Shown: piece after piece, positions 1-64,000 of the stretch
How the letters are laid out: each line of letters starts with the position of its first letter
Position numbering within the stretch: the first letter of the stretch is position 1
Source of the DNA: Fundidesulfovibrio terrae
GTDB taxonomy: Bacteria; Desulfobacterota; Desulfovibrionia; Desulfovibrionales; Desulfovibrionaceae
DNA length: 64,000 nt
Reading direction: 5' to 3'
Assembly (NCBI RefSeq): GCF_022808915.1
Contig: NZ_JAKZFS010000001.1
Location: forward strand, 822,644-886,643
The notes under the pieces: generated by a model
Told to the model about the DNA's origin: nothing
The model's database searches: none
What the model saw: only the letters and a program-made list of their open reading frames with translations
Translations under genes and position numbers: made by a program

Positions 1-766
1 CGGGCATGCACTCGCCGCTGAACAGGGCGATGCGCTGCCTGCGAACCTTGGGGGACTCGATGCGCGTAAGCTCGCCCAGGTTGCCCTGGCTCACGTCGTC
101 CACCTCCTCGGTGGACTTGCGCCTGGGCAGGGGGATGGCGCAGCCGCAGCGCGGGCACCAGCGCTCCTTCTGCTCCGTGAACTCGCCCGGTTCGCGCTTC
201 CACCAGCCAGGCGTGACGGGCCAGCCGCCAGGGCCGTCGAAGAGCATGTCGAAGGCGGCGGCCACCTCGCAGAAGAAGGCCCCCTTGGGGGTGATGGTAG
301 CGGACCAGTAGGTCTGCACCCAGCAGTTGTCGATGAGGCTCCACATCTTCACCGGGTCGGGCACGGCGTCCTTGGCCGCCACCAGCACCGGCTGGTGCAG
401 GATGGCATCGATGGAGTGGTCGTTCAGGTAGAGGTTTCCGTACACTTCCTTGATGAGCTCGCCATACCTGGCGCTGTACTGCTTAGGGATGGTGGACCAC
501 AGCCCCCGGCGTTTCTTGTCGGGAATCCGGCGCTCCAGGTAGCGGGCGAACTTTTCGAATTCGGGGTGCAGCAGGGGCTCGCCGCCGATGGTGCCCACCA
601 TGCCGGGGAATTCGACGAGAGAGTCCACGGCCTGCTTGAACGTCTCGAAATCCATGAAAAAAGGCTTGCGATGATGGCCGATGAGCCGGGTGCAGTTGGA
701 GCACTTGTTCACGCAGGCGTTGGTGATGTCGATCTGGATGATCTTCATTTGATGGAGCGCAATCAT
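1..766 (-). CDS. Radical SAM protein, partial (3' end off left edge)
   Basis: The reading frame is open from the left edge to an ATG at 766. Near the N-terminus is a CxxxCxxC radical SAM cluster motif (C18, C22, C25, sequence CVNKCSNC), followed by a GGEP motif, typical of the SAM-binding barrel. Further on, a second cysteine group (CPRCGC) suggests a SPASM or twitch-type auxiliary Fe-S site. GGGGAGG lies 4 nt before the ATG at 766; an ATG at 748 has no such site, so I chose 766. The C-terminus is missing, so length and substrate cannot be judged. Radical SAM/SPASM proteins of this kind often sit in bacterial glycan clusters, which fits the neighbours, but the reaction is unknown. It is separated from the sulfotransferase by about 226 bp and shares its strand. 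Confidence 0.85.
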   Translation of the reverse strand, partial: MIALHQMKIIQIDITNACVNKCSNCTRLIGHHRKPFFMDFETFKQAVDSLVEFPGMVGTIGGEPLLHPEFEKFARYLERRIPDKKRRGLWSTIPKQYSARYGELIKEVYGNLYLNDHSIDAILHQPVLVAAKDAVPDPVKMWSLIDNCWVQTYWSATITPKGAFFCEVAAAFDMLFDGPGGWPVTPGWWKREPGEFTEQKERWCPRCGCAIPLPRRKSTEEVDDVSQGNLGELTRIESPKVRRQRIALFSGECMP

Positions 767-992
767 ACGACCTCCCCTTGGGATGCGGCGAATCTAGCAA
801 TTCCTGTGCCTTAAGGCCAGGGTTCAGCTCCAGAGGACCCCGGCGTCCTCGTTCACCGCGTCCGAGACGAATATTCCCCGGAAATGGGCCTCGCATGGGT
901 CCAGCGATCCCCCGGCCTTTCGCTCAGGCGGCCGCCGGTCGAAGGGCGGATGCATCCGGCCTCCTTGTCCGGTTCGGGGAGTCATCCCGGTG

Positions 993-1802
993 TCACGAGA
1001 TATTCGGGTACAGCGTGAAGAGCTTCTCCGCGTCCTGCATGACCCGCTCGATGCCGGATGCGTCCTCCTCAGTCAGTATGGGGAGGTATCTGCCGATGTT
1101 GGACGCGGAAATCGCGGTTCCGAACAGCTTGGAGTACGCCTCGTCATTCTTGAAGTCCGTGATGTCAAAGTCCGAACGCCGCCAGAGGCTGGGAGCGTCG
1201 AGACCGGAAATGCCGAGCAGGGATTCCAATTCGGAAAAGGGGGTCTCGCGGACCAGGGTCTCGTAACGGATGCAGACAACCCGCCCGGCCAACGCCGGCG
1301 CTGAGTCGATCAGGCGGCCGTAGAGCCGGGCATAGCGGTTTGCCTGCTCGTGCACGTAGCCCGAGTCGTACCAGCCGGGATCGTTTCTTTGCTTGCGGAT
1401 CCTCACCACCTGGGATGCCGCCACGTCGCGCACGTCCCTGACGAGCACAGCCAGGGTGGCGTCCGGGATCAGTTCACAGGTTTCCGGGGCCACGGCCAGC
1501 AACTCCGGGTCCTTGAGCACCAAGGTGCGCGGCTTGCGGAAGCCTGTCCAGAAATCCGAAAGAACTCCGTTTATCAATGTCACGTTGTACGAAGTGAAAT
1601 CATCCAGGGTTTTGAAATAACCATTCGTATGCACATGGAATGTCGCATGGCCATGGGCGTATGCTTCAATGAGTTTTGTAAGCCAGCTGCATTCCTTCAC
1701 GAAGGGGTTCGTGTCGGGGGACGTGCATATCAAAGCATGGAGCAGTGTTGTCCCTGAGCGAGCGTAACCGGCAATAAAGATCGGTTTGTACCTCTGTTCC
1801 AT
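993..1802 (-). CDS. Sulfotransferase family protein
   Basis: 269 residues if started at the ATG at 1802, which has AAGGTGG about 5 nt upstream; an in-frame extension to 1868 has no better site. Residues 13-20 read YARSGTTL, the 5'-phosphosulfate-binding loop of PAPS-dependent sulfotransferases. A later segment, VLVRDVRDVAAS, matches the 3'-phosphate-binding region. The family transfers sulfate from PAPS to hydroxyls of sugars, lipids or proteins. The acceptor is not evident from sequence, but the gene borders a large glycan operon that also contains an APS kinase (18847-19548), the enzyme that makes PAPS. I infer that it sulfates a glycan or glycoprotein. No signal peptide or membrane segment is evident, so it is probably cytoplasmic. 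Confidence 0.85.
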   Translation of the reverse strand: MEQRYKPIFIAGYARSGTTLLHALICTSPDTNPFVKECSWLTKLIEAYAHGHATFHVHTNGYFKTLDDFTSYNVTLINGVLSDFWTGFRKPRTLVLKDPELLAVAPETCELIPDATLAVLVRDVRDVAASQVVRIRKQRNDPGWYDSGYVHEQANRYARLYGRLIDSAPALAGRVVCIRYETLVRETPFSELESLLGISGLDAPSLWRRSDFDITDFKNDEAYSKLFGTAISASNIGRYLPILTEEDASGIERVMQDAEKLFTLYPNIS

Positions 1803-2488
1803 AAAACCACCTTCAGCTTGGAACTTGGAATAAGTACCCGGCATTCCCTCCTGCCGGGCCACTGACACGCAATGGCCTGCGCCGCCAATCGAACGAGGGA
1901 CAAATGTCCATCAATCACGGTATGAAATCAATGACCACGGACGCGCTCAATTTCCTGACGCGTCATGCCCAGAGTCATTCCCGGCGATGGCGTGGCCTCA
2001 CCCGCTGTTTGTTTGCTCGAACCGTGCCATTTGCTTCAGGTCTGCCGGGCCGGAACTGAGGCGGTCCGGGGGAGGGGGGCACCCGCGCCCAGGGGCATTC
2101 ATCCCTCCACAGGCATGGAGCGCCTGACAGGGCTTGCTGCGGGCATCCTCCCGGGAGCCCGTCTTTTCCCGTTTGTCCTTTTTGCCTTTGGAATACGTGG
2201 TCTGGGGTGGGTTCTCGCTTGACGAGGGGAGGCCGGCCGACAGGGGGAGTTTTTTGCCGCAAATGAATCATTCGGTTACTGAATGATGTTGGACCCGGCA
2301 GAAACGTTCAGGGTGGCGGTGTTCGAGGCTTGCATGGCCGTGGACCTGCGAAAGCCCGGGAATGAAGCGCCTTCGGCCTTAAGATTTTTTCGATCCGTCC
2401 GAAATGATTCCCATAGGCATATGTTTTGCTAGCTTTCCCATGTCGTGATTGTTAACTCGGCGAATGATTTGTTAGCAAGGGTGATGGT
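1803..2488. other. Intergenic region between divergent operons
   Basis: 686 bp between the divergent sulfotransferase and the first asparagine synthase. Short open frames exist on both strands, but their translations are proline/arginine-rich with no recognisable motif and no good ribosome site, so I do not call a gene. The last 100 bp (about 2380-2480) are clearly more AT-rich and should hold the promoter of the plus-strand glycan operon. I could not fix a convincing -35/-10 pair; TTGCTA at 2426 with TGTTAA at 2450 is the best I found and is weak. AAGGG precedes the ATG at 2489. Confidence 0.5.
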
Positions 2489-4192
2489 ATGTGCGGCATA
2501 GCGGGGATTTACGATTTCTCTGGCCCGGTGGCGGCAGAAGCCCTCGTGCGTTTTACGGATTCCCTGGCCCACCGCGGGCCGGACGGGAAGGGCACGCACC
2601 TGGACGGCCCCATCGGGCTCGGACACCGCCGCCTGGCCATCCTCGACCTGTCCGAGGCAGGCGCCAATCCCATGCGCTACGCGGGGCCGGACGGCAGGGA
2701 GTTCTGGATCTCCTATAACGGAGAGGTCTACAACTTTCTGGAGTTGCGCGCAGAACTTGAGGCCCTGGGGCATCGTTTCCGCACGGACACCGATACCGAG
2801 GTGATCGCCGCCGCATACGCCCAGTGGGGGGACGCCTGCCAGGAGCGTTTCAACGGCATGTGGGCCTTCGCCCTATGGGATCCCCTGGAAAGGAGCCTGT
2901 TCCTTTCCCGTGACCGCTTCTCCATCAAGCCCTTGTACTACCTCGACCAGGGGCGGCGTTTTTGTTTCGCCTCCGAACTCAAGGCATTCCCGGAGTTGGA
3001 CGGGTACGACCCCGAATGCAACGAATCCCTCGTGCCGATGCTGCTGGCCAGTCCCGGAGCCTATGAGGGGACCACCACCCAGACGCTCTTCGCCGGAGTC
3101 CACAGGCTCCCGGGGGGGCATTGCCTCCGTGTCGGACCAGACGGCACCCGGACCGTTAGGCGCTGGTGGAACACGCACGATCATATTCCCGAGATACCCG
3201 GACGCTATGAAGAGCAGGTGGAGCGCTTTCGGGAATTGTTTTTCGATGCCGTCAGAATCCGCATGCGCAGCGACGTCGCAGTGGGCACGTGCCTGAGCGG
3301 CGGGGTGGACTCCAGTGCGGTGGCCTCGGCCATGGCTTGGCTGCAAGGCCACAGGCCAGACCATGATCTCGGCCGCTGCCCGGAGGACTGGCAGCGCACG
3401 TACATCGCCACATTCCCGGGCACCATGATCGACGAGCGCGAGTACGCGGACGAGGTGGTCAGGCATGTGGGGGCGCGTCCGTCCTACTGGACCTTCGAGC
3501 CCCGGGAAGCGCTCGACAATGTCCTGGAATCGACCTGGGCCATGGAAGAGGTGTACAACGGCATCGCCGTGCCGGGTTGGGCCCTCTACCGCGAGATGCG
3601 CAGAGGTGGTACGAAAGTGTCTCTCGACGGCCACGGCGGGGACGAACTCCTGTGCGGCTACACATGGTACCTCGATTTCCCCATGAACGAGGTCAACGCC
3701 CGCATCGAAGCCGACTTCCACACTAATCTTCTGCCGGCGATTCTTCGCAACTACGATCGCTGCTCCATGGCGCATGGAATAGAAGTGCGCATGCCCATCA
3801 TGGATTGGCGGCTCGTGACGTTCTGTATGGGGCTTCCCGCCCGCTCGAAGATCGGTGAGGGATACACGAAACGGATCTTCCGCGACGCACTGCGCGGGAT
3901 AATGCCTGAGAAGAACAGGACGCGCCTTTCGAAATTCGGGTTCAATTCCCCCATGATAGAGTGGTTCAACGGCGGACTGGCTCCGCTCATCGAGCAGGTG
4001 ACCTCCTCGCCCATGTTCCTCGAAAGCCCGCATTGGGACGGCCCGGCCCTACGGGCGCGCATCGTGGACAAGACCTCCAACAAGGCCTGGACAATGGCCG
4101 ATTGGGGCGAAACCCTGAATGTCTGGACCAGGATGAACGTGGTTCTCTGGCAGATGATGTTCATCACCCGCGACATCGTCGTGACAAGGTAG
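2489..4192 (+). CDS. asnB: Asparagine synthase (glutamine-hydrolysing), glycan-cluster type
   Basis: 567 residues. The protein begins MCGIAG, so removal of Met exposes Cys2, the nucleophile of class II glutamine amidotransferases. RGPDG and SYNGEVYN of the glutaminase domain follow. The ATP pyrophosphatase loop SGGVDSS lies near residue 270, and the C-terminal synthetase domain includes DGHGGDEL. The reaction is ATP- and glutamine-dependent amidation of aspartate, but members in polysaccharide and O-antigen clusters probably amidate other carboxylates such as uronic acids. That role is inferred here from position as first gene of the operon. The stop is 5 nt from the next start. A second paralog lies at 21676-23451, and the two are divergent in sequence, so they are not a recent duplication. 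Confidence 0.9.
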   Translation: MCGIAGIYDFSGPVAAEALVRFTDSLAHRGPDGKGTHLDGPIGLGHRRLAILDLSEAGANPMRYAGPDGREFWISYNGEVYNFLELRAELEALGHRFRTDTDTEVIAAAYAQWGDACQERFNGMWAFALWDPLERSLFLSRDRFSIKPLYYLDQGRRFCFASELKAFPELDGYDPECNESLVPMLLASPGAYEGTTTQTLFAGVHRLPGGHCLRVGPDGTRTVRRWWNTHDHIPEIPGRYEEQVERFRELFFDAVRIRMRSDVAVGTCLSGGVDSSAVASAMAWLQGHRPDHDLGRCPEDWQRTYIATFPGTMIDEREYADEVVRHVGARPSYWTFEPREALDNVLESTWAMEEVYNGIAVPGWALYREMRRGGTKVSLDGHGGDELLCGYTWYLDFPMNEVNARIEADFHTNLLPAILRNYDRCSMAHGIEVRMPIMDWRLVTFCMGLPARSKIGEGYTKRIFRDALRGIMPEKNRTRLSKFGFNSPMIEWFNGGLAPLIEQVTSSPMFLESPHWDGPALRARIVDKTSNKAWTMADWGETLNVWTRMNVVLWQMMFITRDIVVTR

Positions 4193-4197
4193 AAGCC

Positions 4198-5598
4198 ATG
4201 GCGAGATTTTTTCAGCTTCTGACATTCCACGACGGCTATCTGGACGCCTTCTACCTGCAACATCCGGAAGTGGCGCGCATGGCGTATCAGGATCATCTCC
4301 GGGCCTTGATGGAGGATGGTTTCGGAGGAGGGCATCTGCTGGCGCCCTATCTCGCAGACTTGGGGCACGCGGCCGGTTTCACCGTCGTCAACAGCCGCCC
4401 TCTGCAGGAGAGCTGGTGCCGGGAGAACGGCGAGCCCTTCCCCGCATGGCCGGAGGGGGAAAAGGAGCTCGCGGCCAGGCAGGTGGCGGCGTTTGCTCCG
4501 GACGTCCTCTATCTCTCCGAGTCCCTGGGGTACGACAGTCGTTTTCTGCGGACGCTGCCTGCCCTGCCCCGCCTGGTGCTGGGTTGGCGAGCGGCCCGGA
4601 TTTCGCCGGACGTGGACTGGACCCTCTTCGACGCGATCCTGTCCTCCGGCAGGCATTGCCTGCGCATTGCCCGGGAGAGGGGCGCACGCGACGCCGTCTA
4701 TTCGTTCCCCGGCTTCGCCCCGTTCATCGCCGACAAAGTGCGCGGCGTGCCCAAAATCCACGATGTGGTGTTCTGCGGCCCGCTAACCCAGGAGCACGGG
4801 ACCTGCAGTGCGCTGCTGACCGAAATCGCCAAAGCTCCTTTGGGCATAAGAGGAGACTTGCGGCCCGCGTTCTTTATACATCCCCTTACTCCTGAACGTA
4901 TACCCGCCGGGGTGGCCATGCACGATCATGGTCCCCGTTGGGGGACGGATATGTACGAAGCATTGGCTTCGGCACGGATTGTGGTCAATGCGAACATAGA
5001 CATCCCAGGAGGCGAGGGCCCCAATATGCGCTTGTTCGAGGCCACAGGATGCGGAGCCTTTTTACTGACGGAGAGGCAGCATAATATCGAGGTGTTTTTT
5101 GAGCCCGGAGTGGAGGTGGAGACATTTTCCAGCCCTTCTGAAATGTTGGACAAAATTTACTATTATCTGGCCCACCCCGAGGAACGCGAAGCCATCGCCG
5201 CTCGAGGGCACGCACGCTGCATGAAGGATTATGTCCAACCCAGGCGCGCCCTGGCCTTGGACCGGCTCATCCGGAACGAGCTCGGTTCTGCGGAGGGCGT
5301 AACGGATTTCGGGCCTGATGGGGCGCGTCGCGCAGTCGACCTCCTGGAGCAGGCCGAAAAGCTGGCCGCAGGAGGGAAGCCCAGCGAGGCTCGAGAGCTT
5401 CTCGGCGCAGCTGAAGCCTTGGCCGGCCCCGGCATTTTCGGACTGGAGCATTGCCGGGCGGTTATCCTGGACGCCGAAGGCGACGCCGAGGGAAGCCTGT
5501 GGGCAGCCCGCAAAGAGGTGCTGGCCCATCCCGAAAACGACCGGGCCAGATGTTTTTTCTCTCAGCTCATGATGTCCGGGGCCGAAAGGACGTGCTGA
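4198..5598 (+). CDS. CgeB-like glycosyltransferase with C-terminal TPR-like tail (copy 1)
   Basis: 466 residues from the ATG at 4198. The middle and C-terminal half resemble the GT-B glycosyltransferases of the CgeB/DUF3880 type (Glyco_trans_1_2 family). The segment MRLFEATGCGAFLLTE, then a GEEVETF-like stretch and DKIYYYLAHPEER, is the typical sugar-nucleotide-binding end of these enzymes. The last 90 residues are a helical, TPR-like tail ending near HPENDRAR. The protein is closely paralogous to the next gene over its full length, which indicates a tandem duplication. It presumably transfers a sugar to a surface glycan or a protein; donor and acceptor are unknown. I see no signal peptide. 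Confidence 0.8.
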   Translation: MARFFQLLTFHDGYLDAFYLQHPEVARMAYQDHLRALMEDGFGGGHLLAPYLADLGHAAGFTVVNSRPLQESWCRENGEPFPAWPEGEKELAARQVAAFAPDVLYLSESLGYDSRFLRTLPALPRLVLGWRAARISPDVDWTLFDAILSSGRHCLRIARERGARDAVYSFPGFAPFIADKVRGVPKIHDVVFCGPLTQEHGTCSALLTEIAKAPLGIRGDLRPAFFIHPLTPERIPAGVAMHDHGPRWGTDMYEALASARIVVNANIDIPGGEGPNMRLFEATGCGAFLLTERQHNIEVFFEPGVEVETFSSPSEMLDKIYYYLAHPEEREAIAARGHARCMKDYVQPRRALALDRLIRNELGSAEGVTDFGPDGARRAVDLLEQAEKLAAGGKPSEARELLGAAEALAGPGIFGLEHCRAVILDAEGDAEGSLWAARKEVLAHPENDRARCFFSQLMMSGAERTC

Positions 5599-5638
5599 CG
5601 CACGACTAAACAATGACGACTCAATTGGACTCAATCTG

Positions 5639-7087
5639 ATGCGTTTCTTCCAGCTTACGACCTTTTACGACGGCTACCTGGACGCCTTTTACCGCGAGCA
5701 TCCCGACGTGCTGGAGATGTCTTATGCCGATCACCAGCGAGCCATCATCGCGGATGGTTTTGGGGGCGGCCATATCATCGCTCCGTATCTGAACGAAATT
5801 GGGTACGAATCCACATTTTCCGTAGTGAACAGCCGCCCTTTGCAGGAACGTTGGTGTCTGGAGAACGGGATCGCTTTCCCGAACTGGCCTGGAGGGGTGA
5901 AAGAGCTTGCCGCAGCCCAGGTCGCGGCCTTCGATCCCGACGTCCTCTACCTGCTGGACCCCACAAGTTACGACAATGCCTTCCTGAAGATGTTGCCCAG
6001 GCAGCCCCGGCTGGTTTTGGGCTGGCGTTGCGCCAGTATCCCCATAAGCGTGGACTGGAGGAACTTCGACGCCATCCTTTCAGCCTGGAGCCCGTGCCTG
6101 GATACTGCCCGGAGCCGGGGCGCGGGCGACGCTATTTACGCAATACCCGGGTTTGCAGCCTTCATGGCCGAACATGTCCGCGGCATACCCAAACGGCATG
6201 ACGTAGTATTCTGCGGCTCCTTCACCCCTGCGCATTCCTTCAGGAGCAATTTACTGTGCGAAATTGCCGAAGCCCGTCTTGGCCCTCGAGGTGATTTCGA
6301 CTTGGCGTTCTTCATGCTCGCTCCGACCCCGGAGGCCATGCCCGAGGGGCTGGCCAGGCACGACCATGGCCCGCGCTGGGGACGAGACATGTACGAAACT
6401 CTCGCCTCAGGCCGGATCATCCTCAACGCGGGCATCGATTTTTCCGTCAATGAAGCCCCGAGTATGAGGGTGTTGGAGACCACCGGCTGCGGTTCGTTCC
6501 TGCTTACGGAGCGCCATCGGAACATCAGTGCGTTTTTCAAGCCCGGCGAGGAGGTCGAGACCTTCGAAGACTCCGAAGAGATGCTGGACAAGATTTACTA
6601 CTACCTGGCCCATCCCGAAGAGCGCGAGCGCATCGCCGCACGAGGCCAGGCCCGATGCCTGAGGGACTATTCCCAGAACCGCAGGGCGCGTGCCTTCGAC
6701 GCTCTCGTACGGCGAAAGATGGTGTCCGAGCCGGAAGCAAGTTTCCCAGCCGATCCGGCGGCCTTGCGCCAAGAAGCCCAACGTCTTTCCGGCGAAGCCG
6801 GAAAGAACTCGCAGGGGCAGGCTTCTCCGAAGCTTTCTGGGCTGGTGAAATATATCCTGTCCTTGGCCGTGAATGCGGCCCAGGCAGGGGATGCGGGGCT
6901 CGCCAGCGAACTCCTGGGCATTGTCGACGCCACGGGCGTGGAGGCCCTGGATCGGAGCTATTGCCGCGCGCTTCTCCACATGGCCCGGGGCGATGCAGCC
7001 GGTGCCGAGGCGGAAGCCCGTCTGGAAGTGGCCGCACATCCGGAGAATGACCGCGCTCGCGCGCTGCTCTCTTCCCTTCTGCACTAA
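5639..7087 (+). CDS. CgeB-like glycosyltransferase with C-terminal TPR-like tail (copy 2)
   Basis: 482 residues, a tandem paralog of the preceding gene. Both begin with RFFQLxTFxDGYLDAFY, and they share NSRPLQE, the MRxxExTGCGxFLLTER glycosyltransferase motif and the IYYYLAHPEER segment. The C-terminal tail is longer than in copy 1 and again ends with HPENDRAR, a helical TPR-like module. The start ATG at 5639 follows the previous stop by 40 nt. The family is a GT-B-fold glycosyltransferase (CgeB/DUF3880 related). That the two copies have different specificities is inference; the active-site half is more alike than the tails. Confidence 0.8.
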   Translation: MRFFQLTTFYDGYLDAFYREHPDVLEMSYADHQRAIIADGFGGGHIIAPYLNEIGYESTFSVVNSRPLQERWCLENGIAFPNWPGGVKELAAAQVAAFDPDVLYLLDPTSYDNAFLKMLPRQPRLVLGWRCASIPISVDWRNFDAILSAWSPCLDTARSRGAGDAIYAIPGFAAFMAEHVRGIPKRHDVVFCGSFTPAHSFRSNLLCEIAEARLGPRGDFDLAFFMLAPTPEAMPEGLARHDHGPRWGRDMYETLASGRIILNAGIDFSVNEAPSMRVLETTGCGSFLLTERHRNISAFFKPGEEVETFEDSEEMLDKIYYYLAHPEERERIAARGQARCLRDYSQNRRARAFDALVRRKMVSEPEASFPADPAALRQEAQRLSGEAGKNSQGQASPKLSGLVKYILSLAVNAAQAGDAGLASELLGIVDATGVEALDRSYCRALLHMARGDAAGAEAEARLEVAAHPENDRARALLSSLLH

Positions 7088-7113
7088 CGATTGAACTACG
7101 AGGTTTCTCCAGC

Positions 7114-8175
7114 ATGCCCCAATCCGTCACTCCCTTCGAACCCGTGGAGCGCCCCCTTCGGCTGGCCCAGATCGGGGCAGGCTACTGGGGGCCGAACCTC
7201 ATTCGCAACTTCGTCCAGGCGGAAGGGGTCGGGAGCTTGACGGTCTGCGATAAAGACCCGGCTCGCCTGGAAAAGATCAAACGGCAATACCCCCATGTGA
7301 AAGTGACTACCGAGGCGGCCTCGGTTCTGTCCGATCCGGAAATCGACGGCGTGATCCTGGCCGTGCCGGCTTCGGGCCACCACCGGATGGCTATGCGGGC
7401 TCTCTCAAACGGCAAGCACGTCTTCGTGGAGAAGCCTCTGGCGGCCACACTGGCCGAGGCCGAGGAGATGGTGAACCTTGCGCGGCAGGAGCGGCGCATC
7501 CTCATGGTTGGGCATACGTTCCTGTTCAACGTGGCGGTCCGCCGTGTCAAAGAGTACATCGATTCCGGCGAACTTGGGGAGATATACTACATTCTGGCCC
7601 AACGGCTGAACCTGGGCCGCGTGCGCGACGACGTGAACGCATGGTGGAACCTGGCTCCCCATGACATCTCCATCATTCACTACTGGCTTGGCGAGACGCC
7701 TACGCGGGTGACGGCCAAGGGCTTCACCTTCCTGCAGGACGGCATAGAGGACGTGGTCTTCAGCTCACTTGATTTCTCTTCCGGCTCTGCAGCTCACATC
7801 CATGTAAGCTGGTTGGACCCGGTCAAGACGCGGCGTATCGTGGTGGTTGGTTCAAAAAAGATGCTGGTCTACGACGACGTCTCCTCGGAATCGAAGATCA
7901 CCCTGTACGACAAGGGTATCGACAAGAAGAACATAGTTCGCAATCTACCGGACATAGAAAGTTTCGCCAGTTTCCATTTCGAGAACCGCTATGGGGAGAT
8001 ACGGATACCTCATCTGCGCTTTCAGGAGCCCCTGGCCCTTGAATGTCAGCACTTCGTGGAATGCATACGGGAGGGAAAAAATCCCTTGACCAGCGGAGAG
8101 TCCGGCCTCGACGTGGTGCGTGTGCTGGAAGATGCCCAGCGCAGTCTGAAAGGGGATTCCCAGTGGATGAAGTGA
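7114..8175 (+). CDS. Gfo/Idh/MocA-family NAD(P)-dependent oxidoreductase
   Basis: 353 residues. The N-terminal Rossmann fold shows GAGYWGPNLIRNF, and EKPLA follows near residue 110, the classic Gfo/Idh/MocA signature with its catalytic lysine. A later histidine-containing segment, PHDISIIHYWLG, carries the conserved active-site histidine. In glycan clusters such enzymes (for example WbpB) oxidise or reduce nucleotide-sugar carbons before transamination. Together with the DegT aminotransferase at 12155 and the hexapeptide acyltransferase at 24363, it would form the usual oxidise-aminate-acetylate set for an acetamido sugar; that pathway is inference. The 3' end overlaps the next gene by 13 nt. 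Confidence 0.88.
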   Translation: MPQSVTPFEPVERPLRLAQIGAGYWGPNLIRNFVQAEGVGSLTVCDKDPARLEKIKRQYPHVKVTTEAASVLSDPEIDGVILAVPASGHHRMAMRALSNGKHVFVEKPLAATLAEAEEMVNLARQERRILMVGHTFLFNVAVRRVKEYIDSGELGEIYYILAQRLNLGRVRDDVNAWWNLAPHDISIIHYWLGETPTRVTAKGFTFLQDGIEDVVFSSLDFSSGSAAHIHVSWLDPVKTRRIVVVGSKKMLVYDDVSSESKITLYDKGIDKKNIVRNLPDIESFASFHFENRYGEIRIPHLRFQEPLALECQHFVECIREGKNPLTSGESGLDVVRVLEDAQRSLKGDSQWMK

Positions 8176-9197
8176 CACCGTCTTCCCTCTTGATCGTGCC
8201 GTGGGAAGGAAGCCGTACCGCAGCGGACGTTTTCGTCTCCACCAGCTATATCGCGACGCTTCGCGCGGAATACAACTTCGAATTCGAAGCGGTGGTACGC
8301 CGTCGGGGCGGTGTGGACACGTTGCTCCTGCCTTTCGCCCGGATCACGGATCTTTTCGGAAGCCGCATAGTATCCCTGCCTTTTTGTGACTACGTGACCT
8401 GCTCTTCCCCGGAGGGGGTGGCGGAGGCGGCCGAGCTTTTGCAGAAAACCTATCCAACCCGCCAGATCGTTCTGAAAATCCTGGGCGAGGTCCCTCGCCT
8501 TGAACCCCTCGGGTTTACGGTCATGCGCCGGGGCGATTGCCACCGCATTCCCTTGAACGCCACGGACGAGGAGCTCTGGACCAGGACCTCCAGGGCGTTT
8601 CGCAAGGGGGTCAACAAGGCCTTGCGTAGCGGCCTGCGGGTGGAAGAAGCCACTTCAGTGGATGCCCTGCAGCCGTTTTACCGCATGCTGACCGACCTCA
8701 GGCGGCAGAAGTTCGGCATCCTGCCCCAGCCTGTCGGGTATTACGAGCAATTGCACAGCCGGTTCATGAACGAGGGACACGGGGCTGTTTGGCTCGCTCT
8801 CCTGGGCGACCGGCCCGTGGCTGCGGCATGCATCCTTGAACACGGCAACTCGCTCTACGACAAGATGGGCGTCTCGGACACAGAGTACCTCGATATGCGC
8901 CCCAACAACCTGCTTCTCTGGGAGGTCATGCGCCGGGGGAGGGAACGCGGCCTGGAATATTTGGACATGGGGTTGAGCCCAGAGTCCAATCCGGGCCTCA
9001 TCCGCTTCAAGGAGGGGCTCGGCGGAAACGCTACGCCGGTCCGTTATTACCGCTGGCTGCCGCAGAATCATGACAGCGCCCAGGAGGCGGTCCTTCGGGA
9101 GACCCTTTCCGGCCTCACCGCCATCCTCACCCGGCCGGACGTTCCGGAAAGCGCGGTGTTTGCGGCGAGCAACCTTTTATACCGCAATTTCGGATGA
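8163..9197 (+). CDS. FemAB/BioF2-like GNAT-fold acyltransferase
   Basis: 344 residues from a GTG at 8163, chosen because AGGGGA sits 6 nt upstream; the start lies inside the previous gene. The C-terminal half has the GNAT-fold pattern of the FemAB-like / BioF2-like acetyltransferase family (PF13480). It contains a segment resembling the R-K-G-V-N-K region near residue 150 (RAFRKGVNKALRSG), LLGDRPVAAACILEHG, and DMGLSPESNPGLIRFKEGLGG, which matches the family's conserved F-K-x-x-x-G end. Such proteins move an acyl or aminoacyl group onto an amine, for example onto amino sugars or lipid-linked glycans. The substrate here is unknown. Confidence 0.75.
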   Translation: MDEVTPSSLLIVPWEGSRTAADVFVSTSYIATLRAEYNFEFEAVVRRRGGVDTLLLPFARITDLFGSRIVSLPFCDYVTCSSPEGVAEAAELLQKTYPTRQIVLKILGEVPRLEPLGFTVMRRGDCHRIPLNATDEELWTRTSRAFRKGVNKALRSGLRVEEATSVDALQPFYRMLTDLRRQKFGILPQPVGYYEQLHSRFMNEGHGAVWLALLGDRPVAAACILEHGNSLYDKMGVSDTEYLDMRPNNLLLWEVMRRGRERGLEYLDMGLSPESNPGLIRFKEGLGGNATPVRYYRWLPQNHDSAQEAVLRETLSGLTAILTRPDVPESAVFAASNLLYRNFG

Positions 9198-9201
9198 ACA
9201 C

Positions 9202-9903
9202 ATGGAACTGAGCACTCATCACATCGGCAAGCTGGCCCTCTTGTACCGCCCCGACTCCCACGACCTCTCCATCCTCAAGGAGATATGGGAGGGCGGGGTC
9301 TACGCCCGGCATTTCCCGGCTGGCCGCGAGGCCTGCATCGTGGATATCGGTGCGCACAACGGGTATTTTTCTCTCTACGCCGCCACCCACGCAGCCCCCG
9401 GTTCCGTGGTGATTGCCTATGAGCCCATGCCGGACAACTTCGCTATTTTCGAGCGCAACCTGCGCGAGAACGACGTCTCCTGCGTGGACGCACGCAATTT
9501 GGCCGTGGGCGCCAAAACCGGCAGCATCACTCTTTACCGCAATCAGGCCCACAGCGGCGGGCACAGCCCCTATCTGGAACGGGTGAATGTTTACGCCAGC
9601 AACACGGTGATCCCCTTCGAGATCCCCTGCCTGTCCTTGGCCGAGGCCTTCCCCACAGAGCCCCGGGAAATCGACATGTGCAAGCTCGACTGCGAGGGAG
9701 GGGAGTTCGACATCCTGTTGGCCGCCGATGTGGACACGCTTCGCCGGGTCAAGGTCTTCGCCGTGGAATTCCACGAGTTCGGCGACCACAAGAAAGAGGA
9801 ACTCTTGGAGATGTTCGCCCGTGGGGGGTACGATGTGGACCACGCCTACCTGCCGAGCAAGTACGACATCCGCTACGGCTCCATGTGGGCGGTGAGGCGT
9901 TGA
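9202..9903 (+). CDS. FkbM-family methyltransferase
   Basis: 233 residues from the ATG at 9202. The SAM-binding motif I is VDIGAHNGYFSLYAA, followed by AYEPMPDNFAIFERNL, the FkbM pattern of acidic residue plus P-x-P/N. KLDCEGGEFDIL is the conserved K-x-D-x-E-G motif near the C-terminal half. FkbM-family enzymes are O-methyltransferases and are frequent in polysaccharide and flagellin-glycan clusters, where they methylate sugar hydroxyls. The gene starts 4 nt after the previous stop with a weak ribosome site, so it is probably translationally coupled. An upstream in-frame extension inside the previous gene looks non-homologous, and I rejected it. Confidence 0.85.
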   Translation: MELSTHHIGKLALLYRPDSHDLSILKEIWEGGVYARHFPAGREACIVDIGAHNGYFSLYAATHAAPGSVVIAYEPMPDNFAIFERNLRENDVSCVDARNLAVGAKTGSITLYRNQAHSGGHSPYLERVNVYASNTVIPFEIPCLSLAEAFPTEPREIDMCKLDCEGGEFDILLAADVDTLRRVKVFAVEFHEFGDHKKEELLEMFARGGYDVDHAYLPSKYDIRYGSMWAVRR

Positions 9904-9905
9904 CC

Positions 9906-10637
9906 ATGGCGTGCGATCCCGGCAGCAGAATGGAGGAACTGGACAGCCAGGCCCTCCAGTACGAGCGGTGTGGATTCTGGCAGCATTACGTGCACAAGTC
10001 CGGAACAATCATCGCTCCCCGCGTGGCAGGCAAGCGCGTCCTGGAGATGGGCTGCTCCACCATGGTGATCTCGCCCCTGCTCTTTTCCGCGGCCCGTGAG
10101 CTGGAGATTGTGGAGGGGTCCTCGATCTTCTCCCGGCAAGCCAGGGAGCGTTTCGGCGATGATGTGCTGGTGCACAACAGCATGTTCGAGGAGTTCACCC
10201 CGGGTTCCCCCTACGAGGCGGTGGTTCTGGCCAACACCATGCACCATCTTGCCGACCCGGAGATGGTCCTCAGGCGTCTCAAGTCGTGGCTGGTCCCGGG
10301 CGGCAGCCTTCATCTCACCGTGCCCAACATGCTTTCGTTGCACCGCCGGATGGGTGTTCTGATGGGGCTCATCCCTGATATTTCCGGCGTCTCGGAGCGC
10401 AACCGCATGTTCATGCAGTCCGGGCGCTACACGAAGGAGTCCCTGACGGCCATACTCACGGGCTGCGGGTACACGGTCCGGGAGAGTTTCTGCTTTTTCC
10501 TCAAACCTTTCAGCGATGAGCAGATGGAAGCCCTCAACCCGACGCAGGACATGGTGGACGCCCTGTTTGAGTTGGGCAAACTCTTCCCGGAGCTGGCCAG
10601 CCTGATCTACGTGGAAGCCTCTCCCTCCGCACCCTAG
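9906..10637 (+). CDS. Class I SAM-dependent methyltransferase
   Basis: 243 residues, ATG at 9906, 2 nt after the preceding stop. Motif I is VLEMGCSTMVISPLL. ANTMHHLADPEMVLRRLKSWLVPGG is spread over motifs II and III and is typical of the Methyltransf_11/23 families; it is followed by the common LHLTVPNMLSLHRRMG segment. The target is not evident. In this operon it may methylate a sugar, or a precursor of the neighbouring B12-radical SAM enzyme. It has no membrane segment. Confidence 0.8.
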   Translation: MACDPGSRMEELDSQALQYERCGFWQHYVHKSGTIIAPRVAGKRVLEMGCSTMVISPLLFSAARELEIVEGSSIFSRQARERFGDDVLVHNSMFEEFTPGSPYEAVVLANTMHHLADPEMVLRRLKSWLVPGGSLHLTVPNMLSLHRRMGVLMGLIPDISGVSERNRMFMQSGRYTKESLTAILTGCGYTVRESFCFFLKPFSDEQMEALNPTQDMVDALFELGKLFPELASLIYVEASPSAP

Positions 10638-10657
10638 CGGCACCTCGGAAACGGTGC

Positions 10658-12136
10658 ATGGATCCTAAGGCCATGGAAATTCAAAAAATTTTTTTGGTAA
10701 AGCCCAACATCCTGGTGCGCAAGGGCTTCGTCCTGCAGAGCAGGATGTGTCCCCCCATCGGGTTGTGCTATCTGGCCGGTACGCTTCGTCCCCACGGACA
10801 CGTTGTGGAAATACTCGACACCGTGGCGGAGGCACCGGACGCCGTGAGGCCCTACCGCGAAACGCATCAGGCGTACGGGCTTGACGACGAACAGCTCCTG
10901 GAGCGGATCCGTCGCTTTTCTCCGGACGTTGTGGGCATCGGCGGCTTCACCAGCCAGACCCCGCGCATCCGCGAAATGGTCTCGCGCATAAAGGAGGCTT
11001 TTCCGGAAGTGACCGTGGTCCTGGGAGGGGCCGCCGCCACTGTCATGCCGGAATACATGCTGCGAAACACCCTGGCTGATTTCCTCATCATGGGTGAGGG
11101 GGAGCAGTCTTTCCTGGAGCTTCTGCGGCGCATGAGAGCCGGAGGGCAGGATTTTATCGGTGTGGACGGCTTGGCCTACCGTAAAAACGGGCAGATATGC
11201 GTCAATCCCAAGACGCTTTTCCAGAATGATATTGACGCCATACCTTGGCCAGCCAGGGATCTTCTCCGCCACGAGGCCTACCATGCGGATGGTGTGGCCA
11301 TGCCGGTTATCACCTCGCGCAGCTGCCCTGGGCACTGTTCGTTTTGTAGCGTGCACAGCATGTCCGGAAAGAAGTGGCGCGGACGCGACCCCCTGGATGT
11401 GGCCGACGAGATCGAACATGTTGTCACAGACCTGGGTTACAAGACGGTGTCCATCTTTGATGACGCGGCCAACGTCGTGCCGGAGCGCCTGGCGACTATC
11501 TGCCGTGAAGTGGTGCGCCGTAAGCTCGATGTGCGCCTGACCTTCCCCAGCAGCTTGATCATGAACCAGATCACTCGCGAGCTGCTTGAATGCATGAAAG
11601 ATTCTGGAGCCATCGGGCTTTCGCTTTCCATCGAGCACGCCAGCGAACATATGCGCAACACCGTCATGCGCAAGAACCTGAATCTGGAACATGTGGACCG
11701 GGTCATCACCTGGTGCAAGGATCTCGGGCTCCTGACCCTGGGAAACTTCGTCATCGGCATGCCCGGCGAAACCCACGAATCGCTCGACGAACTCGCGCAA
11801 TACCTTGGAGGACGGGGATCCCGGCTGGACCTGGCCTCGGTGTACGTGGCCACTCCGTTCCCCGGAACGCCATTTTACGAACAATGCCTGGGCGCTGGCC
11901 TGATTAAGAGCCCGGAAAAGAAGGAGTTCCTGGATTTCGACACGTATGAAGCCCATATCCTGCTCGATACCATGACCCAAGAGAGCCTTTTTGAGCACAA
12001 AGCGGCAATCGAGGCAGCGTTTCAGGCCGCAAAAGGCGAGGCCCACCCGGCTGGCCGCCTGAGAAAGATATTCCGCAAGCCCGACAACGAGGGCGTCCGT
12101 TTCCTGGAAACGGAGTACTTCAAGACGCAACCCTAA
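10658..12136 (+). CDS. B12-binding domain radical SAM protein
   Basis: 492 residues. The N-terminal half is a cobalamin-binding fold: PPIGLCYLAGTLRPHGH is the usual entry, then VVGIGGFTSQTPR and VVLGGAAATVMPE, with a MGEGE motif. The radical SAM cluster CPGHCSFC follows near residues 222-229 (CxxxCxxC). These proteins perform radical methylation or rearrangement at unactivated carbons. In glycan clusters they may C-methylate or rearrange sugars or act on attached lipids; the substrate here is unknown. The C-terminal 150 residues have the helical arrangement of the family. The gene starts 20 nt after the previous stop. Confidence 0.85.
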   Translation: MDPKAMEIQKIFLVKPNILVRKGFVLQSRMCPPIGLCYLAGTLRPHGHVVEILDTVAEAPDAVRPYRETHQAYGLDDEQLLERIRRFSPDVVGIGGFTSQTPRIREMVSRIKEAFPEVTVVLGGAAATVMPEYMLRNTLADFLIMGEGEQSFLELLRRMRAGGQDFIGVDGLAYRKNGQICVNPKTLFQNDIDAIPWPARDLLRHEAYHADGVAMPVITSRSCPGHCSFCSVHSMSGKKWRGRDPLDVADEIEHVVTDLGYKTVSIFDDAANVVPERLATICREVVRRKLDVRLTFPSSLIMNQITRELLECMKDSGAIGLSLSIEHASEHMRNTVMRKNLNLEHVDRVITWCKDLGLLTLGNFVIGMPGETHESLDELAQYLGGRGSRLDLASVYVATPFPGTPFYEQCLGAGLIKSPEKKEFLDFDTYEAHILLDTMTQESLFEHKAAIEAAFQAAKGEAHPAGRLRKIFRKPDNEGVRFLETEYFKTQP

Positions 12137-12154
12137 AGGCGGCATGGAACAGTC

Positions 12155-13264
12155 ATGACCATACCCTTCGTTGATCTGAAAGCGCAGTACGAAAGCATCA
12201 AGCAGGAAATCGCCGACGCCGTGACCGAGGTGCTCGAAACGCGCACCTTCATTCTGGGCCCCCATGTCGCGGCGTTCGAGAAGTGTTTCGCCAAATCATG
12301 CGGGGCGGAGCATTGCATCGGCGTGGGCAACGGGACCGACGCCCTGTTCATTGCCCTCAAGAGCCTCGGTTTCGGCCCGGGGGACGAGGCGCTCGTTCCC
12401 GCGAACACGTTCGTCGCCACGTCCGAGGCGGTGAGCATGTGCGGCGGACGGCCGGTTTTTGTGGATGCCGAAGAGGCCGGATACCACATGGACCTGGCCG
12501 ATGCGCGTGCCAAGGTCACCGCCCGGACCAAGGTCGTCCTTCCGGTGCACCTCTATGGGCAGCCCATGGATATGGACGCCGTCAGGGGCTTTGCCGGCGA
12601 ATTCGGCCTGAAGATCGTGCAGGACTGCGCCCAGGCCCATGCCGCAACCTTTGGCGGGAAGCCCCTGGCCGAATTCGGCGACGCATGCTGCTACAGTTTT
12701 TTCCCGGGGAAAAACCTTGGGGCCTACGGCGACGCGGGGGCCATCGTCACCAACGACGAAGAGCTGGCCGGCCGGTGCCGCATGTTCGCCAACCATGGGC
12801 GGCGGGGGAAATACGACCACGAGTTCGAGGGGGTCAACTCGCGCATGGACGGGTTGCATGGCGCCGTGCTCGGCGTGAAGCTCAAATACCTGGACCAGTG
12901 GACGCAGGCCCGACGGACCAACGCCGGAGCCTATGACGAACTCCTGGCGGGGATTCCCGGCGTCGTCCGTCCGGTGGCTCTGCCGGGCAGGCGGCATGTT
13001 TACCATCTGTACGTGGTGCGCGTGCGCAACAGGGACGGATTGCGGGCTTTCTTAAGCGAACACGGGGTGGCCACGGGGGTGCACTACCCCATCGCCCTGC
13101 CGAGCTTGACGGCCTATTCCCATCTGGGGGCCGCCCCGCAGGACTTTCCGGTGGCCGGAAGGCTGGCCGGGGAGATCCTGTCCCTGCCCATGTACCCGGA
13201 ACTGTCGCGCGAACAGATCGAATACGTCGCGAACCTGATCAGGAGCTTCGCGGGAAATGCGTGA
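12155..13264 (+). CDS. DegT/DnrJ/EryC1/StrS family aminotransferase
   Basis: 369 residues, a normal length for the family. It starts IPFVDLKAQY, the standard N-terminus of sugar aminotransferases, with GNGTDALFIAL near residue 60. SFFPGKNLGAYGDAG carries the PLP lysine at about residue 186. These enzymes transaminate keto nucleotide-sugars using glutamate. With the upstream Gfo/Idh/MocA oxidoreductase and the downstream hexapeptide acyltransferase, it fits a 3-amino or 3-acetamido sugar route of the Wbp or Fdt type (inference). It is the most confident pathway marker of the operon. Confidence 0.93.
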   Translation: MTIPFVDLKAQYESIKQEIADAVTEVLETRTFILGPHVAAFEKCFAKSCGAEHCIGVGNGTDALFIALKSLGFGPGDEALVPANTFVATSEAVSMCGGRPVFVDAEEAGYHMDLADARAKVTARTKVVLPVHLYGQPMDMDAVRGFAGEFGLKIVQDCAQAHAATFGGKPLAEFGDACCYSFFPGKNLGAYGDAGAIVTNDEELAGRCRMFANHGRRGKYDHEFEGVNSRMDGLHGAVLGVKLKYLDQWTQARRTNAGAYDELLAGIPGVVRPVALPGRRHVYHLYVVRVRNRDGLRAFLSEHGVATGVHYPIALPSLTAYSHLGAAPQDFPVAGRLAGEILSLPMYPELSREQIEYVANLIRSFAGNA

Positions 13265-13348
13265 GTGCTACGCACTGCTTCACGCCGGGACATCCTCCCG
13301 GGCCGGTGGAGCGGGCGATTCCACAAGGCGCGCAATCCGGATGGGCAC

Positions 13349-15349
13349 ATGAACCAATCCCGGCCGAGAGCCAGAAAGCACCTGCTCCTCCATAACCTGT
13401 TCAACTACGGGCACTTCCTGGTTTATGCGGCGAACATCACCCAGTGGGCCCTGAGCAGGGGATTTCACGTGACCCTCATGGGCCGTGGGCTTGCCGGCAC
13501 CGGCTACGCCAGGCGTTTCGCCTCCTCGCGGGAGGTGGACATCCTGGAGATGGCGCCGGGCTCCGCGATGGATCAACGGGAAGCGGCCTGGGCCAAGCCC
13601 GAGCTTCTCGCGAGGGCGGCCGAGGACATCCTGGTGGCGCAGCGCTCGCTCGCTCCCGACGCCACCATCCTCCTCAACGCCGATGACTTCCTGCACGAGG
13701 GGGTGGGCATCCTCGACCCGGATTTCGCCTTCCGCTCCCCCACGGTGGGGGTGGTGACCTTCGGGCACCGGGACCACTACCTGGGGTTCAAGGACGCCTA
13801 CGCGGCCCGGCTCGATACGCTCATCCAAGAGCGGCGTCCCTTCAGCGCGATTTGCACTCTCGACGAGTACCACGCGGCCGCTGTCGATCCTGAGGAGCGA
13901 TATCTGGTTTTTCTTCCCGACATGTACTCCGAGCCCTCCGGAGGTCTGGTCGAGGCCGAACCCGAGGAGGCCCGGCGTCTGCGTTCGTTCCTGGACGGCG
14001 GCACGGGCCCGGTGATCCCCATCCTGGGCAAGTTCGACGCGCGCAAGAACGCCGTATGGACGCTGCGCCTCGTGGCCGAGCACCCACAGGCGTGCTGCGT
14101 CGTCCTGGGCGAGCGCCTGCCGTGCCGGGAGGACCTCGAGATCGACGCGATTCTCACCCGGCTGACGGCAGAGGGACGGGCCTTCGTCCTTACGGGGTTC
14201 GTGCCGGAGGGGCTTCTCAGGATGACGCTCGCCCACGCGCGCACGACATTCCTCCCGCTTCCCTATGTATGCCATTACGGTTCCTCGGGGTTGCAGTTCA
14301 TGGCTTTGGAATACGGCAAGCCCTCTCTCGTCCCGGACAACGGCCTCATGGCCAGGCGCGTGGCGGACCACGGGTTGGGGCGGGTTTTCGAGGCAGGCAG
14401 ATTCGCGGCCTACGAGCGGGCCTTCTTGGAATTCCTGGCTCCGGGACGCATCGGCGGAACGAGCGGCATCCGGCGCTTCATGTCCTTCTTCTCCGAGCGC
14501 GCGCGCGTGGCTCAATTAGACAAGGCCCTGGGCCTCGGGAGCGGCGAGGACGTACTCGGAGCGTTGCTGGCGGACAGGGTGCCCGAGCCTGCGGCGTTTC
14601 AGGCCATGCACTCGGCCCTGGACCTCCATCTTCGCGGCGAGGACGAGGCCGCCCTCGCGCAGATGGAAGCCGCCTTGGCCGAGTCCCCTGGAAACGGCAC
14701 GCTCCTCTTCCGCAAGGCCATGGTGCTCTCCTCTCTGGGGGATGAGCGGGCTTGCTCCTCCGTGTTGTCGTCCTGCCTGGCGTCGGGGGGAGGGGATGAG
14801 CTGGATTTCTACGTGCGCGTACGGCTGGATGCGGCGGCGGAATTGCTGAGGCAAGGCGACGGTTCCGGGGTCGTGGAAGCCGTGAAGTCCACGCTGGGAA
14901 TCATTCCCGGGGGAATTGCAGGCGACGCAGCCGTCGGAGTCGAGCCGCTGCTGGCTCTTGCCGGTAAGAGCGGTGTCCTGTCCTCGCCCACGTGGCAAAA
15001 GATTGGCGCGTTGCTGGCCCAGGCCGGAGCTCACCCCCCCGCAGCGACGGCTTTCCGCCAAGCCTTGGCGCTGGATGCATCCGAGCACTCCTACCGCCTG
15101 AACCTCTCGGACGTGCTTCGCTATGCGGGTCTCTACGAGGAGTCCGCCGGGGTACTCGACGAGTTGTCGAGGCTCGCTCCGGGATTTTACGGGATTCACC
15201 ACAAGCGGGGGCAGATTTTTTACGAAATGGGCCTTTTGGGCGAGGCGAAGCGCGAATTCTTGAGTGAGCCCGCGCAGTCGCCTCACCATTTGGCCGCTTC
15301 ACGGTATTTAGAGAAGCTGGGCGGCTGGACGGTGTCGGGAAGCGAGTGA
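13349..15349 (+). CDS. GT-B glycosyltransferase with C-terminal TPR region
   Basis: 666 residues from the ATG at 13349. A GTG at 13265 directly after the previous stop is an in-frame alternative, but its extra 28 residues look non-homologous. The N-terminal half resembles a GT-B glycosyltransferase: a HNLFNYGHFL entry, then YGSSGLQFMALEYGKPSLVPD near residue 310, which has the spacing of the donor-binding E-x-x-x-x-G-x-P motif of family 4 enzymes. From about residue 400 the protein is alpha-helical with TPR-like repeats (for example LAESPGNGTLLFRKAMVLSSLGDE). Several other enzymes in the operon also carry TPR-like tails. Donor and acceptor are unknown. Confidence 0.7.
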   Translation: MNQSRPRARKHLLLHNLFNYGHFLVYAANITQWALSRGFHVTLMGRGLAGTGYARRFASSREVDILEMAPGSAMDQREAAWAKPELLARAAEDILVAQRSLAPDATILLNADDFLHEGVGILDPDFAFRSPTVGVVTFGHRDHYLGFKDAYAARLDTLIQERRPFSAICTLDEYHAAAVDPEERYLVFLPDMYSEPSGGLVEAEPEEARRLRSFLDGGTGPVIPILGKFDARKNAVWTLRLVAEHPQACCVVLGERLPCREDLEIDAILTRLTAEGRAFVLTGFVPEGLLRMTLAHARTTFLPLPYVCHYGSSGLQFMALEYGKPSLVPDNGLMARRVADHGLGRVFEAGRFAAYERAFLEFLAPGRIGGTSGIRRFMSFFSERARVAQLDKALGLGSGEDVLGALLADRVPEPAAFQAMHSALDLHLRGEDEAALAQMEAALAESPGNGTLLFRKAMVLSSLGDERACSSVLSSCLASGGGDELDFYVRVRLDAAAELLRQGDGSGVVEAVKSTLGIIPGGIAGDAAVGVEPLLALAGKSGVLSSPTWQKIGALLAQAGAHPPAATAFRQALALDASEHSYRLNLSDVLRYAGLYEESAGVLDELSRLAPGFYGIHHKRGQIFYEMGLLGEAKREFLSEPAQSPHHLAASRYLEKLGGWTVSGSE

Positions 15350-15454
15350 GAGAGTGGCGTATTTTTTGCAAAAATAGGCAGCAAAAGTGCACGAGCCCCG
15401 GCAACCTGTGTCGACCGGTGAAGTCACGTCATAACTGTTTCGTGGGGAAGCGGC

Positions 15455-16141
15455 ATGAACAACCAATCCAAGCGACGGGAAGTCCTCGCCATAATACCGG
15501 CGCGAGGCGGCTCGAAAGGCGTACCCCGGAAGAACCTTTTCCCTCTCTGCGGCGAGCCGTTGATATCATATAGCATCAAAGTGGCATTGGCGAGCAATCT
15601 GATAACCCGGGTTGTTGTGTCGACAGAAGATGAAGAGATTGCCGAAGTGTCGCGGTCATACGGCGCGGATGTGCCTTTTCTGCGCCCGAAGGAACTGGCC
15701 GGAGATTGCAGCAATCTTGACGACTCGTTCGCATATACTTTGTCGAAATTGAGTGATTCAGGATATGTCCCGGATAGCGTAGTCTTTTGTTTCCCGACAT
15801 CACCGTTCAGGACGCCAAGGTTCATTGACCATATGGTTTCACGGTTATGTGATGGGTACAAGAATGTTCTCACGGCAAAGAATGTCGCTGGGGATAAGAC
15901 ATATTATTCAGAGGATAAAATTAGAGGGACGGCGAACAGCGTGCGCATTGATCGCAATGGGATGCGATACTTCAAGATATATAATATTTTTTCTGGATAT
16001 AACGTGTTGTCGTCTCCCAGAGGGGCGTACATTTATCACGTCGAAGACCCGGTGATGCTGATCGACATAGATACTCCTGCTGATTTCCGGTATGCGGAGA
16101 TGGTGATACAAGCGGGGCTTTTCGACTTCAGCTTGAATTAG
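15455..16141 (+). CDS. neuA: Acylneuraminate cytidylyltransferase (CMP-sialic-acid synthetase type)
   Basis: 228 residues. The CTP-binding signature IIPARGGSKGVPRKN is complete near residues 13-27, followed by VVVSTEDEEIAEVSRSYGADVPFLRP, broken by normal family variation. FPTSPFRTPRFID and DIDTPADFRYAE complete the family pattern. The enzyme couples CTP to a nonulosonic acid (sialic, legionaminic or pseudaminic type) or a related keto-sugar acid. I see no synthase (NeuB) or epimerase in this window, so the substrate must be made elsewhere or be another acid sugar. The 3' half is noticeably less GC-rich than the operon average. It follows a 105-bp gap, so an internal promoter is possible. Confidence 0.85.
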   Translation: MNNQSKRREVLAIIPARGGSKGVPRKNLFPLCGEPLISYSIKVALASNLITRVVVSTEDEEIAEVSRSYGADVPFLRPKELAGDCSNLDDSFAYTLSKLSDSGYVPDSVVFCFPTSPFRTPRFIDHMVSRLCDGYKNVLTAKNVAGDKTYYSEDKIRGTANSVRIDRNGMRYFKIYNIFSGYNVLSSPRGAYIYHVEDPVMLIDIDTPADFRYAEMVIQAGLFDFSLN

Positions 16142-16170
16142 TCGGGATTTGTCATTGTAGAGGGTCGTGC

Positions 16171-18783
16171 ATGCTGCTTGTTCTTCCCATTATCCCTTCA
16201 TCGGAAAGCGACGCGTCCGTATTGCTCACTGAGGTATGCGGAAAGCCGCTGCTGTTGCATCTCGCTGAGAGGCTCGCCACCGTGCGACGCTTCGCGCTTC
16301 GCGTGTTCACGACCGACAGCGAAATGAAGTCCCGCCTGGAGTCTGCCGGGATAGCCGTGGAGTACGAACCTGCTGGCGAAGAACAGTATATTTCGTATCA
16401 TGACGGGGTATTGCGGGCGCTTTCCTATTTATTGAAGCATGAACAGGTCGAATTGGATTCACGGGTCGTCGTTCTGGACTGCAGAAACCCCTTCATGTCC
16501 ACTGATACGATCGAGGAATGCGTTTCCTTGCTTGCCTCGGATGCGTCAGACGGCCTCGCGACGTTCGAAAACGTCCGCGACCATCCTTTGCAGTTGTTCA
16601 ACGTGCATCGGATTTCCCTGGTCGACATGTACGTGTTCCTCGAGCCTCAATCCGAGGCGTCGAGCATTCTGCGCCGGTTCTGCGTCGAAGACGAATGCGT
16701 TGTCAGCTCGAAGTTCTATTTCGATTGGCGAGGGGCGGATGTCTGGGGCCAGGAGACGGCGGCCTACGTGGTCGATTCCCATCCCCGGGCTGCAATGGCC
16801 GGCATGCGCCGCGTGCTTGATCCGCTCCGGGCTTTGAGCGAGGGGCGAAAGGTCTTGCTGTGGGAGTCTCCCTGGTCGGCGCGCAGGCTTTTCCCGGCCG
16901 GGACGTCAACCGACGCTGACGCGGCTCGGAGCGCTTTGGGCCGTGACGCCTGTCCGCTGCTCATGATCCGTCGTGAGTCCGGCGCCGTCACGGTTTCGAG
17001 CTCGAGCGGGGGGGGCGGGCACGGGATACTGAGAATTTGGCCGTTCGTCGGCAACGAATTGGGGGCCGTCATAGAGCAGGAGGTCCCAGCTGGCGTCTGG
17101 AGCGCACGCCTGCCTGTCCAACCGGCGTTCGTTGATGGATTTCTTGGAGTTCTTTTGGAACAGCCGAGCGACGGGACTCATGATTATATCGAGCATATCA
17201 CGGGGTCCGATTTGTGGGCGATCGACCCGGTGACAAAGCGTCCCATGGAGCCGGAATCCGGCAGGCTGCTGTGCAACCGTCAGGATTTTCCACAGTTGGC
17301 GGTTCTCGATGACGCCGTCTTCGGGGGGACTGTCGAAAGGCTTCAGGCCTTGGGAGATTTAGGACGTTCCTGGCGAATGCTCTCCCTGGGCGGGGATGAG
17401 CGTATCAAGGTCCGTACGCCCCTGGACGTTCTTTGGGCCGAGAGCAATGCCAGTTGCGGCACGAGCCCGGATGCCTTGTCGCGCCGGGAAGGCTTCGCGC
17501 CAAGTGCGGGCGACGCTTCGGCCATGCCGGCAGACGAGACCGATTCCCGACAACAGGAAGAGGGGCGCCCTGATGCGAGGGCGATTACGGATGTCGCGGG
17601 CCTCGAGCGGTTCGTGGCCTGGCACAAGAGTGCCTTGTGCGGAGCTGCAAGTGTTGATTTGCCTTCGCTTGCGCATGGGGAGGATGGCGGTTTTCAGGCC
17701 TCTGTGGATTTTGAACCTGTCGCTGGCGTGTTGTCCGAATCAGTTTGGGTCTGCGATAATATTCGGGCAATGGTTTCCGCGGGTAAGTTTCGGGGAGGCG
17801 AGAATTGTCTGGTCGATGCAATTGTTGAAGCCAGAAGAGTGCAATGCAGTGCGTTGCTGAATGAATTTCTTGAACTGGAAGTCGGTATATGCAACAGGGC
17901 GATCCGCGATGCGAGATCGCGCGTTGATGTGGATCAATGTGGTGCCGGGCGCAAGCGCAAAGACATTCATATGGTTGAGGTTCCTGAGCAGGCATTGCCG
18001 GTTTCTCCGCAAATACTGACATCGGATGGGGTGTCGACGCTTTTTATGTATGCTCATTCAAAGGCGATGAAGCCTGGGCTGTTTTCAAAGGACCTGGATA
18101 GCGGGGCATGGCAGGATATCAGTTATAATGAGGCGTCCTATTGTGGCGTATGGTTCGATGTGCGCCGAGATTTTCTGTATACCATGTTTTATGCTGATGC
18201 GGCTGGGCAGCGGACAGGGATTGATGTTTTTCACAAGGACGGGAAGCATGAGGCAAGAGTGTTCTTTGATGAAAATAAGTTCCATAATCCGCAGGCGCTG
18301 GCGCGGTTGCACGGTAATGAAAAAAGTCTTTTCTTTATTGATTACGCGTGCGGATTGATATACGAAATCGATAAGTATTCTTTTGATGTTGTCGATGTGC
18401 ATCAGCATCAGATAATTGCAGGTGCGTCAGATTTTAAGTGCAGTGATTCAGATGTATATATTGCCGTGCTGCGTGAAAGTGTGTATGCAAAAATCAATTT
18501 ATCAAATAGAAAAATAAAATATTATTCAAGCGAAGATACTATTTTTCCTTCACTTATTGAATACGACAGGGTGAACAATAATATTGTAGCTCTTACCATG
18601 GAGAAGATTCCTAGCAGCTCGGCACCGCTGCGTCATTTCCTGAAAATTTTCGATTTTAACTTCAATATGTTGCACAGTGCTGACCTCGGTCCGATGTTTG
18701 TCAGGGGAATGGATGTTCTTGGCGTCAGCCGGCGTGTCGTATTGGCTGATCACAATGCTGGGATTCGTTGCGTATCAATATAA
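16171..18783 (+). CDS. Degenerate cytidylyltransferase-like domain fused to beta-propeller-like domain
   Basis: 870 residues. The first 200 resemble the cytidylyltransferase next door: a VCGKPLLLHLAERL segment, VVVLDCRNPFMSTDTIEE and a DHPLQLF pattern in the expected order. The RGGSKG nucleotide loop, however, is replaced by SSESDAS, so CTP chemistry is doubtful. The middle (about 210-560) I do not recognise. The C-terminal 270 residues have repeated beta-strand pattern (for example SLFFIDYACGLIYEIDKYSF), consistent with an NHL- or WD-like propeller. The DNA of the last 800 bp is strongly AT-rich compared with the operon. I infer a binding or scaffold role rather than catalysis; the function is unknown. 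Confidence 0.65.
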   Translation: MLLVLPIIPSSESDASVLLTEVCGKPLLLHLAERLATVRRFALRVFTTDSEMKSRLESAGIAVEYEPAGEEQYISYHDGVLRALSYLLKHEQVELDSRVVVLDCRNPFMSTDTIEECVSLLASDASDGLATFENVRDHPLQLFNVHRISLVDMYVFLEPQSEASSILRRFCVEDECVVSSKFYFDWRGADVWGQETAAYVVDSHPRAAMAGMRRVLDPLRALSEGRKVLLWESPWSARRLFPAGTSTDADAARSALGRDACPLLMIRRESGAVTVSSSSGGGGHGILRIWPFVGNELGAVIEQEVPAGVWSARLPVQPAFVDGFLGVLLEQPSDGTHDYIEHITGSDLWAIDPVTKRPMEPESGRLLCNRQDFPQLAVLDDAVFGGTVERLQALGDLGRSWRMLSLGGDERIKVRTPLDVLWAESNASCGTSPDALSRREGFAPSAGDASAMPADETDSRQQEEGRPDARAITDVAGLERFVAWHKSALCGAASVDLPSLAHGEDGGFQASVDFEPVAGVLSESVWVCDNIRAMVSAGKFRGGENCLVDAIVEARRVQCSALLNEFLELEVGICNRAIRDARSRVDVDQCGAGRKRKDIHMVEVPEQALPVSPQILTSDGVSTLFMYAHSKAMKPGLFSKDLDSGAWQDISYNEASYCGVWFDVRRDFLYTMFYADAAGQRTGIDVFHKDGKHEARVFFDENKFHNPQALARLHGNEKSLFFIDYACGLIYEIDKYSFDVVDVHQHQIIAGASDFKCSDSDVYIAVLRESVYAKINLSNRKIKYYSSEDTIFPSLIEYDRVNNNIVALTMEKIPSSSAPLRHFLKIFDFNFNMLHSADLGPMFVRGMDVLGVSRRVVLADHNAGIRCVSI

Positions 18784-18846
18784 TGTTCACGCCGACTTCC
18801 GCACGTATTGGTGTGGTGCTGCATACTGAACGCGTTGAAAAGGGCA

Positions 18847-19548
18847 ATGGTGAGTTTTATGTCAAATGCTGGAGCTGATGAATCAACAGGATACGTGTCC
18901 CGGACAGATCGAGCCCAGCTGGTCGGTAACCAGGGCATGGTGGTCTGGTTTGTCGGCTTGTCGGGTGCGGGCAAAACGACCATAGTCCGGAACTTGGAAT
19001 TGGAACTAACCCGCGCGGGAAGGCTCTGTTATGTCTTTGATGGTGATATCATCCGTCGCGGTTTGTCCAGGGACTTGGGGTTCAGCGCCGAGGATAGAAA
19101 GGAAAACCTGCGCCGCTCGGCCGAAACGGTAAAGATTTGCGCCGATATAGGCGTCGCGTGTCTAGCTTCGTTCATTTCCCCGTTGTCTTCCGATAGGGCC
19201 ATGATTTGCGACATCATCGGACCTGAGCGATTCATCGAGGTATTCGTGAAGTGTCCTGTCGAGGTCTGCGAACAACGCGATCCGAAAGGTCTTTACCGTC
19301 TCGCGCGGGAAGGCGTCATTAAAGATTTTACAGGTATTTCGGCCGACTTCGAGGCGCCGGATGATCCGCACCTCGTGCTTGAGACCTCCGTGTTCTCTGT
19401 GCGGGAATGCGTCGATAAAGTCCTCGCCTTCCTGAGGTTCAAACAGCACGGGCTGATCCGGGAATTCTCGGCGGGTGAATCCCCCCGTGCCACGGAGACG
19501 GTGTTCATGGATTTGCCCCAGTTGCCCGAGGAGCTTCTCAAGGTATGA
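18847..19548 (+). CDS. cysC: Adenylylsulfate (APS) kinase
   Basis: 233 residues from the ATG at 18847; ATG 18859 is also possible, and neither has a strong ribosome site. Walker A is GLSGAGKTT at residues 37-45. FDGDIIRRGLSRDLGF matches the APS-binding DGD-x-x-R region. FISPLSSDR carries the conserved serine motif (usually ISPYR). DPKGLYRLAREG with DFTGI is the lid region. The enzyme phosphorylates APS to PAPS, the donor for sulfotransferases. It is stand-alone, with no ATP sulfurylase beside it. Its place in a glycan operon, with a sulfotransferase at 993-1802, suggests a dedicated PAPS supply for sulfated glycans. The next gene starts within its stop codon (ATGA overlap). Confidence 0.9.
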   Translation: MVSFMSNAGADESTGYVSRTDRAQLVGNQGMVVWFVGLSGAGKTTIVRNLELELTRAGRLCYVFDGDIIRRGLSRDLGFSAEDRKENLRRSAETVKICADIGVACLASFISPLSSDRAMICDIIGPERFIEVFVKCPVEVCEQRDPKGLYRLAREGVIKDFTGISADFEAPDDPHLVLETSVFSVRECVDKVLAFLRFKQHGLIREFSAGESPRATETVFMDLPQLPEELLKV

Positions 19549-21596
19549 GGGCAGCGGGAAAACACCCTCTGGTTTCCGTGGTCTTCGCCACGAGAGACAG
19601 GTTGGCACTGCTGCGGTCCGTCATTGATGAGATCAGGTGGGAACTGGCCGGGATTCCTTACGAGATCGTGGTGGTGGATGGCCTCTCTTCGGACGGCACC
19701 ACCCAGTACCTTCAGGCCCAGCCTGACGTGGTCCACGTGCTGGAGGAGCGCCTGGAGGGATGCTGCAAGGCCTTTGACAAGGGATTCCGCGCCGCTCGCG
19801 GGGAATTTGTCGCCTGGATCAACGACGACGTGAGTATTTCTCGCGGCGCCATGCGCGTCATGCTCGATTTCATGCGGAGTTCCGAGGGCGCCGGCACCGG
19901 GCTGGGAGCGTTTCCCGTGTCCGCTTCGGCCAGGCATCGCGAAAGGTTCGTGCTCAATTATTTCGGATATCCACCGGTCCCGTATGCGGACATGGGCATG
20001 ATCAGAAGCCCCCTCCTGCGTGAGTGCGGCTACATCACGTCCGAGTTCAAACGGTTTGGGTGGGATCCCGACCTCTCTCTCAAGGTTTGGGAGCGGGGCT
20101 TCGAGGTGAGAGTCTGCCACGGCGCCTGCATCACTCACTTTTTCCACAATGACGAGATGCGCGCCTCGGGCGAACTGCTTCTGAAAAGCGACACGGCGCT
20201 CCTTGAAAGCCGTTGGGGAGCGAAGCTTCGTTCCCTCGCCGGGCGCATCTGGACCCCGGAATACTACAGTGACGTCGAGGCGTATCTGTTGCCGTCGCAC
20301 AAGCTTCGCGCATTGCTCGCGATGGGCCGCGGGGAGGAACTCGAGCGCCTTCTGGAGGCGTTGCCGCAGGATGCCGAGCACGCCTTCGAGGAAATATACG
20401 CAATCGGACTGGGCGAACATTCACGTGGCGACGTCGACGCGGCGCTCAAGGCGTATGCGCCTGTGATTGCACTCGATTCGCGCTGTCCGGGATTCAGCTC
20501 CTGGGCGCATTTCAAGATGGGCGAGATACTTCTCGACCGCGGGAGCCGCCTGGAGGCGCAGGGTCATTTCAGGCGAGCCCTGGAGCTCAAGCCGGACATC
20601 CACAAGGCGCGGATCCACATGGCCGCCGAGGGTGAGCCGCTTCGGGTGTTCGTGTCTCCCGACGAAAATTCCCCGGAAGGATTCGTTCACGTTGCGATGG
20701 ACCCGTGCAACGACTTCCTCTGGGAGTACATCTTCGAGCGCCGCAAGCCGGACACCGTGGCCGTCCCGCTGGAGGCCATGCGGCACTCCGCTGCCGACGT
20801 CATTTCCAACTGCGTGCGGCACCTCAAGCCCGACGGGACGTTTCTCGTAGTGGCGCCGCACGGTCTGCATGGACCTTCAAATGATGCCATGCCTGCGCCG
20901 CCGCGTGCCATCAAGGACAGGACCAACGCGCATGCCAAAGAGTTCGATCGCTGGAAGGACGCGCTCCTCTACGGCTGGTTGGCGGCCAAGGCGCCTGAGG
21001 GCTTCGAGGTGCAGCATCTTGAGCGCACATGGCTTGCCGGGCGGGTTGCAGCGCGGCCGGGGCGCGGACGGCTGCTCCTGGCCGGTCCGGATATGCGGTT
21101 GGCCGAGTGTCTCAGCGGGCTTGGGTTCATGGTGTCGGTTTTGCTGGGAGACGCGCCTGCCGGGTCTGTCCCGGAAGGCGTGGAGGCTGTTGCCGGTGAT
21201 GTCCGGGCGGCAGGGTTCCTGGAAGGGAGTTTTGACGCCGTCTGCTGCCTCGCGACCCCGGGAAGCGCTGGTCGCAAGGCTTTCTTCGGCCCGGACGGGG
21301 TGGGTGAGGAGCACATGGCGGCAGCGTTGGTCCGGCTCCTGGCGCCGGAAGGCGTTTTTTGGCTCGCCGCACCGCTGGGGAGCCGCGATGTCCCGCCGGT
21401 CATCCGTGGTTTGAGCGGCGCCCGCATCCGGCGTCTCTTGAGCCCGCTTAAGGTGGAGCATGCGCGCTTTCACTCTTTGACGCCAGACGGCTCATGGGCT
21501 GAGTGCTCGGAAGAAGAGGCCGGGAAGATCGATTGGTTTCTCGCTCCGTGGGCCGCGTTGGGCCTGTTCGAGCTGCGGGGGAGGGGCGCGTCGTGA
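19545..21596 (+). CDS. GT2 glycosyltransferase fused to TPR and methyltransferase-like domain
   Basis: 683 residues. Residues 1-220 are a family 2 GT-A glycosyltransferase: VSVVFATRDR start, VVVDGLSSDGT, and WINDDVSIS as the DxD-equivalent. A TPR-like region follows (WAHFKMGEILLDRGSRLEAQ around residue 330). The C-terminal 300 residues contain LWEYIFERRKPD and then a degenerate SAM-methyltransferase-like part (FDAVCCLATPGSAGRKAF, RLLAPEGVFWLAAPLG) that recalls DUF268. The central TPR plus LWEY module recurs in the gene at 28751. ATGA overlap with cysC implies translational coupling. Substrates are unknown. Confidence 0.75.
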   Translation: MRAAGKHPLVSVVFATRDRLALLRSVIDEIRWELAGIPYEIVVVDGLSSDGTTQYLQAQPDVVHVLEERLEGCCKAFDKGFRAARGEFVAWINDDVSISRGAMRVMLDFMRSSEGAGTGLGAFPVSASARHRERFVLNYFGYPPVPYADMGMIRSPLLRECGYITSEFKRFGWDPDLSLKVWERGFEVRVCHGACITHFFHNDEMRASGELLLKSDTALLESRWGAKLRSLAGRIWTPEYYSDVEAYLLPSHKLRALLAMGRGEELERLLEALPQDAEHAFEEIYAIGLGEHSRGDVDAALKAYAPVIALDSRCPGFSSWAHFKMGEILLDRGSRLEAQGHFRRALELKPDIHKARIHMAAEGEPLRVFVSPDENSPEGFVHVAMDPCNDFLWEYIFERRKPDTVAVPLEAMRHSAADVISNCVRHLKPDGTFLVVAPHGLHGPSNDAMPAPPRAIKDRTNAHAKEFDRWKDALLYGWLAAKAPEGFEVQHLERTWLAGRVAARPGRGRLLLAGPDMRLAECLSGLGFMVSVLLGDAPAGSVPEGVEAVAGDVRAAGFLEGSFDAVCCLATPGSAGRKAFFGPDGVGEEHMAAALVRLLAPEGVFWLAAPLGSRDVPPVIRGLSGARIRRLLSPLKVEHARFHSLTPDGSWAECSEEEAGKIDWFLAPWAALGLFELRGRGAS

Positions 21597-21675
21597 GCGT
21601 TTCGTTTCGGCTTCCGATGGGAGCGGTCCTGGCTGGCCCGAACTGCCCGTTCGCTTCTATCACCGGGGTTCCGTC

Positions 21676-23451
21676 ATGTGCGGGATAGCGGCGGTTGTCG
21701 ATTTCGCCGGTTTCGCTTTCAAGGACCGCGAGGGCCTGCTGGCGGAATTGGTGGGCAATATCCGGCACCGTGGTCCGGATTCCCAGGGATTCTGCAACGA
21801 CGCTTGGGCCGGGGCGGGGATGTCCCGCCTTGCCATCGTTGATGTCGCGGGCAGCGACCAGCCGATCTTCAATGAGGACAAGTCTCTCGTCCTGGTCTGC
21901 AACGGCGAGATATACAACCATGTGGAGCTTTCACGCGATCTCAAGGCGCGCGGTCACGTGTTTTCAACGCAAGGGGACTGCGAAACAATTCTGCATCTGT
22001 ACGAAGAGAAGGGCGACCGATGCGTCGATGACCTGTGCGGAATGTTCGCGTTCATCATTCTGGACAGGGTGAACCGCCGTGTCTTCGCCGCGCGGGACAT
22101 GTTCGGCATCAAGCCTCTCTACTACGCCGAGCGCAACGGGGGGATGGCCTTGTGTTCCGAGTTCTCCGCCCTGGCCCGGGCCTTGTCCCTGACCCCCGAC
22201 ATCGATCCGGCCCAGGCTCTCGAATTCTTGTGCTACGGCTACCCCGTCAACGCGGCGGATACCGTCGATCGCCGCATCAAACGCCTGCCGCCCGCCCATT
22301 CCGTGGTGGTCGATGAATCCGGCCTGCGGGTCGAACGATCCAGGCGGATGGCCTATGAACCGGGCCAGTCGTCGCTTGGGCGTTTCGACATGGAGGCCTT
22401 CCGGGAGATCTTTTTCCAGGCTTTGCGGCAGCATCTGGTGAGCGAAGTGCCCTCGGCGATCATGTTGAGCGGCGGCCTTGATTCCACCGGCATCGCCACC
22501 TACGCCCGCCGCCTGGGCTTTCCCATGAAGGTCGTCACCGCCGGGTATGAGGGCGTTTCGGACTGCGACGAATCCTTGGAAGCCGGGAAGACCGCAAAAC
22601 GCCTGGGTCTGGAGTTGGAGCGCATCATCCTCGATCCGGAAGAGGCCGTGCCTGCTTTTCATGAGATGATGGCCTTCTGCGACGAACCCGTCGCGGATAT
22701 CGCAAGCGTTCCTCAATGGCTGATCTACAAGCGCGTGGGACAATCCGGGATCAAGGTCCTGCATTCCGGCCTCGGCGGGGACGAGATTTTTTACGGGTAC
22801 GATTTTTGGAACGATCTTTCCGTCGCCATAGACGCGAAGGGGTACGGACCGCGTTTCGCCTCGGACGACGTCTCGGGGTTCCTGGCCCATCCCGCGGATG
22901 CGCAGGCCCGGCAGATGATAGAATCCCTCGGCCTTCGTGATGCCCTGGGCAGTTTCCAGGGGGCGGACGCCCGCCTCGCCGACAGATTCGGGCTGCCGGG
23001 GCTGGCCGGGGTCGACCGGGTGTACCACCTGCTTCTTTCCACCTGGTTGCCTTTCAATTGCCTGCACCTCGCCGACCGGCTCTCCATGGCCCATTCCATA
23101 GAACTGCGCGTGCCCCTGCTCGACAACCGTCTTGCGGATTACGTCCACCGCCTGCCCGTGGAAGAACGCTTCGCCCCCGGAAAAACAAAGCCCCTGTTCA
23201 AACGCTTGCTGGCCGAGGTCCTTCCCGCGCAGTTCATCGACCGGCCCAAGCGTGGCTTCACGCCCCCTGCCTGGCTTAAGCAGCGCCTCATCTCATCCGC
23301 GGGTGGCCTGCTCGAGTCGGGTTGGCTGGCCGGCAACATCTTGCAGCGCGAGAAACTCATGCAGGCATGGAGTTCGGGACACTCGGACGAATTCCTGTTC
23401 CGGGCCGTCGTCTTCGAGTCCTGGCTGCAGAACGCCTACGGGAGGTCGTGA
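21676..23451 (+). CDS. asnB: Asparagine synthase (glutamine-hydrolysing), second copy
   Basis: 591 residues. MCGIAAVVDF gives the exposed Cys2 nucleophile, and RHRGPDSQG and CNGEIYNH complete the glutaminase site. The ATP loop SGGLDST lies near residue 265, and GLGGDEIFYGY is the synthetase motif. It is divergent from the copy at 2489 (about 567 residues), with different loops and insertions. Such AsnB-like enzymes in capsule and O-antigen operons are thought to amidate sugar acids; two copies may serve two acceptors (inference). The 79-bp gap upstream holds nothing I recognise. GGAGG at its 3' end serves the next gene. Confidence 0.92.
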   Translation: MCGIAAVVDFAGFAFKDREGLLAELVGNIRHRGPDSQGFCNDAWAGAGMSRLAIVDVAGSDQPIFNEDKSLVLVCNGEIYNHVELSRDLKARGHVFSTQGDCETILHLYEEKGDRCVDDLCGMFAFIILDRVNRRVFAARDMFGIKPLYYAERNGGMALCSEFSALARALSLTPDIDPAQALEFLCYGYPVNAADTVDRRIKRLPPAHSVVVDESGLRVERSRRMAYEPGQSSLGRFDMEAFREIFFQALRQHLVSEVPSAIMLSGGLDSTGIATYARRLGFPMKVVTAGYEGVSDCDESLEAGKTAKRLGLELERIILDPEEAVPAFHEMMAFCDEPVADIASVPQWLIYKRVGQSGIKVLHSGLGGDEIFYGYDFWNDLSVAIDAKGYGPRFASDDVSGFLAHPADAQARQMIESLGLRDALGSFQGADARLADRFGLPGLAGVDRVYHLLLSTWLPFNCLHLADRLSMAHSIELRVPLLDNRLADYVHRLPVEERFAPGKTKPLFKRLLAEVLPAQFIDRPKRGFTPPAWLKQRLISSAGGLLESGWLAGNILQREKLMQAWSSGHSDEFLFRAVVFESWLQNAYGRS

Positions 23452-23454
23452 TCC

Positions 23455-24324
23455 GTGGCCAATCCGCAATACCCCACAGCGTTCTTCGCGTACAACCGGC
23501 CTGAGCATGCGTTGCGTGCATTGTCTGCTCTCGCGGCTAACCCGGAGGCGGTCAGCGGAGAATTGTTCATTTATTGCGACGGGCCCAAGACGGATGCGGA
23601 TCTTGACGCGGTATCCGCGACCCGGGCCGTGGTGCAGAGCCGCCCGTGGTTCCGGCGGACGCATGTCGTGCTGCGCGACACCAATCTCGGGCTCGCGGGA
23701 TCGATCACTCGCGGGGTCGACGAGATTCTCGCCGTCCATGACGGAGTCGTGGTGGTGGAGGATGATCTGGTCGTGGCTCCGTCCTTTCTGAATTTCATGA
23801 ATCTGGGGCTGCGAAGATACCGCGACGAAAAACGCGTCATGCAGATTTCTGGCTACCGCCACCCCGCGCCCCCACCCGAAAAGACCGAGGCGTACTTTCT
23901 GCCGTTGACCTGTTCCTGGGGTTGGGCCACCTGGAAGGACCGCTGGCAATACCGCGACCGCGAGCTTGCCGGCTACCGCATGCTCAAGCAGGATGAAGAG
24001 CTGATATGGCGGTTCAATCTGGATGGCACGTATCCGCTGTATTACCGTTTCATCGAACGGCAATTGCGAGGTGAGATAGATTCCTGGGCCATCGGCTGGT
24101 ATTTGGGGGTGTTTATGCGTGGCGGATTGACGCTGTATCCGTCATGGTCGCTGGTCAGCAATGTCGGGTTCGACGGCAGCGGGAGACATTGCGTTGTCGA
24201 GGACGCCATTTTCGACTCCGCAGTGGTCGACCGGATGATAGGAGAACTCCCGGATGCGATCGAGGTGAACACCGAGGCATGGGGGTCCTTGAAGCAATAT
24301 ATGAATCTGAAATATAAAGAATGA
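23455..24324 (+). CDS. Glycosyltransferase, GT-A fold (GNT-I/GT2-like)
   Basis: 289 residues from a GTG at 23455, with GGAGG about 9 nt upstream inside the end of asnB. The N-terminus AFFAYNRPEHALRAL and FIYCDGPK are typical of GT-A enzymes that begin with a name-and-neighbour search fold. VVVVEDDLVVAPSFLNFMN is the metal-binding E-D-D segment, followed by a CSWGWATWKDRW motif seen in bacterial GNT-I-like proteins. The enzyme likely adds a hexose or HexNAc to the growing glycan. It is cytoplasmic, with no signal peptide. Confidence 0.8.
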   Translation: MANPQYPTAFFAYNRPEHALRALSALAANPEAVSGELFIYCDGPKTDADLDAVSATRAVVQSRPWFRRTHVVLRDTNLGLAGSITRGVDEILAVHDGVVVVEDDLVVAPSFLNFMNLGLRRYRDEKRVMQISGYRHPAPPPEKTEAYFLPLTCSWGWATWKDRWQYRDRELAGYRMLKQDEELIWRFNLDGTYPLYYRFIERQLRGEIDSWAIGWYLGVFMRGGLTLYPSWSLVSNVGFDGSGRHCVVEDAIFDSAVVDRMIGELPDAIEVNTEAWGSLKQYMNLKYKE

Positions 24325-24362
24325 TTGTTCCTGGGCATGTACGCTTTGCAAGGTAGAAGAAA

Positions 24363-25046
24363 ATGGCGAATGGTCTGAAGCCGGTGGAAGATCTCTCGAA
24401 TTATTATTCCGGAGTCTCGTTCGGTCACAACGTTCAGCTCGTCGGAATGAAAAACATCGTTATCGGCGAAGGGACGACTGTGGCCGATGACAGCTGGCTC
24501 AATGTCTGCGTCCGTGACGAAGAGGTCAGGATGATTGTCGGGCGCAACTGTTACATCGGGCGCCGGGCGGTCTTCAACACGGCCGGGAGGCTCGAGCTGG
24601 GCGATTATTGTCTTCTCGCCCCTGGTGTGTACATTGCCGACGCGGATCATGTGTACGCGGACATAACCAGGCCATACGTCGAACAGGGCGTCAGCACAGG
24701 GCGTAGCGTCACGGTGGAGGAAAACTGCTGGCTGGGAATAGGGACGGTCATTACCGGAAACCTCACCGTGGGCCGGGGGGCCATCGTCGCGGCAGGAGCT
24801 GTCGTCCTGGCTGACGTTGCGCCTTTCAGCATCGTGGGAGGCGTTCCGGCTCGGATTCTGAAGCTGTACAATCCTGCGACGAAAGAATGGGAAAGCGCCA
24901 GTGCCCCCGAAGACATGGAGCGCATCATTCTGGACAGGCAGCGGCTCGCTCTTCCCTCCCGGGAGGAATACGTGTCGATGCTGCGCAAGAACAGCGCGTT
25001 GCGAAAATACGACCCTGTCCTCACCGGCGGGGGGCAGTGCCTTTAA
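24363..25046 (+). CDS. Left-handed beta-helix (hexapeptide) acyltransferase
   Basis: 227 residues. Hexapeptide repeats run from about residue 25 to 165 (for example IVIGEGTTVADDSWLNV, LELGDYCLLAPGVYIAD, LTVGRGAIVAAGAVVLADV). The SIVGGVPARILK segment is the usual end of O- or N-acetyltransferases of the WbbJ/CysE-like type. The likely donor is acetyl-CoA and the likely acceptor a sugar. With the aminotransferase and oxidoreductase upstream, it could acetylate an amino sugar, but O-acetylation is equally possible. A helical tail of about 50 residues follows the helix. Confidence 0.85.
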   Translation: MANGLKPVEDLSNYYSGVSFGHNVQLVGMKNIVIGEGTTVADDSWLNVCVRDEEVRMIVGRNCYIGRRAVFNTAGRLELGDYCLLAPGVYIADADHVYADITRPYVEQGVSTGRSVTVEENCWLGIGTVITGNLTVGRGAIVAAGAVVLADVAPFSIVGGVPARILKLYNPATKEWESASAPEDMERIILDRQRLALPSREEYVSMLRKNSALRKYDPVLTGGGQCL

Positions 25047-25169
25047 GATGTCCGTTATCCTCTTCGCGCGTGCCGTTCGCGTCGCGAAGACGCTCGCGTG
25101 CGGGGGCGTTGCGGCCCTGTTCGAAGTACGCGGGCGGACAAGAATTCAGAGAGTCAATGCGAGGGGATC

Positions 25170-25853
25170 ATGCCGACGATTGAATGGTTGAAGCAGGAAT
25201 TCCATTACGGCTACGAGTCCGGCGACGTGCTCGCCCACGAACCCGATGACGTCCGGGCGCAGGAGGAGAAAATCATCGGCGGGTCCTACCGCCGTGTGGC
25301 CATGGAAGGCATGGCCCCTTTCCTGCGGCCGGACTCCAGGGCTCTGGAACTCGGACCCGGCAAGGGGTCCTGGACCCGCGCCCTGCTCGAGTTTCTGCCG
25401 CAAGGGGAAGTGCATGTGCTGGACTTCCAGGACGTGAGCCAATGGCTTCATCCTGAAAAGTATGCGGGCAGGCTCGTCTGCCATGTTGTCGGCGACAATT
25501 CATTTTGCGAGGTGCCGGAAGGCTATTTTGATTTCTTCTGGTCCTTCGGCGTGCTGTGCCACTGCAACGTTTCCCTGATCAAGGTGATACTAGCCAACAG
25601 CCTGTCCAGGCTCAAGCCGGGGGGAATCGCGGTGCTCCAGTACGGCGACTGGAAAAAGCTCGGCAGCTTCGGCTGGGAGAGGAGCGGGGTGCCCTTGGAG
25701 TTCAAGAACCTGCCCGACGACAAGATATGGTGGCCGCGCAACGACCAGGACACCATGGTCCGCCTGGCCGGGAAGGCGGGGTGGGAAGTCGTGTCGCCGG
25801 ATCTGGACATGGTCGGGCGGGACGGAATGATCCAATTGCGGCGCCCGCTTTGA
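25170..25853 (+). CDS. Class I SAM-dependent methyltransferase
   Basis: 227 residues from the ATG at 25170, preceded by GAGGGGA. Motif I is ALELGPGKGSWTRALLEF; the second acidic position is VHVLDFQDVSQWL; FFWSFGVLCHCN and SRLKPGGIAVLQYGDW cover motifs II-III. The FWSFGVLCH pattern is common among methyltransferases of LPS and capsule clusters. Acceptor unknown. The 123-bp gap to the acyltransferase and the 95-bp gap to the next gene are both free of recognisable genes. Confidence 0.8.
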   Translation: MPTIEWLKQEFHYGYESGDVLAHEPDDVRAQEEKIIGGSYRRVAMEGMAPFLRPDSRALELGPGKGSWTRALLEFLPQGEVHVLDFQDVSQWLHPEKYAGRLVCHVVGDNSFCEVPEGYFDFFWSFGVLCHCNVSLIKVILANSLSRLKPGGIAVLQYGDWKKLGSFGWERSGVPLEFKNLPDDKIWWPRNDQDTMVRLAGKAGWEVVSPDLDMVGRDGMIQLRRPL

Positions 25854-25948
25854 TGCGCGCCCAGACGCGCGGGGCTAAAATGGGTTTTGCTTTTTTTCTC
25901 ACGCCGCCGGGGCGCGGCATGTCCTGTGATCAAGGGGAGTAGACGGAC

Positions 25949-26974
25949 ATGGACCTGCAGACCTTCGATGCGCAACGGAAGGCCCTGTTCCGAGAAAAGC
26001 GGCAGGGCATAACCGGCTCCGCCCACGAGCACGCGGCTCGGATCGTCAGCGGCATCCTGGATGAGATGCGGGACGCTCTGGACCGCGAGGACGCGCCGAA
26101 AGCCTTTTCGCTCGGTGTCGCGGCCAAATCCTTCCGCCTGTCCGTGAGGAACCTGGATTTGTTGCGGGCCAAGGCCTTCAGCCGCATGGGCCGGATGCCC
26201 GAAGCCGAGCAGAGCCTCAAGGAGGAGTTGCGCCATTTCCCCGACAACGGCGAGGCCGCGCGATTGTTGGAGGGAATGCTGCAAGGGCGGCCGCCTGCCG
26301 CCGGAGGCGTGGACGAATGCGATGAACTGATAGCTCTGGTCCGCGATTACACGATGCTCGGGGAGGCGCGGCTCAGGTCGCTCTACACGCTGGCCAGGAC
26401 TGTCTGCGAGAGGGACGTTCCGGGTGACTTCGTCGAATGCGGCGTGGCCGGGGGCGGCTCCAGCGCGCTTTTGGCGATGGTTGTCGCCCGTCACAGCAAG
26501 CGCGACAGAACGTTGTACTCCCTCGACACGTTCGAGGGAATGCCCGACTCCGGCGAAATGGACATGCATCAGGGAACGCAGGCAGAGGCCACCGGCTGGG
26601 GGGCCGGGACGTGCGCCGCACCCGAGTCGGCCGTCCGGGGAGTTTTCGAAAAGCTTGGAGTTTCAGACATCGTCAAAACCGTTAAGGGTTTGTTCCAGGA
26701 CACCCTTCCGGTCCTGCGCGCGCAGTTGAACCCGGTGGCGTTTCTGCATCTGGATGGAGACTGGTACGACTCCACCATGACTGTGCTGGTGAATCTCGAA
26801 GGACGCTACGCTCCGGGCGCGCTCATCCAGATCGACGACTACGGTTATTGGGAAGGATGCAGCAAGGCGGTTCATGAATTCGAACGCGACAGGGGCATAC
26901 GGTTTGACCTCCACGTCATCGACGACACTGGGGTCTGGTGCGAGGTGACGGAATCGAGGCAGTATGCAGGCTGA
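25949..26974 (+). CDS. TylF/MycF-family O-methyltransferase with N-terminal helical repeat
   Basis: 341 residues. Residues about 125-340 are a TylF (macrocin O-methyltransferase) domain: GDFVECGVAGGGSSALLAMV is motif I, YSLDTFEGMPD the second motif, and FLHLDGDWYDSTMTVL with QIDDYGYW the metal-binding acidic residues. In the family a Mg2+ ion helps methylate sugar hydroxyls. Residues 40-115 form a TPR-like unit (FSRMGRMPEAEQSLKEEL, then FPDNGEAARLLEGML), similar in style to the tails of the glycosyltransferases at 4198 and 5639. It overlaps the next gene by 11 nt, so the two are co-translated. Confidence 0.85.
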   Translation: MDLQTFDAQRKALFREKRQGITGSAHEHAARIVSGILDEMRDALDREDAPKAFSLGVAAKSFRLSVRNLDLLRAKAFSRMGRMPEAEQSLKEELRHFPDNGEAARLLEGMLQGRPPAAGGVDECDELIALVRDYTMLGEARLRSLYTLARTVCERDVPGDFVECGVAGGGSSALLAMVVARHSKRDRTLYSLDTFEGMPDSGEMDMHQGTQAEATGWGAGTCAAPESAVRGVFEKLGVSDIVKTVKGLFQDTLPVLRAQLNPVAFLHLDGDWYDSTMTVLVNLEGRYAPGALIQIDDYGYWEGCSKAVHEFERDRGIRFDLHVIDDTGVWCEVTESRQYAG

Positions 26975-27947
26975 TTACCCATATCAAAGTCCGTTGGATT
27001 GCCTGCAGATCGAGGTCACGACGCATTGCAATCTGCGTTGCCCTGAATGCTCGCGCACGCTCCATTCGGCCAACGGCACATGGGAAAACCTCCATATGCC
27101 CGTGGCACTGTTCGAGAGCATTGTCCGCAAATGCCCGCCCGCGTCGACCCTGATCGTCCAGGGCGTTGGCGAACCGACGCTGCACCCTGAGTTCCTCGAA
27201 CTCCTCGCGTGCGCCAAGGGGCTCGGAAAATTCGGCGCGATCACGTTCTATACGAACGGGTTGGCCCGTCCCGTCCAGTATTACCTCGATCTGCTCGAAT
27301 CGGGGTTGAGCGGGTTCGTGATTTCCGTGGACTCCTTCGATCCGGACATCGCCAAAAGCTGCAGGGCCGGAACCGACGTGGCCAGACTTCGGACCCTCCT
27401 CGCCGCCGTCTCCCGCAGGACGCGCCCCAACGTATCCATCGTACTGAGCATGAAGAATCTCGCGGACCTGCCCGCCACCCTGCTCGAGCTCAACGCCCTG
27501 GGTCCCGTGACCGTGTCCATACAGCCGCTGGCCAATTACCGCCCGGAGGTGGATGACAACACGCCGAACCAGTACGCCCTGAACGAGGAAGCCATGCAGG
27601 TTTACGAGGCCATGAAGTCCGGCTTCAAGGAGCTCTACCCGAACCTCGACGTCTGCGACGCCGGGCTCGCCTATGCCCGCAAAAACGGCGAAGCGAGCCG
27701 GTTCGGGGCGGGGAAGGTGTACTGCAGGCGTCCCTTCACCTATCCCTTCATCACGTCGGCTGGCTATCTCAGCCCGTGCTGCCTGGTGCACGAACCGGAT
27801 GTGCTCGGCAGGGCAAGCCTGGCCGGGCGTTCCTTCGACGAGGTTTGGGCTTCCAGATCGGTGCAGGATTGGCTTCATGAGCTCGTGACCGCCACGCCGG
27901 CCGTCTGCGCGGACTGCATCCTCAACCCCAACCCCACGGGCCGGTGA
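26964..27947 (+). CDS. Radical SAM/SPASM protein
   Basis: 327 residues. The cluster motif THCNLRCPEC places the SAM-cluster cysteines at C22, C26 and C29, and GVGEPTLHPE is the SAM-binding glycine motif. C-terminal cysteines (CRRP, CCLVHEPD, CADCI) form a SPASM-type auxiliary cluster. These proteins modify peptides or small molecules; several sit in glycan or aminoglycan clusters with unknown chemistry. Overlap with TylF upstream and close linkage to a methyltransferase downstream place it in the same operon. It is distinct from the partial radical SAM gene at 1-766. Confidence 0.85.
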   Translation: MQADYPYQSPLDCLQIEVTTHCNLRCPECSRTLHSANGTWENLHMPVALFESIVRKCPPASTLIVQGVGEPTLHPEFLELLACAKGLGKFGAITFYTNGLARPVQYYLDLLESGLSGFVISVDSFDPDIAKSCRAGTDVARLRTLLAAVSRRTRPNVSIVLSMKNLADLPATLLELNALGPVTVSIQPLANYRPEVDDNTPNQYALNEEAMQVYEAMKSGFKELYPNLDVCDAGLAYARKNGEASRFGAGKVYCRRPFTYPFITSAGYLSPCCLVHEPDVLGRASLAGRSFDEVWASRSVQDWLHELVTATPAVCADCILNPNPTGR

Positions 27948-27989
27948 AGAGTGGCCGCAGGGAAGACGACGGGAAACGGCAGGCCCACC

Positions 27990-28733
27990 ATGAAGCTTCT
28001 CAACCTGGGTTGCGGCGCGCGCCACCATCCTGACTGGGTGAACGTGGATTTCTCTTCGCATTCGCCGGGAGTGCTGGCCCATGATCTCAAGGAGCCGCTT
28101 CCCTTCCCGGACGGGACGTTCGACGCCGTTTATCATTCGCACGTGCTGGAGCATCTGCCCAGGGCGGCCGTTCCAGGATTTCTCGCCGAGTGCCGCAGGG
28201 TTCTCAGGCCGGACGGAGTGATTCGCGTCGCCGTGCCCGACCTGGAGCGCATCGCCAGGACCTACCTCGAATTGCTCGAGGGAGCCGTGGCCGGGAACCA
28301 AGCGGCAATGGCGCGGTACGAGTGGATCGTCCTGGAGTTGTTCGATCAAATGGTGCGCAACGCGCCCGGCGGAGAAATGCTCGCCTACTGGGAGAAAAAC
28401 CCCATGCCGGCGGAAGAGTTCGTTTTCGAACGGGTTGGTTCCGAAGCGAGGAACTGCGTCGCGGCCCTGAGGTCCGCCGAACCCCGGCCCAGATCGGCCC
28501 CCGTGACGGACCCTCTGCGCGTCGGACAATTCCGGCTTTCCGGGGAAGTGCACCAGTGGATGTACGACCGGTATTCCCTCGGCGTGTTGCTCGGTCAGAC
28601 CGGTTTCAGGGAGATCGCCGTGCGGGACGCGCATGAGTCGGCTATTCCCGGTTTCACCGGTTATCTGCTGGACGTGGAACCAGACGGGGCGGTGCGCAAG
28701 CCCGACTCCCTCTTCATGGAGGCCCTGAAATAG
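27990..28733 (+). CDS. Class I SAM-dependent methyltransferase
   Basis: 247 residues from the ATG at 27990, where the protein begins MKLLNLGCGARHHPDWVNVD, the usual start of this subfamily; a GTG at 27951 would add 13 unlikely residues. LPFPDGTFDAVYHSHVLEH, FLAECRRVLRPDGVIRVAVPD and DLERIARTYLELL are the family signature of the methyltransferases found in LPS and capsule operons. The acceptor is unknown. A cysteine-poor C-terminal part includes MYDRYSLGVLLGQTGF. It is 17 nt from the next gene. Confidence 0.82.
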   Translation: MKLLNLGCGARHHPDWVNVDFSSHSPGVLAHDLKEPLPFPDGTFDAVYHSHVLEHLPRAAVPGFLAECRRVLRPDGVIRVAVPDLERIARTYLELLEGAVAGNQAAMARYEWIVLELFDQMVRNAPGGEMLAYWEKNPMPAEEFVFERVGSEARNCVAALRSAEPRPRSAPVTDPLRVGQFRLSGEVHQWMYDRYSLGVLLGQTGFREIAVRDAHESAIPGFTGYLLDVEPDGAVRKPDSLFMEALK

Positions 28734-28750
28734 GGGCGCGCCGGACGATT

Positions 28751-30994
28751 GTGAAGGTTCTCAACGTCATCCAGGGACTGTCGCTCGGCGGAGGGGCCAG
28801 GGCCCTCATCGCCCAGGCGGGGCAATGCATGCGGCTGGGCGGGAGTACCCACAGCCTGGTCAGCCTGGCGCCCGCGAATCCGAGGTCCAGCCGGTCCCTT
28901 GCGCGTGAGGCCGGCCTGGAGGTCATCGATGCCCCTGCCGCGGAAACCCTCAGACGCGTCGTAGCGCAGCATGACATCGTGCACCTGCATTTCTGGAATT
29001 CCCCAGAAATATACGAATTCCTGCGCTCCGATCTTCCTGCGATGCGGCTTCTCGTCACCATGCACGTCGGTGGGGAGTACGCTCCCCAGGTCATCACCAG
29101 GGAGCTGGTGGACTTCGCGGACCGCATCCAGAACACGGGCCCCTTCGCCCACGCCAGGCCAGTGTTTGACGAACTGCCCCCCGAGGTGCGGCGGGAGAAG
29201 GTGCACATGACCTACTGTCCGGCCGATCTCGCCCGGCTCGGCAAGGTTGCCAGACGTGAGCATGCCGGGCTCAACGTGGTGTACATCGGCACCGTCAGTT
29301 TCGTGAAGATGCACCCGGATTTCGTGGAACTGTGCGGCTCGGTGCGTACTCCGGGCTCCCGGTTCACGGTCTGCGGCCCGGGAGACGCTTACCCGCTGCT
29401 TGAGGGGCAGGCGTCCCGGAGCGGGATTCTGGAGCGCTTCGACTTTCTCGGGGAGCAGAAGGACATCCGCCCTCTCCTGGAGACAGCCGACGTGTTCGGC
29501 TACCCGTTGTGCGAGGACAACTATTCGTCTGGCGAGCTCATTTTGCAGGAGGTGGCCCATGCGGGGCTGCCCGCGGTGGTCTTCACCCATGGCGGGGCCG
29601 GGCGCATGGTGCGGGACGGAGTCAACGGCTACGTCGTGCGCTCGCGGGCAGAGTATCGCGAGGCCGTCGAACATCTGCTCGAACATCCGGACGAGCGCGA
29701 GCGCATGGGAAACAACGCCATGCAGATCGCACGCGAATTGTACGCCGAGGGTAAAGCCGGACGGGAAACTTCCCGCCTGTACGAAGAGATGATGCGCCAG
29801 CCCAAGCATGAGCGGGCGTTCCCCGCGCCGGAGACCGGGGAGAGCGTTCCAGGCGTGGAAACGGCCGGGGCGTGCCGCTTTGTGCAGTCGCTGGGCCATG
29901 CCGCCCCGCAGTTCTCCGTGAGCCTGAATTCCAGGGATTTCACCGAACAGTTGGCCGTCGATACCGTGATCGGGGCATCCTCTCCCGTGCTGTCCGTAGG
30001 CGGAGGGGGCATCTCCGATTACCTTCGCCGCTATCCAGATGACATGATGCTGCTGTTCTGGGCGGGGCTGACCGCACTCCAGGGGGGCGACGCCGGGACG
30101 GCGTTGGTGCATTTCACTCGTGCAGCCCGGCATGGCCTGGAGCCTTCCCGCGCCGACTGGCATATCGCCAGGGCCGCGGCGCAGTTGGATGAGCCCGGCA
30201 TGGCCCGGGAGGCGGTTGACCGCCTCGTCGCATCCGGGTTCGAGCCGGAGGCGGTCATGAATTTGTTGGCCGGGTTGCCGGGAACCTCAGGACAGCAGGT
30301 CACGGGGGGGGGCGGCGAACGATGGCGGCAGAGGATGGACGTGTTCCTAGCGTTGGGGTGGCTGGACCGTGCCGTCGACTTGTACCAGGGGCTCGACCGG
30401 GACGAGACGCTCACGCGCGGGATGCTCGACGCGCTGTACCGGTTCGGGCTCGAGTGTCACAAGGCCGGGCGCATGGAAATGGCCGTGCAGGCGTACGACG
30501 CCGTTGGCGGCATGGACGCCCTCGACAGGAGTCTGGCCTCATGGGCGCATTTCAAGCTCGGGGAGCTTTTGCTGGATCAAGGGGAGAAAGAGCAGGCGCG
30601 TGACCATTTCACGCTGGCCGTCAAACTCAAGCCCGACCATGCCAAGGCCCGGATTCTGCTCGTCCCCGATACGCAGCCGCTCTGCGTAAGCGTCGGTGAG
30701 GCCGCGCTTCCGGATGGGTACGTCGCAGTTCCCATGAGTCTGTTCGACGCACCCCTGTGGGAGTATTATTTTACTCGGCGGCGCCCTGATGCCGCACGCC
30801 TGGTCCTTGATTCCTTCTTTGACCGTTTCGAGGCGCAGCGGTTGGCCGGGTTCGCCGGAACCTGGCTCAAGCCCGGAGCGGCCGTGACACTCCTTGTTCC
30901 AGGTGGGTGCTCCCTGGATCAGGCCTTGCGCGCAGACCTCGGGAACATGTTCTCATCCGTTCAGCTCTTCATCGAGCCTGTCCAGGCACGGTAA
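28751..30994 (+). CDS. GT4 glycosyltransferase fused to TPR and LWEY-type C-terminal module
   Basis: 747 residues from a GTG at 28751. Residues 1-350 are a GT-B family 4 glycosyltransferase: MKVLNVIQGLSLGGGAR entry, GEQKDIRPLLETADVFGYP, and SSGELILQEVAHAGLPAVVF with its donor-binding glutamate. The central part is helical and TPR-like. Residues about 590-650 repeat the WAHFKLGELLLDQGEKEQA pattern, then LWEYYFTRRRPD, which is also found in the GT2 gene at 19545. The two proteins thus share a C-terminal module attached to different catalytic domains. This is the last gene of the plus-strand operon; a strong stem-loop follows its stop by about 12 nt. Confidence 0.78.
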   Translation: MKVLNVIQGLSLGGGARALIAQAGQCMRLGGSTHSLVSLAPANPRSSRSLAREAGLEVIDAPAAETLRRVVAQHDIVHLHFWNSPEIYEFLRSDLPAMRLLVTMHVGGEYAPQVITRELVDFADRIQNTGPFAHARPVFDELPPEVRREKVHMTYCPADLARLGKVARREHAGLNVVYIGTVSFVKMHPDFVELCGSVRTPGSRFTVCGPGDAYPLLEGQASRSGILERFDFLGEQKDIRPLLETADVFGYPLCEDNYSSGELILQEVAHAGLPAVVFTHGGAGRMVRDGVNGYVVRSRAEYREAVEHLLEHPDERERMGNNAMQIARELYAEGKAGRETSRLYEEMMRQPKHERAFPAPETGESVPGVETAGACRFVQSLGHAAPQFSVSLNSRDFTEQLAVDTVIGASSPVLSVGGGGISDYLRRYPDDMMLLFWAGLTALQGGDAGTALVHFTRAARHGLEPSRADWHIARAAAQLDEPGMAREAVDRLVASGFEPEAVMNLLAGLPGTSGQQVTGGGGERWRQRMDVFLALGWLDRAVDLYQGLDRDETLTRGMLDALYRFGLECHKAGRMEMAVQAYDAVGGMDALDRSLASWAHFKLGELLLDQGEKEQARDHFTLAVKLKPDHAKARILLVPDTQPLCVSVGEAALPDGYVAVPMSLFDAPLWEYYFTRRRPDAARLVLDSFFDRFEAQRLAGFAGTWLKPGAAVTLLVPGGCSLDQALRADLGNMFSSVQLFIEPVQAR

Positions 30995-31005
30995 AACAAC
31001 GCAGA

Positions 31006-31041
31006 CTGCCCGGCGGGAGTTTCTCTCTCCCAGCCGGGCAG
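31006..31041 (+). terminator. Strong stem-loop after the glycan operon
   Basis: The left arm CTGCCCGGCGGGAG and right arm CTCCCAGCCGGGCAG pair over 14 bp with one bulged A, leaving a loop of about 7 nt. It begins 12 nt after the stop of the last operon gene. No U-tract follows (AAATGATTC), so it is not a textbook intrinsic terminator; it could end transcription with help or protect the 3' end of the transcript. The opposing gene ends at 31194. Confidence 0.6.
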
Positions 31042-31193
31042 CAAATGATTCAGCCGGTGCGCCGCAGTCCGTGACCCGGGGTCACAGGGCGGGTTGCAGT
31101 GTCGTCACGTGATACGCCCAGCGGCATTTCCCAACAGGATGGCGCCGCCGAAAGAACTCCCGGCGGCTATCCAGGCGGTGGCGGACGCGGCCT

Positions 31194-32120
31194 CTACGAG
31201 ACGGCCGCCTTTCTGCGTTCCGGAGCGCCCAGGCGCATCAGATAGTCGTACACGCGCTCGATGGGGTGCGACTGCATGATGTCCACCTGGGCGCGGTTGA
31301 AGGCGTAATGGTGGACGATGGAGTTCTTGACGATGATGTTCTTGAGATGGCCCTCGCGCACGAAGCGGTTGACGATGGACTCGTCGAACTTCTTTTCCCC
31401 GTCTGGGAACCACTCCTCGGGCAGGTTGTACGGGTAGACCTTGTCCATGACCCGATGGTCGTAGAGCACGCAGTTGATGGACAGGTGCGAGCCGGGACCG
31501 GTGCTGACGTGGTGGGGGTCGTCCACGGTGGCCAGGTATTTGGAAATGAGGTCGTCGTCCAGGACCTTGTCCCAGACGAACTGCTGGTAGGCGGTGTTGT
31601 TGCCGATGTCCGGGCCGCGCACCCAGAGTTCCTTGTAGGGGTCGCCGTAGAGGTGACCCATGACGTCCCAGAGTACCTTGGCTCCCATGGTGTTGATGGG
31701 CACCACCGGGGCGATCATGCCCGCCTGGGGATCATTCTGGAATTTGCGGTAGGCGTCGAGAAGCGGCGGCAGCCAGCCCGGAGTGACGAACATGTCGTCA
31801 TCCATCTTCATGACCACGTCCTTGAAATGCAGCTCGTGCACCAGGTTCTGCATGTGGGCCACGCAGGGGTTGTGTCCCGCGGGGGAGCAGTGCACGTCCT
31901 GGACGAGGCCGCCGTATTTCTTCACGTACTTCTGGATGAGCAGCTGGTGCTCGCCGAAGGTGCAGTTGGCCAGGATATAGATTTTCTTGAAGGAGCGCAG
32001 GTCGGTGAACCGCTCCAGGCAGCGCAGGGTGATGAGCAGATTTTTGACGCCCCGGAAGGGGTGCGTCAGGATCATGAGCACGGGCTTTATTTTGGCCTGA
32101 GCGATGTCCACGGTTTTCAT
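31194..32120 (-). CDS. GT-A glycosyltransferase
   Basis: 308 residues from the ATG at 32120, chosen for AAGGAGC about 5 nt upstream; an extension to 32291 lacks such a site. VLMILTHPFRGVKNLLITL begins a GT-A fold, and KMDDDMFVTPGWLPPLL contains the DDD metal-binding motif of nucleotide-sugar glycosyltransferases. STGPGSHLSINCVLYDH and WFPDGEKKFDES are acceptor-side segments. No signal peptide. It faces the plus-strand operon, and I see no partner on its strand before the sheath gene at 32266. It could act on the same glycan; the sugar is unknown. Confidence 0.8.
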   Translation of the reverse strand: MKTVDIAQAKIKPVLMILTHPFRGVKNLLITLRCLERFTDLRSFKKIYILANCTFGEHQLLIQKYVKKYGGLVQDVHCSPAGHNPCVAHMQNLVHELHFKDVVMKMDDDMFVTPGWLPPLLDAYRKFQNDPQAGMIAPVVPINTMGAKVLWDVMGHLYGDPYKELWVRGPDIGNNTAYQQFVWDKVLDDDLISKYLATVDDPHHVSTGPGSHLSINCVLYDHRVMDKVYPYNLPEEWFPDGEKKFDESIVNRFVREGHLKNIIVKNSIVHHYAFNRAQVDIMQSHPIERVYDYLMRLGAPERRKAAVS

Positions 32121-32265
32121 AAGCGCTCCTTGCTTTGCGTTGCCCTCATAAAGCAAGGACCGTGCCGGGGTAAAGTTTGCCTGGGCCGGACCAGGTGAAA
32201 TGTCTTTCGCCAGGCCCCGTACATGTGTTAAGTGCCTAGCAAATCCGTACCCTTCAGGAGCCCTC

Positions 32266-33843
32266 ATGCCGAGCGTCGCGCCGTTCACCATCCTGGCTCT
32301 GGCCCCCTTCGCGCCGAACGCCCCCGAGGGCTACAAGCCCCGCGTGGCCGAGGCCGACCTCTACTCCCTGGACGACGCCGTGGCCGCCGTGGCCCCGAGG
32401 TTCTGGATCGACGTGCCCAAGGATGCCTGCCCCGAGGGGGGGCTCACCGTCGCGATCACGCGCCTGGCCGACTTCAAGCCCTCCGGCATTGTTGCTGGCA
32501 CGCCCTATCTGGCCGATCTGCTGGCCGCGCGCGAGTACCTGCGCGCAGCCCGGAGCGCCAACACCGCCCCGGACGAGGCCGCCGCGCACATTCGCTCATC
32601 CTGGCCGGGACTGCCGCTGGACTTGAGTGTCTCCCCCGCCCGAGAGGCTCCGCAGGCGTCCAGCGCCGTGGACGACATCCTGTCCATGGTGGCCACCGAG
32701 GCGTCACCACAACCCTCCGGCGGGGGGGGCGGCCTGACCTCCTGGCAGGCCCAGTCTGAAACGCTCCTTTCGCGCTGCCTGGCCGCAGTCTTCGCGGATC
32801 CGGCTTTCAAGGCCAGTGAGGCAGCTTGGCGGGGGGCCGAATGCCTGGCCCGCAAGGCCGGGATCAAGCAGGGCGGGCGGGTGCGCGTGAAACTGGTCAG
32901 CTCCGGTCCCGAAACCCTGGAGGCCGCCCTGGCCGGGCTCATGGCCGAACTGGCCGCCGACGTGCCCCATCTGACCGTCATCGACCACGCCTTCGACAAC
33001 ACCCCGGCCAGCCTGGAACTCTTGAACGCCGTGGCCGCATACGCCGACGCCCTGCTGGCCCCCACGGCCGTGGAACTTTCCCCGGTCTTTTTCCGCCTGG
33101 ACGGATGGGAGCAGCTCTCCCGCCTGGGATATCTGCCCCACGCCCTGGAGGACGCGGCCTTCGCCAAATTCCGCAAGCTGCGCGAACACCCTGGCGCGTC
33201 GCGCCTGTGCGCCCTGGTAAACCGGTTTCTCACGCGCGCCCCCTACGGCCCGGGCAACCCGGCCCGGCCCGTTGCGTTCGTCGAGGCAGGGGAGCTCTGG
33301 CTCTCGCCCGTCTGGGGCCTGGCCACCCTGTGCGCCAAGAGCGTGGCCGGGCACGGCTGGCCCACCCGCTTCACCGACTCCATGGAAATACGCGTGGAGG
33401 AGCTGGCCGTGGCCGGCTCAGGCCAGGGACCGGCCCCCACACGGGGGCTATTCGGGGAGAACCAGATCGCGGAACTCATCGAATCGGGCATCACGCCGCT
33501 TCTCTCGGCCAAGGGCAAGGACTACGCCATCATCCCCAGGCAGACCTGCCTGGACGGCGGATCGCTCACCTTCCAGCTCTTTTTCGGGCGCGTGGTGAGC
33601 TTCCTGCTGGACCGGCGCGAACAGGCGGGCGCGGAGGCCGACGCCAAAGCCTCCGCTGATCCGGCCGGATACGTGCGCGCGGCCCTGTTCGAACTGTTCA
33701 ACCAGACCGACCAGACGCCTCCGCCGGACTTGACCGTGGGCGCCGCCGAAGCCAAGGACGGGCGCGTGGGGCTGACCATAAGCTTCACCCCGCCCCGGCA
33801 GGTCATGGGCGGGGAGCGCCTGAGCTTCACGTTCGGCTGGTAG
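32266..33843 (+). CDS. Fused TssB-TssC-like T6SS contractile sheath protein
   Basis: 525 residues from the ATG at 32266, with AGGAG 5 nt upstream. Residues 1-110 match the small sheath subunit (TssB): ITRLADFKPSGI and LADLLAAREYLR correspond to the F-x-x-M-x-D-F-x-P and L-x-x-L-L-x-x-R-x-x-L motifs. After a Gly-rich linker (about 150), the large subunit (TssC) pattern follows: DPAFKASEAAWRGAECLA (the HHPEFQ-LEA-WRG motif), RFLTRAPYG, and ITPLLSAKGKDYAI. Normal TssB is about 165 and TssC about 490 residues, so both parts are shortened and joined. It stands at the left border of the T6SS locus with no sheath gene beside it. I infer one chain serves as both sheath subunits. The assignment is by motif, without a database search. 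Confidence 0.72.
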   Translation: MPSVAPFTILALAPFAPNAPEGYKPRVAEADLYSLDDAVAAVAPRFWIDVPKDACPEGGLTVAITRLADFKPSGIVAGTPYLADLLAAREYLRAARSANTAPDEAAAHIRSSWPGLPLDLSVSPAREAPQASSAVDDILSMVATEASPQPSGGGGGLTSWQAQSETLLSRCLAAVFADPAFKASEAAWRGAECLARKAGIKQGGRVRVKLVSSGPETLEAALAGLMAELAADVPHLTVIDHAFDNTPASLELLNAVAAYADALLAPTAVELSPVFFRLDGWEQLSRLGYLPHALEDAAFAKFRKLREHPGASRLCALVNRFLTRAPYGPGNPARPVAFVEAGELWLSPVWGLATLCAKSVAGHGWPTRFTDSMEIRVEELAVAGSGQGPAPTRGLFGENQIAELIESGITPLLSAKGKDYAIIPRQTCLDGGSLTFQLFFGRVVSFLLDRREQAGAEADAKASADPAGYVRAALFELFNQTDQTPPPDLTVGAAEAKDGRVGLTISFTPPRQVMGGERLSFTFGW

Positions 33844-33944
33844 GGGGACGGAGCGGACATCCGGCGGGGGATTGACCGGCCGGGCTGGACGGGCCTGGTC
33901 GCGCGCCCATGCCGCGCGGGATTCTTGCGCTTCGCCGGGGGCGT

Positions 33945-34160
33945 TCAGCCCCGCAGCAGGAGGTCCAACTCCTGTCCGGTGAGATGGCATTTATCCGAAG
34001 CCGCCACCGCGGCGCGCATGCCCGGGGCCGCGCCAGCGGGATCCGCGCCCACGGCCGGGCGCTCCTCCACGGCGAAGGGGGCCATGGCCCGCCTGGCCAT
34101 GTCCGCCAGGTGCGGCGGCACCAGAAAGCGCATTTCCAGAACGTATCCGTCGTTTCTCAT
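33945..34160 (-). CDS. Small protein, tandem paralog A (unknown function)
   Basis: 71 residues. It is homologous over its length to the next gene: GYxLEMRFLVPxHL, then ARRAMAPFAV, and at the end KCxLTxQELxLLLRG. GAGGA lies 8 nt before the ATG at 34160, and the 16-nt leader (GGCCGCATGAGGAACC) is nearly the same as that of paralog B, so the copies arose by tandem duplication including their ribosome site. The middle 20 residues are Ala/Gly-rich and vary. No membrane segment. I do not recognise the family. It lies in a three-gene minus-strand unit inside the T6SS locus, which suggests a T6SS-linked role (inference). Confidence 0.7.
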   Translation of the reverse strand: MRNDGYVLEMRFLVPPHLADMARRAMAPFAVEERPAVGADPAGAAPGMRAAVAASDKCHLTGQELDLLLRG

Positions 34161-34298
34161 GATGGGTTCCTCATGCGGCCTTGGGCCGGGCGGGCGGTTG
34201 CCCCCCGCCGGGGTCGCCGCATACCATGTGGACGCCCGGCCAGAGCCCTCAGTTACGCCCTGCCATGAGGAAGACGACCCGGACCGGAGGGCGCCCCG

Positions 34299-34502
34299 CT
34301 ATCCTCGCAACAGAAGTTCCAACTCCTGGTCCGTAAGCTGGCATTTTTCCGATGACGCGCGTCTCTTGCCCTTGCCCCGTGGACCGGTGACCACGGGCGT
34401 GAGTTCCCCCACTGCGAAGGGGGCCATGGCCCGCCTGGCCAGGCCCACCAGATGCAGCGGCACCAGGAAGCGCATCTCCAGGATGTATCCGTTTTTTTTC
34501 AT
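34299..34502 (-). CDS. Small protein, tandem paralog B (unknown function)
   Basis: 67 residues, paralog of the gene at 33945 with about 60% identity by eye. Shared are the start MxxxGYxLEMRFLVPxHL, the ARRAMAPFAV core and the C-terminal KCQLTDQELELLLRG. It has a basic middle (GKGKRR) in place of the Ala-rich stretch of copy A. GAGGA lies 8 nt upstream in the shared leader. It follows the 258-residue gene by 45 nt and probably shares its transcript. Function unknown; the length and conserved single cysteine near the C-terminus might suit a binding partner or adaptor. Confidence 0.72.
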   Translation of the reverse strand: MKKNGYILEMRFLVPLHLVGLARRAMAPFAVGELTPVVTGPRGKGKRRASSEKCQLTDQELELLLRG

Positions 34503-34547
34503 CGCAGGTTCCTCGTGCGGCCGCCCGGGTGAGGCCGGGCAAGGCCG

Positions 34548-35324
34548 CTATTTGAGCCCCACCACGTAGAGCTCCGCCTCGTCGCCCTCGGGCAGGCTGC
34601 CGAAGGCCACGGCCTTGGGATAGCCCTTCACCCGCAGGTAATAGGAGTTCCCCTCGTCCAGGGAGTTCTTCACCGCCCAGGCGTCGAAGGCGCTCTCGCC
34701 CATGGAGAACTTCACGCCCTTCATGGGGTATTCCAGCACGGCCCTCTCGGGCACGGTGCCGCGCGGGCCCACGCCGTGCGCGTCCACCTCGGCCCCCTCG
34801 GTGCCGAAGATGGCCCCTGCCCAGGCGTGACCCTTGGCCGGGCCGACCTCGAACCATTGCCCCAGGCCCGGCAGAGGGTGGATGTCCAGGTGGTACTGCG
34901 TTGCGACGGCGGGCACGGGCGTGTTGGCCTTGGCCACCAGCTTGGGCATGAGCGACGCGTCGTCGGCCAGGGCGACTGCCCCCTTGAGCGGCGTGGGCAG
35001 CGTGGCCGGGTCCACGGCCCCTGCGTCGCCGATGATCAGGATGGGAAATCCGTGCCCCTTCAGGGCCTGCACCATGGCTGCCAGCATGGACAAGCCGTAG
35101 CGCTTGGTCTCGTCGGCGAAGCTGGCCTGCGCGCCCCGGATCACCCATGCCGCCGTCTCGGGCTTGGATATCTCGGAAAATGCCCCCGCCCATTGCATCT
35201 TGTCCAGGTCGTCCACCCAGAAGTGGCCGTTTACGCCCAGTCCGTAACGGTGGATGGCCTCGAAAAGCGCCTTCCCCTTGGCCTCGTCCTTTTCCAGGAT
35301 GGTCGCCCAGATACTCTTGGTCAT
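34548..35324 (-). CDS. Hypothetical protein in T6SS locus
   Basis: 258 residues from the ATG at 35324 (AAGG about 8 nt upstream); an upstream ATG at 35345 adds 7 residues. I do not recognise the family. It starts MTKSIWATILEKDEAKGKALF, broken here only by normal flow into an HFWVDDLDKMQW segment. The middle contains ILIIGDAGAVDPATLP, and the end is beta-rich (SYYLRVKGYPKAVAFGSLP). No signal peptide, transmembrane helix or cysteines in pairs are seen. It is the first gene of the minus-strand unit that includes the two small paralogs and is divergent from the NlpC/P60 gene. A T6SS accessory, effector or structural role is possible but not shown. Confidence 0.65.
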   Translation of the reverse strand: MTKSIWATILEKDEAKGKALFEAIHRYGLGVNGHFWVDDLDKMQWAGAFSEISKPETAAWVIRGAQASFADETKRYGLSMLAAMVQALKGHGFPILIIGDAGAVDPATLPTPLKGAVALADDASLMPKLVAKANTPVPAVATQYHLDIHPLPGLGQWFEVGPAKGHAWAGAIFGTEGAEVDAHGVGPRGTVPERAVLEYPMKGVKFSMGESAFDAWAVKNSLDEGNSYYLRVKGYPKAVAFGSLPEGDEAELYVVGLK

Positions 35325-35436
35325 GACCCAACCTTTGCTAAACATTGAGAAAGAGGATTTTCCTTTGTCTTAAGCTTTGCTATAGCCCATTGCCAAGGGC
35401 CAGGACAACAATTTCCGTCCGTCCGGAGTTGCCTCG

Positions 35437-36006
35437 ATGACCACCGGTGCAAAGTGGGTGTTGGCGTGCTTTCTGATCGTCTCGGCGTGCCTTTCGGCGC
35501 TGGGGCTCGGGCTTGGAGCGCGCTCGGCCGCCGCCCCGGCCCGGCCCGCCTCCGACAGCCAGGGCATGGAACTCACCCTGGACATCCTGCGCGGCGGCGT
35601 TCCCCCCTGGTTCGCCCGCGAACCGGCCTTCGCGGCCCGGCTCCTGGCCCTGGCCACGTCCCAGGTGGGGCGCGGCTACGTTTTCGGCGGGGCCACCCCG
35701 GCCGGATTCGACTGCTCGGGGTTCACCAGCTGGGCCTACCGCAAGTCGGGCGTGGAGCTGCCGCGCACCTCCGGCCAGCAGTTCCTGGCGGGAAAGCCCG
35801 TGGCCGTCTCCGGCCTGCGCCCCGGCGACCTGGTGTTTTTCGGCGGCTCGCGTGTGGACCATGTGGGCATCTATCTCTCCGAGGGCCGGTTCATCCATAG
35901 TTCGCGCTCGAGCGGGCATGTGGCCGTGGATGATCTCTCGGGCTCCTATTGGAGCCGCAACTTCGCCGGCGCGCGCCGCGTCGCGTCGCAGGAGGCGATC
36001 CGATGA
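35437..36006 (+). CDS. NlpC/P60 family cell-wall peptidase, exported
   Basis: 189 residues. The N-terminal 30 residues are a hydrophobic signal region with a possible lipobox (VSAC). The NlpC/P60 domain follows, with catalytic Cys93 in DCSGF, His142 in DHVGIYL and His154 in FIHSS. The family cleaves D-Glu-DAP peptide bonds in peptidoglycan. Its stop overlaps the next gene (ATGA), so the two are translated together. Position within the T6SS locus raises the idea of a peptidoglycan-opening enzyme for machine assembly. It could also be a Tae-like amidase effector, but an own signal peptide argues against T6SS delivery. Confidence 0.88.
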   Translation: MTTGAKWVLACFLIVSACLSALGLGLGARSAAAPARPASDSQGMELTLDILRGGVPPWFAREPAFAARLLALATSQVGRGYVFGGATPAGFDCSGFTSWAYRKSGVELPRTSGQQFLAGKPVAVSGLRPGDLVFFGGSRVDHVGIYLSEGRFIHSSRSSGHVAVDDLSGSYWSRNFAGARRVASQEAIR

Positions 36007-36755
36007 CCCATTCATCCCGCCGCCCCCCCGCCTGCTCCCCGCCGCGCCCCCACAGGACGCAGGCCGTGGCGCTGGCCCTGCTGGCGCTGCTCCTCATGGT
36101 CCGGTCCGCCCAGGCCATGCCCCTAAACGACGTGCAGCTGGCCCAGGCGGCCCATTTCCCCTTCGACGCGACCCTCACCGTCAAGGACGCCATGGAGAAG
36201 TATTCCTACTTCTCGCGCGTCACCTGGCAGGTCTACTACGACATCAACGACAAGAAGGTGGTGGAGGTGCGCGGCTATTACGACATGGCCAAGATCAAGA
36301 CCCGCACGGATGCCTCCACCTGCGTCACCCGCGCGGGGGTGTTCGTTGGGCTCTCCGACGCCCAGCCCTTCATGATCCTGCAGTACCGGCCGGACTTCCT
36401 CAAGCAGCGCGCCGAGCTCGTCTATTCGGGGCTCTGGGGGCTCTACGACGACCAGCGCCTGGACGACCCGGACCTCCTCTGGGCCAAGGCCCTGGTCACG
36501 GACGAACTGCCCAGCCCGACGCCCTTGTGCAACATGAGCCTGGACCAGATTTCGCCGATGGACCAGCTGGCCATCCAGGAAGAGCCCGTGCGCGACCCCG
36601 GAGCGCCCGTGCCGCCAAAACAGACGCCCCAAGGCATACCCCGCACCGCTCCGGCCACCCCCAAGGGGCAGACAGGGCCCACGCCGAAATCGGCGGCGGC
36701 CACGGCCAAGCAGATCCAGGACAACCCGCCCACGCCCACGAAGACGGGGAGATAG
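36003..36755 (+). CDS. Exported protein of unknown function, coupled to NlpC/P60 gene
   Basis: 250 residues from the ATG at 36003, overlapping the NlpC/P60 stop. The N-terminus has a signal peptide (ALALLALLLMVRSAQA), so mature protein would be periplasmic or secreted. The mature domain has two cysteines that could pair (CVTRAG and LCNMS) and a YDINDKKVVEVRGYYDMA segment. The last 60 residues are Pro/Thr/Lys-rich and probably disordered. I do not recognise the family. Tight coupling suggests it works with the peptidase, as a partner, regulator or, if the peptidase is toxic, protective protein; these are guesses. Confidence 0.72.
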   Translation: MTHSSRRPPACSPPRPHRTQAVALALLALLLMVRSAQAMPLNDVQLAQAAHFPFDATLTVKDAMEKYSYFSRVTWQVYYDINDKKVVEVRGYYDMAKIKTRTDASTCVTRAGVFVGLSDAQPFMILQYRPDFLKQRAELVYSGLWGLYDDQRLDDPDLLWAKALVTDELPSPTPLCNMSLDQISPMDQLAIQEEPVRDPGAPVPPKQTPQGIPRTAPATPKGQTGPTPKSAAATAKQIQDNPPTPTKTGR

Positions 36756-36829
36756 GACGTACTGCCGCCAGGAACACCGACCTATTCCTTATTTCTTCTC
36801 GGGTGCATGACAGGGTGTGGCTATGTATT

Positions 36830-37178
36830 TTATCTCTTTGAAAATGTGTCGGAACCTATTCGGTTTGAGTACCACATCCAGTCTTGCTCTTGGTCGTCAC
36901 TTATGTTGGTGATATGTAGCCAGTGTGTTAATATTGTCTCTTTGTTTTTTTCAACTGTATGTTGTCCGGCCCATGTCACTATTGTTTTTGTATTTTTCAA
37001 ATTTTGCATGGAACGTAATTATGTCGTCAAGATACTGTCCTGAAATGTCAACCCAAAGAATTTGTCCTTCATCACCCACGCCAGAATCAAATCTGCCTGT
37101 TATTTTTCCATCTTTTGCTTCGAGCTCAAGGTTTGAGCCGTGTTGATTGATCCATACTCCTGAAAATAAGTTTGGCAT
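36830..37178 (-). pseudogene. Avidin/streptavidin-like biotin-binding protein, broken by a +1 frameshift
   Basis: From the ATG at 37178 the first frame reads GVWINQHGSNLELEA, GRFDSGVGDEG and ISGQY, matching streptavidin N-terminal strands (N23, S27, S45, V47 and G48 equivalents kept). That frame stops at TGA about 36951. In the +1 frame the match continues: TIVTWAGQ (W92), ILTHWLH (W108), then WYSNRIGSDTF (W120 and D128), ending with TAA at 36830. One extra base between about 36980 and 37000, in or near an A-run (GAAAAATAC), explains the break; removing one A gives a 115-residue avidin with no signal peptide. GAGG lies upstream of 37178; an ATG at 37232 overlapping the previous stop is an alternative start. 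The gene is about 40% GC (119 of 300 bases counted), far below its neighbours, a sign of transfer. It is the last gene of the VgrG/PAAR operon, the usual place for a T6SS cargo. It may be a true pseudogene or a sequencing error. Confidence 0.75.
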
Positions 37179-37228
37179 GGTCGACCTCGTCGAGTTTAGA
37201 TGGTTGGAAGATAATCTTTCCTCTCCAG

Positions 37229-37630
37229 TCATCCCAGCGTCAGCACCGTCACTTGGCTGGGCGCGATGGTCAGCCCGACCGCATTCGGCAGCTCCACCAG
37301 GCAGTTCTGCCGCGTGAGGCTCGTAAGCCGCTGGCAGGGCGCGGCGTCCATGAAGATGGTGAAGCACCCAAGCGTATAATCGGTCTGGCCGGACTCCAGG
37401 TGCGACACCACGCCCAGTTCCACGCCCGGTTCGTCGCCCTCGCTCACCAGCCCCATGGACATGAGGTTGATCACCGGCATGCAGTCGATGGTGATGTTGT
37501 CCGCCGCGGGCTGCGTGGTGATGGACTCCGAGATGTTGGGATAGGGGATGGGCACGGGCACCACGATGGGCGTCAGGCACACGTCGGGGAAGGCGAAGTC
37601 GATTCCGGCTCCCATGGTCAGTGCGAACAT
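37229..37630 (-). CDS. PAAR-like (DUF4150) T6SS tip protein
   Basis: 133 residues from the ATG at 37630, with AGGAG 9 nt upstream. AFPDVCLTPIVVPVPIPYPNI is broken across the DUF4150 core: PDVC-x-TP followed by VPIPYPN. Further cysteines (CMPV, GCFTIF, APCQR) and the end LPNAVGLTIAPSQVTVLTLG fit the PAAR-like family. These small proteins cap the VgrG spike and carry effectors. It lies downstream of VgrG, DUF2169 and pentapeptide genes on the same strand, 11 bp after the pentapeptide gene, so it shares their operon. The next gene is the avidin-like reading frame. Confidence 0.85.
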   Translation of the reverse strand: MFALTMGAGIDFAFPDVCLTPIVVPVPIPYPNISESITTQPAADNITIDCMPVINLMSMGLVSEGDEPGVELGVVSHLESGQTDYTLGCFTIFMDAAPCQRLTSLTRQNCLVELPNAVGLTIAPSQVTVLTLG

Positions 37631-37641
37631 GCGTGTTGCTC

Positions 37642-38703
37642 CTATGCGCTTACGGCGGGCCGGAACGATTCGGCCTCGGCCATGTCCTTGTTGGTGGGAC
37701 GCACGAGCGCGCGCAAGGTCAGGTCGTAGAGGGCGTGCTCGTCTCGCATCATGTGGAAGTTGGCCATGGTCATGTCGGCGCGGCTGAAGTCGGCGGCGGT
37801 GCAGTCCGCGCGGGAGAAGTCCGCGTGGCGCAGGTCGCAGCCGGTGAATTTCGCGCCCCGGCATTGGGCCTTGGCGAAGGCGCACTTGAAGAGCGAGGCT
37901 CCGGACAGGTCGGCCGCGCCGAGGTCGGCCTCGGAGAACACGGAACTGGTGAAGACGCCGCCAGCCAGTTTGGCGGCCTTGAGGTCGGCCCCCAGGTACA
38001 TGGACTTGGAGCCGTCCGCGCCGGTGAAGTCCGCGCCCGAAAGGTCCGCCTTGCCCAGGTGGCAGTAGTTGAGCCTGGCCTTGACGAATTTGGCCCCGGC
38101 CAGGTTCGATCCCGAGAGGTTCACCTGGGTAAGCGTAAGTCCGGAGAAGTCCTGGCCTTGCAGGTTGCAGCCGGTGAGCAGGGCTTTTTCGAAGCGCACG
38201 TCCTTGAAGGACACGCCGGTCAGGTCGCATCCGGTGAGGATGGCCTTCACGAACGCGGCCCCGGCGAGGACGGCCTTGGAGAGATTGGAGTCGCGCAGGG
38301 TGAGCTTTTCCATGGTCGCGCCCGTGAGGTTGGCCCCGGCGAAGGACGCCTTGTCCACCACCGACCAGTAGAGGCGCGCCCCGGAGAGGTCCGCGCCGGT
38401 GAAGTCCGAACCGCCCAGCAGCGTCATCTGGGTGGCGGCGCCCTTGAGGCTGGCCCCGGCGAAGACGGTCTTGGAGAGGTTCATCTTGGCCAGGTCGCAG
38501 CCGTCGAGGGTGGCGCCCGAGAAGTCGCACTTCTTGAAGCCGGCGTCCTTGACGTGCGCCCCGGCCAGGTTGGCGTTCCTGAAGGACACCTTCTCGAAGC
38601 GGATTCCCGTGAGGTCGGCCCCGGAGAGGTCAAGCCCGGCGAGATCCGCCCCGACGACGGGCCTGCGCTCCCTGGCCGCGTCCAGTATGTCCTGTCTGGT
38701 CAT
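37642..38703 (-). CDS. Pentapeptide-repeat protein
   Basis: 353 residues made almost wholly of A(D/N)Lxx-type pentapeptides (for example GADLAGLDLSGADLTG), predicting a right-handed quadrilateral beta-helix of four-sided coils. It has no signal peptide. The start overlaps the stop of the DUF2169 gene (ATGA). In T6SS loci such proteins accompany DUF2169 and PAAR-like genes and are thought to act as adaptors or cargo scaffolds. The DNA itself is repetitive because of the repeat code, so shadow frames appear on the other strand. Confidence 0.9.
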   Translation of the reverse strand: MTRQDILDAARERRPVVGADLAGLDLSGADLTGIRFEKVSFRNANLAGAHVKDAGFKKCDFSGATLDGCDLAKMNLSKTVFAGASLKGAATQMTLLGGSDFTGADLSGARLYWSVVDKASFAGANLTGATMEKLTLRDSNLSKAVLAGAAFVKAILTGCDLTGVSFKDVRFEKALLTGCNLQGQDFSGLTLTQVNLSGSNLAGAKFVKARLNYCHLGKADLSGADFTGADGSKSMYLGADLKAAKLAGGVFTSSVFSEADLGAADLSGASLFKCAFAKAQCRGAKFTGCDLRHADFSRADCTAADFSRADMTMANFHMMRDEHALYDLTLRALVRPTNKDMAEAESFRPAVSA

Positions 38704-41700
38704 GGCTGCTCCAGGAGGTCCGCCTTGCCTTCCAGGGCGGTCATCTTGAGGTTGGTTCCGGTGAAGCGGGTCTTGCCCACCACGGCCTTGTGGAAGTCCA
38801 CCCCGAAGCAGTTGGCCCCGGCCAGGTTGGAGCCCACGATGCGCGTCTTGGAGAGCGATCCGAACAGGAGGTCCGAGCCCGAGAGGTCGGCCCCCTCCAG
38901 GTCAGAGCCAGGGAACGAGGTGCCCCGGGCGCTGGCCCCGGAGAGCTGCGCCTGGGTGAGCGAGGAGTTCTCGATGCGGCAGCGCGAGAGCGTGGCCCCC
39001 CGGAAGTCCGCCCCGGGCATGGTCGAGCCCCGCACGTGAAGGGTGGAGGCCTGGGCGCCTGTGAAGTCGCAGCCCGGCAGCCTGCAGTCGGCCAACGCGC
39101 CCTTCTTGAACACGGCCTTGGCGAAGACCACGTTCCTGCCCGCGCACTGCTGGATCTGCGAGCTGGCCAGGACCGCGCCTGTGAAGTCCGCGCCGTCGAG
39201 GATGGTCTTGCGGATGAGCACCCGCTCGAGTTGCGCCTCGCGCCACACGGAGTTCGCGCCCTGGCATTCCTGCACGGCCATGAGGTTGAGCCTGGCCCCG
39301 GAGAACACCGCCCCGGTCAGGTTGGACTTGGTGAGGGCGGCCAAGCGCATGTCCGCGCCTTCGAGATCCGCGCCTTCGAGGTCGGCCTGGTTGAGGCTGG
39401 CCTGGCGCAGGTCGGCTCCGGAAAGCAGGGCCTTTTTGAAGCTGGTCCTGGTGAGCATGGCCTGTTCGAAACGCGCCCCTTTGAGGCTCGCGCCGGTGAA
39501 GTCCGCGTTCTGGGCCATGGCCTTGTTGAAGGTGCAGCCGTCGAGGACGGCCTTCGTGAAATTGGTCCGGCCCAGGCGGCAGCCGGTGAAGTCAGCGCCG
39601 GAGAGGTCCAGGCCCGAGAGGTCCACCCCGGAGAGGATGGCGCCGGAAAGCGTCCGCCCGGCCGCGTGCATGGCCACGACCTCCTCGCGGGTGCGGGACA
39701 CCATGGCGTCCAGGTCCATGCCTGCTTTCTTGAACTGGGCCTTCATGTCCTCTGGCACTTCGCCGGGCTTTGCGGACTTGGCCGCCTCGACCTTCTTGGC
39801 CGCTTCGGCCAGCTTCTTCCGCCCCTCCTGGAAGCGGGCCTCGGAGTCCGCCCCGAGCTGTTCGGCCTGGGCGGCGGCCTTGGTCATCTCGGCTTCCTGG
39901 CCGGGCGGCAGGATTCCCTGGGCCTTGAAGGCGTCGCGCTTGGCCCGGATGTCCGATGCCAGCCGCGCCCCCAGCTGGTCGGCGGGCGTGCGCGGCGCGG
40001 CCTTGGCCTCGGCCATGATCCGGTCGTAGTCCTTGCCCTGTTTGGCCAGCGCCTCGCGCACCTGGGATTCCATGTCCTTCATTCTGGCCTTGAGGCCGTC
40101 GAACCGGGCTTGGTGGAAAGCCTTGACCTCGGCCATGGCGGACTGGACGAGCCCGCCGATGTCGGGCAGGGCGGGGCGCTTTTTGGCCGGGGCCGGGCCG
40201 AAGGGGGGCTCGGGTTCGTCCTCGGGCAGGCCCACGGCCGCGCGCGGCAAGGCGTCGAAGATGAGCTCGCGCAGGTCCTCGCCCTTTGCGCGGGCCTCCA
40301 GGCAGTCCGCCCCCTTGGCCAGGGTCAGCCATTGGGCCTTGTCCGACAGGGCCAGCCAGGGCGCGGCCCCGGAAAGACTTTTCTGCGATCCCCGGGATGC
40401 CGCCACCAGCACGGCGGGCGCGGTTTTCACGGCCTTGGCCGCCGCCGGGGACGGCGTTTCGGCCGGGGAGGCCAGGGCCGCCACATGGCAGACGTCGCCT
40501 ACTTCCTGTTCCAGGAGGTTCGCTTCAAGCTCGGTGGCGGCGACGATGACCGGCGCGGTCTCGTCCGGCGCGGCCAGCCACAAGGGGGCCGGGTCGGAAC
40601 CGGGCGCGAGGTATGTGGCCCGGAGGTCGCCGGGCCAGCCCGGAAGCACCAGGATGCGCGTAAGTTTCTTGCCCTCGAACCGGGGCAGGGTCAGCCCCGC
40701 CGGGATGGTGAACGCGCCCCGGGGCAGGCCCCAGTCCGCGCCCTCGAAGGCGGCCGGTTCCGCATTGTACCCGATCCAGCAGGCCGAGAGGGTGCTGGTC
40801 GTGAATCCTGCGGATTTGAGACGGGAAGTGAGGGCCGGGTCGCCCTCAAGGGCGCGGCGGCAGCGGGTCACGAAGGGAAACCCCGAGGCGTGCCAGGGGC
40901 CCAGTCCGTCGTCCTTGTCCGGCAGGAGGTTGTCCGGATCGATGCCCGCATTGGCCAGCTGGCCCGGCGTTGCCACGGCTTTCAGGCGCGCGCCAGCGTC
41001 CTTTTGCATGTCCGCCTTCCTGGCGACGGCCTTGGCCTTGACCTGGGAGACCTTGGCGGCGGCCGCGTCGATCTTCTTGGCCGTGTCCTCAAGCGCGGCC
41101 CGGCGCGGGGCGAAGGAGGCAGGGTCCAGCACGGCCCGCCAGCCGAACTGGTCCTGGAGCTTCACCGCCATGGCCTCCATGGAGTCCAGGGTGGCCAGGC
41201 TCGCGGCGATGGTCTGCCTGCCCATGGCGGCCATCTCCCCGGGCTCGCGGGCCATGACCGGGACCTGGCCCATGGCCTTGGCCTTGATCTTGGCGATGTC
41301 CTTGTAGACCCGATTGAATTTGAGCAGTTCCCGGTTCACCTTGAGGTTGGCGTCCGGGATCACCGGCGCGACCGGCTTCATGGCCTCAATCCGCCTGGTC
41401 TGGACCTCCAGGTGGTGCTCCAGGCTGCCGGGGGCCTGTCCCATGGGCTCGGTGGCCACATAGGCGTAGCGCACATCGGCCATGTCGTCGCGCTCGGTGT
41501 TGAAGACCCCCCGGAAGACCACCACGCCCTTGGCCGCCTCGGGGAAGAGCCACAGGGTGTCGATGCGGAGGGGAACTTCCTCGAAGGTGTCATTTTCGGG
41601 CGGGGCCTTGGGGCCTTCCTTGCGGGTCATGAACAGGCGCACCGTGAATTGCGGCAGGCGCGAGGTTATGAGCTGGCGCTTTGGGTGCATGTTCACGATC

Positions 41701-42425
41701 TCAATGGCCTCGCCGCCCTTGAAATAGTCCTTCCCCCACTGGTCCGGAGGCGATCCCAGGAAGAATTCGGGGTTGAGGTCGTCGGGATAGTAGGGCCAGC
41801 GGTCCCGTTTCCAGGTGTCGTCGTAGGTGCCGGCCTTATTCTGGCGTTCGGGGTGCATGACGTCCCGCGGCAGGAACGAGGCCGGTTCGGGACGGTCCTG
41901 GGGTGACCCCATGAGCTGGCCGTGGTACTGCACGTTGGGCAGCGGCACGGGCGCCTCGCCGGGCTTGTCCGGGGGCATGCCCAGGCCCTTGGGGTTTCTG
42001 GGCTCGCCCGCGCCGCCGAAGGCCCGCTCCCAGGTCAGGGGCATGACCGTGAAGGGCGCGGGATCGCTCACCCCCACCACGGTTCCGCCTGCGCGCACCC
42101 AGTGGCGGTCGCCGAACACGTCCAGGACCTTGCGCACGCCGCCGACGCCCATGCTCACCTGGGCCGCCTGGCGGGCCTTGCCGTCCGGAGCGAAGCATTT
42201 CCCGGCGGCCAGCACCTCGGCGCGCGGCTTGGGCAGGCCCGGGTCCAGCACCGGGGGACTGGGCAGAAGCTTCATCACCTGGGGCCACATCTCGCGGTCC
42301 GGCAGAGGGGTCTCCGGGTCGTCCAGGTCGAAATAGACCATGACCGTGCACACCAGGCGCATCTTTCCCATGAGCGCCAGGGGCAGGAACATGGGGCTGT
42401 GGTGGGGGTCCTTGAGAATCTTCAT
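38700..42425 (-). CDS. DUF2169 protein fused to coiled-coil and pentapeptide repeats (giant T6SS adaptor)
   Basis: 1241 residues. The N-terminal 350 residues are a DUF2169 domain (MVYFDLDDPETPLPDREMW is within it, then WERAFGG and NPEF-type turns). DUF2169 proteins act as T6SS adaptor/chaperone factors for PAAR-like or VgrG-linked effectors. The middle (about 360-900) is rich in Ala, Lys and Glu with helical, coiled-coil character (RMKDMESQVREALAKQG). From about 930 to the end the protein is pentapeptide repeat (LSGVDLSGLDLSGADFTG), like the next gene. The fusion is long for the family. It is followed without gap by the pentapeptide gene and sits between VgrG and PAAR-like genes. Confidence 0.85.
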   Translation of the reverse strand: MKILKDPHHSPMFLPLALMGKMRLVCTVMVYFDLDDPETPLPDREMWPQVMKLLPSPPVLDPGLPKPRAEVLAAGKCFAPDGKARQAAQVSMGVGGVRKVLDVFGDRHWVRAGGTVVGVSDPAPFTVMPLTWERAFGGAGEPRNPKGLGMPPDKPGEAPVPLPNVQYHGQLMGSPQDRPEPASFLPRDVMHPERQNKAGTYDDTWKRDRWPYYPDDLNPEFFLGSPPDQWGKDYFKGGEAIEIVNMHPKRQLITSRLPQFTVRLFMTRKEGPKAPPENDTFEEVPLRIDTLWLFPEAAKGVVVFRGVFNTERDDMADVRYAYVATEPMGQAPGSLEHHLEVQTRRIEAMKPVAPVIPDANLKVNRELLKFNRVYKDIAKIKAKAMGQVPVMAREPGEMAAMGRQTIAASLATLDSMEAMAVKLQDQFGWRAVLDPASFAPRRAALEDTAKKIDAAAAKVSQVKAKAVARKADMQKDAGARLKAVATPGQLANAGIDPDNLLPDKDDGLGPWHASGFPFVTRCRRALEGDPALTSRLKSAGFTTSTLSACWIGYNAEPAAFEGADWGLPRGAFTIPAGLTLPRFEGKKLTRILVLPGWPGDLRATYLAPGSDPAPLWLAAPDETAPVIVAATELEANLLEQEVGDVCHVAALASPAETPSPAAAKAVKTAPAVLVAASRGSQKSLSGAAPWLALSDKAQWLTLAKGADCLEARAKGEDLRELIFDALPRAAVGLPEDEPEPPFGPAPAKKRPALPDIGGLVQSAMAEVKAFHQARFDGLKARMKDMESQVREALAKQGKDYDRIMAEAKAAPRTPADQLGARLASDIRAKRDAFKAQGILPPGQEAEMTKAAAQAEQLGADSEARFQEGRKKLAEAAKKVEAAKSAKPGEVPEDMKAQFKKAGMDLDAMVSRTREEVVAMHAAGRTLSGAILSGVDLSGLDLSGADFTGCRLGRTNFTKAVLDGCTFNKAMAQNADFTGASLKGARFEQAMLTRTSFKKALLSGADLRQASLNQADLEGADLEGADMRLAALTKSNLTGAVFSGARLNLMAVQECQGANSVWREAQLERVLIRKTILDGADFTGAVLASSQIQQCAGRNVVFAKAVFKKGALADCRLPGCDFTGAQASTLHVRGSTMPGADFRGATLSRCRIENSSLTQAQLSGASARGTSFPGSDLEGADLSGSDLLFGSLSKTRIVGSNLAGANCFGVDFHKAVVGKTRFTGTNLKMTALEGKADLLEQP

Positions 42426-42435
42426 GCGCGGGGTC

Positions 42436-44691
42436 CTATATGTACTCCACGGCCGCCGCGAGCACCGAGACGTTGGTGGAAAGGTCGGTGATGTCTCCGG
42501 ACATGCGCTGGATGCTGCCCGCCTGGAGGTTCAGCGTGCCGCGCACCTGCTCCACCTCCCCGGACACCTCGTTCTTGGCGGCCAGCACCTCCTCCTTGGA
42601 GGCCAGGGTGGCGGTCTTGTTGGCGATGGCCTGGTTGTAGTCGGCGGCGATGGTGTCCTTCTGCCCCGCCAGCTCCTGCTTGGTGGCGCAGGTGTCCACC
42701 CTGTTGGTGATGGTGTCGATCTTGGTGTTGGCGAGCCTGATACCGTCGAAGAGGATGTCCACGTTGTCGCTCACGACCTTGGTCTTCTGGTCCACCATCT
42801 GGGTGTAGGCGGCGGTGATGGTGTTCTTTTCCGCGCCGAGTTCGGTCTTGGTGGCGTAGTCCTTTTCGATTTCGCCCTTCAGGTGCATCTCCGCGCTGGA
42901 GTAGGCGAGCTTGCTGGGGAACTGGTATTCCACCAGCCCGCCCAGGACCGTGTCGATCTTGGCCCCCAGGGTCGTGCCCGTCTCGAGGCCCACGACGATG
43001 TCGTTCTTGTTGCCCAGGATCATTTCGAAGCTCTCCTGGGCTTTGATGGTCAGCGGCCCGCCGGTGTAGAGCTTGAGGCCGTCCGGGCTCAGGGCCTGCT
43101 CCGTGTTGGTTTCCGGTTCGCCTCCGGAATCGTCGGGATCGTTGTGGGAGCCGATTCGCACGAAGGTCTGCTGGGTGGGGCTGGAGAGCAGGATGCGTTG
43201 GTTGCCGTCCTGGTCCTCGAAGTGGATGAGGTTGCCGCCGGAGGTGGTGATGCGGGCCTGGGTCTGGCTCTGGTCGGTGACGGGGCTTGCGGTCTCGGGG
43301 TTGGGCACAGCGTTTGAGATGACCGGGCGGTCCGGGTCGCCGCCCTCGAAGCTCACCAGCACCTCGCAGCCCTTGTGCAGGGGCATGTGCATGCCGAAGC
43401 CCGCGCCCGCGTAGGGCTGGGCCATGCGCACCCAGGCCGAGGCGTGGCCGTCCTTGCGCCCCGAGAGGTCGAAGGGGAGGATGATCTTGTAGCGCCCTTG
43501 CGAGTCCACCTCGGCGTACTTGCCGGACCCTGCCGCGTCCACCTTGGCCGAGAGCGTTCCGGCGATTTTCGGGCGGTCCGTGGCCAGCTCGGCCCGGAAC
43601 TGCACCGAGGCCGGGATGGCCGTGAAGGAGTTGCGGTAGAAGAGCAGGGCGTCGCGCTCCTTGCCGAAGGAGAGCCCCAGCCCCGAGACCAGCCAGGCCT
43701 CCTGTGAGCCCTCATGCGTGCAGGCGATGGTCTGGTAGGACTGGTTGAAGCTGTCGCGGTAGTGGTTGTCCACCTTGAAGGTGTAGCCCGGGCGCACGAA
43801 GGGAATGCTGGAGACCCCGGTGAACACCTTCTCGCGGCATTTGAACTCCTGCACGCGGATCTGGGCCAGGGCCTTGCCCTGGGAGGTGTTCAGGAAGTGC
43901 AGCCCGTAGAGGTAGTGGACGCCCTGGCCGTTCTGGCTCACCTCCTCCTCGGCGGTGAGCTCAAGCGACGGCGTCTGGTAGTTGTAGTCGCGCAGCTGCA
44001 CCTTCTGGGGCAGGCGGCGCTGGGTGAGGATCAGGTCCGTGACCACCTCCTCCTCGTGGCCCACCTGCATGGAGGAGGGCGGCGAGTAGCGGAAGCTCTC
44101 CCCCTGGGGCATGGGGCCGTGGGCCGTGAGGGTGTCGGTGACCACCAGCTTCTCGCCCGTGTCGCCCTGCTCGAAGAAGTAATAGAGGCCGTCGCGTTCC
44201 ATCCAGCGGGAGGCGAACTCGAAGTGGGTCTCGCCGTACTGGCAGAGGTAATCCCAGGTCGGATACGAGCTCTGGAGCGACATCTTGAAGTCCAGGCCGG
44301 GGTTCAGGCCGCCGTCCTTGAACACGGCGGTCAGGAACTGCTCGATGTTCTGGTCCAGGAAAACCTGGTTGTGCGTCGTCTGGGTGAGCCACCACGCCTT
44401 GGGAACGAGCACCGCCCGGTAGAAGGCGTACGGCCCCGATTGGGAGAGCTGCTCGAAGCGCTCGAGGATGCCGTGGAAGGGGATGTCCCCCTGGGAACGC
44501 TTGATGGTGAAGGTGGCGGTGTTGGCGAGGGCCTTTTCGAAGTCCACCTCCTTGTCCCCGGCGAAGAGCACTATCTCGAAGCGGTAGAGCCGGGAGAGGC
44601 CTTCCTCGCCGGTGAAGCGCACCACGTGGAAGGTGTTCTGGGGCATTCCCTGGATGGTGAAGCTGAATTTCGCTTGGGCATTGCTGGCCAT
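42436..44691 (-). CDS. vgrG: VgrG (TssI) spike protein with C-terminal coiled-coil extension
   Basis: 751 residues from the ATG at 44691 (GGAG 5 nt upstream); a GTG at 44697 is possible. The N-terminal part matches the gp27-like region (FHVVRFTGEEGLSRLYRFEI, then FHGILERFEQL), and the gp5-like OB part includes GKYAEVDSQGRYKIILPF and PYAGAGFGMHMPLHKGCEVLV. The beta-helix section follows. From about residue 560 an extension of about 190 residues is Lys/Glu/Ala-rich with heptad-like pattern (TKTELGAEKNTITAAYTQMV), probably a coiled-coil stalk rather than an enzymatic domain. VgrG forms the puncturing tip of the T6SS tube. It is the second gene of the tip operon. Confidence 0.93.
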   Translation of the reverse strand: MASNAQAKFSFTIQGMPQNTFHVVRFTGEEGLSRLYRFEIVLFAGDKEVDFEKALANTATFTIKRSQGDIPFHGILERFEQLSQSGPYAFYRAVLVPKAWWLTQTTHNQVFLDQNIEQFLTAVFKDGGLNPGLDFKMSLQSSYPTWDYLCQYGETHFEFASRWMERDGLYYFFEQGDTGEKLVVTDTLTAHGPMPQGESFRYSPPSSMQVGHEEEVVTDLILTQRRLPQKVQLRDYNYQTPSLELTAEEEVSQNGQGVHYLYGLHFLNTSQGKALAQIRVQEFKCREKVFTGVSSIPFVRPGYTFKVDNHYRDSFNQSYQTIACTHEGSQEAWLVSGLGLSFGKERDALLFYRNSFTAIPASVQFRAELATDRPKIAGTLSAKVDAAGSGKYAEVDSQGRYKIILPFDLSGRKDGHASAWVRMAQPYAGAGFGMHMPLHKGCEVLVSFEGGDPDRPVISNAVPNPETASPVTDQSQTQARITTSGGNLIHFEDQDGNQRILLSSPTQQTFVRIGSHNDPDDSGGEPETNTEQALSPDGLKLYTGGPLTIKAQESFEMILGNKNDIVVGLETGTTLGAKIDTVLGGLVEYQFPSKLAYSSAEMHLKGEIEKDYATKTELGAEKNTITAAYTQMVDQKTKVVSDNVDILFDGIRLANTKIDTITNRVDTCATKQELAGQKDTIAADYNQAIANKTATLASKEEVLAAKNEVSGEVEQVRGTLNLQAGSIQRMSGDITDLSTNVSVLAAAVEYI

Positions 44692-44733
44692 GTGCACTCC
44701 GGGTCAATCGTTCATGGCTGGGGCGGCGCGGGG

Positions 44734-45396
44734 CTAACCCATGTGGATTTGTTCGGCGTTGATGACCACCTGCTCCTCGGCCATCATGGAGTGGTTCTTC
44801 GCATGCAGGGCGCAGAGGTCCGAAACGAGCACGCGGCGGGACCCGGCCTGCACCTCGTCGTGCTCCGCGACGAAGCGGGTGGATTCCTGGGCGCGCTGGG
44901 TTACGCGCGCGAACATCTGGTCCACGCTTTTGGCCACGGCGCGCACCTTCTTGAAACGGGACCTGAGGGCGCGGCCGATCAGGCTCACGCGCTCGATGAC
45001 CGCGCTGCCGGTGGCCGCATGCACGGCGATTTCTCCCGAGGCGGCGGTGATGGCGCCGGGACAGGCCAGGGTGAGGTCCGAGCCCAAGGCCACGGTGAGA
45101 CTCCCGCCGCGCACCGACAGGCTCGCGTCGCCGTCCACGGCCAGGTTCACCGGCGAAGCGCTCTCGAGCACCGCCAGCACGTAGGCGCGGCCCGCGATGT
45201 CCACCGAGAGGAGCACCGCGTCGCCGGGCGCGGGCTCCACCAGGCAGCTCACGGCGCGCACTGCGGCCAGGGGGCCGAAGGACGCCTCCACCTCGAACAG
45301 CGCCCCGGGGCCGGGGTGGGGGGGGGAGGCCAGGACGCGGCCGTACTCGAGCGACGGGGAAGGCGGGGCGACGGGGGAGGGCTTCGCGCTTGGCAT
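44734..45396 (-). CDS. DUF3540 T6SS-associated protein
   Basis: 220 residues from the ATG at 45396, preceded by AGGAG at 6 nt; an extension to 45486 crosses a repeat and lacks a site. The beta-rich start LEYGRVLASP with VRAVSCLVEPAPGDAVLLS is typical of DUF3540, followed by a Gly/Ser-rich run and helical VRAVAKSVDQMFARV. DUF3540 genes travel with DUF2169, pentapeptide and DUF4150 genes in T6SS tip operons; the exact role is unknown. This is the first gene of the minus-strand tip operon. It contains MFARVTQRAQESTRFVAEHDE, an amphipathic helix that could join the spike. Confidence 0.78.
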   Translation of the reverse strand: MPSAKPSPVAPPSPSLEYGRVLASPPHPGPGALFEVEASFGPLAAVRAVSCLVEPAPGDAVLLSVDIAGRAYVLAVLESASPVNLAVDGDASLSVRGGSLTVALGSDLTLACPGAITAASGEIAVHAATGSAVIERVSLIGRALRSRFKKVRAVAKSVDQMFARVTQRAQESTRFVAEHDEVQAGSRRVLVSDLCALHAKNHSMMAEEQVVINAEQIHMG

Positions 45397-45417
45397 CGGT
45401 ACTCCTGGGGTGGGAAA

Positions 45418-45456
45418 GCCTCCGGCTGTCAAAGGGCGTAAGCCCTCTGGACTCCC
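45418..45456. repeat. Dispersed hairpin repeat, copy 1
   Basis: GCCTCCGGC then TGTCAAAGGGC-GTAA-GCCCTCTGGACTCCC. A near-identical block occurs at 55194-55233, but the inner stem differs with matching changes on both sides (GGGC/GCCC here, GGGA/TCCC there), so the hairpin is conserved rather than the sequence. It lies in the 277-bp gap between the DUF3540 and AMIN genes, which otherwise holds no gene I can support. Confidence 0.6.
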
Positions 45457-45673
45457 ATGCGGGGGCCGGGATGATGGCTCCCCCATACGACAGGTTTGCC
45501 CTTTTGGACAAGCAAATTCACGGATTTGGGCGCAGCGCGGCCTGCGGCGGAAGACGTCCGGGGCCGGGAGAGGCGCTGGTCAGGGCAGAAGGAGGAAGCA
45601 AGGAGGCCGACGCGGGGACGGGGGCGGCCCGGCCGCGCAGGGGGGTTCGGGCGGGCGGCGCGAGGGCCGAAGA

Positions 45674-46489
45674 CTACTTGGTGGTGAGGCTGACGCCCAG
45701 GGCGTCCTTGAGCTTGGTGATGGCCGGGTCGGCGGGCTTGGGGGCGCTTACGTCCCGGAAGTGCAGGGTGATGCGCACGTAGTCGGGATGCTCGCCCAGC
45801 GCGGCGCGGGCGATGGGCCCCGAGGCGAAGGTGGTCTCGCGCGGAGCCAGGTTGCGCCACGCGCCCTGGAGGTTCACCGCCAGGCGGCGGGGGTTGTCCA
45901 GGTAGAAGAAGCTCACCTTGTCCGGGGCGGCGGTGGTCTGCAGGGTCATCAGGAAACGGCCGTCGCCCGGCTCGTACTTCACGGACTTAATCACGCCGGC
46001 CTCCCCCTGCATCAGCGGCTGCCCGGACTGCCCGCGGGGGGGCTCGGGGCGCTTGGGCTCCGGGCGCGCGGGTTCAAGCCGTACGGGACCGGTGGCCGTG
46101 TTGGATATCTGTGCCGGGGATGGAGCGGCGGGCTTGTCCAGTCCGAATTCACCTTGGGAGCGTTTTTCCAGACGCAGTTCCATGTGCTGCAGTCCCTTTT
46201 CCGCCTCGGATGCGACCCATCCCGCCGGAGTCCGGGGAGTCTGGGGAGTCTGGGGCTGCTCGAAGGGATTGGGCGCAGCCGGGGACGGCGCTCCCGGAGC
46301 GGGGTAGGGCTGTTCGGGAAGGCTCTGCGCCAGATGCTTGGCCTCCCGGGCGCTCATCATGGCTTCCATCATGTCGTAGAAGCCGCCCCACACGGCCGTG
46401 ATGAACAGAAACGCCACGGCCGCCGTCCAGGTCAGTACGGCGGCGAGGTAGAACGTACGGGAGTATCCTGCGGCCCTGGTCTCGAACAT
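45674..46489 (-). CDS. AMIN-domain membrane-anchored protein
   Basis: 271 residues from the ATG at 46489 (AAGGA about 8 nt upstream). An N-terminal transmembrane segment (FYLAAVLTWTAAVAFLFITAVWG) is followed by a Pro-rich linker and, from about residue 165, an AMIN-type domain: VIKSVKYEPGDGRFLMTL, then KVSFFYLDNPRRLAVNLQG. AMIN domains bind peptidoglycan and target proteins to the envelope. The protein is divergent from the Sel1-repeat gene, and both border the T6SS core, so an envelope-anchoring role for the machine is plausible but unproven. Confidence 0.75.
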   Translation of the reverse strand: MFETRAAGYSRTFYLAAVLTWTAAVAFLFITAVWGGFYDMMEAMMSAREAKHLAQSLPEQPYPAPGAPSPAAPNPFEQPQTPQTPRTPAGWVASEAEKGLQHMELRLEKRSQGEFGLDKPAAPSPAQISNTATGPVRLEPARPEPKRPEPPRGQSGQPLMQGEAGVIKSVKYEPGDGRFLMTLQTTAAPDKVSFFYLDNPRRLAVNLQGAWRNLAPRETTFASGPIARAALGEHPDYVRITLHFRDVSAPKPADPAITKLKDALGVSLTTK

Positions 46490-46653
46490 ATGCGAAGTCC
46501 TTCGCGCGGCGCGCCGGTCCCATCCGGAACCATACACATGCGCAACAGTCCTCTAGCCCGAGAGAGGAAAAGCATCAAGCGGGTATTGAAGGAATCTGCA
46601 TCATGAAGTACAGGATACACCGTTTGAACACCACAAACCAACAGGTGACGGCA

Positions 46654-47883
46654 ATGCCTTGCTTCAGACCGGCACTGTGGCTCCTCCTCCTGGCCTGCCT
46701 CCTGGCCCCGGCCGTCGCCTTGGGGGCAGACAATGCCGAGGCCGTCTACAACAAGGGCGATTACGCCAGCGCCTTCAAAGAGCTCAAACCCCTGGCCGAC
46801 GCCGGGGACGCTTCCGCCCAGTATCACCTGGGGCTGCTCTACGATTTCGGGCTCTCCGTTCCCAAGAATCCCGCCGAGGCCGCCAAGTGGTTCCGCCTGG
46901 CCGGGCGCCAGGACAACGCCAAGGCCCTCTACAACCTGGGCCTTCTGCTCACCGCCAGCCCCAAGCTGGCCGCCTCCCCCGGCGAGGCCGAGGCATCCTT
47001 CAGGCGATCGGCGGAGCTTGGCGAAATGCCCGCCCAATTCGCCCTGGCGGAACTCATCGCCAAGGGCGGGTCGGCCAAGGACGGCCCGGCCCAGGCCGAA
47101 CACTGGTATCGCAAGGCGGCCGAGCAGGGCGACCACAAGTCGCAGTACCGGCTTGGCATGATGCTTCTTTCCGGCAAGGCAACCCCGGCCAACATCCAGG
47201 ATGCGTCCAAATGGCTGCAGATGGCCGCCGAGGCCGGGTCCGCGTCCGCCCAGTTCCAGGTCGGCGTGCTCTACGACAAGGGCATGGGCGTGCACGCAAG
47301 CCCCCAGGAGGCCGCCCGCTGGTTCGCCAAGGCCGCCGAGCAGGGCGATGCCGACGCCCAGTTCAACCTGGCCGTGGAGTACGACCGGGGCGAGGGCGTG
47401 CCCCACGACCCGGCCCAGGCCGCCATGTGGCTGGAGAAGTCCGCCGCCCAGGGGGACGTTCCCGCTCAGCTGGCCCTGGCCCGCTGGTATCTTTCCGGTC
47501 ACGGCGTGTCCCAGAGCGCGGCCAAGGCTGCCGACTGGTACGGCCGGGCCGCCCGCAAGGACAACCCCGAGGCCCAGAACGAACTGGCCGGGCTCTGCGC
47601 CAAGGGGCTCGGGGTGAGGCAGGACCAGGCCGAGGCGGCCCGGTGGCTCTCCCGCGCCGCCGAACTGGGCGACGCCTCAGCCCAGAACGACCTGGGCATC
47701 CGCTATTTCGAGGGCCAGGGCCTCAGGAAGAACCCCATGGCCGGGTACATGTGGCTGACTCTGGCCTCCTGGCAGGGGCATGCCGGGGCCAAGAGCAACC
47801 TGGAGTACGCGGCCGCGAAGTTGACCGACAAGCAGAAGGCCCAGGCCGACAAGGCGGCCAAAGCCTGGAAGATGAAGCGCTGA
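46654..47883 (+). CDS. Sel1-like repeat (TPR) exported protein
   Basis: 409 residues from the ATG at 46654, chosen because AGGTGA precedes it by 6 nt and it begins a signal peptide (PALWLLLLACLLAPAVALG); an in-frame ATG at 46603 adds 17 residues. About ten Sel1 repeats of roughly 36 residues follow, with the motif A-x-x-x-Y-x-L-G-x-x-Y-x-x-G (for example AQYHLGLLYDFG, AQNDLGIRYFEGQG). Sel1 proteins are scaffolds for complexes. It starts 164 bp from the divergent AMIN gene and 71 bp before TssJ, so it is probably in the T6SS transcript. Confidence 0.88.
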   Translation: MPCFRPALWLLLLACLLAPAVALGADNAEAVYNKGDYASAFKELKPLADAGDASAQYHLGLLYDFGLSVPKNPAEAAKWFRLAGRQDNAKALYNLGLLLTASPKLAASPGEAEASFRRSAELGEMPAQFALAELIAKGGSAKDGPAQAEHWYRKAAEQGDHKSQYRLGMMLLSGKATPANIQDASKWLQMAAEAGSASAQFQVGVLYDKGMGVHASPQEAARWFAKAAEQGDADAQFNLAVEYDRGEGVPHDPAQAAMWLEKSAAQGDVPAQLALARWYLSGHGVSQSAAKAADWYGRAARKDNPEAQNELAGLCAKGLGVRQDQAEAARWLSRAAELGDASAQNDLGIRYFEGQGLRKNPMAGYMWLTLASWQGHAGAKSNLEYAAAKLTDKQKAQADKAAKAWKMKR

Positions 47884-47954
47884 AGCGGGTCCTGCCCGCC
47901 CCGCCTTGACATTTTCGCCCCGTGCGAACATCTTCGGTTCACATGGAGAATTCG

Positions 47955-48530
47955 ATGCGTAAAGCCTTTCTTCTCGCGGTTATGTTCGTTCTCGCGGCGT
48001 CCGGTTGCGGCGGCGGCAAGAGCGCCCCGCCCTCGCAGTACACCAACCCGTCCTACAGCCCCCAGACCATGAACTGGGCCTTCGCGCCCAAGGCCCTGGA
48101 GCTGACCTTCATCTCCGATCCTTTCTTGAACGAATACGAGGGCGCGGCCCACACCCTGGCCGTGTGCGTCTACCAGCTCCAGTCCCCCACGGCCTTCCAG
48201 CAGCTTGCGGCCACGGCTCCGGGCATCTCCAAGCTGCTCGACTGCCAGAACTTCGACGCCAGCGTGGTCAGCGCCCAGCGGGTGATCGTGCAGCCCGGGC
48301 GCAACGAGGTCATCACCGTGGACCGCAACGAGAAGTCCAAGTTCGTGGCCATCGCCTGCGGCTACTACGACCTCAACCTGGGCTCGGCCACGCGGGTGTA
48401 CGAGATTCCGGTCAGCTCCAACACCTCGGGCTGGCTCTGGTGGAAGGAGACCACCTACGAGCCGGGCAAGCTCTCCAAGAAGATCCTGCTCGGCAAAACC
48501 GGCATCCAGACCATGGGGGACGGCTCGTGA
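47955..48530 (+). CDS. tssJ: T6SS outer-membrane lipoprotein TssJ
   Basis: 191 residues from the ATG at 47955 (GGAGA 6 nt upstream). The signal peptide ends in lipobox LAASGC, with lipidated Cys18. After a Gly/Ser linker, the beta-sandwich domain has LTFISDPFLNEY, HTLAVCVYQL and VIVQPGRNEVITVDR, which match TssJ (SciN). It anchors the TssL-TssM membrane complex to the outer membrane. The stop overlaps the tssK start (GTGA). Length is normal. Confidence 0.88.
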   Translation: MRKAFLLAVMFVLAASGCGGGKSAPPSQYTNPSYSPQTMNWAFAPKALELTFISDPFLNEYEGAAHTLAVCVYQLQSPTAFQQLAATAPGISKLLDCQNFDASVVSAQRVIVQPGRNEVITVDRNEKSKFVAIACGYYDLNLGSATRVYEIPVSSNTSGWLWWKETTYEPGKLSKKILLGKTGIQTMGDGS

Positions 48531-49918
48531 GCGCGAAATCGCCGCTTTACTGGCACCAGGGGCTCTTCCTCACGCCGCAGCATTTCCAGTTGGTGGACTG
48601 GCACCAGCATTTCAAGTTCACCTCCATGACCAAGTATTCCCTGCGCCACTTCTGGGGCGTGGGAACCATGGAGCTGCGCGAGGACGCCCTGGCCGCGCGC
48701 CGGGTGGAGGTGACCCGCCTGGAGGCCGTGTTCCACGAAGGGGCCTTCATCTGCTATCCGGGCAACGCGGTGATCCCGGCCAGGTCGCTGGACGAAGCCG
48801 GGCTTGAGTCGGACAAGCCCGTGATGGTGTACCTGGGCGTGAAGAATTTGAAGCCCGAGGGCGGCAACGTCACCGTGCTGCCGGAGCTCGCCTACACCGG
48901 CCAGCCCACCACGTCCTTCGTCACCAAGGCCGATCCCGACACCATGCCGGACATGCTGGGCGAAGGCCCTCCAGCCGCCGTCAAGACCATGCAGTTCGCC
49001 CTGGCCATATACTTCGAGCACGAGCTGCCCCAACTGGGCGACTACCTGCTCATCCCGGTGGCCCGCGTGGTGCGCGAGGCCGAGAAGATCTTCTACGATC
49101 CCGAGTTCATCCCCCCCTGCCTGACCATCGGTTCGAGCCCGGCGCTGACCAAGCTGGTGCGCGACGTGACCGACCTGGTCGCCTCCCGGGCCCGGGCCCT
49201 GGAAGACTACAAGATGCGCGGCGAGCTGACCTCCAAGGAGTTCGATCCCGGCTACATGATCTTTCTCATGGCGCTCATGACCCTTAACCGCTACGCGCCG
49301 CTCTTCACCCATTACGTGGAATCGCTCGACGTGCATCCCTGGGATGCATACGGGGCCTTCCGGCAGTTCCTGGGCGAGCTCTCCACCTTCGCCGACGACT
49401 TCGGGGCCACGGGCGAGCGCTTCGACGGCGAGAAGCTGGTGCCCGCCTACGACCACGAGGACCTCACCGGCTGCTTCGCCGCCGCCCGCCGCCTGATCGA
49501 GCGCATGATCGAGGGCATCGGCACCTCCATCGAGCTTTTGGCCGCCATGCAGAAGAAGGACAGCTACTACGTGGCCGAGCTGCCCGAGCGCGTGTTCACC
49601 CCCGCCAACCGGTTCTGGCTCATCGTGCGCACCGGGGCCGCACCCGAGGACGTGCCCCGCACCGTGCTCGCGACCGTGAAGCTTTGCGCCTCGCCGCTCA
49701 TGGCCACGCTGTTGGTCAAAGCCGTGCCGGGCGTGCCCCTGACCTATTCCAAGAATCCGCCCGCCGGGCTGCCCAAGCGCTCCGGCACCCACTATTTCCT
49801 CTTGGACACCACCAACCCGCTGTGGCTGGACGTGGTCCGCAACAAGTCCCTGTCCATGTTCTGGGACAGCCCCCCCGAGGACCTCACCGCCCACGTGGCC
49901 GTGCTGAGGGGCAAATAG
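48527..49918 (+). CDS. tssK: T6SS baseplate protein TssK
   Basis: 463 residues from a GTG at 48527, within the tssJ stop, with GGGGGA upstream. The N-terminus has YWHQGLFLTPQHFQ, the hallmark of TssK (P-V-x-W-x-x-G-x-F-L-x-P-Q-H-F). ALALYFEHEL-type and YDPEFIPPCL segments follow, and the C-terminus contains LLDTTNPLWLDV. TssK links the baseplate (TssF, TssG, TssE) to the TssJLM membrane complex. It is directly followed by tssL with no gap, so the genes are co-translated. Confidence 0.93.
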   Translation: MSAKSPLYWHQGLFLTPQHFQLVDWHQHFKFTSMTKYSLRHFWGVGTMELREDALAARRVEVTRLEAVFHEGAFICYPGNAVIPARSLDEAGLESDKPVMVYLGVKNLKPEGGNVTVLPELAYTGQPTTSFVTKADPDTMPDMLGEGPPAAVKTMQFALAIYFEHELPQLGDYLLIPVARVVREAEKIFYDPEFIPPCLTIGSSPALTKLVRDVTDLVASRARALEDYKMRGELTSKEFDPGYMIFLMALMTLNRYAPLFTHYVESLDVHPWDAYGAFRQFLGELSTFADDFGATGERFDGEKLVPAYDHEDLTGCFAAARRLIERMIEGIGTSIELLAAMQKKDSYYVAELPERVFTPANRFWLIVRTGAAPEDVPRTVLATVKLCASPLMATLLVKAVPGVPLTYSKNPPAGLPKRSGTHYFLLDTTNPLWLDVVRNKSLSMFWDSPPEDLTAHVAVLRGK

Positions 49919-50767
49919 GTGCGCCTGGTCGACTGCTTCGTCCCGGCCGTGACCTACGTCCTGGACGTGGTGCGCAAGCCCGCCTCCTTTTCCGACTACG
50001 ACGCCTCCCGGGCCAAGGTGGAGGAGCTCTTGAACTCCGCCGGGCGCTCGGCCAAGACCCTGGGCGTTGCCGCCTCGGAGTTCCAGGACGCCCGCTTCGC
50101 CGTGTGCGCCTGGATGGACGAGATGGTGCTGGGCTCGGCCTGGGAGGGCAAGGCCCGCTGGCTGCACCAGCCCCTGCAGCGCACCGTGTACGGCACGGTC
50201 AACGCGGGCGAGGAGTATTTCGACCGCCTGGACGCCCTGCTGGCCAAATCCGGCGGGGATTTCGAGTTCTCGGCCCCCGGCGAGAAGGCCAGCGTCGATG
50301 AGCTCTCCTTCGGCCCCGACGAGCCGGAACCGCACGGGCCCGCCTGTGCTCCCGGCTCGCCCGGGCCGCAAAAGGAAAGCCCCTTCGCCGCGCCCCACGC
50401 CGAGGGAGACGTGGGGCTCGGGGTCAAGGGCGTGCTCGAGGTGTTCGGGCTGACCATGATGCTCGGGTTCACGGGCCGGTATTTCCATCCCGACGACCAG
50501 GCGGCGCTTGGGTCGCTCAGGCAGAAGACCATCGCCACGGCCCTGGCCTCTCCGGCTTCGCTGGCGCCCGGCCAGGCTTCGCGCCTCTTCCCGGGCCTCT
50601 ACGGGCCGGAGAGCGGGACGGCCGGCGGCCGGCGGCGGTTCTGGCGCGGCATGGACTGGGCGGACATGGTGGTCATCGGCCTGCCCCTGCTTGCCGTGGC
50701 GGTCATGTTCCTGGCGTACAGCACCATTCTTTCCGGGGCCCTCAAGGGCTTCATGGGCGGGCCGTAG
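49919..50767 (+). CDS. tssL: T6SS inner-membrane protein TssL (DotU family)
   Basis: 282 residues from a GTG at 49919 directly after the tssK stop. The DotU domain shows ARFAVCAWMDEMVLGSAW and TVNAGEEYFDRLDALL. A Pro-rich linker follows, then GVLEVFGLTMMLGFTGRY and a C-terminal transmembrane helix (VVIGLPLLAVAVMFLAYS). TssL binds TssM and TssK in the trans-envelope complex. I see no peptidoglycan-binding extension after the helix. The start of tssM lies 6 nt further. Confidence 0.93.
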   Translation: MRLVDCFVPAVTYVLDVVRKPASFSDYDASRAKVEELLNSAGRSAKTLGVAASEFQDARFAVCAWMDEMVLGSAWEGKARWLHQPLQRTVYGTVNAGEEYFDRLDALLAKSGGDFEFSAPGEKASVDELSFGPDEPEPHGPACAPGSPGPQKESPFAAPHAEGDVGLGVKGVLEVFGLTMMLGFTGRYFHPDDQAALGSLRQKTIATALASPASLAPGQASRLFPGLYGPESGTAGGRRRFWRGMDWADMVVIGLPLLAVAVMFLAYSTILSGALKGFMGGP

Positions 50768-50773
50768 ACCACG

Positions 50774-53700
50774 ATGAAGACCATCCTGCTCGTTGTCCTC
50801 AAGGTCATCTTGTGGCTTCTGCTGTTCGCGGCCATCGGCGCGGGCGCATGGTACCTGGCCCAGTGGCGGGGCTGGCCCCAGTGGGCCGCCGTGGCCATAG
50901 GCCTGGGCGCGGCCGGGCTCATCGCGGGCGCGGTGTTCTTGCGGCGGTGGTGGTTCAGGCGCCGGGAGCGCCAGTTCGTCAAGCGCGTGGTGGAGGAGGA
51001 CACGGCGGCCATCTCCGCCTCCCAGGGAGAGCGGGCGCGCCTTTTGCGCGACGTGGAGGACCGCTTCGCCAAGGCCGTGGAGATCCTGCGCGGCTCCCAG
51101 CTGCGCCGTGAGGGCGATCCGGTCTACGTCAAGCCCTGGCACCTGGTCATGGGCGAGATGGGCTCGGGCAAGTCCCTGGCCCTGCGCCGGGCCAAGCTGG
51201 CCTCCATCCTCACCGACGTGGGGCAGGAGCGCCTGCCCGCGCCCACGCGCAACGTGGATTTCTGGTTCGCCGACGAGGCGGTGATTATCGACACGGCCGG
51301 CCGCTACGCCATCCCGCTGGACGAGGCCCGCGACCGCGAGGAGTGGGAGCGCTTTCTTGCACTCCTGGTGAAGCACCGCCGCAAGGAGCCCCTGAACGGC
51401 CTGGTGCTGGCCATCGCGGCGGACAAGGCGGTGGACGCCACGGACGACGTGCTGGTGGAATACGCCAAGGGCCTTCGCCGCCGGGTGAACGAGCTCATGC
51501 GGGTGATCGGGGCCAAGTTCCCGGTGTACGTCATGGTCACCAAGATGGACCACATCCTGGGCATGAACGGCCTGGTGGACCAGCTGGACGACCAGGCCCT
51601 GGTGCAGGCCATGGGCGCGGTCAACGCCAGCACCCTGCGCCCGGCGGGCAACGCCCTGGACGAGGGCCTGGCCAGGGTCGTGTCCCGGCTCAAGGATCTG
51701 CGGGTGATCCTGCCCTGCGACCCGCAGTCCATGGACCCGGCCTACCTCATGCTGCCAGGCGAGCTTTCGCGCCTGGGCGAGCGGCTCAAGGTGTTCGTGG
51801 GGGCGCTCTTCGCCGAGAACCCCTACCTGGAAACGCCCACCTACCGGGGAATCTTCTTCGTAAGCGCCCGCCAGGAGGGCCAGGCCCACGTCATGGACGC
51901 CGGGCTCACCGACGTGGCCGCCCAGCTCTCGGATCGCGCCGCCACCGAGCGCGGGGCCTTCCTGCACGACGTCTTTTCGCGCTTTCTGCCCGCCGACCGC
52001 AACCTCTTCACCCCCATGCTGGAGTTCCTGCGCTGGCGCTCGGCCACGCGCTTCGCCGGGGTGATGGCCTGGCTGTTCGTCATGTTCTGCCTGGCCGGGC
52101 TCCTGACGCTCGCCTTCACCCACAACGAGCGCGCCCTCAAGGTGATCTCCTCGGAATTCGCCTCCCTGCCCGCCCTTTCCGGGGGCATGGACCAGCAGCT
52201 TCTGACCGTGGACCAGTTCCGCCGCCAGATCATCCGCATGGAGACCGTGAACAAGGACTGGTTCCTGCCGCGCATGGGCCTGACCCAGAGCCTCACCGGC
52301 GAACAGCGGGTGAAGCGGGCCTACGCCGATCTGTTCAAGAGCAAGATACTCGATCCCATGGACGCCTCCATGCGCGCCGCCGTGGACTCCCTGGACGCCC
52401 GGGCCTCCGAGACGGCCATCGGCATGTACATCGGGCACATGGTCTGGCGCATCGAGCTTCTGAAGGCCAAGCAGCGAGGCGCGACGATCGACGAGATGCG
52501 CAAGATTCCGGCCTATCCCGACGCCGTGCTGGCCCAGGTGGACCCCAAGCTGGTGCCCGAGCTGGCCCCCTTCTTCAACGACTGCTACCTGGACTATCTC
52601 GCCTGGGAGCCCTGGAACGAGGGCATGGATCAGCGCCTGGCCGACTTCAAGGTGCGCCTCACCCGCCTGGCTTCCCTCAAGGACGGCCAGATGCAGTGGC
52701 TGGTGGACTGGGCCAACACCCGGCCCTACCTGCGCGGCGTGACCCTCAACGACTTCTGGGGCGGCACGGGGCAGATTTCCGGCCAGGACGTGTTCGTCCC
52801 GGCGGGCTACACGGAGGAGGGCAAGACGGCCATCGAGTCCTTCATCAAGGAATTCGACCAGGCCGTGGACAAGCCCAAGGAGCTCCAGAAGAAGATCGAC
52901 GCCTTCTGGAGCTGGTACGCCAACCAGTATTACCTTTCCTGGAGCCAGTTCGCCCAGGGATTCCACAGCGGATACGGCTTCCTGCTGGACGACCAGGACA
53001 AGCGCAAGATGGCCGCACGCATGCCCACCTTCGCCAGCCCCTATTTCGCCATGCTGGAGCAGATGGCCACGGCCCTCGCGGCGGTGAAGAAGATCGCGCC
53101 TCCCCCGCCCTGGGCCGCCGAGGTGATGCGCTTCCACATCGTCCTGGAGCAGGCCCGCTCCCAGAGCAAGACCGAACCGCTCCTGCAGAAGGAGAAGGAG
53201 AAGGTCGCGGTCGCCACCCAGCGCATCGTGGGCGACGTGGATACCCGGGAGGCCAAGCAGTTCGAGAACCTCCTGGCCGCCACGGCCAAATTCCAGGAGT
53301 ACCAGAAGACCCTCACGGAGATGGTCCCCTCCGTGGCCACCCAGGAGACGGCCTTCCAGTTCGTGGGCGCGTCCATGGGAAATCCCGCCGCCTCGGGCGA
53401 CGCCATGGCCCTTGGTGCGGCCGCGCCCGTGACCAGGTCGCCCGCGCTGAACGCCGAAACCGCGCTGGTGGGCATGAACGCGCTCATCGGCGTAGGGGCC
53501 TCGGCGGACGTGTTCACCCAGGTGGTCAGCGGACCTCTGGCCTTCTTCGTGCTCTATTCGACCGAGCTTGCCTCCTGCGAGCTGCAGCGCCAGTGGGAGA
53601 TCCACGTGTTGGCCGAGGCCCAGGGGCTGCCGCAGCACAAGTACCGCCAGGCGCTCTTCGACAAGAAGGACGGGCTGATCTGGAAGTTCGTGAACGGCCC

Positions 53701-54274
53701 GGCCCGGCCCTTCCTCTCTCGCGAGATGCGGGGCTGGACCGCCAAGAGCTGGATGAACGCCGTCTTCCCCGTCAACCGGAGTTTCCTGACCTTCCTGGAC
53801 GAAGGCGGGCAGGAGACCCAGGAAGCCCTGCCCGAATACGACGTCACCGCGAAGACCGTGCCCACCACCGTGAACCCCGAGGCGCGCCAGAAGCCCTATC
53901 TGACGACGTTGACGCTCTCCTGCGGCAACCAGCAGCAGATACTCAACAACTACAACTTCCTGGACAGCGCCGTGTTCAAGTGGAAGACCGACGGCTGCGG
54001 CGACACCACCGTCACCGTGGTCTTCAGCGACCTCCAGGTGTCCAAGACCTACCCCGGCGTGAACGGCTTCGCCCTGTTCCTCAAGGACTTCAAGAACGGC
54101 GGCTCCAAGACCTTCACCCCGGACGACTTCCCCGGCCAGCGGGACATGCTGGGGTCGCTTGGCGTCAAGCGCATCCAGGTGAGCTACGTGTTCGAGGGCA
54201 ACCAGCCTGTGGTGCGGCTCCTCTCCGTCACGCCCACGGTGCTGCCCCAGACCATCTGCGAGTGTTCGCGGTAG
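50774..54274 (+). CDS. tssM: T6SS inner-membrane protein TssM (IcmF family)
   Basis: 1166 residues. Two N-terminal transmembrane segments (LKVILWLLLFAAIGAGAWYL and AAVAIGLGAAGLIAGAVFL) precede a cytoplasmic GTPase-like domain with Walker A GEMGSGKSLALRRAKL and Walker B AVIIDTAGRYAI. A further membrane segment (VMAWLFVMFCLAGLLTLAFT) is near residue 435, followed by a long periplasmic region that binds TssJ. TssM drives assembly of the membrane complex. Normal length for the family, no breaks seen. A perfect 12-bp inverted repeat follows its stop. Confidence 0.95.
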   Translation: MKTILLVVLKVILWLLLFAAIGAGAWYLAQWRGWPQWAAVAIGLGAAGLIAGAVFLRRWWFRRRERQFVKRVVEEDTAAISASQGERARLLRDVEDRFAKAVEILRGSQLRREGDPVYVKPWHLVMGEMGSGKSLALRRAKLASILTDVGQERLPAPTRNVDFWFADEAVIIDTAGRYAIPLDEARDREEWERFLALLVKHRRKEPLNGLVLAIAADKAVDATDDVLVEYAKGLRRRVNELMRVIGAKFPVYVMVTKMDHILGMNGLVDQLDDQALVQAMGAVNASTLRPAGNALDEGLARVVSRLKDLRVILPCDPQSMDPAYLMLPGELSRLGERLKVFVGALFAENPYLETPTYRGIFFVSARQEGQAHVMDAGLTDVAAQLSDRAATERGAFLHDVFSRFLPADRNLFTPMLEFLRWRSATRFAGVMAWLFVMFCLAGLLTLAFTHNERALKVISSEFASLPALSGGMDQQLLTVDQFRRQIIRMETVNKDWFLPRMGLTQSLTGEQRVKRAYADLFKSKILDPMDASMRAAVDSLDARASETAIGMYIGHMVWRIELLKAKQRGATIDEMRKIPAYPDAVLAQVDPKLVPELAPFFNDCYLDYLAWEPWNEGMDQRLADFKVRLTRLASLKDGQMQWLVDWANTRPYLRGVTLNDFWGGTGQISGQDVFVPAGYTEEGKTAIESFIKEFDQAVDKPKELQKKIDAFWSWYANQYYLSWSQFAQGFHSGYGFLLDDQDKRKMAARMPTFASPYFAMLEQMATALAAVKKIAPPPPWAAEVMRFHIVLEQARSQSKTEPLLQKEKEKVAVATQRIVGDVDTREAKQFENLLAATAKFQEYQKTLTEMVPSVATQETAFQFVGASMGNPAASGDAMALGAAAPVTRSPALNAETALVGMNALIGVGASADVFTQVVSGPLAFFVLYSTELASCELQRQWEIHVLAEAQGLPQHKYRQALFDKKDGLIWKFVNGPARPFLSREMRGWTAKSWMNAVFPVNRSFLTFLDEGGQETQEALPEYDVTAKTVPTTVNPEARQKPYLTTLTLSCGNQQQILNNYNFLDSAVFKWKTDGCGDTTVTVVFSDLQVSKTYPGVNGFALFLKDFKNGGSKTFTPDDFPGQRDMLGSLGVKRIQVSYVFEGNQPVVRLLSVTPTVLPQTICECSR

Positions 54275-54277
54275 GGT

Positions 54278-54307
54278 TTCACTTTTGTCGCACGTGACAA
54301 AAGTGAA
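54278..54307. repeat. Perfect 12-bp inverted repeat after tssM
   Basis: TTCACTTTTGTC, six-base spacer GCACGT, GACAAAAGTGAA, beginning 3 nt after the tssM stop. No U-tract follows, so a simple terminator is uncertain; it could be an attenuator, an operator or a mobile-element relic. A second short inverted repeat (TCGGGA/TCCCGA around 54326-54345) follows. I see no transposase nearby. Confidence 0.55.
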
Positions 54308-54391
54308 GTGTCCAGCGATGCATTCTCGGGAAGTAACATCCCGAAATAGCTGAGTTTGATAGGTGGCCGGGATTTTGCTTCCCCGCCTCGC

Positions 54392-55174
54392 GTGACCACC
54401 TTCATCCTCATCCACGGGGCCTTCACCGGAGGCTGGATCTGGGGCCGCACCGCCCGGGCTCTGGCGCGGCTCGGCCATGAGGTCTGTCGGCCCACCCTCA
54501 CCGGCTGCGGCGAACGCTCCCACCTGTTGCGTCCCGAGATCGTCCTGGCCATGCACGTGGAGGACCTGGCCCAATTCCTCTTCCACGAAGACATCGACCG
54601 GGCCGTGCTCGTAGGGCACGGCTACGGGGCCATGATCGCCTCCGCCGTGGCCCACCGCCACTCCGGCAAGGTGGCCGGGCTCGTGCACCTGGACGGCGTC
54701 ATCCCAGGTCGCGGCGCGAGCTTCCTGAACGCGCTCGGCAAGGGCTCGACCCGCCTCCACGCCCGCCAGGACGGCTCCGACTGGCTGGTGCCCCCGCCCC
54801 CGGCCGAGAGCTACGGCATCGAATGCCGGGAACTGGCCCGCTGGTTCTCCGTGCGGTTGCAGCCGTTCCCGCGCTCCTGCCTGGCGTCGCCGTACCCCTA
54901 CGGCGGTCGCGACCGGGACCAGCCCGCCGTGTACCTGCGCACCACCGGCCTGGAGGACCCGGCCGTGAAGGCCCAGGCCGCGCGCGCCGCGCTCAAGGGC
55001 ATGCGCGTGGCCGAACTGGCGACCGGGCCGCTGCCCATGCTCACCAACCCGGGCCGCCTGGCCAAGGTGCTCGACGCCGCCGCGCGGGAGATGCCGCTGG
55101 GGGAGGGGAGGAGCAAGGCGGACGGGAGAGTTTCGCCCAGGCGTGAGTGCCGCCGGAAGGACGGAGAAAGATAG
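54392..55174 (+). CDS. Alpha/beta hydrolase-fold protein lacking catalytic Ser and His
   Basis: 260 residues from a GTG at 54392 (no clear ribosome site; TTG 54356 is an alternative). The N-terminus TTFILIHGAFTGGWIW is that of salicylate/methyl-ester esterase-like hydrolases, with LTGCGERSHLL and DLAQFL matching the family. The nucleophile elbow, normally G-H-S-Y-G, reads GHGYG, so residue 77 is Gly. Near the C-terminus the usual G-H-x-x-M reads TGPLPM, with Pro213 where the histidine should be. Both losses argue that it cannot work as an esterase. It lies between tssM and tssA, so a T6SS binding or regulatory role is possible. The last 30 residues are basic. Confidence 0.75.
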   Translation: MTTFILIHGAFTGGWIWGRTARALARLGHEVCRPTLTGCGERSHLLRPEIVLAMHVEDLAQFLFHEDIDRAVLVGHGYGAMIASAVAHRHSGKVAGLVHLDGVIPGRGASFLNALGKGSTRLHARQDGSDWLVPPPPAESYGIECRELARWFSVRLQPFPRSCLASPYPYGGRDRDQPAVYLRTTGLEDPAVKAQAARAALKGMRVAELATGPLPMLTNPGRLAKVLDAAAREMPLGEGRSKADGRVSPRRECRRKDGER

Positions 55175-55193
55175 GCGGGAGGAAGAGGAAGAA

Positions 55194-55233
55194 GCCTCCG
55201 GCGGCCAAAGGGACCAGTCCCATTGGAATCCCC
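55194..55233. repeat. Dispersed hairpin repeat, copy 2
   Basis: GCCTCCGGCGGCCAAAGGGA-CCAG-TCCCATTGGAATCCCC, split here by the loop; CCAA/TTGG extends the stem past an A-A mismatch. It is the partner of the block at 45418-45456. It lies in the gap between the dead hydrolase gene and tssA, where I see no gene. Confidence 0.6.
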
Positions 55234-55375
55234 CTGTCGCTTCGCGGGCTTGAGTGGGCGCACAGCCGGCAAATGTCTTTAGCTGTTGTTGCCCGGGCCG
55301 GATTCGGGTTATGGATCGTGCATGGGGACGCCCCTGACGGCCGTCCCGCACGTAACCCCCAATCCGGCGGCATCC

Positions 55376-56944
55376 ATGGACATACGCGACGTAGGCAAGT
55401 TTCCCGTTTCCGAGGCGAAGCCCGCCGGAGATGACCCCTCATACGAACCCGAATTCGAACAGCTCCAGGCAGAGATCGACAAGCTCTCCATGCCCTCGGC
55501 CAGCGGCCAGGGCATCGACTGGGACAAGGTGCTCAAGCTCGGCGAGGGAGTCCTCACCACCAAGGGCAAGCACCTGCCCACGGCGGCCTACATGGCCGTG
55601 GCCCTCATGAAGAAAAAGGCCATCCCCGGACTGGCCGACGGCGTGAACCTGCTGGCCGACGTGGCCACCACATTCTGGGAAACCCTCTACCCTCCCAAGA
55701 ACCGCATGCGCGGGCGCGCCAACGCCATCGGCTGGTTCCGCGAACAGGTGCGCGCCTTCTTCGACGCCTACACCACCGACGCCGCCTTCCCCAAGGATCT
55801 GGCCGACCGGCTGGTCTTGGGCTTCGACACCCTGGACCGCTTCGTGGCCGACAACATTCCCGACGGGCCGGGCCTGCGCGACCTGTTGGAGTTCGTCAAA
55901 CGCCTGCCCGTGGAGGCACCCAAGGAGGAAACTCCTCCGCCGGCTCCGGCCGATACGGGAGCGCCGGTGCAGACTGGCTCCGGTCCGGCCCAAGGGGGAG
56001 GGCAGGCCGCTCCGCGCCCGGCCGCCACGCAATCGGCCGCCGCAACGCCCACGCCCTCGGACCCGGCCGCCGCCGTGGAGGAGTGCCTGAGCCGGATGAT
56101 CGCCACGGCAGCCGTACTCCTGGAGGCCGACGCGGGCGACCCCAGGGCCTACGCCCTGAATCGCCTGGGCGCGTGGCTCAAGGTCGACGGCCTGCCCCCG
56201 GCCGAGCAGGGCCAGACCATGATCCCCCCGCCGGACGAGAGCATAAAATCCTCCATCGCCCAGCTCGTCTCGGGCCGCCAGTTCGAGGCGGCCGCCCGCC
56301 GGGCGGAATCCCAGGTGCCGGTGTACCTCTTCTGGCTGGACCTCTCCCGCCTGTCCGCCGAGGCCCTGGACTCCCTCGGCGCCAAGGGCGCCCCGGCCCT
56401 GGACGCCCTGAAGGCCCAGGCGGCCCTCTACGTGGCCCGGCTCAAGGGCATCGAGAACATGAGCTTCTCGGACGGCACCCCCTTCGCCGACGCCCAGACC
56501 AAGACCTGGCTTAAGTCCTTCGCCCTCGGCTCCGGCCAAGCCGTGGACGCCGCCCTGTCCGATTCGCAGCTGGGCAAGGCCTTGGAGGAGGCGCGGGGGC
56601 TAGCGTCCCAGAAGAAGTTCGTGGAGGCGGTCACCACCCTTCAGGACGCTCTGCGTCAGGCCCGTTCGGGCCGGGAGCGCTTCGACGGCCTCATCGCCGT
56701 GGCCACTACGCTCTCCCAGTCCGGCCGGGCCGATCTGGCCGGGCCGAATATCGATGAATTGTTGGGGCTTATCGACCAATACAGACTGGAGCAGTGGGAG
56801 CCGGACACGGCCCTGCGAGGGCTCTTGGCCGCCTACGACGTGCTGTCCCTGGACGGCGACAACGAGGGGAAGGTCCGCACGCGCCAGGTGCTCTCGCGCA
56901 TTGCGCGCATCAATCCGGCCGCGGCCATGCGGGTGAGCGGGTAG
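55376..56944 (+). CDS. tssA: T6SS protein TssA
   Basis: 522 residues from the ATG at 55376, where the protein begins MDIRDVGKFPVSEAKPAG, the normal TssA start; ATG 55322 would add 18 residues. The ImpA-type N-terminal domain shows PSYEPEFEQLQAEIDKL and the core ANAIGWFREQVRAFF and WETLYPPKNRMRGR. A Pro/Ala/Thr-rich linker (about residues 185-245) leads to a C-terminal helical domain (WEPDTALRGLLAAYDVL). TssA primes sheath assembly at the baseplate. It ends the plus-strand T6SS run and is convergent with the next gene. Confidence 0.9.
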   Translation: MDIRDVGKFPVSEAKPAGDDPSYEPEFEQLQAEIDKLSMPSASGQGIDWDKVLKLGEGVLTTKGKHLPTAAYMAVALMKKKAIPGLADGVNLLADVATTFWETLYPPKNRMRGRANAIGWFREQVRAFFDAYTTDAAFPKDLADRLVLGFDTLDRFVADNIPDGPGLRDLLEFVKRLPVEAPKEETPPPAPADTGAPVQTGSGPAQGGGQAAPRPAATQSAAATPTPSDPAAAVEECLSRMIATAAVLLEADAGDPRAYALNRLGAWLKVDGLPPAEQGQTMIPPPDESIKSSIAQLVSGRQFEAAARRAESQVPVYLFWLDLSRLSAEALDSLGAKGAPALDALKAQAALYVARLKGIENMSFSDGTPFADAQTKTWLKSFALGSGQAVDAALSDSQLGKALEEARGLASQKKFVEAVTTLQDALRQARSGRERFDGLIAVATTLSQSGRADLAGPNIDELLGLIDQYRLEQWEPDTALRGLLAAYDVLSLDGDNEGKVRTRQVLSRIARINPAAAMRVSG

Positions 56945-56950
56945 GGGACT

Positions 56951-57283
56951 TCAGGCCCGGTCGTCCAGCGCGGCCTTCGGGGCGCATGCCTTGAGCAGCG
57001 CTATGGCCTGTCCGAGCCCTTCCGGGGTGGGGTAGGCCGCGCTCACGGCCAGTTCTTCCCCGCATTCGCCAAGAAAATGAAAATAGAATCGGCCGTTGAG
57101 GTCCCGGGAGACGTGGTAGCGGCCGTCTTCCGACACGCCGCGCCGGAAGGCGTCGGCGTCTTCCAGGGCGCGGCTCTTGGACGGCCGCGGTGCCCCCTCC
57201 AGAATGCTTTCCCCGGACTGGCTCTGGTAGCGGAAGCGGTAGAGTTCCTGATCTGAAGCGACGATGGTGATCTTTCCTGGCAT
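56951..57283 (-). CDS. DUF1508 (YegP-like) protein
   Basis: 110 residues, start ATG at 57283 with GAGG about 7 nt upstream. It contains two half-repeats of the DUF1508 pattern: YRFRYQSQSGESILEG then SRALEDADAFRRGV, and in the second half RFYFHFLGECGEELAVS then GLGQAIALLKACA. The family is small, cytoplasmic and of unknown function. It lies 6 nt from the convergent tssA end and is outside the T6SS logic. No signal peptide. Confidence 0.75.
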   Translation of the reverse strand: MPGKITIVASDQELYRFRYQSQSGESILEGAPRPSKSRALEDADAFRRGVSEDGRYHVSRDLNGRFYFHFLGECGEELAVSAAYPTPEGLGQAIALLKACAPKAALDDRA

Positions 57284-57474
57284 GAAACGGCCTCGCCAAA
57301 GTAAAGAAAATTATAGACTACATGTTTTGAAATTTCCACTTATACATATTGACGACCCTGGCACAAGTAGAAAAACCCCTCCTTTTTGCGCCTGTGGGAA
57401 AATATATATTATCTGGAATATTCTGGTAGGATTTGATCCGGGCATTGGCAGCGGCAGAGGAATGGGCTAGGACT

Positions 57475-57505
57475 TTGGTCGCGCGCGGTCTTTGGGCGCT
57501 ATAAC
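57475..57505 (+). promoter_or_regulatory. Possible promoter of dnaE
   Basis: TTGGTC at 57475 and TATAAC at 57500 are separated by 19 bp, a little long. The 250-bp gap is AT-rich and the ATG of dnaE is 30 nt downstream of the -10. There is no strong ribosome site before the ATG. This is a by-eye call and the weakest in the list. Confidence 0.3.
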
Positions 57506-57534
57506 TACATCCATAAATTACAAATAGTTGGACT

Positions 57535-60500
57535 ATGGCAGACTTCGTACACCTTCATTGCCACACGGAATATTCCCTGCTCGACGGGGCCATCCGCATC
57601 GGGGACCTGATCAAGCGGGCCAAGGAATTCGGCTGTCCGGCGGCGGCCATCACCGACCACGGCAACATGCACGGGGCCCTGGTCTTCTACGAGTACTGCC
57701 TCAAGGCCGGGATCAAGCCCATCGTGGGCTGCGAGGTCTACGTGGCCAAGGGGGACAGAAAAAGCAAGGACGCCCGCTCCCCCCGAGACGCGGGCTACCA
57801 CCTGGTCCTGCTGGCTCAGAACCTCACGGGCTTTCGAAACCTGCTCAAGCTCTCCACGGAGGGCTACCTCACCGGCTTTCATTACAAGCCCCGCGTGGAC
57901 AAGGCCCTGCTTGCCGCCCACAACGAGGGCATCATCGCCCTGTCGGCCTGCCTGAAGGGCGAGATCCACCAGGCCCTGCTCAAGGAGGGCATGGACGCCG
58001 GGCGCGAGATGGCCCGGCAGTACATGTCGCTTTTTCCCGACCGGCTCTACCTGGAGCTTCAGGCCAACGACCTGCCCGAGCAGGCCCAGCTCAACAAGCT
58101 GGTGATCGAGCTGGCGGACGAGATCAAGCTGCCCCTGGTGGCCACCAACGACTGCCACTACCTGAACGCCGACGACGCCTCGGCCCACGACGTGCTCCTG
58201 TGCATCCAGACCCAGGCCCAGGTGGACGACGTCAAGCGCATGCGCTTCACCACCCAGGAGCTCTACTACCGCTCGCCCGAGGAGATGGCCGCCTCCTTCC
58301 CCGGGCTGTCCCAGGCCCTGGCCAACACCTGCGAGATCGCCGAACGCGTCAACCTGGAGCTGGACCTCAAGACCTACCATTTCCCGGTCTACGAGGTGGC
58401 CCCGGGCAAGTCCCTGGACGACGAGATGGCGGACATGGCCCGCGACGGCCTCAAGGCCCGCCTGGCGGTCATGAACCTCTCCCCCGAGGAGGAGAAGAAG
58501 TACTGGGACCGCCTGGACTACGAGCTGGACGTCATCACCAAGATGGGCTTCCCCGGCTACTTCCTCATCGTGCAGGACTTCATCAACTGGGCCAAGCGCC
58601 AGGGCATCCCCGTGGGTCCCGGACGCGGAAGCGCGGCCGGGTCCATCGTGGCCTGGGCGCTGCGCATCACCAACCTGGACCCGTTGCCCTACGACCTTCT
58701 CTTCGAGCGCTTTCTCAATATCGAGCGCATCTCCATGCCCGATATCGACGTGGACTTCTGCGAACGCCGCCGCACCGAGGTGATCCGCTACGTCTCGGAG
58801 AAGTACGGGCGCGACTCGGTGGCCCAGATCACCACCTTCGGCACCATGAAGGCCAAGGCCGTGGTGCGCGACGTGGGCCGGGCCCTGGGCATGAGCTACG
58901 GCGAAACCGACCGCATCGCCAAGCTCATCCCCGAAGACCTGAAGATGACCATCGACAAGGCCCTGAACATGGAGCCGGAGCTGTCCGTGCTCGTGGAGCA
59001 GGACCCCAAGATCGCCCGGCTCATCGACGTGTCGCGCCGTCTGGAGGGCCTGTCCCGGCACGCCTCCACCCACGCGGCGGGTGTGGTCATCTCCGACCTG
59101 CCCATGACCGAGTACGTGCCGCTCTACCAGGGCAAGAACCAGGAAATCGTCACCCAGTGGGACATGAAGCGGGTGGAGAAGATCGGCCTGGTCAAGTTCG
59201 ACTTCCTGGGGCTTAAGACCATGACCGTGATCCAGGACGCCCTGGAGATCATCCGGGGCATGGGCCAGGAGCCGCCGGACCTGGACAGCCTGCCCCTCAC
59301 CGACAGGGACACCTACGACCTCTTCTCGCGCGGCGATACCGACGGCATCTTCCAGGTGGAATCCGACGGCATGCGCAAGTACCTGCGCCAGCTCAAGCCC
59401 AACTGCTTCGAGGACATCATCGCCATGCTGGCCCTGTACCGCCCCGGCCCCCTGGGCTCGGGCATGGTGCAGGAGTTCATCGACCGCAAGCACGGCATCG
59501 TCGAGGTCAAATACCCCCACCCGGACCTGGAGCCGGTGCTCAAGCCCACCTACGGCGTCATCGTGTACCAGGAACAGGTCATGCAGATCGCCCAGGTGCT
59601 CTCGGGGTACTCCCTGGGCGAGGGTGACCTGCTGCGCCGGGCAATGGGCAAGAAGATCGCCGAGGAGATGGCCAAGCAGCGCACCCGGTTCCTGGAGGGC
59701 ACGCGCAAGAAGGCCATCCCCGACGACCAGGCCAACGAAATCTTCGACTTGATGGAGAAGTTCGCCGAATACGGGTTCAACAAGTCCCACTCGGCGGCCT
59801 ACGCGCTCATCTCCTACCATACGGCGTACCTGAAGACCCACTTCCCCCTGGCGTTCATGGCCGCGCTGATCACGAGCGACATTGAAAACCAGGACAAGGT
59901 CCTCAAATACATCTCCGACTGCTCGGACAAGGACCTGGAGGTCCTGCCCCCGGACGTGAACCTGTCCATGCGCCACTTCAGCGTCAAGGACGACAGGATC
60001 GTCTACGGCCTGGCCGGCATCAAGAACGTGGGCGCGGAAGCCATCAACGAGATCGTGCGCGAGCGCGAGGAGAACGGCCCCTACGAGAGCCTTTTGGACC
60101 TGACCTCCCGGGTGAACCTGCGCAAGGTGACCAAGCGGGTGCTGGAGTTCTGCATCAAGGCCGGGGCCATGGACTCCTTCGGCCTGCCGCGCGCCGCCCT
60201 GGCCGCGGGGCTGGACAAGGTGGTGTCCCAGGGCCAGAAACGCGCCGAGGACAAGAACTCCGGCCAGCTCTCCCTCATGAGCCTAGCGCCGGCCCCCAAG
60301 AGCAAGAGCACGGGACTTGGCCTCAACTGCGAGGAGGCCACCGTGCCCGAGTGGCCCCACGAGGAGCTCATGGCCCGCGAGAAGGAGGCCCTGGGCTTCT
60401 ACCTCACCAGCCACCCCCTCAAGGTCTACGCCCGCGACATCCGGCGCATGGGCATCAAGACCCTCTCCGAGTGCAAGGGCTACGCCCCGGACTGCGAGGT

Positions 60501-61008
60501 CAAGGTGGCCGCGGTCATCACCACCAAGAAGGAGCACATCACCAAGAAGGGCTCCAAGATGGCCTTCTGCGGCCTGGAGGACATCGCGGGCGACGGCGAG
60601 GCCATCTTCTTCCCCGAGGCGTACGCCAGCTGCCGGGAATTGCTGGAAGGGGACCAGCCGCTTCTGATCACGGCCAAGATCGGCAAGGACCGCGACGCCG
60701 AGGAAGGCGGAGACCATCCGGTGAAGCTCAAGCTGATGGTGGAGTCGGCGCGTTCGCTCTCCGAGGCCGTGGCCGCCGGGGACGAGCCCATCGAGGTGCG
60801 CGTGGAGGCCCGCTCCTGCCGCACCCTTGCGGGACTCAAGGAAATCTTTAATAAGTATCCAGGCCCGGCCAAGATACGGCTGCGCCTTGTGTACGACGAC
60901 CTGGAATGCCTGACGGGGCTCGCCGACGAGATTTCGGTGGGGCCGTGCCCGGAATTCTGGCAAGCCGTGGACGACTGCCTGGCCGAGGCGGCCAAGGCAA
61001 CGGCCTAA
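57535..61008 (+). CDS. dnaE: DNA polymerase III alpha subunit
   Basis: 1157 residues, normal for DnaE1. The N-terminal PHP domain starts FVHLHCHTEYSLLDGAIRI, with ITDHGNMHGA. The polymerase core shows GPGRGSAAGSIVAWAL and PDIDVDF, which carries two of the catalytic aspartates. VQEFIDRKHG and KSHSAAYALISYHTAYLK are core signatures. The C-terminal part has the helix-hairpin-helix and OB regions (EVKVAAVITTKKEHITKKG). It is the replicative polymerase subunit. Replication enzyme beside queD and dtd suggests a housekeeping operon, separate from the T6SS locus. Confidence 0.97.
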   Translation: MADFVHLHCHTEYSLLDGAIRIGDLIKRAKEFGCPAAAITDHGNMHGALVFYEYCLKAGIKPIVGCEVYVAKGDRKSKDARSPRDAGYHLVLLAQNLTGFRNLLKLSTEGYLTGFHYKPRVDKALLAAHNEGIIALSACLKGEIHQALLKEGMDAGREMARQYMSLFPDRLYLELQANDLPEQAQLNKLVIELADEIKLPLVATNDCHYLNADDASAHDVLLCIQTQAQVDDVKRMRFTTQELYYRSPEEMAASFPGLSQALANTCEIAERVNLELDLKTYHFPVYEVAPGKSLDDEMADMARDGLKARLAVMNLSPEEEKKYWDRLDYELDVITKMGFPGYFLIVQDFINWAKRQGIPVGPGRGSAAGSIVAWALRITNLDPLPYDLLFERFLNIERISMPDIDVDFCERRRTEVIRYVSEKYGRDSVAQITTFGTMKAKAVVRDVGRALGMSYGETDRIAKLIPEDLKMTIDKALNMEPELSVLVEQDPKIARLIDVSRRLEGLSRHASTHAAGVVISDLPMTEYVPLYQGKNQEIVTQWDMKRVEKIGLVKFDFLGLKTMTVIQDALEIIRGMGQEPPDLDSLPLTDRDTYDLFSRGDTDGIFQVESDGMRKYLRQLKPNCFEDIIAMLALYRPGPLGSGMVQEFIDRKHGIVEVKYPHPDLEPVLKPTYGVIVYQEQVMQIAQVLSGYSLGEGDLLRRAMGKKIAEEMAKQRTRFLEGTRKKAIPDDQANEIFDLMEKFAEYGFNKSHSAAYALISYHTAYLKTHFPLAFMAALITSDIENQDKVLKYISDCSDKDLEVLPPDVNLSMRHFSVKDDRIVYGLAGIKNVGAEAINEIVREREENGPYESLLDLTSRVNLRKVTKRVLEFCIKAGAMDSFGLPRAALAAGLDKVVSQGQKRAEDKNSGQLSLMSLAPAPKSKSTGLGLNCEEATVPEWPHEELMAREKEALGFYLTSHPLKVYARDIRRMGIKTLSECKGYAPDCEVKVAAVITTKKEHITKKGSKMAFCGLEDIAGDGEAIFFPEAYASCRELLEGDQPLLITAKIGKDRDAEEGGDHPVKLKLMVESARSLSEAVAAGDEPIEVRVEARSCRTLAGLKEIFNKYPGPAKIRLRLVYDDLECLTGLADEISVGPCPEFWQAVDDCLAEAAKATA

Positions 61009-61020
61009 AGGGGATAAAAC

Positions 61021-61443
61021 GTGACGACCAAGACCGCTTCCGATCGCCAGCCCATGCGCAGGGGCCTGTTCCGGCTCACGGTGACGGACGATTTTTCCTC
61101 CGCGCACTGCCTGCGCAACTACAAGGGGCCCTGCGAGGCCCTGCACGGGCACAACTTCGTGGTGGAGGCCGTGTTCGAGGGCGACCGCCTGACCCAGGAC
61201 ACGGAAATGCTCATGGACTTCAAGGAGCTCAAGGGATTCCTCAAGCAGGTGCTGGACAAGCTGGACCACACCCACCTGAACAACGTGCCCTATTTCCAGC
61301 GGCGAAACCCCACCGCCGAGAACCTGGCCCGCTACATCTACTGGGAGCTGGGCAGGCTCCTGGAAGGCCAGCCCGCCCAGGTCCACGAGGTGAGCGTGTT
61401 CGAGAAGGCCACCAGCAAGGCCACCTATTTCGAGGTTCCGTGA
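61021..61443 (+). CDS. queD: 6-carboxytetrahydropterin synthase (QueD)
   Basis: 140 residues from a GTG at 61021. The zinc ligands are His29 (SSAHCL), His42 and His44 (LHGHNF); Cys38 (GPCEALHGH) is the catalytic cysteine. MDFKELKGFLKQVLDKLDHTHLN is spread over the next helix, with the C-terminal acid in VSVFEKATSKATYFEVP. The enzyme turns dihydroneopterin triphosphate into 6-carboxytetrahydropterin in queuosine synthesis. It starts 12 nt after dnaE and overlaps dtd. Confidence 0.92.
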   Translation: MTTKTASDRQPMRRGLFRLTVTDDFSSAHCLRNYKGPCEALHGHNFVVEAVFEGDRLTQDTEMLMDFKELKGFLKQVLDKLDHTHLNNVPYFQRRNPTAENLARYIYWELGRLLEGQPAQVHEVSVFEKATSKATYFEVP

Positions 61444-61907
61444 GGCTTCTCGTCCAGCGGGTGAAAAGGGCTTCGGTGGACGTGGCCGATGAGCGCGTGG
61501 CCCAAGTCGGCCCGGGTTTTCTCGTGCTGGCGGGATTCGGGCCGGACGACGGCCCGGGCGCGCCGGACGCCGCATGGTGGCGGACCATGGTGGAAAAGCT
61601 CCCCAAACTGCGGGTGTTCCCCGACGAGGCGGGCAAGATGAACCTGAGCCTGGCCGACTTCGGAGGCGAGGTGCTGGCCGTCTCCCAGTTCACCCTCTAC
61701 GCGGACTGCCGCAAGGGGCTTCGCCCCTCGTTCTCGCGCGCGGCCGGCCCGGGCGTGGCCAGCGCCCTCTTCGACAGGCTCTGCGACGACCTCGAGTCCC
61801 TGCTTCCCGGCAGGGTCCGGCGGGGCGTGTTCGGGGCGGACATGGCCGTGGAACTGGTGAACTGGGGGCCCGTCACCATCATGCTCGACAGCCGGGATTT
61901 CTCCTGA
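61440..61907 (+). CDS. dtd: D-aminoacyl-tRNA deacylase (DTD)
   Basis: 155 residues from a GTG at 61440 that overlaps the queD stop. The start MRLLVQRVKRASV is typical. SQFTLYADCRKGLRPSF is the first active-site motif, and NWGPVTIMLDS carries the Gly-cisPro motif. It removes D-amino acids from mischarged tRNA. Length is normal. A short insertion GPDDGPGAPDAAW replaces the usual shorter loop. The stop overlaps the next start (TGATG). Confidence 0.95.
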   Translation: MRLLVQRVKRASVDVADERVAQVGPGFLVLAGFGPDDGPGAPDAAWWRTMVEKLPKLRVFPDEAGKMNLSLADFGGEVLAVSQFTLYADCRKGLRPSFSRAAGPGVASALFDRLCDDLESLLPGRVRRGVFGADMAVELVNWGPVTIMLDSRDFS

Positions 61908-63457
61908 TGGCTTCCCCCGAGAACAGCATCCGCGTCCTTCTGGTGGACGACTCCAAGACGGTCATCCGCCTGCTCACCTACATCCTTGGGCAGCAGTACG
62001 TGCTCCAGACCGCCGAGGACGGCCAGGAGGCCATCGAGGCCCACGCCGCCTTCAAGCCCGACATCATCATCCTGGACATGAACATGCCCATGAAGTCGGG
62101 GCTGGAGGTGATGCAGCACATCCGGGGCGTGGTGCAGGACCACGAGGTGCAGATCATCGTGCTCACCGCCCAGGACACCAATGCCTTCAAGGCCCGGGCC
62201 TTCGCCGCCGGGGCCAACGACTTTCTGGGCAAGCCCTTCGACCGCGAGGAGCTGCTGGCCCGGGTGGGAGCGGCCGCGCGGCAGGTGCACCTGACCCGCA
62301 GGCTCCGGCAGGCCTACGAGCGCATCAGCCGCGAGATCGACCTGGTGGCGGGATTGCAGAAGCGCCTGCTGCCGGACTGCTCGCCGATCCTGGGCGAGAC
62401 CAACGTGGAGTGCTTCTACCGCCCTTCCGGACGGGCCAGCGGCGACTACTACGACTTCTTCACCCTGCCCGACGGCAACATCCGCGCGGTCATGGCCGAC
62501 GTGTCCGGCCACGGGGCCAGGGCGGCCTTCCTCATGGCCGTGGTGCGCACCCTGGTGCGCATCTCCCAGACGCACTACCTCTCCCTGGCCGAGACCCTTT
62601 CCCTGGCCAGCCACCACCTTTTGTCCTCCATCGGCGACGAGCCCGACTTCGTGACCCTGGCCGCCGCCGACATCGACCCCGACGAGGGCGTCCTGACCTA
62701 CGCCAACGCCGGGCACTGCCCGCCGCTTCTGTGGTCCGGCGGCAAGGCCCAGTGGCTCGAGCCCACGGGGTCGGTGCTGGGGTTCTTCGACCAGGAGTTC
62801 AAGACCAGGACCGTGCGCTTCACCAAGCCGGCCGGGCTCTTCCTCTACACCGACGGCTGGTACGAGTGGCGCAACCTGGACCGGGAGATCTTCGGCCTGG
62901 AGAGCTTCAAGGATCTGGCCGAATCGCTTCTGGCCAAGGACCGCTTCTCCTTGAGCACGCTTCTGGAGAACCTGAGCGGCGAGAGGGCCGGGCCGGTTTT
63001 CACCGATGACGTCACCGCCCTGTGGGTGAGCGTGGGCAGTCCTCTCACCCGGGTGTTCAGCGCCATTTCCAGCCCCGGGGCCAGCCGCTCGCTGGCCAGA
63101 CAGGCGGTGGGAGCCCTGGACGCGTTCGTGTCCGACCCGGACATCCTCCACGATCTGGACATCGTGCTCACCGAGGCTTGCGCCAACGTCACCCGCCACG
63201 CCTACGACGGCGGCGAGGGGCCGGTTGAGGTGCGCCTACGCCTGCATCCGGGCGCATCCGTGGAGCTGGAGGTGGCGGACTGGGGCAAGGGCTTCGGCGA
63301 CAAGGTGAACTTCGAGAACGCGGCTCCGGAGTCCGAGTGCGGCCGGGGCATGTTCATCATCTGCAAGCTTTCGGATTCGTGTGAACTCAAACGCCGCGGC
63401 AGGGAGAACGTCCTGCGCGTGGTCAAACGCATCAGGAAGGACCTGTGGAAAATCTGA
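61907..63457 (+). CDS. Response regulator fused to PP2C phosphatase and HATPase (RsbU/RsbW-like)
   Basis: 516 residues from the ATG at 61907. The receiver domain has Asp14-Asp15 (VLLVDDSKT), the phosphate-accepting Asp57 (IIILDMNMP) and Lys109 (FLGKPF). The PP2C/SpoIIE phosphatase domain begins about residue 165 (SGDYYDFF, ADVSGHGARAAF, NAGHCPPLL). A C-terminal anti-sigma-factor kinase-like HATPase has the N-box DIVLTEACANVTRHAY and GRGMFII. One protein thus holds the phosphatase and the kinase of a partner-switch. The next gene encodes the STAS substrate and overlaps it by 13 nt. The sensor that phosphorylates Asp57 is not here. Confidence 0.92.
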   Translation: MASPENSIRVLLVDDSKTVIRLLTYILGQQYVLQTAEDGQEAIEAHAAFKPDIIILDMNMPMKSGLEVMQHIRGVVQDHEVQIIVLTAQDTNAFKARAFAAGANDFLGKPFDREELLARVGAAARQVHLTRRLRQAYERISREIDLVAGLQKRLLPDCSPILGETNVECFYRPSGRASGDYYDFFTLPDGNIRAVMADVSGHGARAAFLMAVVRTLVRISQTHYLSLAETLSLASHHLLSSIGDEPDFVTLAAADIDPDEGVLTYANAGHCPPLLWSGGKAQWLEPTGSVLGFFDQEFKTRTVRFTKPAGLFLYTDGWYEWRNLDREIFGLESFKDLAESLLAKDRFSLSTLLENLSGERAGPVFTDDVTALWVSVGSPLTRVFSAISSPGASRSLARQAVGALDAFVSDPDILHDLDIVLTEACANVTRHAYDGGEGPVEVRLRLHPGASVELEVADWGKGFGDKVNFENAAPESECGRGMFIICKLSDSCELKRRGRENVLRVVKRIRKDLWKI

Positions 63458-63789
63458 CCTGGATTCACAAGGGCGGCGCTCTCGTTGCGAGGTATTCCGG
63501 TGAGATCACCATGGATATCACCCAGGACTTCAAACGCGAGATGGAACGGGCTCTGGAGGAGGACAAGTCCGCCACCCTGGTGCTGGACCTCTCCGACGTG
63601 AGCTTCATGGACTCCTCGGGCATCGGCTTTCTGGTGGCCTGCAACACCAGGCTCCAGGCGTCGGGCCGGGTGCTGGTGCTCTTCGCACCGAGCCCCCAGG
63701 TGAGGAAAACCCTGGGGCTGGTGCAGCTGCTGGAGTTCTTCAAGGTGGCCGAGTCCGAGCAGGAGCTGGACGCCCTCTCCGGCAGGTGA
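63445..63789 (+). CDS. STAS-domain anti-sigma factor antagonist
   Basis: 114 residues from a GTG at 63445. The motif FMDSSGIGFL places the phosphorylatable serine at S57-S58, as in SpoIIAA/RsbV. TLVLDLSDVSF and LVLFAPSPQVRKTL are normal STAS strands. It is the likely substrate of the PP2C and HATPase domains of the preceding gene. No sigma factor is linked, so the target pathway could be other than transcription. The overlap implies coupling. Confidence 0.9.
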   Translation: MENLTWIHKGGALVARYSGEITMDITQDFKREMERALEEDKSATLVLDLSDVSFMDSSGIGFLVACNTRLQASGRVLVLFAPSPQVRKTLGLVQLLEFFKVAESEQELDALSGR

Positions 63790-63795
63790 CCGCCC

Positions 63796-64000
63796 ATGCC
63801 TGAATCGCCGAGGGTGCTTCTCGTCACCAGCCGGTTCTTCCTGCTGGGCGAGGTCATGAACGCCTTCGACCGCATGGGGGTCGGCTACCGCTACCTGGAC
63901 ACCGGCGGGGACGAGCTGGAACTCGAGGGGTACCTCAAGACCCTCATCGGCCTCATCAAGGAGTTCCGCCCCCATTTCGCGCTCACGGTCAACCACTTGG
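63796..64000 (+). CDS. Partial gene, 5' end only (possible CgeB-like protein)
   Basis: 68 residues from the ATG at 63796, with AGGTGA 7 nt upstream, running off the right edge. RVLLVTSRFFLLGEVMNAF is a Rossmann-like start, followed by VGYRYLDTGGDELELEGYL and FRPHFALTVNH. The F-x-P-D/H-F-x-L-T-V-N-H pattern near residue 65 is seen in glycosyltransferase-like CgeB/DUF3880 proteins, so that is my tentative family. Too short to be certain. Confidence 0.5.
   Translation, partial: MPESPRVLLVTSRFFLLGEVMNAFDRMGVGYRYLDTGGDELELEGYLKTLIGLIKEFRPHFALTVNHL

Follow-up and report, generated by a model that had tools for sequence, protein, structure and literature searches.

An avidin-family gene split by a frame offset beside a T6SS spike operon of Fundidesulfovibrio terrae: probably a horizontally acquired copy that was recently inactivated

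Avidins are rare in the sampled genomes, and little is understood of what they do in nature. Passages of a 2021 survey describe for the bacterial avidins a patchy distribution, carriage on plasmids and gene neighbourhoods in which terms for recombination and defence occur, and the term 'type VI' is absent from its main text (PMC8033661). For the streptavidins of Streptomyces, a further paper reports that they act within a biotin-pathway antibiotic network (PMC13336041). The second system of relevance here is the spike of the T6SS. According to passages on the class III Tvp systems, these load a DUF4150 tip onto VgrG, and the resulting spike is able to carry Hcp-dependent cargo; the tip of Serratia, Paar1, is there set against specialised PAAR effectors (PMC13373197). 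DUF2169 is described, again in passages, as the chaperone of DUF4150 tips, the DUF2169-DUF4150 tips are tied to effector delivery, and DUF3540 is assigned to the pentapeptide-type synteny (PMC11883445). An avidin as a T6SS effector was proposed in no title or abstract start among the matches listed, a search with subscription papers outside its scope.

The window analysed here is a stretch of 64,000 nucleotides of the Fundidesulfovibrio terrae genome. On its minus strand, an operon was identified that codes for a TvpC-like DUF3540 protein (44734..45486; PF12059), VgrG (42436..44697; PF05954 and PF04717), a TvpAB-like protein with DUF2169 fused to pentapeptide repeats (38700..42425; PF09937 and PF00805), a separate TvpB-like pentapeptide-repeat protein (37642..38703; PF00805) and a DUF4150/Tox-PAAR-like (PIPY) spike-tip protein of 133 amino acids (37229..37630; PF13665). 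The PF13665 match reaches 62.5 bits over 37229-37537, and the ATG of the DUF4150 gene was placed at 37630 by tblastn with relatives. Genes for a sheath-like protein, TssJ, DotU and an IcmF-like protein lie nearby on the plus strand. When the Pfam assignments are set beside the passages of PMC13373197, the operon has the gene content of class III Tvp systems, namely VgrG, DUF3540, DUF2169-pentapeptide, a separate pentapeptide protein and DUF4150. Since this content matches the published spike-assembly module, the T6SS context named in the original prediction is real.

The avidin gene is the last in this row, on the same strand and 50 bp downstream of the DUF4150 gene. No minus-strand terminator-like site was found between the two genes in a pattern scan, in which promoter and terminator patterns occurred near shuffled expectation; with the short same-strand gap, this makes cotranscription of the avidin gene with the DUF4150 gene possible. 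A putative ribosome-binding site, GAGG, was seen by eye six bases 5' of the avidin ATG.

The proposal that two overlapping minus-strand frames together form an avidin homolog was borne out by profile searches. Frame A (36951..37178, minus strand), which starts with an ATG at 37178 and ends at an early TGA after 75 amino acids, represents the N-terminal half of the avidin family and matched positions 2-48 of the 116 positions of the Pfam Avidin profile PF01382 (28.3 bits, E 2.4e-6). Frame B (36830..37009, minus strand; 59 amino acids, open to 37018) represents the C-terminal half and matched positions 66-116, up to the profile end (26.1 bits, E 1.2e-5). Each scored singly, both frames exceeded the gathering score of 24 bits, in profile order and on the same strand. 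In a whole-genome search with PF01382, the frame A piece covered positions 2-69 with 27.2 bits and the frame B piece positions 65-116 with 21.6 bits, which is below the cut-off in that search; no second avidin was found by it in the genome (3.9 Mb, 7 contigs). A custom avidin HMM was built from 26 untrimmed ORFs that code for avidins in other genomes, after five of the 31 ORFs located (L025, L026, L031, L032 and L035) had been omitted as fragments or duplicates. It gave 40.2 and 32.6 bits for frames A and B, which were its sole matches when the window was cut into 1026 six-frame segments; the reversed window and all five local shuffles were without a match at E values up to 10. That the stretch 36830-37178 codes for a member of the avidin family is beyond chance; as sequenced, the gene is broken.

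In an alignment in which positions beyond the break were ignored, the equivalents of N23, S27 and S45 are found in frame A and those of W92, W108, W120 and D128 in frame B, so that all seven residues originally listed are present. These seven correspond to the biotin-site residues of the avidin family. At other aligned avidin positions, the substitutions Y43F, N49D, W79F, S88T and T90V were identified; position 90 is valine in the window gene versus threonine in all 13 intact aligned sequences, which were chosen from the 31 located. A signal peptide, whose absence had also been predicted, is not visible on frame A, where the Pfam match already begins at residue 5. In a Pfam search up to E 0.1, the halves matched Avidin and a sub-threshold COQ9 alone, and no fused PAAR-like or sorting domain was found. 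Such a fusion is common in T6SS cargo effectors, but it is not obligatory.

The predicted split by one base was likewise observed. Frames A and B are one base out of register, they overlap in the A-rich stretch 36951-37018, and an uninterrupted avidin frame across the whole barrel is absent as sequenced. Runs of A within the overlap are at most five bases long, with one run of seven at its edge. Apart from the offset, the gene is without visible damage, and the absence of a further stop in frame B ahead of the domain end fits a recent break. Six neighbours (VgrG, DUF2169-pentapeptide, pentapeptide, DUF4150, a 265-aa protein and the convergent gene described below) were compared with genus-mate ORFs of at least 120 amino acids, and no frame break was found in them; four two-frame rows, one each in the loci L010 and L011 and two in L012, were set aside, as they were antisense or out of frame to the six genes. 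Because the six neighbours are unbroken, a general frame noise of the assembly is unlikely here.

The GC content of the avidin gene is 38.7%, versus 64.4% for the DUF4150 gene, 67.0% for the pentapeptide gene, 69.2% for the DUF2169 gene and 68.3% for the convergent gene, in line with the low-GC gene amid GC-rich neighbours that had been described. By blastn, the homology of the window to four genus-mates (L010, L011, L012 and L013) ends at the stop codon of the DUF4150 gene and is picked up again in the convergent gene, at 36754-36755 in L010, L011 and L013 and at 36607 in L012. From these points in all four genomes, it follows that a low-GC stretch of 474 bp (36755..37228, minus strand; 41.8% GC) is absent from the genus-mates. 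The convergent gene that bounds the insert (35949..36755, plus strand) has no Pfam match and is conserved in the genus-mates, with 82-87% identity in L010, L011 and L013; its start is uncertain and was judged against L013 to lie at about 36100. No further copy of the insert was found in the genome, where the best hit was a chance-level match of 24 bases, and no repeats flanking the insert were found. Neither an RNA family at the gathering threshold nor a tRNA was identified in the window. Judged by its composition and by the patchy distribution of avidins, the gene probably has a horizontal origin. Another low-GC patch (36-41%) is located at 18201-18800 on the plus strand, at the end of an ORF of 870 amino acids (16171-18783) with a weak nucleotidyltransferase match; cytidylyltransferase and glycosyltransferase genes lie near it.

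The position of the gene had been called a cargo slot, a description that the relatives do not bear out. DUF4150 orthologues were present in five of the seven genomes of the genus, including the own one, and in 30 of 149 genomes of the family at E 1e-10. The four orthologues among the six other genus genomes are 90-95% identical, and the insert is absent behind each of them. The DUF4150 gene is separated from the convergent gene by 104 bp in L010 and L011 and by about 204 bp in L013, in each case by intergenic DNA alone. In L012, about 3.9 kb follow the DUF4150 gene, and at this same intergenic place (L012 4417-8349) a hybrid histidine kinase of 661 amino acids and a 339-aa Lcl_C-like protein, the latter below the Lcl_C cut-off, are encoded. 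The presence of this pair indicates that the spot behind DUF4150 takes insertions.

For the other genera, the best match was read in 20 of the 25 genomes; G001, G006, G082, G087 and G140 were left out, as were second matches in G024, G031 and G095. Over genus-mates and other genera, six downstream proteins were put to Pfam, so that an unrecognised effector may be among the others. In 12 of the 13 of these 20 loci with a nameable follower, DUF4150 is followed by T6SS structural genes or by a conserved 257-aa protein. The latter, without Pfam match, comes next in six of the 20 loci (L089-L093 and L095). TssB/TssC is the first recognisable T6SS gene in four (L097, L098, L100 and L101), called by Pfam for L097 and by likeness for the other three, with a 105-aa ORF preceding it in L100. 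Single followers are an Hcp match (L105), a FliG_C match (L106) and, by eye, a VgrG-like ORF (L108). Outside this count are seven loci, of which L099, L102, L104 and L107 were unassigned and L094, L096 and L103 could not be called, due to GC-rich ORF noise or a contig end. An avidin was found behind DUF4150 in none of 25 slot loci, namely the four genus-mates, the 20 loci of other genera and L014, a distant DUF4150 paralogue locus in G075. As far as it is readable, and with unassigned proteins left among the followers, the place behind DUF4150 lacks the behaviour of an effector slot. The conserved protein of 257-265 amino acids, which is also encoded in the window (34548-35345, minus strand) and in L108 and L013, is met again and again in the family, either directly behind DUF4150 or elsewhere in the same T6SS neighbourhood, and the two members scanned are without Pfam match; perhaps it is an undescribed T6SS-associated family.

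Avidins were also searched for in other genomes, in samples of family, class and phylum that overlap. None was found in 148 other genomes of the family or in 198 others of the class, where the own genome was the sole match, and one in 246 other genomes of the phylum, with a signal-like leader. A second phylum sample (198 genomes, centred on G485) contained G485 and one match at the contig place of the earlier one, presumably the same genome. In the order around G483, which was taken from a Janthinobacterium locus, six of 349 genomes including the centre have an avidin, and in the class around G482, from the locus of a Rickettsiales MAG, six of 385, again including the centre. Two avidin matches each are present in G482 and in G484, a Saprospiraceae MAG; the pair in G484 shares one strand, at a spacing of about 0.6 kb. 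A contig scan with one N-terminal avidin pattern, which misses avidins without the pattern, turned up 19 loci, of which 11 are from Streptomyces. No relatives were found in viral contigs or in a first scan of the contig collection, and frame A matched nothing among plasmids and phages. Closest by tblastn were the avidin on a Rhizobium gallicum plasmid (L016), with 40% identity to frame B, and the avidin of a Deltaproteobacteria MAG (L034), with 37% and 33%. The Rhizobium gene (L016 5719-6195, plasmid pRGM101a) is an intact avidin ORF at a place where the PLSDB table, incomplete by its own description, has no gene. N-terminal avidin fragments are encoded in a cyanobacterial MAG (L031 2325-2468), where the fragment seems to stop early inside the contig, and in an acidobacterial MAG (L035 10001-10093), where it lies near a contig end; further partial avidins may exist.

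T6SS tip genes were also looked for beside other avidins. At E 0.01, the window's VgrG, DUF2169, pentapeptide, DUF3540 and DUF4150 proteins gave no tblastn match in 32 avidin loci, a comparison run without an out-of-family positive control, in which a small DUF4150 protein could escape at distance. Some of these contigs are short (3.0, 4.7 and 7.8 kb), L015 and L032 are seemingly one contig, L024-L027 are one Streptomyces, and the avidin of L059 was not relocated by tblastn. Intact avidin orthologues beside T6SS tips, looked for in related genomes, were not found.

These results are best explained, with a probability of about 0.7, by an avidin gene of the short-loop type, without a signal peptide, that was acquired horizontally, was most likely inactivated recently and is a chance neighbour of the T6SS operon. 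A small AT-rich gene of this kind would have arrived by horizontal acquisition and landed in the intergenic space behind DUF4150, the last gene of the spike-tip assembly operon, so that its adjacency to the operon would most simply be a tolerated insertion at the operon 3' end. Before the break, the product was probably a cytosolic biotin binder; with the one-base offset, an N-terminal half-barrel alone would be made, without the biotin-site tryptophans and aspartate. Since the gene is split as sequenced and would yield this half alone, a recently inactivated gene is the most likely reading. Against inactivation speak the plausible ribosome-binding site, the possible cotranscription with DUF4150 and the lack of other visible damage. 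The main alternative to a recent pseudogene is a local sequence error in the A-rich stretch, with the gene intact in the living cell and coding for a working cytosolic avidin without any T6SS link. This is possible, with a probability well below even: the sole visible lesion falls where a low-GC gene is rich in A, the domain landmarks are retained on either side of it, and seemingly signal-less avidins occur elsewhere, as the domain begins within a few residues of the likely start, judged by eye, in L030, L034 and L058. In passages of the avidin survey, signal peptides are given for about half of the putative avidins (PMC8033661). However, the six adjoining conserved genes are free of frame errors, and no relative of the insert is near enough for selection to be tested. 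That the two halves are deliberately made from two frames, by recoding or a second start, as a split or regulated avidin, is highly improbable. The frames do overlap and frame B has an ATG of its own at 37009, but no ribosome-binding site was seen ahead of this ATG by eye, the runs of A in the overlap are short apart from the seven at its edge, and a split gene was not noticed among the avidin relatives, where none was sought specifically. With general assembly noise unlikely and no visible signal for recoding or for translation of frame B, recent inactivation is favoured.

It is also very improbable that the avidin is or was a T6SS cargo, carried on the VgrG-DUF4150 spike and injected into a target cell that is thereby starved of biotin. 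For this speak the same-strand position 50 bp behind DUF4150, as the last gene after DUF3540, VgrG, DUF2169, pentapeptide and DUF4150, the lack of a visible signal peptide, the general habit of such loci, and the link of DUF2169-DUF4150 tips to effector delivery in passages of PMC11883445. An avidin cargo would be compatible with a class III Tvp system, since its spike may carry Hcp-dependent cargo. The orthologous sites without avidin, the mostly structural or conserved accessory T6SS genes among the nameable followers or the empty place, the avidin loci without tip genes, the missing fused sorting domain, the broken state of the gene and the literature titles and abstract starts listed all argue against it. 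The T6SS link rests on adjacency and on the general habit of such loci and is unsupported beyond that. It is hardly probable, too, that an avidin was recruited as class III Tvp cargo for biotin sequestration, with a broken copy here and intact ones in unsampled relatives. A T6SS-delivered vitamin sequestrator, if true, would be a weapon of a new type, which makes it worth noting that at present little besides adjacency speaks for one and that the copy is broken as sequenced. On the preferred reading, an avidin copy in a family in which no other was found adds a further case of likely horizontal movement.

Compared with the known systems, the window operon has the same gene content as the VgrG1-Paar1 class III Tvp module of Serratia marcescens; in the passages of PMC13373197, no avidin is mentioned for that module and the tvp-paar genes lie downstream of vgrG, whereas the window operon adjoins an avidin gene and has DUF3540 upstream of VgrG. 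Streptavidin has the seven ligand residues in common with the window gene and about 32% identity over frame B, but unlike it carries a signal peptide, and its loop is longer. A short middle loop is a trait of rhizavidin-type avidins, and the label 'Rhizavidin-like' is here a judgement by loop length rather than by a tree. The closest likeness is to the rhizavidin or short-loop avidins L016 and L034, which share with the window gene the short middle loop, a phenylalanine at the W79 position and the retained W92, W108, W120 and D128, and, in the case of L034, the seeming absence of a signal peptide; from these the window gene differs by its frame offset and by T90V.
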